This document shows, piece by piece, positions 1-47,074 of a DNA stretch of 47,074 nucleotides. Position numbers and translations under genes: made by a program. Each line of letters opens with the position of its first letter. Within the stretch, counting starts at the first letter, position 1. Under the pieces are notes generated by a model, which was not told where the DNA came from, did no database searches, and was given only the letters and a program-made list of their open reading frames with translations. Source of the DNA: Nanobdellota archaeon (lineage in GTDB: Archaea > Nanobdellota > Nanobdellia > SCGC-AAA011-G17 > PNOQ01); the NCBI GenBank assembly GCA_018829185.1, contig JAHJUI010000023.1, positions 1 to 47,074 on the forward strand, read 5' to 3'.

Positions 1-147
1 AACAGGAATGTTTTGTTTGAAACAAAAATATGGATCTAGTGTTAGCTCCAAATCTGCTAAAACAATCAAAGCAGATTTGTATGGCAGAATGCTCTGCCAC
101 AATTTATTTGGCGCGTTTAGAATGATTTAGGACAGCGCCGAATAAAT
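1..147. ncRNA. Candidate structured RNA or 3'UTR segment with four successive hairpins
   Basis: Inverted repeats read directly: 11-17/21-27 (TTTTGTT/AACAAAA), 49-58/70-79 (CAAATCTGCT/AGCAGATTTG), 82-88/93-99 (TGGCAGA/TCTGCCA), 102-114/135-147 (13 bp including one G-T). Followed by a TATA-like box at 154-162. Confidence 0.35.
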
Positions 148-153
148 AAAAAG

Positions 154-162
154 TTTTATAAA
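154..162 (+). promoter_or_regulatory. TATA-like box (TTTTATAAA) for the histone-fold gene
   Basis: ttttataaag about 70 nt before the ATG at 233; SD-like ggaggtg just before the ATG. Confidence 0.5.
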
Positions 163-232
163 GAAGCATTCTTTGGTTTTCTAATGAATTGGGGCTCATA
201 ATGCTTAAATTCATGCATATGGAGGTGCAAAA

Positions 233-397
233 ATGTCATTGATAGTAAAAGCAAAAATAAAGGAACACTCAGGCGGATTAAATGTAGCAGGAGATCTTGC
301 AGAAGGACTAGATAAAGAAGTTGCTAATTTAATTGCAAAAGCTGTTGAAAGAGCGAAAGCAAACGGAAGAAAGACAGTTCAAGCTCGTGATATTTAG
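233..397 (+). CDS. Short archaeal histone-fold protein (54 aa)
   Basis: Manual translation MSLIVKAKIKEHSGGLNVAGDLAEGLDKEVANLIAKAVERAKANGRKTVQARDI; C-terminal AxxNGRKTVxARDI is typical of archaeal histone-fold (DUF1931/CBFD-NFYB-HMF-like) proteins; SD ggaggtg upstream. Not in the ORF track. Confidence 0.8.
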   Translation: MSLIVKAKIKEHSGGLNVAGDLAEGLDKEVANLIAKAVERAKANGRKTVQARDI

Positions 398-433
398 AGT
401 TTTTTCTTTTTTATTTCAATTTTTATCATCACT

Positions 434-471
434 GTGACAACTAAGACAAGTTCACAAGAAGCACTTATAAA
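434..471 (+). promoter_or_regulatory. Shared upstream element copy A: GTGACAACT-AAGACAAGT-N13-TTATAAA
   Basis: Matches copies at 16528-16556 (+) and 39745-39782 (-), with identical 13-nt spacing to the TATA box. Confidence 0.75.
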
Positions 472-492
472 CAAAAACCGATTTTCTATCTT

Positions 493-1233
493 ATGAAATT
501 TAACGAAGCACAAAAACAGATAATTTTAGGAAGTTTATTGGGAGATGCGGGTATCAACAAAGATAAAAGATACGAAGGATATGAATTCGCTGAAAGACAT
601 AGCATAAGACAAATAGATTATCTTAAATGGAAAAACCAATATTTAAACTTTAATTTTAAAACTTATGAAAAACATAATTTGTGTACTATTAGAAAAAGTA
701 ATAAAATTTTCAAAGAATATAAAAAGTTATTTTATAAAGGTTTTACAAAAGTCATCACTAAAGAAATTTTAAACAAAGTAAACTCTCTTGGTTTAGCAGT
801 ATGGTATCTAGATGATGGGGATTACGTTTACAAATCCAATTACATTAGATTAGCAACACATAATTTCAAGTTAGAAGGAAATGAAATAATAAAAAAATGG
901 TTTGAAGAAAAATGGAATATTTCTCCAAAAATAAGAAAAACGTATGATCAAAGATGGCAAAAAGAATATTTCTACTTAGAATTTAATAACTTAAATGGAA
1001 AGAAATTGTTAAATCTTATAAAGGAACATGTGACAAAATCAATGGAATATAAAATTGGGTTAGACGAAGAAAAAAGAAAAAGAGCTAAAGAAAAAAAACA
1101 AGAATATAACAAAAGATGGTGGGAAAATAATGAAAATAAAAGAGTAGCATATTACCAAAAGTGGAAAAAGTTAAATTACCAACAATACCTAAAAAACAAA
1201 AGAAAACCAATCAAAAACTATTTATATGGGTAA
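493..1233 (+). CDS. Free-standing LAGLIDADG homing endonuclease
   Basis: Motifs QIILGSLLGDAG and LGLAVWYLDDGDY; homologous to ORF 38906..39691; basic C-terminal tail. Confidence 0.85.
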   Translation: MKFNEAQKQIILGSLLGDAGINKDKRYEGYEFAERHSIRQIDYLKWKNQYLNFNFKTYEKHNLCTIRKSNKIFKEYKKLFYKGFTKVITKEILNKVNSLGLAVWYLDDGDYVYKSNYIRLATHNFKLEGNEIIKKWFEEKWNISPKIRKTYDQRWQKEYFYLEFNNLNGKKLLNLIKEHVTKSMEYKIGLDEEKRKRAKEKKQEYNKRWWENNENKRVAYYQKWKKLNYQQYLKNKRKPIKNYLYG

Positions 1234-1254
1234 AAATCCCCTATTCTTATAAAA

Positions 1255-1458
1255 ATGAAAAAAGTACACACAAGGGCAAAAAGGAAAGCTAGATTATCTA
1301 CGCATAGAGGAAAAATACCTTCTTTAAATAAGAAAAAAGGAGCAAAAACATTCAAAACAGAAGAAGCAGCAAACATTTGGGCAAAAGATAATAAAATAGA
1401 GAAATTTTCTCTTAAAAAAGTTAAAAAAGATAAGAAATTTCAAATAGTTAAAGACTGA
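1255..1458 (+). CDS. Small basic conserved protein
   Basis: 67-aa Lys-rich ORF; coding-like spacing to neighbours. Confidence 0.6.
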   Translation: MKKVHTRAKRKARLSTHRGKIPSLNKKKGAKTFKTEEAANIWAKDNKIEKFSLKKVKKDKKFQIVKD

Positions 1459-1502
1459 TTTTCTTTAGAAAACTATTTATTCGACCCCTTCTAAACAATT
1501 GT

Positions 1503-1916
1503 ATGAAAAGCAAAGGCACTAGGGCTGAAAGAGAATTATTTCATATGTTATGGGAAACAGGGATATGGGCTTGTTGCCGCTCAGCAGGTTCTGGTTCAAC
1601 ACCTTTACCCAATCCTGACCTTATAGCAAGTAATGGTTCTAAAATACTTGCAATAGAATGTAAAGCAATAAAAAATACTAGCAAACATTTTAACAAATCA
1701 GAAATAGATCAATTAATTGAATTCTCAACTAAATTTGGTGCAGAACCCTGGTTAGCAATTAAATTTGATAATCAAGGGTGGAATTTCTTAAGGCCGGAAG
1801 AACTAAAGAAAACAAAAACGGGTAACTATTCTGTAAATCTAGCTTTAGCTAAACAAACTGGAAAAAAATTTGATGAATTAATTGGATTATTTGAACAACA
1901 AAAATTATTTAAATGA
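1503..1916 (+). CDS. hjc: Holliday junction resolvase Hjc
   Basis: KGTRAERELFHMLWE...SAGSGSTPLPNPDLIA...AIECKA catalytic signature of archaeal Hjc. Confidence 0.92.
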   Translation: MKSKGTRAERELFHMLWETGIWACCRSAGSGSTPLPNPDLIASNGSKILAIECKAIKNTSKHFNKSEIDQLIEFSTKFGAEPWLAIKFDNQGWNFLRPEELKKTKTGNYSVNLALAKQTGKKFDELIGLFEQQKLFK

Positions 1917-1937
1917 CCCCCATATCCAGAATCTAAC

Positions 1938-3491
1938 GTGAATACCAGAAAATATATGTTTTTATTTGTATTTCTCATAGCAATAAATCTAACATCTGCA
2001 GATATTATCTTTAACGAAATTATGTACAATCCATCAACTGCTCAAGGTTCAGATAGTTACAATGAATGGATAGAAATATACAACACAGAAAACACAACAA
2101 TTTCTTTAGAAAATTATACATTATGTGAAAAATCATTTTTACCAGGATACATAAATCGTGAAGATTCAATAACATACCTAAACAATGGGTTAATAATTCA
2201 ACCTTTCAGTTATGCAATAATAACAGATGGTGGCTCAGGAACTGAAGTTTATACCAACTTTAACATAAATGAAAATTCATTAGCATTGCATGTAGATGCT
2301 GCAACACTCTGCGGAGGATTATCTGGTTCAGAAAAAATAACTTTAAAGTCAGAAATAGAAACAATTGACCTCTTAAGATATGATTCTATTTGGGGTGGAG
2401 ATAATAATGGGTTTTCAATCTGTACATTTCCTAATGAAATAGGAACTTGGAAAGAATGTTCAATAACACCAGGACAAGAAAATTCTCAAACATCAAGCCA
2501 ATCTTACAACTTAATAATCACTGAATTCCTTCCAAATCCATATGGAAATGACAATGCAGCAATGCCAGATGGAGAATTTATTGAACTTTATAATAAAGAA
2601 GAAACCACAATTGATTTACAAGGATTTTATCTAAAAGATTCTGCAAACCATAAAATAATAATTTCTAATATGAATTTACTAAACAACAATACAGAAATAG
2701 AAGGTAACTCTTATTTAACAGTCTACACAAATGGTTTTTCTGGATTCCTAAACAATGAAGGCTTAGAAGAAATAAAAATATATGATGTAAACAACAACAG
2801 ATTAGACAAAGTTTCATACTCAAACTCTCAAGAAGGAGTTTCATGGTCTCTAATAGAAGATTCATGGCAACAAACACAACCAAGTCCTAATGAAGAAAAC
2901 ATCAACCCAGAAGAAGCCAATCCAGCAAGAATTGAAATACAAACTATTTACATAGGATCAGATGAAAAAGCAAAATTTGGAGATTTATTAAGAGTAAAAA
3001 TATTCGCAAATAAAGGAGACGACACAAAAGAATCCTTACAATTATACCTTCAAGATGAAACAGGAGAAAAAATAAGCAAAATAACAAGAACAAATCTTGA
3101 AAAGAAATATACTGATTACTCAATGACCTTGCCAATCCAAATTTTTCCAAATTGTAATGAAAAATACCCAAATGAAAAATATGAGATAGTCTTAGAGGGT
3201 TTTGATTTAGAAGATTCAAAAAAAATAGATATTGAAGGAATAACACAAAATCTTTGTGAACAAATAAAGCCAGATTGTAAACCTTGTGCTACTTATGAAG
3301 AATTTTATTCATCAGAATTATCAGAAAATTATGAATCCGAAACAGTTATAAATCCCTATTCAATTACAGGCAATGTAATATTCGAATCAACAGGCATAAA
3401 ATCAAAGAGGTATGGGATATACTTCTTCTGTGCAGTTTTATTCCTTGTTATATTGCAATTACAAGTAAAAAATGGTAAAAATAAAAGCTGA
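1938..3491 (+). CDS. Secreted/membrane-anchored protein with two lamin-tail-like domains
   Basis: N-terminal signal peptide; IIFNEIMYNPS...NEWIEIYN and LIITEFLPNPYG...GEFIELYNKE; C-terminal TM. Confidence 0.8.
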   Translation: MNTRKYMFLFVFLIAINLTSADIIFNEIMYNPSTAQGSDSYNEWIEIYNTENTTISLENYTLCEKSFLPGYINREDSITYLNNGLIIQPFSYAIITDGGSGTEVYTNFNINENSLALHVDAATLCGGLSGSEKITLKSEIETIDLLRYDSIWGGDNNGFSICTFPNEIGTWKECSITPGQENSQTSSQSYNLIITEFLPNPYGNDNAAMPDGEFIELYNKEETTIDLQGFYLKDSANHKIIISNMNLLNNNTEIEGNSYLTVYTNGFSGFLNNEGLEEIKIYDVNNNRLDKVSYSNSQEGVSWSLIEDSWQQTQPSPNEENINPEEANPARIEIQTIYIGSDEKAKFGDLLRVKIFANKGDDTKESLQLYLQDETGEKISKITRTNLEKKYTDYSMTLPIQIFPNCNEKYPNEKYEIVLEGFDLEDSKKIDIEGITQNLCEQIKPDCKPCATYEEFYSSELSENYESETVINPYSITGNVIFESTGIKSKRYGIYFFCAVLFLVILQLQVKNGKNKS

Positions 3492-3876
3492 CACAATAAT
3501 TGAACTTGCAGGTTTTCCAAAAGAACATATAGAAAATGCAATGCAAGATGTAATTAAAAAAGTTAAAGCACTAAAAGGAATTAAAATAATCAAATCTGAA
3601 ACAGCAGAAACAAAGCAAAACAAAGAATTTTTTTCAATTTTCACTGAATTTGAAATAGAATTTAGTGATTTTGACTCATTATTGATTTATAGTTTTAACT
3701 TTATGCCTTCATCAATCGATATCTTAGAACCAGAAAATCTGAGTATTAAGTTAGAAGATTTGCAATATTTATTAAATGATTTAATTGGAAAACTGCATCA
3801 ATATGATATGGGTGTAAAAAAACTTTTATTAGAAAACAGAGCATTAAAAAATCAACTTACTGACCAAAAAAAGTAG
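3472..3876 (+). CDS. Conserved hypothetical protein
   Basis: 134-aa ORF starting inside the upstream gene (20-nt overlap); C-terminal coiled coil. Confidence 0.6.
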   Translation: MVKIKADTIIELAGFPKEHIENAMQDVIKKVKALKGIKIIKSETAETKQNKEFFSIFTEFEIEFSDFDSLLIYSFNFMPSSIDILEPENLSIKLEDLQYLLNDLIGKLHQYDMGVKKLLLENRALKNQLTDQKK

Positions 3877-5167
3877 TTTTTGATTTTTTTATCTTTTTTT
3901 TAAATATTATAAACAAAGTAACTGCAATAACTAAAAGTATTCCTAAAAATACCCAAATCCAAGTCTTTCCACTTGGTTCTTGATCGTCTGGAGGCAAAGT
4001 ATCATTTGTATAAAAATTACCATTAAGTGGATCCTCAGTAATCTCCTGTTCTACAAATCCATCCTCCACTTCTCCTTCATTCTCAACAATCTCTTGATTT
4101 TCAATAACAATATTCACTGGAAAATCTACTACTTTTCCTTCATAAAGTAATCTTACTGAACCAGTATACTCCCCAGGTTGGGCTCCCCCTTCTCGATTTA
4201 TACTTAAAAATGTTTTATTAACTTCACCCGGTGCAACACTTTCAAAAAGATAAGTATCTAATTTAGCTATTTGATTTAAATTCCCAGTGAAAATAAAACT
4301 TACATCATTTATAGTCCTATTAATATAATTTCTAAAAAATAAGCTTCCTTCTGTTCTTTCCCCATATCCCAAAGTTTCATTCAAATAAGAATATTGATTT
4401 ACAAATTGAATCGCATCTGTAACTTCTGTTTCATTATCTTCTGGAACTGTTTCATTTCCGGGTAAAGTTACATTAGTATCATTTATTTCTGGGGTTGGAT
4501 CTACAATTTGTTCTTCAAAACCTAACCAAATTGGAATTTCATATGTTCTTCCATCCGTAGAAACGGTAATTACATCATTTTCAATATTATTAACATAAAT
4601 ATGATCAAAAAATATCTCTAAAACTTTAGTTTGTCCAGAATTCAATGAAAAACCATTGCTCCCTAAAAAAGTATATGGTTTACTTTTAGAAAATTCTACA
4701 TTAATTACACTATCTTTATTGTTTTTAACAAATAATTGAAAAATATAATCACTATCAGTATTTGCTACTTTAAAAATTCCGGGATTAAAATTAAGAGAAA
4801 CATCATCAATTATGCTAAAATCCGAAATAAAATCTTCACTTTTCAAAACCCCATTATCTAGATATAATAAATCTTTAACTAAAAAAGAATATTGTCCTGC
4901 TTCAAATGGCAATTTATAATAAGCAAAATAATAATCATTAATCAACTTAACTAAATAAGGATAAACAATAATCTCACTTCCTTCTTTTAACAAGCCCAAA
5001 TCAGTGTGCTTTATCTCTTCCTGAACATCTTCGCTAGCATTAATCCAAACCTGTAAGGTGTCCCCTTTAAAATAATTACTTTGTACAAATTCAAAACTTA
5101 AAGTATCTGCATTAACTAAAAATGCAGAAAAAACCAACATTATTACCAAAAATAAAAAAAACTTCAT
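3857..5167 (-). CDS. Secreted protein with C-terminal TM anchor (Ig-like/CARDB-like repeats)
   Basis: N-terminal signal peptide, beta-rich repeats, C-terminal TM plus KKKIKK tail; 4-nt overlap with the upstream gene. Confidence 0.65.
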   Translation of the reverse strand: MKFFLFLVIMLVFSAFLVNADTLSFEFVQSNYFKGDTLQVWINASEDVQEEIKHTDLGLLKEGSEIIVYPYLVKLINDYYFAYYKLPFEAGQYSFLVKDLLYLDNGVLKSEDFISDFSIIDDVSLNFNPGIFKVANTDSDYIFQLFVKNNKDSVINVEFSKSKPYTFLGSNGFSLNSGQTKVLEIFFDHIYVNNIENDVITVSTDGRTYEIPIWLGFEEQIVDPTPEINDTNVTLPGNETVPEDNETEVTDAIQFVNQYSYLNETLGYGERTEGSLFFRNYINRTINDVSFIFTGNLNQIAKLDTYLFESVAPGEVNKTFLSINREGGAQPGEYTGSVRLLYEGKVVDFPVNIVIENQEIVENEGEVEDGFVEQEITEDPLNGNFYTNDTLPPDDQEPSGKTWIWVFLGILLVIAVTLFIIFKKKIKKSKTTFFGQ

Positions 5168-7101
5168 TTTTTCCTTAATAAATCTCTAGCTTTTTTAATA
5201 GAGTCATCTAATTCTTTTTCAAATTTATCTTCTCTTACTTTTTTAACTGGAGGATAATAAGGTTTAGCAGGTTCAACATTACCTGGTTTAAATCCTTGTT
5301 TCTTTTGATCATTTGTTTTCTTATTTTTCAAAAAGTCTTCAAAAGTTTGTTTTTTATCCCCTTTTCCTCCGCCCCCAAACTTAAATTTAACTCCCTTTTT
5401 CTTTAAGAAAAATAATCCTGCTCCAACAATTACTAAAACTAATATTAATATCCAAAGCCACAACATACTTTCATCTTCATCCGAATCATCATCTTCTACA
5501 TAAATACAAGAACCAAGCTCACAAATATAACCAGTAGAGCAATCATCATCAAACTCGCATTCTAGATCACCAGAAGATTTACTTACACAAGTATTAGTTG
5601 CTACATTACATTCTTCTAAATAATAATCACAATCATCATCACTTTCACAACAATTTGTTGTATCTTCTCTACATGAACATGTGAATCCATCACAATTATA
5701 ACAAGCACCTAACCAAGAACAATCTAAATCACTTGAACATTCATCAGAAGCAGTACATTCTCCAGTATCACTTCCGCCAGGCAAAGTATTATTTACATTT
5801 GGGCCTTCATAAACATCTTGGCATGTACAATCTACGCATTTTTGATCAGCATCACAATTCAAAACATGCCCAGAAATTAACTCATTGTTAGAATCATAAC
5901 TTGCATCACATTGTTCTCCAATTCCAGGATCTAAAACCCCATTATCATTACAAGGCCCAGTCTCATTTCCCCCAATTGATTCATTACAATCAGAAGGACA
6001 ATTTATGTAAGATTCTCCAGAATCACAAATTCCATCATAATCACAATCGCCAGGCGGGGTTCCGGGTGGTAAATCAGTAGAATATACTCTCCATAAAATC
6101 ATTGCTGTTGTCTTAATATCATTGTTCCAAGAACCAGTTTCTGTTTCTTGTCGGTTTCCTAAATAATTAGTCGCACTTGTTACGGCATCTCCATAAGCCC
6201 CACTTTGTTTTAAACTTCCAACAACAAAGGCAGTTTCATAAAAATTACCCCAGTATTGGCCAAATTGGAAATGTTCTGGACTAACCAACCAATCTACATA
6301 ATACCCTTTTTCAGTTATTTCATAAAGTAAAGCATTTTGTAGCGGGGTATTATCACAAGCAGTTTCTAAATAATTAGAAGTTCTAAAGTCTTTATTTAAG
6401 GATTCTAAAACCCAACTTGTGTACCCCGTAGTTGTACAATCACATGAACTTACACCATAACAAGCATTTTCTAAGCTTAATGGATTAGAATCATCAATTA
6501 AATAATAATTACTATCTCTTTTAAACAATAATAATAAGTTACTTGGTGAAAAGTCACAATAAACATTAAAGCTATTATATTTTTCAACCGGGGTTACGCA
6601 AGCACCAACATCAATCCATTTGTCATTTGCATAACATCCAGAAACACTTGTTCCATCAATTGTAAATGGACCATATTCTGCCCCATTTTCTCCTTCAATC
6701 ATACATGCACCAGCATCATCTGTTAAAATTTGAATTAACCAATTTCCATCAGAATAAGCTTTTCTATCATTAGCTTGTAGCCAAGTAATATATCTACTCA
6801 CATCATGTCCTTCCTTATATAAAGCTAAAGTTGCCCAAGCAGTATCATATGGATTTCCTTGCCAACTATCTCCTGTTTTTCTAGCAAGTAATTTATCTAC
6901 TCCTCTTTGAACATCATAGCCAGCATTTCTTAATGCTATTATAGAAATTGCAATTTCATCTATGCTCGGCCTATTCCAATTCTGACCAGCCATCGTTTTA
7001 TTTAACCATGCAAAACCTGCAGCTTCATCTACTTCTGCAGTTACTAAAGAAGACATTAACAAACTTAGAAATACAAATATTATTACATAGTATTTTCTCA
7101 A
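5164..7101 (-). CDS. Surface protein: extracellular prenyltransferase/squalene-cyclase-like toroid plus Cys-rich repeats and C-terminal TM
   Basis: N-terminal signal; GFAWLNKTMAGQNW..SIDEIAISIIALRNAG..; GNPYDTAWATLALYKEG; Cys-rich CTASDECSSDLDCSWLGACYNC; C-terminal TM. Confidence 0.65.
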   Translation of the reverse strand: MRKYYVIIFVFLSLLMSSLVTAEVDEAAGFAWLNKTMAGQNWNRPSIDEIAISIIALRNAGYDVQRGVDKLLARKTGDSWQGNPYDTAWATLALYKEGHDVSRYITWLQANDRKAYSDGNWLIQILTDDAGACMIEGENGAEYGPFTIDGTSVSGCYANDKWIDVGACVTPVEKYNSFNVYCDFSPSNLLLLFKRDSNYYLIDDSNPLSLENACYGVSSCDCTTTGYTSWVLESLNKDFRTSNYLETACDNTPLQNALLYEITEKGYYVDWLVSPEHFQFGQYWGNFYETAFVVGSLKQSGAYGDAVTSATNYLGNRQETETGSWNNDIKTTAMILWRVYSTDLPPGTPPGDCDYDGICDSGESYINCPSDCNESIGGNETGPCNDNGVLDPGIGEQCDASYDSNNELISGHVLNCDADQKCVDCTCQDVYEGPNVNNTLPGGSDTGECTASDECSSDLDCSWLGACYNCDGFTCSCREDTTNCCESDDDCDYYLEECNVATNTCVSKSSGDLECEFDDDCSTGYICELGSCIYVEDDDSDEDESMLWLWILILVLVIVGAGLFFLKKKGVKFKFGGGGKGDKKQTFEDFLKNKKTNDQKKQGFKPGNVEPAKPYYPPVKKVREDKFEKELDDSIKKARDLLRKK

Positions 7102-7199
7102 TTATATCATCCTCTTTTAACAATTATCTTAAAGCTTGGATTATTTAAAAACCTTTCCTTTCAACAATATTTAAAAACATTGGAAAATAGTTTTAATTT

Positions 7200-7757
7200 A
7201 TGGATTTAAACAAAACAGGAGTAAAAGACATAGAATTCTTTGCAAAAGGAAAAAGAGCATATATTTACACCGGAAAGTACAAAAATCAAAAAGTTGCAAT
7301 TAAAACAAAAAACCCAAAAAGTTTAGCAAAGAATAGAATCCAAAACGAAATAAAATTTTTAAAAATATTAAACAAACACAAAATAGGTCCAAAACTATTA
7401 AAACACAATAAAGGTTATTTCATCTACAAATTCATTGAAGGAAAACAATTCATAGATTCTAAAAAAACTAAAATATTAATAAAAAACATATTAAAACAAT
7501 GTAGAACCCTAGATAAACTAAAAATAAATAAATTAGAGTTCACAAGACCAATAAAACATATTTTCGTAAAAAACAACAAAGTAACAATAATAGATTTCGA
7601 AAGATGCTACAAAACAGATAATCCAAAAAATGTAACTCAATTCTGTCAATTTCTAATAAGCAACAATTTAATGAAAAAAGATATTAAAACAATAAAAGCA
7701 TACAAAGAAAAACAAACAGATAAAAACTTCTCAAAGATTATAACACTTCTCTCTTAA
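7200..7757 (+). CDS. Putative RIO/Bud32-like protein kinase
   Basis: KVAIKTKN (Lys), FIYKFIEGKQF hinge, KVTIIDFERCY (DFx-like). Confidence 0.7.
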   Translation: MDLNKTGVKDIEFFAKGKRAYIYTGKYKNQKVAIKTKNPKSLAKNRIQNEIKFLKILNKHKIGPKLLKHNKGYFIYKFIEGKQFIDSKKTKILIKNILKQCRTLDKLKINKLEFTRPIKHIFVKNNKVTIIDFERCYKTDNPKNVTQFCQFLISNNLMKKDIKTIKAYKEKQTDKNFSKIITLLS

Positions 7758-8546
7758 AGCACAACTCTTACATTTATTCTCATTCTTAACCTTCTCAGGA
7801 ACTTTATCACTTTCCAGCATTGCAAAAACATCATTAACCAATCCAACTATTTCTTCCCTAACAAAAGGATTCATAACTACTCCCCTCCGCTCCTTAGAAT
7901 CTAAATACTCAATATACCCTTCTTTAACATTCTTTCCGAGCCCTTCATTAATTAATAACATATAAGCCTCTAACTGAATTCTATGCCCGGGCCAAACTCC
8001 TTCATGGGGCATTTTACCAGTCTTCAATTCAATAGGAACTGCTCTATCTTCAAAGATTTCAATCCTATCAATTACCCCTTTAAGTTTTAAAAAATCGGAT
8101 TCTACCCAAATTTCAGTCATATACTTAGGGAATAATCTCTCCCAAAGTTGATCTCCAAAAACTTTTTCTTTCCCCATGAGATTATGGACTTTATTTGCTC
8201 TTTCCCTAGCTTCAAAAAGAAATGCTGGCCATTTTTCATGAAAAAACTCCATGGGTTTAATTCCAACTTTCAACAAATCTTCTTTATTTCTTTGAACAAA
8301 ACCAAAGAATGATTTGTAGTAAGCACTTCTGTAACTCATAAAAACATCACTAAAAGGAACAAATCGTTTAAAACTCTTAACAATGCTCTCATCCAATTTA
8401 TTGACATCATCAAAAACATTGTGCCTAATACTCCCCTTAACAACTTCTCTTTTCAATTCGGGAACAAAACCTAAAACCTCTTGAAGATACAGCTTTCGCT
8501 TGCAATAAAGATATTCAGATAACTTACTAACCGCAATTTTGTTCAT
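7731..8546 (-). CDS. Cas4/RecB-like PD-(D/E)XK nuclease
   Basis: SEYLYCKRKLYL...GVIDRIEIFEDRAVPIELKTGKMP...QLEAYMLL...CKSCALREKC (Fe-S cysteines). Confidence 0.82.
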   Translation of the reverse strand: MNKIAVSKLSEYLYCKRKLYLQEVLGFVPELKREVVKGSIRHNVFDDVNKLDESIVKSFKRFVPFSDVFMSYRSAYYKSFFGFVQRNKEDLLKVGIKPMEFFHEKWPAFLFEARERANKVHNLMGKEKVFGDQLWERLFPKYMTEIWVESDFLKLKGVIDRIEIFEDRAVPIELKTGKMPHEGVWPGHRIQLEAYMLLINEGLGKNVKEGYIEYLDSKERRGVVMNPFVREEIVGLVNDVFAMLESDKVPEKVKNENKCKSCALREKCYNL

Positions 8547-8551
8547 AATTA

Positions 8552-9646
8552 TTATTTTTTATTTAAAACATAGATATATCGATTAATTCTAGTTTTTCTT
8601 TCAGAATAACAAATAGGGGATTCAATTGGATCCATCTCAATTTTAAACCCATTTTCTCTTGCAATTTTTTCGAAATCAAATTTAACAGTTTTTCTCTCCT
8701 TTGTAATAAAACTAGGAACAATAATTACCATTCTCTTTTTAACAAAATCACTAACTCTATTAAAATAATCAGAATATAACATTTCTAATTCCTTAGCAAC
8801 TTTTTTAGCTTCTCCGAAAGAAGGTAAATCCTTCAAGAAAGGCCCTAGATAAGGTTCTGTAACAACAATATCAACTTTTTTCTTTAATATTTGATTAATT
8901 TTAGCAGAATCCCCCCTTATAACATTAAAATTATTTTTTAAATTATATTTATGTTTAATCCAATCTAAATTTTTCCTACTAGCATCCACAGACCATTTAT
9001 CAATATCCACACCCATTACATCTAAATTTTTAAGTAAAGCTTCCTGTAAAATAATTCCGGTACCACAAAAAGGATCTAATAAAGTTTCATTTTTCAATGG
9101 TTGTGCTAAATTAATCATAATTTTAGCTAACCTAATTGAAGTACTTTTCAAAAAATCATTAGCTGGCCTTTGATCTCTCTCCTTATATTTAGAAGGATCA
9201 AAAAAAGCAACTGTTTCTGCAATATATTTCTTATACAAAACAAACTCTAAATCTAAATTAACCAAGTCACTAGGTGTTAACTCCTTAGTTTTTCCTTTTT
9301 TCCTCATTGCTTTAAGTTTTTGTTCCTTGAATATTGATTTTATTTTTTTCTTCAAAGGTTCATCATCTGTTTTCCCATAAGAACTAACTCCATAACTGAT
9401 TTTGTCTTTACTTCCCAAATAATTATAATCAAAGTTACCCAAATTCTCAGAAACAACTTTCGCAATCTTAACAGTCCCCCCCAAATCAGAGATTATTTTT
9501 TTAGAATCTATTTCATCTAATTCAATTAAAGCAACATATTTATCTGATTCTATAATATTATACTTAATCTCTTTAGATTTAAAATAGCTAACTAATTCTA
9601 AAACACTTAATTCTGGATCTCTTCCTAAAACAAAAACATATTTCAT
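8552..9646 (-). CDS. tRNA (guanine-10-N2) dimethyltransferase, Trm11/Trm-G10 type
   Basis: THUMP-like N-terminus, LLDPFCGTGIILQEALL, VTEPYLGP motif. Confidence 0.82.
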   Translation of the reverse strand: MKYVFVLGRDPELSVLELVSYFKSKEIKYNIIESDKYVALIELDEIDSKKIISDLGGTVKIAKVVSENLGNFDYNYLGSKDKISYGVSSYGKTDDEPLKKKIKSIFKEQKLKAMRKKGKTKELTPSDLVNLDLEFVLYKKYIAETVAFFDPSKYKERDQRPANDFLKSTSIRLAKIMINLAQPLKNETLLDPFCGTGIILQEALLKNLDVMGVDIDKWSVDASRKNLDWIKHKYNLKNNFNVIRGDSAKINQILKKKVDIVVTEPYLGPFLKDLPSFGEAKKVAKELEMLYSDYFNRVSDFVKKRMVIIVPSFITKERKTVKFDFEKIARENGFKIEMDPIESPICYSERKTRINRYIYVLNKK

Positions 9647-10518
9647 CTTATTTGTCTAAAAACTATTTGTCCCCCCATATTTGTCTCCATATGTTTTTCA
9701 GCTTTCTTAGTTAACTTTCCTTTTGTTAAAAATAAAACTGGCAACTTTCTCTGTTGGCCTTCACTTAAAGCTAAACTTAAATCTGCATCATTTATTGTCT
9801 TCTTATTCTTTGCTTTAACATAATATTTCAAAATCCCTGCATTAGATGGAACACCCACAATCAAATTAATCTCTCTTCCTTTCCTAATAATTTCGCTAGC
9901 AATCAAATGTATACTCTTGCCGCTCAAATACCCTTTTAGTTCCTCTAAAAACTTACTGGTATCTTGTTGAACTTTTTTTGGTTTCTCAACTTTTTCTTCT
10001 TTCAAGGCTTCTTCAGGTGCTACTTCAATCTTTTTCACTGGTTCAATTTTTTCTTTTAGTTTTTCTTGCTTAACTTTCATTAAATTCATTAAATAAGGTT
10101 TAACCTGCTCATTACTCAATAAATACCATTTCCAAAAAACTTCTGTATCCCCCCCAAGTTTAACTTGTATTGGATGAGCAAAATCTTTTATTGCCCTTAA
10201 AGCAACCCTCTGCCACGGCTCAGCAGTTTTATCTCTAACAATTTTATTCTCTTTAATTAAATTATAAGCATCCTTTTCTCTGCCAAACAAACAATTCTCT
10301 AAACTTTGTAACTTAGATTCTTGCCCAGGAGCATAATAAAAAGGAGAACTTCCCCTCTTAACCGTTGTAAGAAAAATCTTCTTATTAGCCACTAATTCGG
10401 ACATTAAAGCCCCGGCAAACAAAATATTGCTTCCTATTTGTTTAGAAATATGAACTGGTAAAACCGGCCCTTCTTTCCTTACAAAATCAAATATTTTTTG
10501 TTTGTCCCCATTAACCAT
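9643..10518 (-). CDS. Winged-helix protein with C-terminal alpha/beta domain, conserved archaeal
   Basis: N-terminal HTH-like GPVLPVHISKQIGSNILFAGALMSELVANKKIFLT. Confidence 0.5.
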   Translation of the reverse strand: MVNGDKQKIFDFVRKEGPVLPVHISKQIGSNILFAGALMSELVANKKIFLTTVKRGSSPFYYAPGQESKLQSLENCLFGREKDAYNLIKENKIVRDKTAEPWQRVALRAIKDFAHPIQVKLGGDTEVFWKWYLLSNEQVKPYLMNLMKVKQEKLKEKIEPVKKIEVAPEEALKEEKVEKPKKVQQDTSKFLEELKGYLSGKSIHLIASEIIRKGREINLIVGVPSNAGILKYYVKAKNKKTINDADLSLALSEGQQRKLPVLFLTKGKLTKKAEKHMETNMGGQIVFRQIR

Positions 10519-10551
10519 TAAAAAGAATGAATTAAGATGTGTTTAAAAAGC

Positions 10552-11085
10552 TTATGGCCGGACCCACTTTACTTCATAATAAGTAACATCATTTTCTTCA
10601 TCAACGATTCCAATCAATAAATTTTTCTTAGTTGAGTGTGCAACTCTGTTTTTAGCTGAAAATTCGTGCCAAGTTAAGCTAGCACCTTCATGAATAGCAT
10701 ATAAAATCCACTTAGCATGGTCTTCCCCCGGTTTAATTCCCCTATCATATACCCTAAAATCTGCTCCAAATTTCAAAGCTGTTTTGACAATATACCCTCT
10801 TTCCCTCATATCCTTAAAAACACAATATCTAATCCATAAATTAGACTCAAATTTCTTAAGTTTCTTTAAAAATTTATCAAAACTGATCGGTTTATATTTT
10901 CCATCTAAAACTTCCATCTTATCTTGTTCTAACAAAAACAGTGCTTCAACAAAACTATACTGAATATCTTCTTTTTTGTAAAGTTCCCCAAATCTACTTT
11001 TATCATATAAGGCTTTTGCAAAAAAATCGGCTTTCGCTACAACTCTCTCCCCAGAAAATAAAGCTTGTATCTTTTCACTTTTCAT
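10552..11085 (-). CDS. endA: tRNA-splicing endonuclease EndA
   Basis: Catalytic domain YDRGIKPGEDHAKWILYAIHEG; start trimmed from the track's 11178 to internal MKSEKIQ at 11085. Confidence 0.9.
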   Translation of the reverse strand: MKSEKIQALFSGERVVAKADFFAKALYDKSRFGELYKKEDIQYSFVEALFLLEQDKMEVLDGKYKPISFDKFLKKLKKFESNLWIRYCVFKDMRERGYIVKTALKFGADFRVYDRGIKPGEDHAKWILYAIHEGASLTWHEFSAKNRVAHSTKKNLLIGIVDEENDVTYYEVKWVRP

Positions 11086-11137
11086 TATAACAAAAAGATA
11101 CCAAAAACTATTTAAAAAGCTTTCTCTAAACAAAATT

Positions 11138-12028
11138 ATGAAAATAGTATTCCTGGGAACTTCTGCAATGGTCCCCACAAGAGAAAGAAATTTAATGGGA
11201 CTTTTAATTAATTACAAGAACGAAAATATCCTAATCGACTGCGGAGAAGGTACTCAACGCCAAATGAAGCTTGTAAAAATCTCTCCTACAAAAATAACAA
11301 AGATACTTTTAACCCATTTACATGGAGATCATATATTCGGCCTACCAGGGTTATTACAAACCATGGCATCTTCAGGTTATAATAAGACTTTAGAAATCTA
11401 TGGCCCAATTGGAACAAAGAAATATCTATCATTCATAATAAACAATTACATAAATGAAGATAAAATATCAATAAAAGTAAAAGAAATTTCAGGTGGAACA
11501 TTCTTCAAGGGAAAAGAGTTCTCTTTAATAGCTGAAAAATTAAAACATAGAATTGCTTGCTTAGGATATTCTTTTATAGAAAATAATAAAATAAAAATAA
11601 ATACAAAATACACTAAAAAATTCGGGTTAACTAAACATCCTTTGCTTGGAAATCTACAGAAAGGCAAAGACATAACTTACAATGGTAAAAAAATAACAGC
11701 AAATCTAGCAACAACTGTAAAAAAAGGTAAAAAAATAACAGTTATTCTTGATACCGAAACAACAAACAATATAATTAAATTTGCAAAAGACTCAGATATT
11801 TTAGTTTGTGAAGCAACTTATTTAAACAACCTAAAAGATCATGCGAAACTATACAAACATCTTACTGCAAAACAAGCAGCAGAAATAGCAAAGAAATCTA
11901 AATCAAAAAAGTTAATCTTAACACATTTTAGTCAAAGATATAAATTAGTTAAAGATTTAGAAGAAGAAGCAAAGAAAACTTTCAAAAATACACATATGTC
12001 AAAAGATTTAGCTGCATTTTCTTTTTAA
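11138..12028 (+). CDS. rnz: Ribonuclease Z
   Basis: FLGTSAMVPTRERN, ILLTHLHGDHIFGLPGLL, LILTHFSQRY. Confidence 0.93.
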   Translation: MKIVFLGTSAMVPTRERNLMGLLINYKNENILIDCGEGTQRQMKLVKISPTKITKILLTHLHGDHIFGLPGLLQTMASSGYNKTLEIYGPIGTKKYLSFIINNYINEDKISIKVKEISGGTFFKGKEFSLIAEKLKHRIACLGYSFIENNKIKINTKYTKKFGLTKHPLLGNLQKGKDITYNGKKITANLATTVKKGKKITVILDTETTNNIIKFAKDSDILVCEATYLNNLKDHAKLYKHLTAKQAAEIAKKSKSKKLILTHFSQRYKLVKDLEEEAKKTFKNTHMSKDLAAFSF

Positions 12029-12043
12029 AGTTAGGAAATTAAT

Positions 12044-12508
12044 ATGAAATTAACTTTCAAAAAAATAGAAAAAGAGGATTTAAAATTTCTAAACGAGATT
12101 AGAGAAAAAAAGCTTGATGAGATTCATTTAGGGCGAATCAAAAAACAAAATAAAGATCAAGCAAATTATATCATGGCTTTTTTTAAAAAAGAGCCAGTTA
12201 GTCATGTATTCATAGATTACAAAAGCAAATATTCTTGGCATAAATTTCCGGCAATAGAAGACCTATATGTTAAAAAATCTAAAAGAAATAAAGGAATAGC
12301 CCAGGAAACTATGAATTATGCAGAAAAACAAATAAAACAAAAAGGTTTCAAAGAAGCTTGCTTAGATGTAGAAACACATGAACATTGGATAAAAAAATTC
12401 TACGAAAAATTAGGTTATTCAAAAGTAAGCGGGCCCCATAACTTAAGATACAAATTAGGTGATAAGGAAATAACCGAAATAGTTTTTCATTTAAAGAAGA
12501 AATTATAA
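12044..12508 (+). CDS. GNAT-family N-acetyltransferase
   Basis: IEDLYVKKSKRNKGIAQETMNYAEKQIKQKGFKEACLDVE...KFYEKLGYSKV. Confidence 0.85.
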   Translation: MKLTFKKIEKEDLKFLNEIREKKLDEIHLGRIKKQNKDQANYIMAFFKKEPVSHVFIDYKSKYSWHKFPAIEDLYVKKSKRNKGIAQETMNYAEKQIKQKGFKEACLDVETHEHWIKKFYEKLGYSKVSGPHNLRYKLGDKEITEIVFHLKKKL

Positions 12509-13414
12509 CTATATCTTTTTTCTAGAATAAATATTAAAGATAAATATATCTCCTAACAATCCTAAAAAAATACTTATCAAATTCTTAAGTAAATTCAAAA
12601 TAAACAAACTAGTAACTGTTCCTGCAACTAAAAAGACTAATTGAGATACCCCAAAGGTTAAAGTAGATAAAACTAAACTTATCAAAAAAATTGCAATAAA
12701 CAAAAACAACCAAACCAATATAACAAAAACAGGATGTTGCTTAAAATAATAAAAAGCATCTTTTATTGAAGACCAAGCAGAAAGATTATCCAAAAACATT
12801 ACAGCATACCTAAAAAAGAATATAACTTTCACTAAAAATACAGAAATGGAAATAGCGAAAACCATAAACAAAAATCCAGCAGTATTCACATCAAGGAACA
12901 ATAAAGTAATTATGGATAAGAAAACTGCTAAAAATAACATTAAAACATAAACCAAAAAATTCATTTTTATAACATTGATAAACTTTTTAGGATCTAAAGC
13001 GACCATCAAAAGCTCTTTCTTAAAATTAGTAATTTTCTTTCCTTCAATCGTTCTTTTAATCATATTATATTTTATTGTAAGTAAACCTGCCCCAATAAAA
13101 AATCTTGCTACAAAAAAAGCTGCCAAGGAAATTAAAAAGGACGCAAAATCTGTTTTTCCTAAAAATTTCAATAGAATATTCTTAAAAGTTTCTACCCCTT
13201 CATCTGTTTGGAATAAAACAGAAGGGTCAACAAGTCCTCCAGGCATTAATCCATTAAACCATAAGAAAACTATTGATAAAATAAGGGTTACAAATAATAA
13301 AATTAAATCAGGAACCAAAATAAGTAAATTTCCTTTTAACTTTCTATATGAATCATTAATTATTTTAAAATATCTTTGATATTCGAAATGTTTCTTGTTG
13401 ATAAAGTGTGTCAC
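12509..13414 (-). CDS. Multi-pass membrane protein
   Basis: 301 aa with about six hydrophobic segments. Confidence 0.7.
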   Translation of the reverse strand: MTHFINKKHFEYQRYFKIINDSYRKLKGNLLILVPDLILLFVTLILSIVFLWFNGLMPGGLVDPSVLFQTDEGVETFKNILLKFLGKTDFASFLISLAAFFVARFFIGAGLLTIKYNMIKRTIEGKKITNFKKELLMVALDPKKFINVIKMNFLVYVLMLFLAVFLSIITLLFLDVNTAGFLFMVFAISISVFLVKVIFFFRYAVMFLDNLSAWSSIKDAFYYFKQHPVFVILVWLFLFIAIFLISLVLSTLTFGVSQLVFLVAGTVTSLFILNLLKNLISIFLGLLGDIFIFNIYSRKKI

Positions 13415-13439
13415 TTTTAAAAATATGGAATATCAAGCA

Positions 13440-14411
13440 TTAAAAAGACTTTCTATTTGTAGCCTTTTTCAAAACAATAGTCGCATAACTCCCCTTAGGT
13501 AAATAAAATTTAACTTTTGCTTCCCTTTTTTCTTTATCATAACCAACAGAATCCCAATTCACACCAATAAAGGCTTTCCTTGAAATTCCTTCTGTAACTA
13601 ATTCTGGTATTTCCCTAATTAAAAAATCAACTTTTCCTATCCCTTCCTTTTTCATAACTTCATTATATTCCTTCTCAATTTCTTTATCTTTAAATTTAGT
13701 ATTAAAATTTATCAAAGGCAAATCAATGTTCTTTATTCTTTCATGTAAAAAAACAAAATTTCCATGACTATATTTAACTTTAAAATGTTTAAATTGTTCT
13801 AAATGTTTGCTTAAAACTAAATTCCACAACCAACTTTGATAACTATGTAAATAAAATTGTAATCTCCTAATTCCTAATTTCCTTAATGTACCAATATAAT
13901 CATTTTTTTCAACCTTTAATTCTAATTTTTTACACATTTCTTTAAACTGTCTTTTGACAATCATCTTACCAATCTCTATATTATTCTTAGAAAACCTTTG
14001 TTCATCAAAATAATTAGCAACAAACTCAATTTTTCCAATTCCATCAATATCCTTAACAACGATTTCAAAATCATTTCCTTCTAAACTCCCTAAACTAATA
14101 GGTTCAAATCCATATCCTAAAAAAGTTAACCAAATATCTTTAACTCTAATCCAATCAACCCTATCTTCTGTAACATTAAACATAGAGATATGTTGCTCTG
14201 TAACTGCATTTTTATCTTTGTTTCCCGCATAGCCAAAGCTCTTAAACGGTATTCTCAGTCTCCTAGAAAGCTCTTCTATGGCATTCAAAGTATTCCAATT
14301 ACGCTTTTTCATTAAAAAATAAGCATATTTACCATTTCCCCCCTTTAGCTTTAATATTTCTTTAACTACAAAATCCTCTGGATTTTCTTTAATTATCATG
14401 AAATTAAACAA
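13440..14411 (-). CDS. truD: tRNA pseudouridine synthase TruD
   Basis: ENPEDFVVKEI, FKSFGYAGNKDKNAVTEQ, QSWLWNLVLS. Confidence 0.9.
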   Translation of the reverse strand: MFNFMIIKENPEDFVVKEILKLKGGNGKYAYFLMKKRNWNTLNAIEELSRRLRIPFKSFGYAGNKDKNAVTEQHISMFNVTEDRVDWIRVKDIWLTFLGYGFEPISLGSLEGNDFEIVVKDIDGIGKIEFVANYFDEQRFSKNNIEIGKMIVKRQFKEMCKKLELKVEKNDYIGTLRKLGIRRLQFYLHSYQSWLWNLVLSKHLEQFKHFKVKYSHGNFVFLHERIKNIDLPLINFNTKFKDKEIEKEYNEVMKKEGIGKVDFLIREIPELVTEGISRKAFIGVNWDSVGYDKEKREAKVKFYLPKGSYATIVLKKATNRKSF

Positions 14412-14449
14412 ACGAAAAGTAATTTAAAGCTTTTCAAATACACAAATTC

Positions 14450-15076
14450 ATGGCAGAAACAGATATTATGATAACTTTCGAAACATTATACGATTTACTA
14501 CGTAGAGAAAAAACCAGGCAAGAAATACAGAAATTAGATGAAAATTTCTATAAAGATTTAGCCAAATATATAAGTGAGAAAAAAGACATTTTAGAATCCC
14601 AAAAACAAAAGGAATCTGTTTTTACTCAACAAGAAATCAAAAAAACCCAAAATCAGATAGATAGTATTTTAAAAATAATAAGAGAGTTATATGAAATCAG
14701 AGAAAATAAGATAATTCAAGTAGCTTTAATCAATTCTAGAACCAAATCTGAAAATGAAACAGTAACTAATTTAGTTCCGGAAGAAGAAGATTTCTATAAA
14801 CTAGTAATTCAAGGTTTAAACCAGTTTAGAAGCAATATTTTACATTCTGTACAAAATTCCAATCCACCAACGATAATTAAAAAAGAAGAACCGAAAGACA
14901 TAAAAAGGGATGAAAAGCCTCAAAATATCAAGTTCATAAGGTTTATAGAAACGGTTCCAAAATTCGTGGGGTCAGATCTTCAAGTCTATGGGCCTTTTGA
15001 AAAAGAAGATGTTGCAAATTTACCAATAAATGTTGTAACTTTACTAATCAAAAATAATAGAGCTGAAGAAATATGA
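14450..15076 (+). CDS. GINS complex subunit
   Basis: N-terminal helical A-domain, C-terminal VPKFVGSDLQVYGPFEKEDVANLPINVVTLLIKNNRAEEI B-domain; followed by L44e as in many archaea. Confidence 0.85.
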   Translation: MAETDIMITFETLYDLLRREKTRQEIQKLDENFYKDLAKYISEKKDILESQKQKESVFTQQEIKKTQNQIDSILKIIRELYEIRENKIIQVALINSRTKSENETVTNLVPEEEDFYKLVIQGLNQFRSNILHSVQNSNPPTIIKKEEPKDIKRDEKPQNIKFIRFIETVPKFVGSDLQVYGPFEKEDVANLPINVVTLLIKNNRAEEI

Positions 15077-15381
15077 AATCACCAAAAATCAAGAAAACAT
15101 ACTGCCCAAAATGTAAGAAACACACTGAACATAAAGTAGCTCAAGCTAAAACAGGCGGTAAAAGGGGTTCATTAAAAAAAGGTTCTATTCAAAGACTTGA
15201 AAAAAGAGGCGGTGGAAGGGCCGGAATAGGCAACAAAGGAAAATATTCAAGACCTTCTGGACTAGGAAAAAGATATGGTAGAAAAGCAAGTAAAAAAACC
15301 AGTTTAGTTTTAACTTGTAAAGAATGTAAAAAATCAACAATTAGTGCAACAAAAAGGAGTAAAAAATTAGAATTACAATGA
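15073..15381 (+). CDS. rpl44e: 50S ribosomal protein L44e
   Basis: KKTYCPKCKKHTEHKV...TCKECKKSTI. Confidence 0.95.
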   Translation: MKSPKIKKTYCPKCKKHTEHKVAQAKTGGKRGSLKKGSIQRLEKRGGGRAGIGNKGKYSRPSGLGKRYGRKASKKTSLVLTCKECKKSTISATKRSKKLELQ

Positions 15382-15563
15382 AAGCTACAAAAGAACCAAA
15401 AACAAAATTTATTAAAGTACGTTGCAATAAATGCAAAAACGAACAAATTATATTCAGCAAACCATCAAATAAAATCACTTGTTTAGTTTGTGGAGATATT
15501 TTAGCAGAATCCACTGGTGGAAAAGCTAAAGTAAAAGCAAGAATCTTAGAATTTTTAGAATAA
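15378..15563 (+). CDS. rps27e: 30S ribosomal protein S27e
   Basis: FIKVRCNKCKNEQIIFSKPSNKITCLVCGDILAESTGGKAKV. Confidence 0.95.
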   Translation: MKATKEPKTKFIKVRCNKCKNEQIIFSKPSNKITCLVCGDILAESTGGKAKVKARILEFLE

Positions 15564-15564
15564 A

Positions 15565-16341
15565 ATGTTCTATAAGAAAAAAGGCTACCCCGAATCAGGG
15601 GAAATAGTAATTTGCACAGTCAAGAAGGTTCTACCTCATTCTATTTTTTGTTATATAGATGAATATGAAGGTAAAGAAGGCATGATTCACATCTCTGAAG
15701 TTTCCCCGGGAAGAATTAGAAACATCAGAGATTATGTAAAAGAAGGGAAAAAAGTAATCTGCAAGGTCCTAAAAATAGATTTAGATAAAGGACATATTGA
15801 TCTTTCTTTAAGAAGAGTTAATCAAGCTCAAAAAATAAATAAAAATCAGTCATATAAACAAGAACAAAAAGCAGAAAAATTATTAGAACTAGTTGGGAAA
15901 AATTTAAAGAAAACTTTAGGTGATATGTATAAAGAAATCGGTCATAAACTTATAGAAGATTATGATTCTCTTTACGAATCTTTCCAAGAAATAGTTGCAA
16001 ATCCAGATTTAATAAAAGAATTAAAATTAGATAAAAAATTAGAAAAAGAATTACTAGAAACGGTATTAGATAAAATAAAAGCACCTGAATACAAAATAAC
16101 TGCAATTATTAAATTAGAATTACATACTCCAGATGCAATAGAAACAATAAAAAAATTATTCTCGAAAATAGAAAAAGAAGGCATAGAAGTATTCTATATT
16201 TCTGCACCAAAATACAAAATAGAAATAATTGCAGAAGATTACCAAACTGCAGAAGAAGAGCTTGAAGAAATACAAGAGTTTTTAGAAAAAGAAGTTAAAA
16301 AATTAAAAGGAATTATAGAATTCAAAAGAAAAAATGACTAA
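15565..16341 (+). CDS. Translation initiation factor aIF2 subunit alpha
   Basis: KKGYPESGEIVICTVKKVLPHSIFCYIDEYEGKEGMIHISEVSPGRIRNIRDYVKEGKKVICKVL. Confidence 0.95.
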   Translation: MFYKKKGYPESGEIVICTVKKVLPHSIFCYIDEYEGKEGMIHISEVSPGRIRNIRDYVKEGKKVICKVLKIDLDKGHIDLSLRRVNQAQKINKNQSYKQEQKAEKLLELVGKNLKKTLGDMYKEIGHKLIEDYDSLYESFQEIVANPDLIKELKLDKKLEKELLETVLDKIKAPEYKITAIIKLELHTPDAIETIKKLFSKIEKEGIEVFYISAPKYKIEIIAEDYQTAEEELEEIQEFLEKEVKKLKGIIEFKRKND

Positions 16342-16504
16342 AGAAATTCTCTTTTGTAAAAAATGTCATATTTATACATTAGAAAAAGCTTGCCCTAAAT
16401 GTAATGAAAAAACTATTTCTCCAAAACCAGGAAAGTATTCTCCAATAGATAAATATGGAGCCTATAGGCGCATTCACAAAAAGCAAATTCTGAAAATTAC
16501 ATAA
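16334..16504 (+). CDS. nop10: Nop10, H/ACA RNP component
   Basis: Manual translation MTKEILFCKKCHIYTLEKACPKCNEKTISPKPGKYSPIDKYGAYRRIHKKQILKIT; overlaps the end of aIF2-alpha. Not in the ORF track. Confidence 0.92.
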   Translation: MTKEILFCKKCHIYTLEKACPKCNEKTISPKPGKYSPIDKYGAYRRIHKKQILKIT

Positions 16505-16527
16505 ATCAAACGGCATTTTTCTCCATT

Positions 16528-16556
16528 GTGACAAGTACGCACATGAAGTTTATAAA
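16528..16556 (+). promoter_or_regulatory. Shared upstream element copy B: GTGACAAGT-N13-TTATAAA
   Basis: Same 9-mer and same 13-nt spacing to the TATA box as copies A and C. Confidence 0.75.
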
Positions 16557-16593
16557 TAACAAAAATCATGTAATTGAATGATTTAAAGAGGAA

Positions 16594-17832
16594 ATGGCAA
16601 ATATACAAAAAAAGATACACTGCTGGGATTTAAATATAAAAGTTACTGAAATAAAAAGCGATTTGGCTAAAGAGATTAATAGAAAGATAAAAAATAAATT
16701 CAAAACATTAAAAAACGGAGCAGAATTTTACTCCAATCAAATAAACAAATCAGAAGCTCATCTTAAAAATATATTATCTTGGATTTGTAAAGGAAAAACC
16801 AAACAATACAAATATCCGTACAAAAATCAACAAGCAGGCATTCCGATATTAGACATTATTACAATAGCAAATGATCTCGGCATTAACAAGCATAAAATTG
16901 AAAGGAATTTGATCTCAATTAGAAAATCTAATAGCCATATTAAAATATACTTTCCCAGATTTCCGATAAAAATCACACCAATAGCCTCCTGCCTATTACT
17001 TCATTACTATTGTGATGGAAGTCATGAAAACTGGTGCCAAAGCATAAAAAAACACCCATTGAATAGGCAAAGATATTTTCAGAGAATAGAAAATCTCTTA
17101 GGTGAAGTGCGAAATTGGAATTCAAAAAAACATCAAGAAATATATACTCCATTAATAATCTATAAAATCCTAGAAAAATTATTTGGTGTTGAAAAAAATA
17201 GTTTTACTAATATAAAGCTCCCAGAAAAATTTCTAAATCTAAAAAAAGAAATCCTAATTGGAGCTTTAGTAGCCATTATCTCTGATGAAGGACACATATG
17301 TAAAGAACATTACGAAATAAGAATTGCTCAAAAAAATAAGGAAACAATAGAATTCTTTCATGCAATATGTGAAAAATTAAGTTATGATATCTCACAAATT
17401 AAGAAAGAAAAAAGTGGGATTTATTCTTTTAAAATAAGATCTCTGGGGCTACTTAGATTCCATGTAGATTTAATAAATCTAAATAAAAAATATGATAATA
17501 TTTTAGATTTGGGGGATAAACAAAAGTTTTTTGAAAACAAAATAAAGATAATCAAAAACAAAATTGAAAAAGAAAACTTAAAACAGCCAAGGGGACATGG
17601 AGAAAAATTATTTAAAACTGACTTTGAAATTTTAAAGCACTTTAAAACTCCAATTACTAAAAGAGAACTCTCAAAAATAACCATACAATCAATAAATACA
17701 TTACACCATAGGAAAGGAAGACTCAAAAACTTTGGATTAATAAAAGTAATTGGTTGGAGAAATAAAGAATCAATATTAGAGATTACAAACAAGGGAAAAG
17801 AAGTTCTAGAAGAAAATTATAACAAGTACTAA
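16594..17832 (+). CDS. Divergent LAGLIDADG homing-endonuclease-like protein with C-terminal winged helix
   Basis: IASCLLLHYYCDGS and ILIGALVAIISDEGHI two-motif core; C-terminal FEILKHFKTPITKRELSKITIQSINTLHHRKGRLKNFGLIKVI. Confidence 0.65.
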   Translation: MANIQKKIHCWDLNIKVTEIKSDLAKEINRKIKNKFKTLKNGAEFYSNQINKSEAHLKNILSWICKGKTKQYKYPYKNQQAGIPILDIITIANDLGINKHKIERNLISIRKSNSHIKIYFPRFPIKITPIASCLLLHYYCDGSHENWCQSIKKHPLNRQRYFQRIENLLGEVRNWNSKKHQEIYTPLIIYKILEKLFGVEKNSFTNIKLPEKFLNLKKEILIGALVAIISDEGHICKEHYEIRIAQKNKETIEFFHAICEKLSYDISQIKKEKSGIYSFKIRSLGLLRFHVDLINLNKKYDNILDLGDKQKFFENKIKIIKNKIEKENLKQPRGHGEKLFKTDFEILKHFKTPITKRELSKITIQSINTLHHRKGRLKNFGLIKVIGWRNKESILEITNKGKEVLEENYNKY

Positions 17833-17857
17833 AAAAATTAACAAAAAAAGAAAAAAG

Positions 17858-18745
17858 TTATTCGGCCAGTGTGTCCGCGATGTCTTTGGCCGTTGAATAT
17901 CCGAGTGAATCTGTCATACCCGTTTCTTCTGCGATGTTTATTGCACGTTTTAGCCCAATTTCTCCATACATTGTTTCTGTAAAATAAGTTTGTATGTGGG
18001 GCTCGGCCATTATGTCATATTTTATTGCAAATTGTGCAGCATTCCTAATTTCGCCTTGTTCAATAAGCAAGTCAAACACCTGTATGTTCAGGCCTCTGTT
18101 GCTGGATCCGCATAGTTTTAGTTGCAAGCCAGTTCTATGGGCCTTTGCACTTCTTTTTAGTTGTTTTCCAACCATCTGATGTAACCCGTGTGTCTCTGCA
18201 ATGTCCATAACGCACTCTTCATTCCCAAAATAGGCTTCAAAGTAGGCCATGCTTTCTGCAACGTTTCTTATCCAGCTTTGGCTGTCTTCTTCGGAAATAT
18301 TTACACCATATTCTTTTGCAATGTCCAAATGCACTCTTCCCAAAGTCAGATTTTCTAATAAATACTCATCCAGGTGCGCTTTAAAGTTGGGTGCTCTTTT
18401 TATAACATCTTTTTCAAAAAGCCTTTGGTGCGAGTCTAGCCAAAATAGTGCAGCTTCTCTTTTTACGTCAGCTTCTGGAAGTCCATACTTTTTAAGTTCA
18501 TCTAAGGCATATTGGACAGCTCTTGCAGCATCCTCTTCTACTTTATCTCTGCCTATAAGTATGTTTTTATCCCAGTTATATTCACATTCATCTTCTAGAC
18601 TCATCTGTCCAACTCCAAGCATGACTTCACGGGCAAGGCCTAATACGCGGCCTGTTTGGCCTTTTCTGGCGTGGTAAGTCATCCTATCATCAAACGAAAG
18701 TTTTCTTAACATTAATATTTCCACTTCATCTGTTATTTTAACCAT
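17858..18745 (-). CDS. Alpha-helical protein of unknown function
   Basis: 295-aa ORF, Ala/Glu/His rich; visibly higher GC than its surroundings; strong SD (ggtaggag) upstream. Confidence 0.7.
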   Translation of the reverse strand: MVKITDEVEILMLRKLSFDDRMTYHARKGQTGRVLGLAREVMLGVGQMSLEDECEYNWDKNILIGRDKVEEDAARAVQYALDELKKYGLPEADVKREAALFWLDSHQRLFEKDVIKRAPNFKAHLDEYLLENLTLGRVHLDIAKEYGVNISEEDSQSWIRNVAESMAYFEAYFGNEECVMDIAETHGLHQMVGKQLKRSAKAHRTGLQLKLCGSSNRGLNIQVFDLLIEQGEIRNAAQFAIKYDIMAEPHIQTYFTETMYGEIGLKRAINIAEETGMTDSLGYSTAKDIADTLAE

Positions 18746-18840
18746 TTTTTATTTCTCCTACCTCTTTTAGGTCTGAGGCAAGGACCATATTGTTACAACT
18801 TAATAGTAATAATATAGGAATAGGTATATTTAAATATTTG

Positions 18841-18859
18841 CTACTATTCTTATTAGTAG
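18841..18859. promoter_or_regulatory. Inverted repeat CTACTA-N7-TAGTAG, possible TrmB operator
   Basis: Palindromic arms 18841-18846/18854-18859 immediately 5' of the TrmB ATG and downstream of TATA-like tatatttaaatatt. Confidence 0.45.
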
Positions 18860-18863
18860 TAAA

Positions 18864-19607
18864 ATGATAGAAGAATTAAGGCTGGCAGGACTCTCAGAAA
18901 AGGAAGCTAAAACCTACCTAGATCTATTGCAATATGGAGAGAACCAAACAGGAAAAATCTGCGAAAGAACAAAAATCCCCAGTTCACAAATCTATCAAAT
19001 ATTAAAAAACTTACTAAAAAATGGCTTAGTAACCTACAAGCTAATAAACAATATTAAAGTATTCTCAGCTTCAAAACCAGATTCTCTAAAAAATTTATTT
19101 GAAGAAAAAGAAAAAGAAATAAAACAAGAAAAACAACAATTGATAAAAGCCATAGCTAAATTAAAAGTAATTCCTCCAAAAATAGAAAGACTAACAGATT
19201 TCAAGTACTACCAAGGAATAAGAGGAATTAAATCCCTTTACACAGAGATAATGAACTCATGGGAAAAAGGAGATGAATACTACATTGCTTCTGCACCTTT
19301 AGAATCCTTTCAGAAACTTGAAGGGTTTTTTAGAGAAATAGTTCATAAAAAAAGAATAAGGGATAAAGTTAAATTAAAGATAATAATAAATAAAGGAAGT
19401 GAAAATAAAGGCAAAATCAGGGCTAAAATGCCTTTAACACAAATAAAGTACCTGAACATAAACACAAAAACAGAGTATGGAGTTCTAAATGATCTTTTCT
19501 TTTTAATTAGCTATGGGAAAGAACCCTATGCATTATTAATAAAGGACAAGAATTTTGCACAAACCTATAAAGCTTTTTTTGAGTTTCTGTGGAACACCGC
19601 AATTTAA
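18864..19607 (+). CDS. TrmB-family transcriptional regulator
   Basis: N-terminal HTH LRLAGLSEKEAKTYLDLLQYGENQTGKICERTKIPSSQIYQILKNLLKNGLV plus effector domain. Confidence 0.88.
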   Translation: MIEELRLAGLSEKEAKTYLDLLQYGENQTGKICERTKIPSSQIYQILKNLLKNGLVTYKLINNIKVFSASKPDSLKNLFEEKEKEIKQEKQQLIKAIAKLKVIPPKIERLTDFKYYQGIRGIKSLYTEIMNSWEKGDEYYIASAPLESFQKLEGFFREIVHKKRIRDKVKLKIIINKGSENKGKIRAKMPLTQIKYLNINTKTEYGVLNDLFFLISYGKEPYALLIKDKNFAQTYKAFFEFLWNTAI

Positions 19608-19618
19608 ATATTACTCAT

Positions 19619-20743
19619 TTAGTTTATTATTAAATTTTTAATTTTTCCTTTGTTCACTTGTAACAAACCATAGTTAATTATATTCTCTTTTTGTTTAATG
19701 CTAACACGCGAAAAAGGATTCAATATAAATTTACAATCTGAATATTTCCCTCCTTTGATCTTTCCGGGCACATAAGCAAGATCTACTTCGGTTCCCCCAA
19801 CACCTTGCTTTTTTAAATTATGAAATGCTTCTAAGATATTAGAGTATTTTATATTTATGTCCATTCTTGTAGACTTAATTTTATTTAAATCAAAATAAAA
19901 GATTCTATTTGAAATATTTTTATCTAATTCCACTGGAAACCTTACCACCCAGGTCTTCTTTCCTATTTTTAATCTCTTTTGATATTCTTCTTTAAAATTT
20001 GATTTTTCCTCAACAAGTTTCTTAATAACTTTGCAAGTGTGACTCTGGGAATTAGTTCTTAAATTAATTTCATTATAAACATTAAGAAATTTTTGATATT
20101 CTACACCTTGTTTACTAATAATTTCATTTCCAAGAACTAAATCATCTTTTTTGTATTCTTTAAAAATTTCATTTAACTGTTTTTTATTTAATTCACCATC
20201 AACCCCTGGAGCAACAACTGACAGAACTTTAGCTGTTGGTTTTTTTAATTTTGAAAGAATTTCAAGACATGAAAAATCAACTATGGGTGTAAAAATAGAC
20301 CCCAAATCCTTCTTTCTAGCAAGAATATCTCCTCCAACATCAACAGCAATAATCAAATCATAAGATTTCCGTTTTATTAAATTTTCTAATTGAACTTTTA
20401 ATTTATTTGTTCCATATTGTAATGAAAAAAGGTAAATGTCTCTAATCCCTAATTTAAATTTCTTGTTTATTTCTATTAATTCTGGTTCAAAGAATGAATT
20501 TAATGATTCATTCTCTTTTGTGATGATAAATTTTTTTGCTGTTTTAGAATTTAATTTATTAATTGGTTTTTCTAATTTTCCGTTAAACAAATGTAAAGCC
20601 CACGGTGTAAGAAATCCTGCTAAGTCTATCACAACGCCTTCCTTCTTTAGTTTTTCTGTAATAAGAACAGAAGATGCAATATCTCTCCCACTTCCCGCAC
20701 CAATAACCAAAACTTTTTTATATTTATGAAAATTATTTATCAT
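19619..20743 (-). CDS. DUF1152 family protein
   Basis: VLVIGAGSGRDIASSVLITEKLKKEG... AVDVGGDILARKKDLGSIFTPIVDFSCLEIL; FILNPF. Confidence 0.7.
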   Translation of the reverse strand: MINNFHKYKKVLVIGAGSGRDIASSVLITEKLKKEGVVIDLAGFLTPWALHLFNGKLEKPINKLNSKTAKKFIITKENESLNSFFEPELIEINKKFKLGIRDIYLFSLQYGTNKLKVQLENLIKRKSYDLIIAVDVGGDILARKKDLGSIFTPIVDFSCLEILSKLKKPTAKVLSVVAPGVDGELNKKQLNEIFKEYKKDDLVLGNEIISKQGVEYQKFLNVYNEINLRTNSQSHTCKVIKKLVEEKSNFKEEYQKRLKIGKKTWVVRFPVELDKNISNRIFYFDLNKIKSTRMDINIKYSNILEAFHNLKKQGVGGTEVDLAYVPGKIKGGKYSDCKFILNPFSRVSIKQKENIINYGLLQVNKGKIKNLIIN

Positions 20744-21611
20744 GAATATATCCTAAGGAAACATGACTAACTTGTAATACTCTTTTATGTTTACTTTGCT
20801 TATATCTTTTTATTATATCGGATAAATACTTTTTTGAAGCACCATATTTTTTTATGATTTGAGAAATTGACATTTTCCTCTCAAATAACAAATAAGCAGC
20901 AACATCTTGTTCAGTTAAAGTTGCTCCTAACTCTTCTTCATGAGTCTGCCCCTGATAAAAACCAGTTGTAGACTTCCTATTTAAAATATCTTGAGGAATG
21001 TCCAATTCTTTTGCAATCTCTTTGATGTCAATTTTGTATAAATCATCTAAAACCCCAAAATCACATGACATTGGAGTCCCATATTTAGTTGCATATCCTT
21101 GAACAAATTCAGCCCTATTAGATGTACCAAGAACCATACCTCCCTTTTCTCTTGCTACTGCATAAAAAAAATTTATTCTTAATCTAGATGCTATGTTTCC
21201 TTTGGTTATCAAATCTAATTTTTTTCCTATTATTTTTGAAACATCTTTTATTATTTTTTGGGTAGGAGAATTTATAGAAATTACATATCCCCCCTTAACC
21301 TTTAAATCAGATTTAACTAGTTTATAACATTTAATTCCTTCATCATTCCCTCGTACAGGCAGATTCAAAAGAATTACTTTTTTGGGCCCTACGGCCATTA
21401 CTGCCAAGTATGCAACAACCGTAGAATCAATACCACCAGATAATCCCAGAATTAAATTGCCTTTTGGATTAGTCTTTTTATGAAAATTTTTAATTTGACC
21501 AACTATCTTTTTAATCACTTCATTGTAACCTTTTTTATGTCTTGTTTTAATCTCTAACACTCCTTTTATTATGCCCTTTTCCGAAAAATTTCTTTTTTTC
21601 ATAATTGCCAC
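20733..21611 (-). CDS. NadE-like N-type ATP pyrophosphatase (NAD synthetase family)
   Basis: LILGLSGGIDSTVVAYLAV, GNIASRLRINFFYAVA, VLGTSNRAEF, GFYQGQTHEEELG. Confidence 0.85.
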   Translation of the reverse strand: MAIMKKRNFSEKGIIKGVLEIKTRHKKGYNEVIKKIVGQIKNFHKKTNPKGNLILGLSGGIDSTVVAYLAVMAVGPKKVILLNLPVRGNDEGIKCYKLVKSDLKVKGGYVISINSPTQKIIKDVSKIIGKKLDLITKGNIASRLRINFFYAVAREKGGMVLGTSNRAEFVQGYATKYGTPMSCDFGVLDDLYKIDIKEIAKELDIPQDILNRKSTTGFYQGQTHEEELGATLTEQDVAAYLLFERKMSISQIIKKYGASKKYLSDIIKRYKQSKHKRVLQVSHVSLGYIHDK

Positions 21612-21613
21612 TT

Positions 21614-23077
21614 TTATTTCTTTAAAAATATTTCATCTAATAAACCTATCGCTTTTTTTGAGTTATGGCCCATCAAAGTATTAAACTTACTTGCATCTCT
21701 TAATCCGCTTATTAAATATTCTTTCTTCAAACCAATTTTTTTAAGGGAATCATAATCTACTGGCAAACCCAATTTATTATAAATTTTCACCATTTTATCA
21801 TATAAACTATAATCATTGGTAATTTCCCCAAATAACTTTAATTCAATTAAAGTTCCAACCGATGCTATTTGCCCGTGCGTAGGCCAAATCTTTTTACCTT
21901 TTTTGTATCTTCTTTCCATAGCATATGCCAAATCATGTTCTCCCCCTCCACTTAATTCAAAGCTATCTCTTAAGATTATTGATACTGAAGCATCATGTAA
22001 AAAACTAGCCAATTTTTCTAATTCTTTTTTTCCATATCCTTCAAATGAAGTTAATACCCATTCTACAGCCTCAAAAACTTCTGGAACATTACGTCTAACT
22101 TTTTCTAAAGAAATAACATCTTTTGTTTTTTGAGAATTTCTAAAAACAACATCAATTGAAGCACCTATTTTTGCAAATAAATCTCCAAACCCAGATTGAG
22201 ACCATTTTTCAAGTTCTTTCCTATTTGAACTAAAAATTAATGGAAGGTTAAAAATTATTTTATTGGGAGTTTCAGTTTGGAAGGTTTTTATTTTTCCCCT
22301 AACACTTAATACTGATTTATCCACACTTATACAAACAGTAGATAGCATTGAAGGAATTAAAATAGAAGGAATATTTTTAGTGGAACATGCACGTGCAACG
22401 TCTAATGCAGTACAACCACCTAATCCAATCACAATCTTATGATTTCCTTTTAGAATTTTTCTTTGAACTAATCCCACATTTTCGTATTTGTTATTTTTTA
22501 TACATACTACCTTTCCAAATTTTTTGGCAATATTATAATTATAAGGGTCAGTTATTATTATAGGATTTTTTGATCTATAACTATAAATAATGCTTTTAAT
22601 TGAACTATTTAATTTAACTAAGGGGGGAGTATTTATTTCCCTTCCCTGATTCCAAAGGATATTAAAGAATTCTTTAAACGTATTGGCTAAATTAGAATCT
22701 CTAACTAAAATAGCACGTGGTTTTTTCCCATAATCTACAATAAAAAAAAGATTATTAAGGATACCATATTCAACTTTTGTATTAATATCTAAAAATTTTA
22801 CTTGGGTATGGGGCATCTTTTTTCTAATAAAACCATATGATTCCCCTTCTTTATTAATAAGTATTTTCAAAACAACTTTATCTTTTATTCTTTTTTTATG
22901 AACAACCTCCAAGAAAAATTTCTCTAGTTTTTCAAATGATCCTACTGGAGCAGAAGCAATATAGTATTGGTCTTTAGGTTTCCAGGAATTAATAATAATT
23001 TTATAAAGTTCTTTTATCCCACCAACCCCATTAAACTCTTCAACATACTTATTTTTTAAATTAATTTTAAAAAGCAT
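21614..23077 (-). CDS. TrmB effector domain fused to a glycerol-1-phosphate dehydrogenase-like enzyme
   Basis: Residues about 10-145 closely match the C-terminal domain of ORF 18864..19607; the rest has GLGGCTALDVARACSTKNIPSILIPSMLST, GFGDLFAKIGASID, GGEHDLAYAMERRY, PTHGQIASVGTL. Confidence 0.8.
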   Translation of the reverse strand: MLFKINLKNKYVEEFNGVGGIKELYKIIINSWKPKDQYYIASAPVGSFEKLEKFFLEVVHKKRIKDKVVLKILINKEGESYGFIRKKMPHTQVKFLDINTKVEYGILNNLFFIVDYGKKPRAILVRDSNLANTFKEFFNILWNQGREINTPPLVKLNSSIKSIIYSYRSKNPIIITDPYNYNIAKKFGKVVCIKNNKYENVGLVQRKILKGNHKIVIGLGGCTALDVARACSTKNIPSILIPSMLSTVCISVDKSVLSVRGKIKTFQTETPNKIIFNLPLIFSSNRKELEKWSQSGFGDLFAKIGASIDVVFRNSQKTKDVISLEKVRRNVPEVFEAVEWVLTSFEGYGKKELEKLASFLHDASVSIILRDSFELSGGGEHDLAYAMERRYKKGKKIWPTHGQIASVGTLIELKLFGEITNDYSLYDKMVKIYNKLGLPVDYDSLKKIGLKKEYLISGLRDASKFNTLMGHNSKKAIGLLDEIFLKK

Positions 23078-23115
23078 ATTTTTATTTTGTAATTAAGGAT
23101 ATATAAATTTTATCA

Positions 23116-24342
23116 TTAAAATCCACTTAAATTCTTCTGGGGATTAGCAGCACCAAGATCAACCTTGCCATAAAGCCCATCATAACCAGGTTTAATACTA
23201 ATTTTTCCATGCCTATTATCAATTATAATCTTAGCTAATTTCTCGTTAACAACTTTCCCCAAGTCTATTTCAGCAACATTCATCAAAATATTAAACTCAT
23301 TATCAAAAAACTTAATCAATTTGTTATAAACTTCCCAAACACCCTTAGAATTCAACATTTTAATTCCTAAATAAGCAGCAATTAACTCCGTTAATGGAAT
23401 CAAAGTCAAAAAAGGCTTAGCATTCTTTGGTTTGAAACCTTCTTCCCGATCAGATAAAACTTCTACCCTATGCTGAACACCAATTGTTAATGGTTTATTA
23501 CAAACAGGACAAATATCTTTATGTTTTATAGATTCTTTTGGATCAAAAACAACATTACAATTCCTATGCCCATCAAAATGATAAATTCCATAACCTGGAT
23601 CTGTTTCAACAGTTGAGTTTAAACCACCCCCTGTTCTAATAGCACTTAAAATATTCTTATAGCTTAATTCAACATCAAACAAGGTAGCCTCCCTTCCAAT
23701 TCTCCAAGGCCAAGCACTATGCATATCTGAAAAACTAACCAATTGAAACTTATCTAAACCGCTTAATCTCCAATTCATTGCAGGGTCACTGCTTATCCCA
23801 GTTTCTACAGCATGGATCTTTCTCGCTTTTTCCTGAAAAGCTTCTTCAATAGAATCAAAACCAGATTTGCTTCCAAGAACTCCAAACCAAGGAGTCCAAA
23901 TATGTGCAGGAATAATCTCAATCTTATCACCGATATCTTCCATCATTTCAACTAACTCTATTCCAGAAAAACCAAAGATTGGCCTGCCATCATAATCTAA
24001 TCTTCCTTTCTTAAGTAAAGCTTCAATAATCTGATCAGCAACTTCTAAATTTGGAGCAAGAATAGTTAAATGTACTCTTCGTCCCTTTCCCCCTTGGCTG
24101 TACATTAAACTAATTTCTGTCTGTAAAATAAAATTAAAACCATTCTTACTAACCAAAATTCCATTATCTTTTTGTTCTAAAGTTTCTTTAATATGTTTAA
24201 TCCATTTTGGGTGAGTAAAATCTCCAGTACCAAGCAAATTAACTCCTTTAATCTTTGCCCATTTTTCTAAATTATAAATATCAATTGCTTTACTTGTTGC
24301 CCTAGAATACTTAGAATGTATATGTAAATCTGCTATAATCAT
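23116..24342 (-). CDS. PHP-domain endonuclease Q (EndoQ)
   Basis: IIADLHIHSKYSRATSKAIDIYNLEKWAKIKGVNLLGTGDFTHPKW; VSFSDMHSAWPWRIGREATLF; zinc finger CNVVFD..CPVCNKPLTIGVQHRVEVLSDR. Confidence 0.9.
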   Translation of the reverse strand: MIIADLHIHSKYSRATSKAIDIYNLEKWAKIKGVNLLGTGDFTHPKWIKHIKETLEQKDNGILVSKNGFNFILQTEISLMYSQGGKGRRVHLTILAPNLEVADQIIEALLKKGRLDYDGRPIFGFSGIELVEMMEDIGDKIEIIPAHIWTPWFGVLGSKSGFDSIEEAFQEKARKIHAVETGISSDPAMNWRLSGLDKFQLVSFSDMHSAWPWRIGREATLFDVELSYKNILSAIRTGGGLNSTVETDPGYGIYHFDGHRNCNVVFDPKESIKHKDICPVCNKPLTIGVQHRVEVLSDREEGFKPKNAKPFLTLIPLTELIAAYLGIKMLNSKGVWEVYNKLIKFFDNEFNILMNVAEIDLGKVVNEKLAKIIIDNRHGKISIKPGYDGLYGKVDLGAANPQKNLSGF

Positions 24343-24373
24343 AAAAAAGAAAAAGAAAAACTAATTAATAAAG

Positions 24374-25291
24374 TTAACTGGTTTCGTAAACAGTTACTAT
24401 TTTACTTGTAGTATCTAGATATTTATAATCTAATATGATCCTCAAGTTATCTTCATAGTTACTATCTGCTCCAGATTCCAAAGTTCTCTCGCAAATTATT
24501 GTTTTTGCTCCATTGTACAAAGTTAATTTTCCTTTATCTCCCTCTGTACCTTCTGGAAATCTGCATCTTATATCATCTGGATAGATATCCATGTAAACAA
24601 TATCTGCAAAATCAGAACTATCTAATTCTTCACAAGCTTTTGTATGGTCATTAACTGTTCCCGTACCTTTGTTCTCAATTGTTATTGAAAACGTCATTCC
24701 ATCACTACCCTTGTATCCTTGTTCTACCCCGGTTACTTGAACTGGTGCAGATGAGACTGTACCTGTAGTAATTCTGCTTCCTTCTACTTCACAAACTTGT
24801 TCAGCTCCACCTTCACTTAATCTTCTAGAACCCATACAAACAGTTGTACTCACTCTTGTTTTATAAGGATAACAAACTCTTGCATTCACTGGAAATTCTT
24901 GTTTAATAACAATATCTTCAGCATAATTTCCAATTCCCAAATCAATTTCCCTTTCTCCAGGAGTATCTCCCTCTACCGAAATACCATAAAGAACTTCAGA
25001 ACTTGCCATATAATTATTATTTAATCCAAAACTTGGACTTGTACTAAATATTCTAGCTTTTGCTTCTCCAGCTGGAACATCATATTCTCCACTATTTGTT
25101 AATTTAACACTAAATTCTGCATTTTCTCCAGCATCAAAACTTGAAACAGGAGATCCTTCAACAAAGACTATACCAACTCCTTCGGTTCCTCCCTTAAAAG
25201 TTCCTTGGGGCTCATCTACATCCTTTTTATCGCAAGCTGAAAAAGTCATTAGAACACCTATTAAAATTACTGCCAAAAGATATTTTTTCAT
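24374..25291 (-). CDS. Putative secreted lipoprotein
   Basis: Signal plus lipobox-like MKKYLLAVILIGVLMTFSACDKK; C-terminal domain shared with ORF 25321..26256. Confidence 0.7.
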   Translation of the reverse strand: MKKYLLAVILIGVLMTFSACDKKDVDEPQGTFKGGTEGVGIVFVEGSPVSSFDAGENAEFSVKLTNSGEYDVPAGEAKARIFSTSPSFGLNNNYMASSEVLYGISVEGDTPGEREIDLGIGNYAEDIVIKQEFPVNARVCYPYKTRVSTTVCMGSRRLSEGGAEQVCEVEGSRITTGTVSSAPVQVTGVEQGYKGSDGMTFSITIENKGTGTVNDHTKACEELDSSDFADIVYMDIYPDDIRCRFPEGTEGDKGKLTLYNGAKTIICERTLESGADSNYEDNLRIILDYKYLDTTSKIVTVYETS

Positions 25292-25320
25292 TTTTTAATT
25301 TCCTCCTTTTTTTAACATAA

Positions 25321-26256
25321 TCAACCGCTAAATCCGACACCTGCTGTCTCAAACGGTATTGTTACTGAATGTTTAACCTTATAATAATACTTTAGATTGA
25401 TATTTAAATTTACCTGATGTGGGTCAGTTTCCTTCAAATTCACATCACTGTAACATTCCAATCTTTTAGCGCCTCTAACCAATTTTATTTTACCATCGTT
25501 ACCAACATCTGTTCCGCAATTGAAATTAAGATCATATCCCTTTACATCTATATCCATATATAAATTATCTAAATCCCCATCCCTTTGATTTACACTGGCA
25601 TAAACAACTCCTTCCGGAGCTTGTGTCAAATATAAAATCAACTTCAATCTTACTCTTCCTTCACTTAAAGGCCTTACTTCTTTTTCAAAAGAATTTATTG
25701 TAATCGGTGTTTTTTCTTTAATTACAAAATCATCAAATGAACCAGTTTCTTTTGATTTTTCTTCATCTTCATCACTTAAAAAACTTGGATAAAGTAAATA
25801 AATATTTCTAGACAAAGTTGTATCAACAGGGTATCCTACGGTCACAAAGAAAGTAACAGGTCCAAATTCCAAGTTTCTATAAGCATATTCTCTGTTATTT
25901 CCTGGAAATTCAACCCTTTGCTGTTCTGGCAAAGTTTCTAACTGGCCGTTTTGATTTTCAATAACATTTGCAGCTTCCATTGAAATTGTTTTACATTCTT
26001 CCCCAGAAAGAGGGCTATAATCATCAGGATGAACGTCTCCTAAACAAACTTTAATATTTTTATCCATTTTTTTAGTCATGTAATTAAAAATATCAAGATT
26101 CACAGTAAATGGCATATCATTCATTAACTTATCGGGCAAACCATAAAAAGAAAAATCAATACCCCCTGTAACAGATTGCAATGTTCCAGGATTCCCTCTA
26201 AAATCGCAACCACTAACTAAAACTAAAAATATTAAAAATATCACCAATCTTTTCAT
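25321..26256 (-). CDS. Putative secreted lipoprotein, paralogous C-terminal domain
   Basis: MKRLVIFLIFLVLVSGCDFRG lipobox; C-terminal domain LYMDIDVKGYDLNFNCG...GKIKLVRGAKRLEC...LKYYYKV. Confidence 0.7.
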   Translation of the reverse strand: MKRLVIFLIFLVLVSGCDFRGNPGTLQSVTGGIDFSFYGLPDKLMNDMPFTVNLDIFNYMTKKMDKNIKVCLGDVHPDDYSPLSGEECKTISMEAANVIENQNGQLETLPEQQRVEFPGNNREYAYRNLEFGPVTFFVTVGYPVDTTLSRNIYLLYPSFLSDEDEEKSKETGSFDDFVIKEKTPITINSFEKEVRPLSEGRVRLKLILYLTQAPEGVVYASVNQRDGDLDNLYMDIDVKGYDLNFNCGTDVGNDGKIKLVRGAKRLECYSDVNLKETDPHQVNLNINLKYYYKVKHSVTIPFETAGVGFSG

Positions 26257-26291
26257 ATTATCAAACCTAACTTATACTTATAAAAAACTTT

Positions 26292-28208
26292 CTAATTGGA
26301 ACTAAGACATCCCCCTTCTTCTTCACTCAAATCAACCCAATAACATGAACCGAAATTACACTCATCTGCCCCACAATCTTCTTGAAGAACATAATCTTCA
26401 CATTCTCTTAAAGAAGCACTACACTCAATACATTCTAAAAAGTTTCCATCAAAATCATATATCATTTTACAACCAGGAGTATTACAATAAATTTCTGTTT
26501 TATCCTGGCATACATCTTCATCTAATTGACCCCTCCTAACTTTAACTAATGTCCATTCTCTATCTGAAAATACATATTTAGATTCTGCAAAAACAACATA
26601 TTTATAGAAGTCGGTGTCATCATATGAATCTCTAATTTCAAACTGACAATTTAGGTTTATAACATCTTTATACCTACTTATGCAATCTTGTTCACTAACT
26701 GGTTCTCCAAACAATTCATTTCTTCTTTCTTCATCAGTACAATCAATATTTACCTTATCTCTATAAGCAGCATCTGTAATTTTATACAATTTATTTCCAT
26801 ACCCATCTCTAAGTCCAATATCTTTAAAGTCGCAGAACCGTTCATCTTCTGTAAATTTAAGCGGTGGTGGAACGTGTAATAAGAAGTCTTGAACCTCATT
26901 CAAATACCCACTCCACTCCGGATTTTTGCTTAAATCTATATTAAAATATAAGGGAACTTCTGACCCTAGCACAAATGGTTGGGGGCTTTTATATCTTTTA
27001 GTTCCAACATAAAAACCAATATTCATTGGCCCATAAGTAGAAACACCTTTAACAACTCCACTAATAAAATCTACTCCCGGTTCTGCTGCAACAATCCATA
27101 AAAGTGGTTTTCCTTCAGCATCGAATTCTCTTTTCAATTCTTTTCCTATAAAGTAAACATCCCATGTGGCATTAGTAATAAATTCATAATCTGCTTTTAT
27201 TTCTGCTGTCCTACTTAATTGTTTAGTATCTTTTCTTTCAAAGAAAATATCTGGGAAGTACAATCCTTCTGGAAAAATACAGGTAACATGATAATAAGTT
27301 TCCCCCAATATTGTTTCAGTATATTCTTCATCAACATAAGCAGTATCAGATATACTCACTAATTCAAATTCTTCCGGAGAAACATCAATATCTTTCCCAA
27401 GATAATCTTCCAAAGAACAACTCATTTTAACATCTAAATCTCTTGTTAAACTTTGTCCAGCTAAAGTAGCCTGCAAAATAATTGGATCTCTTGAAGCATA
27501 AATCGATCCTGGAGCTGTTGAAAAAAATTCTTTTATCTTCAACCCTAAAAAAAGATTATTTTCATTTTGTTCAACATCTGATTGCCAAGCAAATTGTTCT
27601 TGAATTCCTTCTCCTGTCCAAAATCCCCTAAAACCTTTTTGGAATGTTGTCCATGCATTCCCATCTTCTTGAATTCTATATTCGGTCATAGTCCCTTCAG
27701 CCCCAGCAACTTCCACCCAACCAGATTGATTAGCGCCATACATAAACCAAATAATTCCGCCCACTACTAAAATTCCAAGAATCAAAGGTCCACCAACTCT
27801 TTTAAAAAATCCTCCAACGCCACCCATTCCGCTTTTAAGATAAGTTACGAAAAGGATAATAAATAAAAGAAGAACCCCCCATTTAATATAAAATACTCCG
27901 GGTACAAAAATAAGTATTAAAATTGCTATAATTATTCCTATAAACCATTTAAATAAAGTTATACCAATTCCCTTATATCTTCCAAGGGCTTCAAGCTGAT
28001 CCACTCTATCTTTCCAACTCCTACTAGAACTAGAGCCTCCAGAATATCCGCCTTGAGAAGAAAGATTATTACTTATACCAAACAGATTTTTGCCTCTTTG
28101 ATCTCCTGCAGCTCTTGCTTCAGATTTTGCTCTTTCTTGAGCCATTTCCTTTGCTGCCGCTCTTGCTCTTGCTTCAGTTTTTGCTCTAGCTTGACCTTCC
28201 TTAGACAT
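26292..28208 (-). CDS. Envelope protein: Ala/Arg/Glu-rich cytoplasmic N-terminus, TM segments, large ectodomain, Cys-rich tail
   Basis: SKEGQARAKTEARARAAAKEMAQERAKSEARAAG; hydrophobic segments; CQDKTEIYCNTPGCKMIYDFDGNFLECIECSASLREC. Confidence 0.7.
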   Translation of the reverse strand: MSKEGQARAKTEARARAAAKEMAQERAKSEARAAGDQRGKNLFGISNNLSSQGGYSGGSSSSRSWKDRVDQLEALGRYKGIGITLFKWFIGIIIAILILIFVPGVFYIKWGVLLLFIILFVTYLKSGMGGVGGFFKRVGGPLILGILVVGGIIWFMYGANQSGWVEVAGAEGTMTEYRIQEDGNAWTTFQKGFRGFWTGEGIQEQFAWQSDVEQNENNLFLGLKIKEFFSTAPGSIYASRDPIILQATLAGQSLTRDLDVKMSCSLEDYLGKDIDVSPEEFELVSISDTAYVDEEYTETILGETYYHVTCIFPEGLYFPDIFFERKDTKQLSRTAEIKADYEFITNATWDVYFIGKELKREFDAEGKPLLWIVAAEPGVDFISGVVKGVSTYGPMNIGFYVGTKRYKSPQPFVLGSEVPLYFNIDLSKNPEWSGYLNEVQDFLLHVPPPLKFTEDERFCDFKDIGLRDGYGNKLYKITDAAYRDKVNIDCTDEERRNELFGEPVSEQDCISRYKDVINLNCQFEIRDSYDDTDFYKYVVFAESKYVFSDREWTLVKVRRGQLDEDVCQDKTEIYCNTPGCKMIYDFDGNFLECIECSASLRECEDYVLQEDCGADECNFGSCYWVDLSEEEGGCLSSN

Positions 28209-28223
28209 AATTAACCTCTTTTT

Positions 28224-29390
28224 TTAATCTTCTAAACTAATTTTTAATTCATCAATTTCAAAATCTGTGTTCGGAATAATTTTAAAATCATTATCTCCTT
28301 TTCTAATATGTTGAGTAATATCCTTCTCAAAAGAATTTGAAGAAGTATCTATCCCAATTGTATAGCCATTAATAATAATATCTGCTACAATCCTATCGCC
28401 ATCAAACTCCATCTCTAAAATAACATCATCTCCATCTCTTATCATGTCCCATTGTTCAGTATCAACTTCAAAATCATATTCATATTCGTTTTCTACACCT
28501 TCATCATACTCATTTCTAACCGTAATATCATTAAACATAAAATCCCCATTATCTATTGAAAACTCTAAAACATTACTTCCACTTTCAAAATCATCTTTAT
28601 CTAAATTTATTGTTTTCTTACCGCCAGAACAAATTAATGGTTCATCAACTAAAATTTTATCATTAAGATATAACTTGAACCGCCCATATCCATCTAATTC
28701 TTTACAATATATAAAGAAGCTAAGTTCAGCATCTTTAATATTTCTTTTTTCGCTTGAAGAAACCCTAAATGTTTCAATTGCTAATGAATTTTTCTTTTCA
28801 AAAACTTTCTTAATTTTGATATCTCTTAAATCATAATGGTTCTTTACGAAAAATCCGCTAGTTACAGATATTTTTATATTATTATTTTCTTCAATATAAT
28901 CTGTTGGTAAAATAACTTCTACAATTCCCGCTCTTTTAAATCCATTAAATACAATATTTCCATTTAGTTCAATTACCAAATCTCCTTTTGGATCTAAAAC
29001 ACTAAAATATAACATTAATTCTTTTAGATTTTCAATATCGTCAACTCTAAAAGACAACTCTTGAGAACTATCTCCAAAAATGCTTCTTTCAATTTTTAGA
29101 TTACTGGCTAAAGTTTTCAATTCTGGTTCATCTTTAAGAAACAAATTAATATTGCCCAACTCATATTCTTTAACTTGGTCATCAGAAAGGTCTCCGGGAT
29201 ATTCAAGTAATAAAACATCTTTAAGTTCTAAATCATCACAAACATCTAAACATTCATCATCTTCATTCAATAACATACACCTATCGCAAGGTGGCATTAA
29301 AGCAATTACAAAGAGCATTAAGGTAATCATACCAGCAATAACACCGCCAGCAGTACCGATAATAGGTTCTTTATCTTTTCCCATAATCAA
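28224..29390 (-). CDS. N-terminally anchored surface protein
   Basis: Single N-terminal TM (GTAGGVIAGMITLMLFVIALMPPCDRC) and beta-rich Asp/Glu-rich ectodomain. Confidence 0.65.
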   Translation of the reverse strand: MIMGKDKEPIIGTAGGVIAGMITLMLFVIALMPPCDRCMLLNEDDECLDVCDDLELKDVLLLEYPGDLSDDQVKEYELGNINLFLKDEPELKTLASNLKIERSIFGDSSQELSFRVDDIENLKELMLYFSVLDPKGDLVIELNGNIVFNGFKRAGIVEVILPTDYIEENNNIKISVTSGFFVKNHYDLRDIKIKKVFEKKNSLAIETFRVSSSEKRNIKDAELSFFIYCKELDGYGRFKLYLNDKILVDEPLICSGGKKTINLDKDDFESGSNVLEFSIDNGDFMFNDITVRNEYDEGVENEYEYDFEVDTEQWDMIRDGDDVILEMEFDGDRIVADIIINGYTIGIDTSSNSFEKDITQHIRKGDNDFKIIPNTDFEIDELKISLED

Positions 29391-29395
29391 AAGAA

Positions 29396-29420
29396 TAAGT
29401 TTATTAATATATAAAACTTA
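29396..29420. promoter_or_regulatory. Palindromic shared divergent promoter TAAGTTT-N11-AAACTTA with overlapping TATA boxes
   Basis: TAAGTTTATTAATATATAAAACTTA between divergent ORFs 28224..29390 and 29436..30497. Confidence 0.45.
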
Positions 29421-29435
29421 CTTTTGTATAAAACC

Positions 29436-30497
29436 ATGAAAATCATTAAAGAGAACATAAAAAAGGGCTTTGTAACTCTAAAAATCGAAAATCTAGATGA
29501 CTTATGGTACTTAAGCCAGATAATAGATGAAACAGATTTTATTAGTGGTAAAACTCTAAGAAAAATAAAATTAGAATCAGATACTCGTTCAAAAAAAATA
29601 GAAAAAAAGACAGTTAAATTAAAAATCGAAGTTAACAAAATAGAATTTCATAAAACTTCTGATATCTTACGTGCTTCTGGAAAAGTTCTAGAAGGCCCCG
29701 AAGACATTTCATTAGGTTCCCACCATACTTTCAATTTAGAAAATGGGACTATTTTCACATTAGAAAAAAAATCTTGGTTAAACTATCAAATAAAAAGAAT
29801 AAAAGAAGCTTCAAAAGAAAGTAAAACAAAAATTTTAATATTAGTTTTAGATAGAGATGAAGCAACCTTTGCTTTACTTAAAAAATATGGGTTTGATATA
29901 TTAACTAACTTTCAAGGAGAAGTGGAAAGGAAAAGAGAAAAAACAAAAACAGAATCAAAATTCTATGATGAAGTTATAAAAATTCTAAATCAATATGAAA
30001 AGAAATACAATTTCAACCATATAATTTTAGCCTCTCCAGCATTTTGGAAAGAAAATTTATTTAAAATAATAAAGAAAAAAGCTCCAGAATCGGCTAAAAA
30101 AATAATATTATCAACCTGTAATTCAACAGGGGAGAATGCAATTATTGAAGTTCTAAAAAGAAAAGAAGTTCAAACAGCATTAAAAGAAGATAGAATTGCA
30201 AAAGAAACAGGTTTAATAGAAGAATTATTAGAAGAAATCTCAAAAGATAATTTAGCAGTTTATGGTATAAAAGAAGTTGAAAATGCAGTTAATTCAGGTG
30301 CTGTAAAAACCTTATTATTAACAGACTCTTTAATGAAAAAATACAGAACTAAAAACTTCGAAAAACTAGACTCTTTAATGAAAAACGTAGAATCTCAAAA
30401 AGGGGAAATTCGTATTATCTCAACAGAACATGATGCAGGAAAAAAACTAAATGGTCTTTCAGGAATAGCTGCAATTCTTAGATACAAAACTTATTAG
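29436..30497 (+). CDS. pelA: aPelota (mRNA surveillance)
   Basis: MKIIKENIKKGFVTLKIENLDDLWYLSQII...; VGxE-like STEHDAGKKLNGLSGIAAILRY; internal start at 29436 preferred over the track start at 29424. Confidence 0.93.
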   Translation: MKIIKENIKKGFVTLKIENLDDLWYLSQIIDETDFISGKTLRKIKLESDTRSKKIEKKTVKLKIEVNKIEFHKTSDILRASGKVLEGPEDISLGSHHTFNLENGTIFTLEKKSWLNYQIKRIKEASKESKTKILILVLDRDEATFALLKKYGFDILTNFQGEVERKREKTKTESKFYDEVIKILNQYEKKYNFNHIILASPAFWKENLFKIIKKKAPESAKKIILSTCNSTGENAIIEVLKRKEVQTALKEDRIAKETGLIEELLEEISKDNLAVYGIKEVENAVNSGAVKTLLLTDSLMKKYRTKNFEKLDSLMKNVESQKGEIRIISTEHDAGKKLNGLSGIAAILRYKTY

Positions 30498-30532
30498 TTA
30501 AGTTTAAATATTAATTTTTCCAAGAATGATTT

Positions 30533-30994
30533 ATGGTTTCAAAAAAACAAGTAAACAAATTTGTTAAATCTCAAGAAAGCATACAATTCTACAAAAAAAT
30601 TCAGGGGGCATTAACTGAAGTTCTTCAAGCAATGCCGAATGAGGATTTCCATAAAGTTACAAAAAATCTTAAAATCATTTCCTTACAAGAAGGCATAATC
30701 GGCCAAGCAATGGTTTTTCCAAATTCAAAAGGAAAATTTAAAGTTGTTTCAATTGTTTATGTTCCAAAAATACCCATGAATGTTCTAAAGTTCATAATCG
30801 CTCATGAATTGGGGCATATCCACCAAGGGAGACACAATACAAAAAAAGGGGAGAATATTTACATTTTAGAAAAGCATGCCAACAAAATGGCAAAGAAGTG
30901 GGGTTTTCCGCCAACAGAAAAAACATGGGAATGGATATTCAAATATATGAAAAAATATAAAATAAAGTGGCCAAAAGATTGGCCAAAGGAATAA
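30533..30994 (+). CDS. Small HExxH zinc metallopeptidase-like protein
   Basis: FIIAHELGHIHQGRHNTKKGENIYILEKHANKMAKKWGF. Confidence 0.7.
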   Translation: MVSKKQVNKFVKSQESIQFYKKIQGALTEVLQAMPNEDFHKVTKNLKIISLQEGIIGQAMVFPNSKGKFKVVSIVYVPKIPMNVLKFIIAHELGHIHQGRHNTKKGENIYILEKHANKMAKKWGFPPTEKTWEWIFKYMKKYKIKWPKDWPKE

Positions 30995-30996
30995 AG

Positions 30997-31538
30997 ATGG
31001 TAAAAGCACTTATTATCATAGACATGGAAAAAGGTTACATGAAAGATATTTATAATCCTAAAGAAATAATAAAAAATCAAGTTAAATTAATTAAAGCATT
31101 CAACAAGAAAAAACTTCCGGTAATAATAACAACCGGGAAAGCAAGAAAAAAGAAAAATCCTGTAATGGACAGACTATGGGAAAAAGAAACAACCGAATTC
31201 GCAAAGAAGGGATTAGATAAATTTGTTCCAGAAATAGAAAAGGCAAAGGTAAGTAAAGTTTTAGGCAAATCAGAATATGATTGTTTCTATGGAACAGAAC
31301 TAGAAAAATATTGTAAACAAAACAAAATAACAGATTTATATCTATGTGGTGTTTTTTCTGGATGTTGTGTATATCTTACTGGCACCGGAGCAGCATACAG
31401 GGGAATTATGCCTTATTTTGTTAAAGATGCTGTTTCTACTGAAAAAAATCTTGGCATTTAAGAAATTGTAATAACTTCAAAACACTTTTAGGTCCAGTTG
31501 TAACAACAGAACAAGTAATTAAAGAACTAAAAAAATGA
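30997..31538 (+). pseudogene. Isochorismatase-family hydrolase, frameshifted near its C-terminus
   Basis: MVKALIIIDMEKGYM..., GVFSGCCVYLTGTGAAYRG in frame to 31461; +1 A at the A7 run (31442-31448) would continue ...HLRNCNNFKTLLGPVVTTEQVIKELKK to TGA at 31536-31538. Confidence 0.7.
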
Positions 31539-32266
31539 CAAGAGAATTCTGGAAAGATTGGAAAAGGAAAACTATTATAGAGAAAAAAGCTATTAAGAGA
31601 ATAATCAAAGCCAGAGGGTTAATAATCAAATCAATTCCAAAAAACAAACTAATTGCAATTTACATAAAAGGAAGTTTTGTTAGACGTGAAATGAATAAAA
31701 ATAGTGATATTGATATAGTTCCAATAGTTACAGAAATAAAATATGAAGGTCGTGTTTTTGAAGTAAATTCTCATAATGTTTACCCCTGTATTGTTGTTCC
31801 GTTGTCAATAGAAGAATTTAAGAAAAATAAGTTAATGACCCAAGCAAATCATAAACCAGATTTGAGAGCTAAACCAGATAGATTTCTTAAAAAATTAAAA
31901 GAATGTGGATTAATTTATGGAAATGGATTGAATCCTAAAAAGTTTCCAATAAGAAGTAATGAAAAAGCTTTGAAAGATGAAATAAAACTAATGGGGGAAG
32001 GTTATATTAAACTATATAGAAAAAAAGAAATAAAATTTGCTCCTTTGTTAAAACAAGTATTTTGGTTAACAGAAACAGAATTAGAACATAAAAAAAAGAA
32101 AGTATCTCATACTTGGAAAGGTTTAGATAAAGCTATAAAAGAAAAAAGCCACATAATGCATCTTGCTTACAAATATAGATTAAACAAACCAAAAGATAAA
32201 AAAAGAAGAGACGCTTTTGTTAAAAAATTAGAAAAACATTTAAATAAATTAGAAAAAATTTTCTAA
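31535..32266 (+). CDS. Nucleotidyltransferase-domain protein
   Basis: IAIYIKGSFVRREMNKNSDIDIVPIV (GS...D-x-D). Confidence 0.8.
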   Translation: MTREFWKDWKRKTIIEKKAIKRIIKARGLIIKSIPKNKLIAIYIKGSFVRREMNKNSDIDIVPIVTEIKYEGRVFEVNSHNVYPCIVVPLSIEEFKKNKLMTQANHKPDLRAKPDRFLKKLKECGLIYGNGLNPKKFPIRSNEKALKDEIKLMGEGYIKLYRKKEIKFAPLLKQVFWLTETELEHKKKKVSHTWKGLDKAIKEKSHIMHLAYKYRLNKPKDKKRRDAFVKKLEKHLNKLEKIF

Positions 32267-32676
32267 ATCTCTAACATCTCAGCATACTTAGGAAATTCTT
32301 TCTTAAAATCCTTATGAACCCTGTCCTCACTAGCAATAAAATCTAACATATCCTGTCCTTTAACCTTACTCCTATCCAAAACATGAAACAATTCATGCAA
32401 AACAAGAGCTTTAATAAACTCTGGATCTTTAGTTAACAAATTAATTACATCCTTACAAAGAACAATTGTCTCCTTACGACCAGAATGAACAACCAGACTA
32501 CCCACTTTAATAGGTAAACCTTCTTTCATCTCTTCATGAATAATCCTACTTCTAGAACTCAAATCAAAAAACTCTTCCTCATTCAAAAACTCCAAAAAAA
32601 CATCAACCTTATGTTTCTTAGAAAACATACTATACGCTTGCTCGGCAGCTTTTATCACCTCTTTCTCATTCATCAT
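32263..32676 (-). CDS. Small HExxH metallopeptidase-like protein
   Basis: FIKALVLHELFHVLDRSKVKGQDMLDFIASEDRVH. Confidence 0.65.
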   Translation of the reverse strand: MMNEKEVIKAAEQAYSMFSKKHKVDVFLEFLNEEEFFDLSSRSRIIHEEMKEGLPIKVGSLVVHSGRKETIVLCKDVINLLTKDPEFIKALVLHELFHVLDRSKVKGQDMLDFIASEDRVHKDFKKEFPKYAEMLEI

Positions 32677-33734
32677 AACACCTTTGATCCAAATTTAATA
32701 AACCTTGGTTCAGTTAAAGCCAATTTCAATAACATTGCAAAAGGAAAATCTCTATTTCCATTTTCAACTATGCTTCTTATTCTATCTTGGCCAGTTAACT
32801 TAACTAAGTAATTATAATCATTGTTATTAAACTTATTTAAAATTTTCCTTACCTTCAAACCAGTACTTAATTCCTTCCCAATTGTGCTTTTCCATAATTC
32901 ATCATAATTTTTATTGTATTTAATTGCTTTTGCTAATTCTTTAGCCGCAAACATCCCAGGAATAATTCCTCCGCCAGTAGTTGGCTTTACCTGAGTAGCA
33001 GCATCTCCAACTAAATAAACATTATTTTTATGTGTATTAATATTTGGATTATAAATTGGCAATAATCCAGCTTGTTTATCTAATATTTTCCATTTTACAA
33101 ATTTATCAAAATATTGTGCAACATTTTCAGTAGAAGCAACTCCAACTCTTGCAATTTCTTCGTTTTCGGGAACTATCCATGTAAAAAAACCAGGAGCAAC
33201 ATCTCCAAAAGAAGAAACAAAAGTATCTTTCTCAAATTTTCCTTTTACTCTCGCTTGTAAACCTAACAAAAATTTCCTCCCCCCAAACATATTATTACTT
33301 TTAGCAACTTGAGACAATGGACCATCGGCCCCAACTAAAATATCACTTTTAACAATTTTATTCTTAAATTTAATTTTATCCCCTTCATTAGAAATAAATT
33401 TATGCTGTAAAAACGTCTTAACTCCTGCTTCTTTAGATTTATCAAATAAAAACCTATCAAATTCAGACCTATCTACTAAAAAATCTGGTTTATCCAAATT
33501 AAATTCAATAAAATTTCCATCTGGAGCAATAACCCTAGATTTCTTAATCTTATTCAATATTAAATCATTCTTAATTTTAACAAGTTTACTTAAAGAAGAA
33601 GTAATCAACCCAGTACATTGAATAGGTTTCCCAATTTCCTTGTGCTCTTCATATAAACTAACATCGAAACCTGTCTCTACCAATAAATAGCTAGCATAGC
33701 TTCCTACAGGTCCCCCACCAATAACACTTATCAT
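32673..33734 (-). CDS. Geranylgeranyl reductase family FAD-dependent oxidoreductase
   Basis: SVIGGGPVGSYASYLLVETGFDVSLYEEHKEIGKPIQCTGLI; NVYLVGDAATQVKPTTGGGIIPGM. Confidence 0.92.
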   Translation of the reverse strand: MISVIGGGPVGSYASYLLVETGFDVSLYEEHKEIGKPIQCTGLITSSLSKLVKIKNDLILNKIKKSRVIAPDGNFIEFNLDKPDFLVDRSEFDRFLFDKSKEAGVKTFLQHKFISNEGDKIKFKNKIVKSDILVGADGPLSQVAKSNNMFGGRKFLLGLQARVKGKFEKDTFVSSFGDVAPGFFTWIVPENEEIARVGVASTENVAQYFDKFVKWKILDKQAGLLPIYNPNINTHKNNVYLVGDAATQVKPTTGGGIIPGMFAAKELAKAIKYNKNYDELWKSTIGKELSTGLKVRKILNKFNNNDYNYLVKLTGQDRIRSIVENGNRDFPFAMLLKLALTEPRFIKFGSKVL

Positions 33735-33786
33735 ACAAAAAAATACTAAGCAAATATTTATAAATCTAATCTTTTAAGAATTCATT

Positions 33787-34797
33787 ATGCTAATCGAAAT
33801 AATCTTACTAATTATAGCATTAGTTTGGCTTTCTTTTGCTACTTATTTTGATATTAAAACACAAGAAATTCCAGATTGGCTAAGTTATAGTTTAATTATA
33901 ATCGGTTTTGTTTTAAGTATATTAAAGTCAAATCCATCTTACATTTTGATTATCTTAGGGTTATTAGTCATCACTTCAATTTTTTACTATATTGAAAAAG
34001 AACTTAAGTGGGTTAAGGGGTATATCTTAATTGTAATTAGTGCTTTCATTTATTTCTTTGTAGCAGCTAAGTTAACACAAAACATTTTTTCAAGTAGTAT
34101 CTTGGGTTTCTTAATTTTCTTTATAATTGGAGACTTAATGTACCATTCAAAACAATGGGGTGGGGGAGATGTTAAATTACTGGCGGGACTTGGGATAGTA
34201 TTCGCAACATATCCAAAAGTATTACTAACTTTCTTAAATCCAAACCTAAATCTTCCATTTTTAATCATCTTATTCATAAATATATTAATTGCAGGGGCAT
34301 TTTATGGAATAATTTGGGCATTTGTCTTAGCAATCAAAGATAAAAAGAAGTTTTCACTTAACCTAAAAAAAATACTCCATATGAAAAAAGTAAGGTTATT
34401 AGAATCAATAGTTTTTATCCTAACTTTAGTTTTATTATTAGTTGCATTCTTTACAGTCCAAGATTTAAGAATTAGATTATTTGCATTATTCCTAGGAATC
34501 TTACCTTTATTTTTCCTATACCTACTAATTTTAGTAAAATCAATTGAAAACATGTCATTCATAAAGAAAATTCCAATTTCAAAAATTAGAATAGAAGACC
34601 AAATACAAAATGATATTTTCTACAAAGGTAAAAAAATATATTCAAAAAAATCATTAGGAGTTACAAAGGCACAATTAGCTTTAATTAAAAAAGCAAAAAT
34701 AAAATCAGTTATCATAAAAGAAGGTATTCCTTTTGTTCCTAGTTTTCTAATTGGTGTTTTAATTAGTTTAATTTTTGGTAGTTTAATTTTCTTCTAA
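33787..34797 (+). CDS. Type IV prepilin peptidase (A24, PibD/FlaK-like)
   Basis: SFATYFDIKTQEIPDWLSY; QWGGGDVKLLAGLG; multiple TM. Confidence 0.9.
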   Translation: MLIEIILLIIALVWLSFATYFDIKTQEIPDWLSYSLIIIGFVLSILKSNPSYILIILGLLVITSIFYYIEKELKWVKGYILIVISAFIYFFVAAKLTQNIFSSSILGFLIFFIIGDLMYHSKQWGGGDVKLLAGLGIVFATYPKVLLTFLNPNLNLPFLIILFINILIAGAFYGIIWAFVLAIKDKKKFSLNLKKILHMKKVRLLESIVFILTLVLLLVAFFTVQDLRIRLFALFLGILPLFFLYLLILVKSIENMSFIKKIPISKIRIEDQIQNDIFYKGKKIYSKKSLGVTKAQLALIKKAKIKSVIIKEGIPFVPSFLIGVLISLIFGSLIFF

Positions 34798-35441
34798 GGA
34801 ATTCTTTCAGACATCTCAAATTCATATTCTAAAATCTCTTCAGGTTCTTCTTCAACTTCTTGTTCTATAGAAAAACCTTCCTTAAGAATTTGTTCTCTAA
34901 CTTTAGCTAACTCTTCATCTTCTGTTTTCTTACCTTCCCATTCAAACTTAACCTCATCTCCATTATACCTTGGAATCACATGAACAAAAACATGTGGTGC
35001 TCTTTGACCTGCTGCAGCACCATTTGCTAAAAATATATTAGTTCCTTCTGCTTGTATTGTCTTAAATAAATGTTTAGCTAGGTTATTAACTACCATAAAC
35101 AAATGAGCTAATTCCCCATCTGGCATTTGAGCAGTTAAAGCATAGTGTTTTTTAGGCATAACTAACGTGTGTCCTCTTGTAGCTGGATTAATATCTAAAA
35201 CAGCAATAACCTGATCATCTTCATAGATTTTTTGACTAGGAATCTTCCCTTCAATAATCATACAAAAAGGACATTGGCCACCTTGTTCTTGAGTTGCTTT
35301 TTGTTGATCTTGTAAAAACTTAATTTGTTCTTCATTAAAAGTAGAAAGCATTGCTTGTAATTTAGCTTGTTGTTCAGCAGGAGGCAATTTACCTATTTCA
35401 TTTAACTGTTTAATTTGCTCTTCACTAAAAGGATTTTGCAT
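34794..35441 (-). CDS. HIT-family hydrolase with N-terminal helical extension
   Basis: CPFCMIIEGKIPSQKIYEDDQVIAVLDINPATRGHTLVMPKKH; HVFVHVIPRY. Confidence 0.9.
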   Translation of the reverse strand: MQNPFSEEQIKQLNEIGKLPPAEQQAKLQAMLSTFNEEQIKFLQDQQKATQEQGGQCPFCMIIEGKIPSQKIYEDDQVIAVLDINPATRGHTLVMPKKHYALTAQMPDGELAHLFMVVNNLAKHLFKTIQAEGTNIFLANGAAAGQRAPHVFVHVIPRYNGDEVKFEWEGKKTEDEELAKVREQILKEGFSIEQEVEEEPEEILEYEFEMSERIP

Positions 35442-35509
35442 ACAAAGAATTTAGATTAGTTTACTTAAAAAACTTTCTAAGAAAAGAAAAAAAGAAAAAA
35501 TTTATGCAA

Positions 35510-35911
35510 TTATGTGCAAGTCTTTAATACAGCTCTACTTAAAGTAGGATCATTAGAATTTAAATTAATATCTTTAACAGCTACAAAAAGACCATCATTT
35601 ATAAGCCAAGCCCTATTTTCACCTATTAATGTCGTGGTATTACCTACAGACACTTCAACAGCATTTGAAAAAATAGATCCTATTTCTAGATAGTACTCTC
35701 CTACGTTAAAAGAATCCCCTTCACCAACCAAATAACTCTCGGCACATAAATTTTCTGTTCCAACTGGAATATCCGTCCCACTACCTCCCCCACCTAGCAT
35801 GGAAGTTGCTGGCCTACTTAACTGCGGATCTGGAGGACTATTTTCAACACAGCTAGAAACTAAGAACATAACAACAGCTAAAACAGAAACAAAAATTAAA
35901 GTTTTTTTCAT
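35510..35911 (-). CDS. Small putative lipoprotein
   Basis: MKKTLIFVSVLAVVMFLVSSCVENS; start trimmed to 35911 with SD AGGAGGTG upstream. Confidence 0.7.
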   Translation of the reverse strand: MKKTLIFVSVLAVVMFLVSSCVENSPPDPQLSRPATSMLGGGGSGTDIPVGTENLCAESYLVGEGDSFNVGEYYLEIGSIFSNAVEVSVGNTTTLIGENRAWLINDGLFVAVKDINLNSNDPTLSRAVLKTCT

Positions 35912-35985
35912 TATTTCACCTCCTTTTAAATTTTTATTAAACAATATAAAAGTATAAAGAATTATTCATATATATATATAACTTT

Positions 35986-36264
35986 CTAACCCAGTGCTCT
36001 TCTAACATCAATAACTTCAATAGAATTAACACCTTCAATTTCAGCTATTTCTTTTTCTAAATCATCAGTTCCGCCTCTAGCTTCATCAACAACAAATATA
36101 ATCTTTAAAGCTTGTAATCCAAAAGCAACAGGTACAACTTCATCTTTAGTTTCGCCTTCACCAGCATAATTAACAATTGCTTCTTTAACCTTAACTTTCA
36201 ACTGCTCTAAGTCCACTTCTGGAGAAATAGGCATAATTCTAATTGTAATAACAGAATTTGCCAT
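35986..36264 (-). CDS. Elongation factor aEF-1 beta
   Basis: MANSVITIRIMPISPEVDLEQLK...VPVAFGLQALKIIFVVDEARGGTDDLEKEIAEIEGVNSIEVIDVRRALG. Confidence 0.94.
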   Translation of the reverse strand: MANSVITIRIMPISPEVDLEQLKVKVKEAIVNYAGEGETKDEVVPVAFGLQALKIIFVVDEARGGTDDLEKEIAEIEGVNSIEVIDVRRALG

Positions 36265-36265
36265 T

Positions 36266-36439
36266 TTAATTAGGACCTTCAAAACCGCAATCACATTTGT
36301 ATTTTGCAGCTACTTTTCTACAATGTTCACATCTAATTAATTCTTTCTTTCCACAACCAGGACACATAAATCTAACTGCCCCAGCCATACTCTCAATTTT
36401 AACTTTACAAGATGTGCATTTAAGTTCTTTTTTTACCAT
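36266..36439 (-). CDS. Zinc-ribbon RNA-binding protein (COG2888/DUF1610 type)
   Basis: Manual translation MVKKELKCTSCKVKIESMAGAVRFMCPGCGKKELIRCEHCRKVAAKYKCDCGFEGPN; abuts aEF-1 beta. Not in the ORF track. Confidence 0.88.
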   Translation of the reverse strand: MVKKELKCTSCKVKIESMAGAVRFMCPGCGKKELIRCEHCRKVAAKYKCDCGFEGPN

Positions 36440-36553
36440 TTTGTTAAGAATGTGGAAAAAAATATGTTTATAAAGCTTTGGTAAAGCAAACCTCTTTATA
36501 TCAAATAAAAATTTTAATGTTTTTTAATTTTTAAGAAGATCGCTTTAAAATAC

Positions 36554-37135
36554 TTATTTTTTTATCTTTCTCCCAATTTTTGTATCTTCAGAAAATCCTT
36601 CAAAAAATAAGGCATTATTTTTTCTATCCTGCGAAATTATTGATTGAAAATTCTCAACAAATCTCTCAGGGTTACTTATATTTTTAATTTTAATAGACGT
36701 TTCATTTAAGAAAATCCTTACAGTAACATCACCATAATTTAAAAGTCTTTTAAAAAGAGGTTTATTTATGCCTACATCCGAAATAGATGAAAAACTAACT
36801 TCCCTCATGTTTTTATTAAGCAAACCAACGCTTTGTATTAATGTAGAATCAGTAATTGCCCACCAGTGCCTCATTCTATGAATTTCAGTAAATTTCACAA
36901 GGAGGATAATAAAACCAATCGAAATAACTAATGTAAAAGTTGGTATTGCTAATCCATTTATATTAAAATAAATTAAAACTCCGATAATAATTAAGATCAT
37001 AAAATAAACTAAAAAATAGCTTCTTCTAGTTCTTCTCACTTTTAATAAAAAATTCTTCTTTTGCATATTGTTTCCTTGTTCCACTAATGATAAATCATCA
37101 CCTATGCTTTTCCGCCTTGGGATATTCATGACCAA
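36554..37135 (-). CDS. Bacterial-type PH-domain membrane protein
   Basis: Two TM, then HWWAITDSTLIQSVGLLNKNMREVSFSSISDVGINKPLFKRLLNYGDVTV. Confidence 0.75.
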   Translation of the reverse strand: MVMNIPRRKSIGDDLSLVEQGNNMQKKNFLLKVRRTRRSYFLVYFMILIIIGVLIYFNINGLAIPTFTLVISIGFIILLVKFTEIHRMRHWWAITDSTLIQSVGLLNKNMREVSFSSISDVGINKPLFKRLLNYGDVTVRIFLNETSIKIKNISNPERFVENFQSIISQDRKNNALFFEGFSEDTKIGRKIKK

Positions 37136-37227
37136 ATCTTTTTTTATTTCTAATGCATTTAATGTGCTTTTCTTATTAAAGTTAGGGAATCTTATTTTTA
37201 AATGTTTCTATACTTATCTAGTGAAAA

Positions 37228-37668
37228 CTATTTAATACACAGAAAACTTTCCACTCTTTTTATTCTTTCATCAATCGGAGGATGAGTTTTAGAATTATAC
37301 TTTACCACCCCATTCTGATAAAACTCCTTAATTTTTCTTAAAAATTTAAGAGTATTTTCTCTCCCACAGTTAGATGCAGCAAATTTATCTGCCCTGAACT
37401 CTGTAGACCATTTTATTTTCTTAGAATCAAACCAAAGTCTTATTGAATCAAACAACCAATTAAAAAGAGAATGCTTAGCATGATAAAGTTCATGCCAAAC
37501 AATAACTCTTTGTTCATTTAAATCGAACTTATCAAAAAAATAGGTTCCAACTTTGACTGTAAACCAACCACCCCAAAGAAGATTTTTATATTCAGGAGAC
37601 TCATAAAATCTCAATTTAACCTTCTTGCCTTCCTTTAAATCAAAGTCTATTCTCTTATATTTATTCAT
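37228..37668 (-). CDS. M48-like zinc metallopeptidase (short)
   Basis: [13 protein letters not shown]...[15 protein letters not shown]...[12 protein letters not shown]; start trimmed to MNKYKRI. Confidence 0.8.
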
Positions 37669-38662
37669 CCCTAAGACCTTCTTCTCTAATCCAAAACATA
37701 CATTCTGAATCTGGCAAATTAGGAGCATCTACTAACTTAGCAACCCTACAACCTTTCTTACCTTTCCTTAAATATAACCTAAAGGTTGAATTATGACCTA
37801 CAATATGCCCACCAATCGCGGTAGTTGGATCACCAAAAAACATATCTGGTTTTGACATTACTTGATTAGTTACATAAACAGAAGTATTATACTGATTGGC
37901 TAATTTCATTAACTGGTGCATATGCTTATTCAATTTCTGTTGTCTATCTGCAAGTTGTCCTCTACCAGAAAAATCAGCTCTGAAATGGCCCATTAATGAA
38001 TCAACTATAATCAATTTGATATCTTCCTTTTTCATTAAATCTTCCGCTTTTTCAGCTAGTAACATCTGATGATCAGAATTAAAAGCTCTTGCAACCTTAA
38101 TATTAGATAATGCTTTTTCAGGATCTATTCCTACACCTTTTGCAAACTGAATAATTCTCTCTGGTCTAAATGTCCCTTCAGTATCAATAAATATAACTTT
38201 ACCATTAGAACCCCCTTTCTCAACAGGCAACTGAACATTAACAGCTAAAGCATGAGCAAGTTGAGTTTTACTAGACCCAAATTCACCAAAACATTCTGTA
38301 ATACAACCAGTCTCAATTCCGCCAGCCATCATCTCGTCAAAACTTTTGCTGCCAGTAGTTATCTTAACCACTTTTTCTCTCCTCTTTAATAAATCAGCTC
38401 CAGATTCAAAACCCATGTCTAATTTATCTCTAGAAACTTTTATAATCTTCCTTGAAACTGTTTCACTTAAACCAGTAATAGTACTAATCTCCTTAGGGCT
38501 GGAAACAGCAATTGACATTAAACTATCAAAACCATTATCTCTTAATTTATCGGCAGTTGTAGGCCCAACGCCAGGTAAATCTTCTATACTATTTGTACTT
38601 TCAACTATTGGTTCTTTAGTTTCTACTTCAATGATTTCTTCAATAACTTTCTCTTTTGCCAT
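37661..38662 (-). CDS. radA: DNA repair/recombination protein RadA
   Basis: [78 protein letters not shown]; no intein. Confidence 0.96.
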
Positions 38663-38664
38663 TT

Positions 38665-38922
38665 TCATTCATCTCCTGCATCATTAAGAAATAATTCTTC
38701 TTGTGCTTTTTGTAAAACAACAAGTGCTTTTGGTATATCTGCTTTTCGGAGATTTATAACATCATTTCTCCAAACGTCTTCTCCCTGTTTCTTCCAATTT
38801 CTAGATAAGCTAACTGTTTTAAAACTAACTTTATCTTTTCCTATTTCTTTTATATTTTCCCATATTGCAGCTTCTATGTTGGAAGCCCTAAATTTTTTAA
38901 CTGGTTTATCTGCCATTTTCAA
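38665..38922 (-). CDS. Small conserved protein upstream of radA, possibly ssDNA-binding
   Basis: [71 protein letters not shown]. Confidence 0.6.
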
Positions 38923-39691
38923 TTAAATCCTCCTTATTTGAATTTGAAACTCCAATTTTATAACTCATTGATGGATGAATATAATTTTTTATAAGTTCAA
39001 ATAATTTTTCTGTTTCTTTTCTACCAAAATAAAGATAAAACCAAACTTTCCCGGGATAATTTTTGGGATCTCTTGCTTTATATATTCTAGGGAAAATGCT
39101 CCATCTTTCTCCAAACCACTCTTTGATCAAATCATTTTCATTATAACTGAATCCATTTGTATATATCCTGCAAGTAGAATCTCTTTTGTGGAATGAACCA
39201 TCGTCCATATACCAAATTGCTAAGCCAAATTCATTCAATTTATCCAAAATAACTAAATTAATCTCTTTCTTTCCGTTTTTGTAAAATAAATTACTATAAT
39301 AATTTAAACAAGAATAAGATTTGCTTTTATAAAAAAATGTAGCTAATTTTGTTTTTCTTACATTAAAAGATAAATTCTCAAATAAACTAACCTTCCAAAG
39401 CAAATAAAGTTTCTGTTTTTTACAATGTGCCCCTTCTAACCTAGCATTTTTAGTAGTACGAGTTGTTTTACAATACAAATCTCCCAAAAGACCTCCCAAA
39501 ATAAGTTGTTCTTCTTTTTCTGTTAATTTAATAGCATTTCTTTTGTCATATCTACTAACTCCAATTCTAAATGCTTTTATCCTAATCGCATTTGGAGATT
39601 TATTTAGAACTTTAGAAAGGCTATCCCCTTTATCACAATAATCTTCCTTTAAAATCTTAATTTCTTTTTCTTTCCATACCAACCACATCAC
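38906..39691 (-). CDS. Free-standing LAGLIDADG homing endonuclease with N-terminal HTH
   Basis: EEQLILGGLLGDLYC and FGLAIWYMDDGSF; N-terminal Myb/HTH-like WKEKEIKILKEDYCDKGDSLSKVLNKSPNAIRIKAFRIGVSR; homologous to ORF 493..1233. Confidence 0.85.
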   Translation of the reverse strand: MMWLVWKEKEIKILKEDYCDKGDSLSKVLNKSPNAIRIKAFRIGVSRYDKRNAIKLTEKEEQLILGGLLGDLYCKTTRTTKNARLEGAHCKKQKLYLLWKVSLFENLSFNVRKTKLATFFYKSKSYSCLNYYSNLFYKNGKKEINLVILDKLNEFGLAIWYMDDGSFHKRDSTCRIYTNGFSYNENDLIKEWFGERWSIFPRIYKARDPKNYPGKVWFYLYFGRKETEKLFELIKNYIHPSMSYKIGVSNSNKEDLIENGR

Positions 39692-39744
39692 CCCCCCTAT
39701 TCGGTTTTTCTTTCATGGAGATAAAAGATAGTAATTGAAAGACA

Positions 39745-39782
39745 TTTATAAAGACTTTGCCCGCACTTGTCACAGTTGTCAC
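39745..39782 (-). promoter_or_regulatory. Shared upstream element copy C: GTGACAACT-GTGACAAGT-N13-TTATAAA
   Basis: Minus strand reads CTGTGACAACTGTGACAAGTGCGGGCAAAGTCTTTATAAA. Confidence 0.75.
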
Positions 39783-39825
39783 AGTGTAGAAAGATTTTTA
39801 TATTCAAAAAATAAAATACAATATA

Positions 39826-40170
39826 ATGAAAACCTGGCAAAAAGGTGGATTAATTGGAATTCTAGTTTTCATCGGATTATTTTTAATAGAAGGAACAATT
39901 AAAGCCATAACAAATGGCGGAAAATGTATTATTGTTTGTCCTGCAGGTGGAGGAGCTTGTGCGCAAAGCTTCAGTCATTGTTTCACCTCAAGCATAAGTT
40001 ATAATTTCTTCCATGCTACATTATTTCAATTCTTCGCAGGAATGCACGTTTCCCAAATTCTTTTGAATAACTTATTTAGGGGTTTCGCAGGATTAATAGT
40101 CACCATTGTATGTTATTTCTTAATTGGAGTATTAACAGCAATCATTGTTAAAAAGATAAAATCGCGATAA
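39826..40170 (+). CDS. Small membrane protein
   Basis: 114 aa with two hydrophobic segments, a Cys-rich loop and a KKIKSR tail. Confidence 0.6.
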   Translation: MKTWQKGGLIGILVFIGLFLIEGTIKAITNGGKCIIVCPAGGGACAQSFSHCFTSSISYNFFHATLFQFFAGMHVSQILLNNLFRGFAGLIVTIVCYFLIGVLTAIIVKKIKSR

Positions 40171-40579
40171 TTACCAAAATAACAAAAAACAAAACATGTT
40201 CTAAAAAACTTCCAGTTTTAATAAATCCTTTAATCTTAAACTTAGCAGGATAAAACCACCTAATTCCAGCAAAATTAAAACTATCAATCACTAAATGACT
40301 CAAATATCCAACAAAAAAAGCCAAAGCTAACTCAAAAGAATACAAATATATTAAAAAACTTAAACCTGCAGCAAAAAACAAACTATGAAATAATTTCCTA
40401 TGCCCAAAAAGAACATTAAAAAACCAACTCAAAGGCTTAACCTTCCTACCTAATTTGCTTTTAGTTGTATCAATATCAGGAACTAAAGAAGCAAATACAC
40501 AAACTAAAACCATAATCAAATTAAACTTTAATAAAATTGCAACTAACAATCCAAAAACAGCATGAGTATACCATCTCAT
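40148..40579 (-). CDS. YdjM/DUF457-type membrane-bound metal-dependent hydrolase
   Basis: RWYTHAVFGLL...LVPDIDTTKSKLGR...GHRKLFHSLF...GYLSHLVIDSF. Confidence 0.85.
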   Translation of the reverse strand: MRWYTHAVFGLLVAILLKFNLIMVLVCVFASLVPDIDTTKSKLGRKVKPLSWFFNVLFGHRKLFHSLFFAAGLSFLIYLYSFELALAFFVGYLSHLVIDSFNFAGIRWFYPAKFKIKGFIKTGSFLEHVLFFVILVIIAILSF

Positions 40580-41559
40580 TGTAATTCTTTCAAAATTTCT
40601 TCAGGGGTAATCTCCCTAACATCTCTTGCCATAAACTCAAGTCTATCAAACATTTGATTTTTAGAAACTCTACCAGCAATCACTAATTGCTTACCTAAAA
40701 GCCCATTTTTAATTTCCTCAAATTTACTTAAATCATCTTTTAAAACTAACACCTCTTTTTCTCCCAGACCTAAAACTTTTTCAACAACATCTCTAAAGAA
40801 TACTATTCTAATATTCCCAAACCCATCATCAAAAAATACATTCAATATAGGGATCTGCGTTGCAACAACATTTTCATGCTCTGCACATTTTCCTTCAACC
40901 AACTTTTTCCCACAGCTTGGACAAGCATCATAAAACCTAGGATCAAAAACCTGAACAATAGTACCAAACACTTCAGCACTTTCATTTTCTTGTAATTCAC
41001 TTATTTTCTTTCTAGAATAATTAACTTGATTCTGCCTTACCACATCACCTACATTCACCCCAGCAGGATTAACTTCTATCTCAGATTTAGTACCTAAATG
41101 TAATTCCTTGTAACCATTATTATCTCTTGCATAAGCTGCTTTAATCTTCAAAATATCCCCTTCCTTAAACTTCCCTTCTTCAAGAGTTTTAATTAAAGGT
41201 TCATCCCAAATAACCATCCTGACCATTCCAGTTTCATCCCCCACATTCAAATTAGCAACTCTCCCTTTTCTTTTTCCAGTATCAAAATCTCTAATCCCAA
41301 ACAAATTTAGAACTCTAACATTAACATTAACAACTGGCATTCCAGGAATAACATCTTTAATCTTAATTTCCCTATTGTTTACGCTCTCAAAAACCTTAAC
41401 TCCTAATTGATTTGCAATTATGTGCGCTGCACCCTCTTTACTGACTAAATCACTTAATTGCCTTATTTTTTCAGTGACTTTAACATCAATTTCTTCCTTA
41501 GAAATATTCTTCTCTTCAACAATCTTTCTTACAATATCATCATAGCTTATCTTAAACAT
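40576..41559 (-). CDS. Replication protein A (OB-fold ssDNA-binding, zinc finger)
   Basis: VNVNVRVLNLFGIRDFDTGKRKGRVANLNVGDETGMVRMVIWDEP; CPSCGKKLVEGKCAEHE. Confidence 0.9.
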   Translation of the reverse strand: MFKISYDDIVRKIVEEKNISKEEIDVKVTEKIRQLSDLVSKEGAAHIIANQLGVKVFESVNNREIKIKDVIPGMPVVNVNVRVLNLFGIRDFDTGKRKGRVANLNVGDETGMVRMVIWDEPLIKTLEEGKFKEGDILKIKAAYARDNNGYKELHLGTKSEIEVNPAGVNVGDVVRQNQVNYSRKKISELQENESAEVFGTIVQVFDPRFYDACPSCGKKLVEGKCAEHENVVATQIPILNVFFDDGFGNIRIVFFRDVVEKVLGLGEKEVLVLKDDLSKFEEIKNGLLGKQLVIAGRVSKNQMFDRLEFMARDVREITPEEILKELQ

Positions 41560-41605
41560 AATGCCGATAATCCAAACTCAAATATAAAGATTTGTATGCT
41601 AAAAG

Positions 41606-42370
41606 CTAACAAATTAAAGAACTTTTCCCTAATCCAGAACCAAAATCAACAGCTCCTTTTAGAGTTAAATTAGTTTCTCCAAATACATTCTCTACTTTTC
41701 CCAAATCAACATCAAAAGTAAATAATTTCCCATTATTGCTCCAATTAAAATTAGAACTTCCCCAACAACCAACATTATCTCCACAACTATCAATAACACC
41801 CTTAACCTCTAAAACTTTAAGCATTACTTGGTCTAAATCATAATCAACAATATATGTTAAAGTGGGATTAACTTCATAATCAACATGAATATTTTCTAAA
41901 TCTCTTGAATAAATTAAATTATCTGATTTGCCAATTACTTTCAATCCATTTGTATCTTTTTCAAAAGTAAACTCAAAATCTCCATTTAAATTAATTTTAT
42001 CTAAATCTTCAACAATAGTTTTATTTAAGTAAGAACTCAATGCTCCCTTAATTGTGTCTTCAGTTGGATAACATTCATTAACATCTCTTTTCCATAAAAC
42101 ATATTCATTTTCCTTGTTCTTACTTTCAAAAAATCCCCCATTCAACAAAAGTTCATTCAAAGAATCTGAAAAACCATATTCTAAAGATTTATCCATATAC
42201 ATTAAATCTGCTTCTACTTCATCAAAAACATTATACAATAAAATAGAACTTAATCCAGTAGCTCTTTCAATCGGAGAAGAATTAGTTAAAACCAACCAAG
42301 AAGTCCAGCCCAATATTATAATTGTCACTACCAATAATGTAAATGACCAATAATCTCCTTTTTTATTCAT
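41606..42370 (-). CDS. Pilin-like secreted protein
   Basis: N-terminus MNKKG|DYWSFTLLVVTIIILGW (class III signal-like). Confidence 0.65.
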   Translation of the reverse strand: MNKKGDYWSFTLLVVTIIILGWTSWLVLTNSSPIERATGLSSILLYNVFDEVEADLMYMDKSLEYGFSDSLNELLLNGGFFESKNKENEYVLWKRDVNECYPTEDTIKGALSSYLNKTIVEDLDKINLNGDFEFTFEKDTNGLKVIGKSDNLIYSRDLENIHVDYEVNPTLTYIVDYDLDQVMLKVLEVKGVIDSCGDNVGCWGSSNFNWSNNGKLFTFDVDLGKVENVFGETNLTLKGAVDFGSGLGKSSLIC

Positions 42371-43311
42371 GGGGGGTTTGCCTCCCTAAAATGTTCATAA
42401 ACGTTCTTAGCAATAATTTTCATTTCATAAAGATGATTAATTTTCCATGTACCTAATTTAAGGTGATCGGATGCTTTGGGGGATAAATAATTATAAAGAT
42501 ATTTCCCAGGATCATTTTTTACGTCTTCTGTTATTTTTATTTTTCCTAACCAAATATTTTCATTATAAGTAGATATTATCAAAAGTAAATAATCTTTAGG
42601 CACCCCATTTATTATGTAAAGCATATCTTCCGCTTTTACCCTATTCCTTGCTTCTTCTGTTGGGCCAGCAGGAGTATTCAAGGCAGATAACTTAGCACTT
42701 AAAGATACGTAAGTATGCTCCTGTTTCCAAGCTTCTTGCAATCCAGGATGAGTATCTGCAACTAAACCGTATGTAGCTGCAATACCTTGTACATCATCAA
42801 ACCAAACCTTAGTTCCAAGAACATTATATTTATTTATTGCAACCAAATCCCCATTTTTATCTATAGTATGAACAGTCTCCAATAAATCTCCTTGCCCAAT
42901 CATTTTTAAATAAGATTCAGCAAACAAAATCTCTCCGTTCTTACATTCAATACTAAACAACCATTTCAAATTATAACTAGCAGGATTAGTCAAAGACTCC
43001 GCATTCTGAGCTAAAACCATATAATTCCTAGTTTTCAAAACCAATTCCCCAATATAACTTTCATTTACACAAGCAAGTGCAACTAAATCATTCATCTCCA
43101 TTTCTTTTCCATCAACAATAACTTGTTCCCATAAATAATTAGTAAAAATCAAGCTTCCATGGGTTGAATATTCTGCAATCAATTCTCTATCATGTGTAGT
43201 TCCTGTTTTAAGACTTAATTGATTAAAAATAACAAAATAAGCAAATAAAAGAAAAGTTAATACAATTATTATAAAGAAGTTCACCAAAAATTCTTCGCCT
43301 TTCTTATTCAC
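42367..43311 (-). CDS. Pilin-like secreted protein
   Basis: MNKKG|EEFLVNFFIIIVLTFLLFAYF. Confidence 0.65.
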   Translation of the reverse strand: MNKKGEEFLVNFFIIIVLTFLLFAYFVIFNQLSLKTGTTHDRELIAEYSTHGSLIFTNYLWEQVIVDGKEMEMNDLVALACVNESYIGELVLKTRNYMVLAQNAESLTNPASYNLKWLFSIECKNGEILFAESYLKMIGQGDLLETVHTIDKNGDLVAINKYNVLGTKVWFDDVQGIAATYGLVADTHPGLQEAWKQEHTYVSLSAKLSALNTPAGPTEEARNRVKAEDMLYIINGVPKDYLLLIISTYNENIWLGKIKITEDVKNDPGKYLYNYLSPKASDHLKLGTWKINHLYEMKIIAKNVYEHFREANPP

Positions 43312-43795
43312 TTTCTACCACCATTAAACTCAGATAACCTGGTTTTAATTTCCCATTTTCATTTATTAAAACATAATCTTTTCTTACCCAACAATCAAAA
43401 CCAACCGGATTTTTAGTATCACATAAAGATAAAAAAGCCCTAGCCTTATCATTAGTTACAAAACTCCCATAATTTTTTCCATTTATTTCTTCTAAACTAA
43501 CATTAAATCCTATTTTGTCTGGTAAAACTAAACAAGTATTAATTCTACTTAAATCAAATTTAGTCGGATCAATTATTCCTTGATAAACTCGATCATTCTC
43601 TTCAAAAGCCAAACAGTTCTCAGACCTAATCAATCTTTGACTAACAATAAAAGTTTCTTCTATAATTATATCTATATCTCTTGCAACAAATAAATTAAAT
43701 ATAGTTAAAATAACAGCCACAACAACTATTAATAAAAATAATCTAAAAATAAATTTAATAAACTCTCCTGGCAAATCTTCCCCTTTTTTATTCAT
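43304..43795 (-). CDS. Pilin-like secreted protein
   Basis: MNKKG|EDLPGEFIKFIFRLFLLIVVVAV; start trimmed to the internal Met. Confidence 0.65.
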   Translation of the reverse strand: MNKKGEDLPGEFIKFIFRLFLLIVVVAVILTIFNLFVARDIDIIIEETFIVSQRLIRSENCLAFEENDRVYQGIIDPTKFDLSRINTCLVLPDKIGFNVSLEEINGKNYGSFVTNDKARAFLSLCDTKNPVGFDCWVRKDYVLINENGKLKPGYLSLMVVESE

Positions 43796-43796
43796 T

Positions 43797-44654
43797 CTAA
43801 CTAGCCTCATAAGCCGGGAAAGGTCTTAACTCCCCGCACATCTTATTCAAATCCGTTTTACTATACATACTAACTGTTGCAGCAAGTCTATCTGGAGCTT
43901 TTGCACCCCCAAAAAAGGCACCAACAATCGCTGCTCCTCCTACAACAACACCAGCTACTGCATTAACTCCAGGGATTGCAAATAAAACAGCACTTGCAGC
44001 TAATCCCCCCCCAACCATAGCTTTAGCTTTTGTTCCAGTATCCACAAAAAATGACTCAACAGCTCCGTCTTTAACTACATTAAACACAACCCAATATTCT
44101 TTATCCAATGGAAGATATGATTTATCAGCAGGATCTGGATTATATCTAGCTCCTTTAGTTCCAATTAAATATTCTGAATAAGTCTCTCCACCCAACGGGA
44201 CATTATGATTATTTAAATAAGTAAATAATTCATTAACAGTAATTCCCCCAGGATAATTAACTCTTGTTTGATCACTAAAAGTAAATTGAGAACAAACATA
44301 ACATTTAGATACACTATTCAATTTATAATCTGTAAGGAAATCTACTTTTCCACTTCCAAACTGCCAATAACACCAAAACATTTCATCTGCCATGTCCTTC
44401 AACATAATATCTTTTGTTTCTATATCATAATTATAATAATATGTTCCACAATTAAAATTCTCAGTAACTCCTTTTCCGCCCCTTAAAGTTTTAGATAAAC
44501 CAGCTATCTTTACACTTTGCAAACAAGCTTCTCTTAATCCATATTTTCCAGTCTCCCTTAAAAAAGTAGTAGAAAAAATAATCAATATAACTCCAATTAA
44601 AATAATTCCAATTACAACTACTAAATTAGATATCCCTTTTTTACCTGAACGCAC
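43797..44654 (-). CDS. Pilin-like secreted protein with second hydrophobic Gly/Ala-rich segment
   Basis: MRSGKKG|ISNLVVVIGIILIGVILIIF; MVGGGLAASAVLFAIPGVNAVAGVVVGGAAIVGAFFGG. Confidence 0.65.
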   Translation of the reverse strand: MRSGKKGISNLVVVIGIILIGVILIIFSTTFLRETGKYGLREACLQSVKIAGLSKTLRGGKGVTENFNCGTYYYNYDIETKDIMLKDMADEMFWCYWQFGSGKVDFLTDYKLNSVSKCYVCSQFTFSDQTRVNYPGGITVNELFTYLNNHNVPLGGETYSEYLIGTKGARYNPDPADKSYLPLDKEYWVVFNVVKDGAVESFFVDTGTKAKAMVGGGLAASAVLFAIPGVNAVAGVVVGGAAIVGAFFGGAKAPDRLAATVSMYSKTDLNKMCGELRPFPAYEAS

Positions 44655-44745
44655 TAAAAATCCCCCCCGAAACAGCTTGCCAAATTAAAAATATTAAAAA
44701 AAATGCTAATATCCAACCCATTACTCTTATTGCACTTACTTCCAT
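44641..44745 (-). CDS. 34-aa single-TM micropeptide within the pilin-like operon
   Basis: Manual translation MEVSAIRVMGWILAFFLIFLIWQAVSGGIFSAFR; 14-nt overlap with the next gene. Not in the ORF track. Confidence 0.5.
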   Translation of the reverse strand: MEVSAIRVMGWILAFFLIFLIWQAVSGGIFSAFR

Positions 44746-44770
44746 AAATTAGAATTATATTCTGTCCTAT

Positions 44771-45187
44771 TTAAATATTTTCATCAGCATCAAAGAAAAC
44801 ATTATCTTGCTCAATTTGTACACTTAACTTATTGACATCTCCAAACTTAGCATCCACTATATTCATCTGCTGATTAATATCTAAAAAGCAAAAATAAGAA
44901 TTTTGTTTACTTCCGTCAAACGCTTCTTGAAAAAATTTAACTTCGCATCCAGGTAATTGTTCAAAACTATAAATTCCTGCTCGGCTCTCCATATCCATTT
45001 CTACTTTTAACCCATTATTAACTATCATAGCAGAACTTTCTAACATTCCAAAATCCTTAGCTAAAAACTCTCTTTCAAAAGATTCATTTCCAATATTAGA
45101 TTTCATAAAAATAGCCAAGCTTCCCATTACAATAACCACTATCCCAATATAATACAATTGCAAAACCATTTTTTGACTCATTCCCAT
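44771..45187 (-). CDS. N-terminally anchored secreted protein (pilin-like operon)
   Basis: MGMSQKMVLQLYYIGIVVIVMGSLAIFM. Confidence 0.6.
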   Translation of the reverse strand: MGMSQKMVLQLYYIGIVVIVMGSLAIFMKSNIGNESFEREFLAKDFGMLESSAMIVNNGLKVEMDMESRAGIYSFEQLPGCEVKFFQEAFDGSKQNSYFCFLDINQQMNIVDAKFGDVNKLSVQIEQDNVFFDADENI

Positions 45188-45188
45188 T

Positions 45189-46712
45189 TTAAACCATTAT
45201 ATTTTCTGAATTATAAACAATTTGTTTTCCATTAGGATTATAAACCCAAACATTAAATAAATTAGCACCATCTGCACTATCCGGTAAACTCAAACCATTT
45301 GCTATCTCTCCTAATCCAGCATAAATATCTATTTGACATCTATTATCAATTGTATAAGAACCAGTATCTTCTGCAACATACCATCCAGTCCATTCTCCTT
45401 TATCATATCCGCTTTTTGGTTCAATATAAACATATGAACCTAAAGGAATATAACATTCTGTCCCTTCTTTAATATTTACTGCAATAGTTTTAAACGCTCT
45501 TGGACCAGTATTAACTGTAGTTTTTCCTAACATATCTGAAGGTGGATCATTACATCCAGTTGAATCGTGTTTAATACATTTGTAAGTATAAGTTATAAAA
45601 TTATTATCAACTCCTGAACCTTGACATTTAACAGCTTCATAAAATCCTTTTGGATATTTTACGCATGCTGCGATACCTCCCAGATTCTCTTCATTAGTTG
45701 TGGTCCATGAATTGTAATCTCCTTGATAAGCTGTAACATAATGACTCAACATTAAATTTAAAGAAGACTCTGCTAATGGTTTAGACTGCCTAAAAAATTC
45801 AGATTTTGGCCAACTTTGGGGATTATTTGCCTGAATAATACTTCCATCGACCCTAATTGAATCAACTTCTATATCCAAATAAGCTAAAGAATCTGCAGGA
45901 GAACTAGGAAAACTATAAGTTCTACTAGATGGAGCTATGCCCCCGATTAACAAAGATGGGTTAATATTATATTTAGCAAGAATTTCCATTCTTTTACTTG
46001 GATCAGCTTTTGCAATATCGATATCTTGTTGTGTAATTCCTAAAGCTTCAAAATTAATTTGAATAAACTCCTCGGTTTGCCCTTCTATAAACGCTTGCCC
46101 AGGAACTTGACCTGGTGTCTGGAAAACAGTTAAATCATCATACAAATTATCTTTTGAAATATAAATTATCTTACTAAAATAATTAATATAATAAGGTGCT
46201 TTTCTATTGGAATATATTTCAACTGGTTTTCCAAGATTATAATCCGGAACGCCACCTGAATTAATAAAAACTTCATCCCTTGTTGCTTCTTCATTTTCAA
46301 AAACATGACAATAAGAATATTTTTCGCAACTAGAACTAGTTTTTAACAAAGGCATAAATCCTAAAACCTTAATTTGTTTTTTTTCTGCAGCACAAACACA
46401 CAAACAAGTTTGCCCTTCACATTCAAAAGGCCTAGTTGCTCCGTGATTTTTATCTGCATCAAAACCAATTAAAGAACAACCACTATTAATATGGAATAAT
46501 CTAACCCCATAATTCACTTCTCCTGCTTTTATAGAGTCTACTATTTCCTGCATTTCATCCACAATATAATCTGTGCCCTCACATTCCCCATCTAATCCGA
46601 AAATAGATTTAAACAATTGCGTGGCCAGATCTCCAACACCAAAAATTAAAATAATTGCAATAACTACATAGATTAATGCTTTAACACCCATGCTTAATGA
46701 ACCTTTTTTCAT
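45189..46712 (-). CDS. Large pilin-like secreted protein, Cys-rich
   Basis: MKKG|SLSMGVKALIYVVIAIILIFGVG; 507 aa; GQTCLCVCAAEK. Confidence 0.65.
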   Translation of the reverse strand: MKKGSLSMGVKALIYVVIAIILIFGVGDLATQLFKSIFGLDGECEGTDYIVDEMQEIVDSIKAGEVNYGVRLFHINSGCSLIGFDADKNHGATRPFECEGQTCLCVCAAEKKQIKVLGFMPLLKTSSSCEKYSYCHVFENEEATRDEVFINSGGVPDYNLGKPVEIYSNRKAPYYINYFSKIIYISKDNLYDDLTVFQTPGQVPGQAFIEGQTEEFIQINFEALGITQQDIDIAKADPSKRMEILAKYNINPSLLIGGIAPSSRTYSFPSSPADSLAYLDIEVDSIRVDGSIIQANNPQSWPKSEFFRQSKPLAESSLNLMLSHYVTAYQGDYNSWTTTNEENLGGIAACVKYPKGFYEAVKCQGSGVDNNFITYTYKCIKHDSTGCNDPPSDMLGKTTVNTGPRAFKTIAVNIKEGTECYIPLGSYVYIEPKSGYDKGEWTGWYVAEDTGSYTIDNRCQIDIYAGLGEIANGLSLPDSADGANLFNVWVYNPNGKQIVYNSENIMV

Positions 46713-46891
46713 CTTTTTGGAAAGGTAGATACAGTATCATTAGCTAAATGAAGTGTATCCTTAAAAAAACTTAAGGCTTTACTTAAACTGCCCATTACAC
46801 TTTCTCTAAAAATAATCAAAATAACTAATAAAACTAAAATAGCTAAAATCATTATAACAACTGTAGACATCTGGATATCTCCTTTTTTCAT
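46709..46891 (-). CDS. Small pilin-like protein
   Basis: MKKG|DIQMSTVVIMILAILVLLVILIIF, 60 aa. Confidence 0.6.
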   Translation of the reverse strand: MKKGDIQMSTVVIMILAILVLLVILIIFRESVMGSLSKALSFFKDTLHLANDTVSTFPKR

Positions 46892-46970
46892 AAACAGAAA
46901 TTACTTTTATAATTATATAAAGGTTTTGTTAGAATAGCTCTGGTGCAACCCTATAATTTTTAAATAAAAA

Positions 46971-47004
46971 ACCTCTAAGGTTTCTGTAAAGAAACCAAAG
47001 AGGT
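46971..47004 (+). promoter_or_regulatory. SD-sequestering 5'UTR hairpin with GNRA tetraloop
   Basis: ACCTCT-AA-GGTTTCT-GTAA-AGAAACC-AA-AGAGGT; 3' arm is the SD (AGAGGTG) 7 nt before ATG at 47012. Confidence 0.7.
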
Positions 47005-47011
47005 GAATCCA

Positions 47012-47074
47012 ATGAATAATGAATATTCAGATTATTTAAAGTTTATTGATGATGCTTTAGAGCTTGCTAAAGCC
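47012..47074 (+). CDS. N-terminus of a truncated CDS (runs off the window)
   Basis: ATG AAT AAT GAA ... MNNEYSDYLKFIDDALELAKA, preceded by an SD. Confidence 0.6.
   Translation, partial: MNNEYSDYLKFIDDALELAKA

Follow-up and report, generated by a model that had tools for sequence, protein, structure and literature searches.

A Shine-Dalgarno-sequestering hairpin at the left end of an archaeal IS5-type insertion sequence and its probable role against read-through transposase RNA

Results and discussion

An IS5-type element at the contig end

The window, i.e. the whole stretch of DNA that was analysed (47,074 nucleotides), is the entire contig C23 of an 827-kb genome of the Woesearchaeales assembled in 27 contigs. 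The final 175 bases have matches at 12 further sites of the genome, nearly all at contig ends, and the segment common to these copies begins with A-GCTCTGGTGCAACCC at position 46936. The following features were located at this end of the window:

46914..46921 (-), TATA box of a host promoter (TTTATATA), 14 bp from the IS end and preceding the ORF 46709-46891 (-)
46928..46935 (no strand), left copy of the 8-bp target-site duplication GTTAGAAT, with a 9-nt match from 46927; an identical word flanks the right IS end where contig C15 begins (L027)
46936..47074 (+), left end of an IS5-type insertion sequence, recognised by the multicopy match and cut off by the end of the contig
46936..46951 (+), terminal inverted repeat AGCTCTGGTGCAACCC, which left and right ends share without change; other genomes have related ends of the GGCTCTGGTGCA type
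46959..46966 (+), TATA box TTTAAATA of the putative transposase promoter, with maximal consensus score
46971..46985 (+), 5' arm of the hairpin, ACCTCT-AA-GGTTTCT, the anti-Shine-Dalgarno arm according to the fold and to the differing complementary arms in relatives
46986..46989 (+), GTAA loop, with the predicted native transcription start at about 46989 (first T of the TATA box + 30)
46990..47004 (+), 3' arm of the hairpin, AGAAACC-AA-AGAGGT, from the fold
46999..47005 (+), transposase Shine-Dalgarno (SD) sequence AGAGGTG, read from the sequence; most relatives have a GAGGTGA-like motif
47012..47074 (+), first 21 codons of the transposase (MNNEYSDYLKFIDDALELAKA), which continues in other copies

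The exact terminal repeat occurs 21 times in the genome, always near contig ends and facing outward, comprising 10 left ends that lead into the hairpin and the transposase start and 11 right, inverted ends; the copy number of the IS in the 827-kb genome is about 11. Left and right flanks are joined by exact 8-bp duplications in 10 pairs, and the window pairs with the start of C15 via (T)GTTAGAAT. The contig stops at 47074 because the assembly left the multicopy IS unresolved. Two points had not been mentioned in the first-pass annotation of this DNA: the contig end is a collapsed repeat, a multicopy IS that holds the hairpin within its first 70 bp, and the hairpin is preceded by a TATA box at a distance of 4 nt.

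The gene beyond the window edge, which that annotation had suggested identifying by extension, could be traced through the other genomic copies and is an IS5-type transposase rather than a host gene. Its reading frame from 47012 reaches more than 80 residues in the copy at C5. Elsewhere in the order, full-length relatives hit the profile PF01609 DDE_Tnp_1 (4.6e-19), and NF033579 IS5 scored 150.1 bits (cut-off 140) in one relative and 116.6 in another; the family assignment comes from these full relatives, the window's own transposase being known in part only. Those relatives from the genome collection that have a name carry the labels Woesearchaeota, Nanoarchaeota, and Parvarchaeota. In common with the IS5 family, the element has DDE_Tnp_1/IS5 transposase relatives carrying PF01609, the short terminal repeat AGCTCTGGTGCAACCC at both ends, 8-bp duplications in 10 pairs and, in genome G111, a length of about 0.97 kb, while the NCBIfam IS5_2 cut-off was passed by only one of two relatives tested. 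Within this family the element may belong to the ISH1 group, which has 8-bp duplications. The hairpin is thus part of the left end of an IS5-type element and not the leader of a host gene.

Some further observations concern the element and its kin. The 0.9-Mb genome G111 contains dozens of terminal-repeat copies of the 0.97-kb relative (L207-L216); there the duplications are 9 bp long, and about ten copies are complete within contigs. MITE-like elements of about 90-110 bp lie between terminal repeats of the IS group in G047 (L217, L218) and G038 (L222), L219-L221 are candidate MITE-like elements, and some short elements adjoin TATA boxes. Near the terminal repeat of the right IS end (L009-L011), the 3' coding end of the transposase holds an inverted repeat, AATTAATTGCTT / AAGCAATTAATT, possibly owing to conserved YNLDRK codons or to an RNA structure at the 3' end.

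A hairpin covering the transposase SD

Sequence and fold agree on a hairpin at 46971-47004 that consists of two perfect helices, a symmetric AA/AA internal loop and a GTAA loop. In the outer helix ACCTCT (46971-46976) pairs with AGAGGT (46999-47004), in the inner helix GGTTTCT (46979-46985) with AGAAACC (46990-46996). The SD lies in the 3' arm, with 6 nt between AGAGGTG and the ATG at 47012-47014. All of these elements had been described in the first-pass annotation and are borne out here. The region 46940-47074 folds with -34.8 kcal/mol (z = -4.55), and none of 200 dinucleotide shuffles was equally stable. By hiding the transposase SD the hairpin should render translation conditional, as had been claimed before, and both the fold and the pairing conserved in relatives support this.

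Intrinsic termination in archaea relies mostly on U-runs, and no U-tract is present 3' of the hairpin, so the terminator that the first-pass annotation had already regarded as unlikely is rejected. The hairpin also overlaps the SD. Although bacterial ISs have 5' terminators for a like purpose (PMC2965389), we therefore give very little credit to a hairpin that halts incoming RNA polymerase.

Complementarity is kept across relatives while the stems are rewritten

Relatives throughout the phylum carry a hairpin at the equivalent place between terminal repeat and start codon, although their transposases have diverged to roughly 30-60% mutual identity in the cases scored. The stems themselves differ, e.g. 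GGGCTC/GAGCCC with a CTTTT/AAAAG helix, TAGTAGTTC/GAACTACTA, or AAATAGCACC/GGTGCTATTT. Alignment of the leaders with MAFFT followed by RNAalifold yielded no consensus structure, because the stems have no common sequence and are of unequal length. The covariation check that had been proposed for this leader is therefore answered in part: complementarity is maintained and the stems are rewritten with compensatory changes, but the alignment provides no consensus fold.

Pairing was then assessed as a duplex between the upstream segment and the 20 nt ending with the start codon, with dinucleotide shuffles of the upstream part as null. Among 35 elements, which include three copies from the window's genome and are not all independent, 20 reached p<0.05 and 15 reached p<0.01 (Fisher 6.5e-23), compared to 0 of 36 ordinary genes of the window. 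The window copy alone is marginal (p=0.047), and two other copies from the same genome are not significant. In an SD-anchored pair table, which relies on the minimum-energy fold of each sequence, the columns beside the SD contain up to four standard pair types. The initiation region is also less accessible in the elements than in ordinary genes (p=8e-10). For the window copy, shuffling of the upstream sequence did not lower the pairing of the wider initiation region (p=0.56), a measure in which the SD signal is diluted.

The same data bear on a function of the hairpin as DNA. Its position in the subterminal region of the IS would suit a palindrome bound by the transposase or a host protein, with an incidental overlap of the SD. 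Since relatives keep the complementarity to SD and spacer but not the sequence of the arm, this candidate was rejected, and we regard it as highly improbable.

In the distant members L140, L142, L143, L146, and L132 a GC-rich hairpin is followed by a second one near or enclosing the start codon.

The predicted native transcript starts in the loop

Most close relatives have TTTAARTA at element position +22 to +26, though their hairpin sequences differ. To place the start we used the window's own ORFs: in 6 of the 12 with a strong upstream TATA box, the distance between the first T of the box and the start codon is exactly 30 nt. These genes look leaderless and would set the spacing between TATA box and transcription start. 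Applied to the transposase promoter, this spacing predicts a native start at about 46989 (46959 + 30), the last base of the GTAA loop, hence a native RNA without the 5' arm. For the window copy the folding energy changes from -25.3 kcal/mol for the whole element 5' end to -5.6 kcal/mol for the native 5' end.

Starts were predicted in the same manner, i.e. from our own TATA consensus, in 24 elements that had been selected for an SD paired upstream and among which the G000 copies are not independent; in 24 of 24 the start so placed is 3' of the arm that pairs with the SD and 5' of the SD itself, where random placement would give 0.52 per element (p=1.8e-7). In 31 of 35 elements (p=3e-8) the predicted native RNA leaves the initiation region more accessible than the read-through RNA does, which alone is weak, as shortening of an RNA itself raises accessibility; the duplex test and the accessibility comparison with ordinary genes are the controlled ones.

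These results also affect the regulatory roles proposed in the first-pass annotation, which had named a transcript start inside the hairpin as an argument against them. The start is computed to lie exactly there, in the loop, as a prediction from the TATA calibration. An RNA thermometer, a riboswitch, or a protein-bound autoregulatory element of a host gene would agree with a stable stem that occludes the SD. However, the gene is an IS transposase, an Rfam search of the whole window returned no family at gathering score, and in relatives stem sequence, length, and loop vary freely, with no conserved binding motif seen. With the wrong kind of gene and a native leader predicted to begin in the loop, regulation by temperature, ligand or protein was rejected and is hardly credible for this locus.

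Protection from transcripts that enter the element

We consider it probable that the hairpin is a 5' safety device by which transposase RNA initiated outside the element is silenced while the native RNA escapes. Transcripts entering from outside would carry both arms, fold and hide the SD, so that little transposase would be made. Transcription from the promoter within the element (TATA 46959-46966) would begin in the loop and give an RNA that lacks the anti-SD arm and is translated from a 23-nt leader. The condition sensed would be the origin of the transcript, own promoter or outside, and transposition would thereby be decoupled from host transcription around the insertion. Copies, duplications, hairpin, TATA box, calibration, conserved complementarity, and the position of the predicted start can be read from the sequence; from these we infer an active promoter, folding of the RNA in the cell, and a block of translation.

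In 1985 Davis, Simons and Kleckner reportedly found IS10 (Tn10) and IS50 (Tn5) to be protected from external promoters. In both elements an inverted repeat near the left end hides the start signals in read-through RNA, and the native start lies inside the repeat. The archaeal element resembles them in a left-end repeat that hides the translation start, and its native start is predicted to lie within the repeat as well. It differs in having a TATA promoter, in its IS5-type transposase, in its occurrence in Woesearchaeota and in belonging to a diverse group with freely evolving stems, and the hiding of the start in RNA from outside was obtained by computation only. If the protective role is true, the IS10/IS50 principle of a ribosome site hidden in foreign-started RNA reaches the archaea, and hiding in read-through RNA would be under long-term selection, with stems rewritten repeatedly while pairing is maintained.

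Translation-hindering structures in the leader of transposase mRNA are likewise found in IS200, where RNA secondary structure causes repression (Beuzon et al. 1999, cited in PMC2965389), and in ISPpu9, whose 5'-UTR buries the ribosome binding site and whose weakening raised reporter expression 26-fold (PMC8450116). By analogy with ISPpu9, the hairpin could be a general translational damper in an RNA that starts upstream of it, at an outside promoter or one in the terminal repeat, and could perhaps be opened by antisense RNA or a host factor. Hairpins near the start codon in some distant members are in line with this. However, in ISPpu9 the structure is part of the native mRNA, and antisense RNA was proposed to open it (PMC8450116), while the native mRNA of the archaeal IS is predicted to be without the 5' arm. 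A strong TATA box at a fixed place just upstream of the hairpin in close relatives, and predicted starts between SD-pairing arm and SD in all elements so examined, make a damper rather unlikely. Silencing of read-through RNA, the reading we prefer, does not account for every member: in the distant members G036, G055, G250, G255, and G210 the hairpin lies near the start codon and could be retained by the native RNA.

Insertion beside host promoters

The host TATA box at 46914-46921 lies 30 nt from a leaderless start codon at 46891 (-). Similar arrangements are frequent. Among 77 IS ends from G000, G028, G065, G111, and other genomes, with TATA boxes called by consensus, scores of at least 14 occurred 35 times at offsets 13-16 from the IS ends, compared to 2.6 expected from other offsets, and scores of at least 15 occurred 23 times (0.6 expected). 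In the window's genome all 10 paired insertions have a TATA box at offsets 13-15 (p=1.4e-8). The box stands on one side of most insertions, and either IS end can face the promoter. The flanks resemble BRE + TATA (e.g. CGAAAGGTTTATAAA), often with an ATG about 30 nt beyond. We favour promoter-targeted insertion over purging of harmful insertions, because purging alone is expected to leave broad distances and not the narrow peak seen in these flanks. TATA-adjacent insertions were noted in several genomes (window 46914-46935, L016-L036, L207-L246).

In bacteria, TnGBS, ISLre2, and some ISKra4 elements (Mutator-like) have their insertion sites 15-17 bp upstream of sigma-A promoters; for TnGBS an interaction with the transcription initiation complex was proposed (PMC3942029). 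A fixed short insertion distance upstream of host promoters is shared with the archaeal IS, while the transposases are unrelated to IS5-type DDE_Tnp_1; moreover, the archaeal IS uses BRE/TATA promoters, generates 8-9 bp duplications, and can face the promoter with either end. For archaeal IS5 elements a literature search, with most subscription journals outside its range, found no report of promoter-adjacent insertion.

Tentatively, and with somewhat less than even confidence, we propose a phylum-wide IS5-type group that combines insertion 13-16 bp upstream of BRE/TATA, probably guided by TBP/TFB, with a rapidly evolving silencing hairpin. Since the target TATA is near-symmetric, stray divergent transcripts from that same promoter would run into the element, where the hairpin would silence them, and both traits may therefore be coupled. 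While the hairpin represents a known principle in a new setting, the insertion pattern merits its own study. It suggests that an archaeal transposase reads promoters, in analogy to TnGBS in bacteria and Ty3 in yeast, and IS insertions provide a natural means of locating promoters in DPANN archaea that are uncultured.

The minus strand at 41606-46891 encodes proteins that have M(N)KKG or a similar motif at the start and a hydrophobic stretch behind it and resemble archaeal pilin-like proteins; the IS sits just upstream of the first promoter of this cluster.
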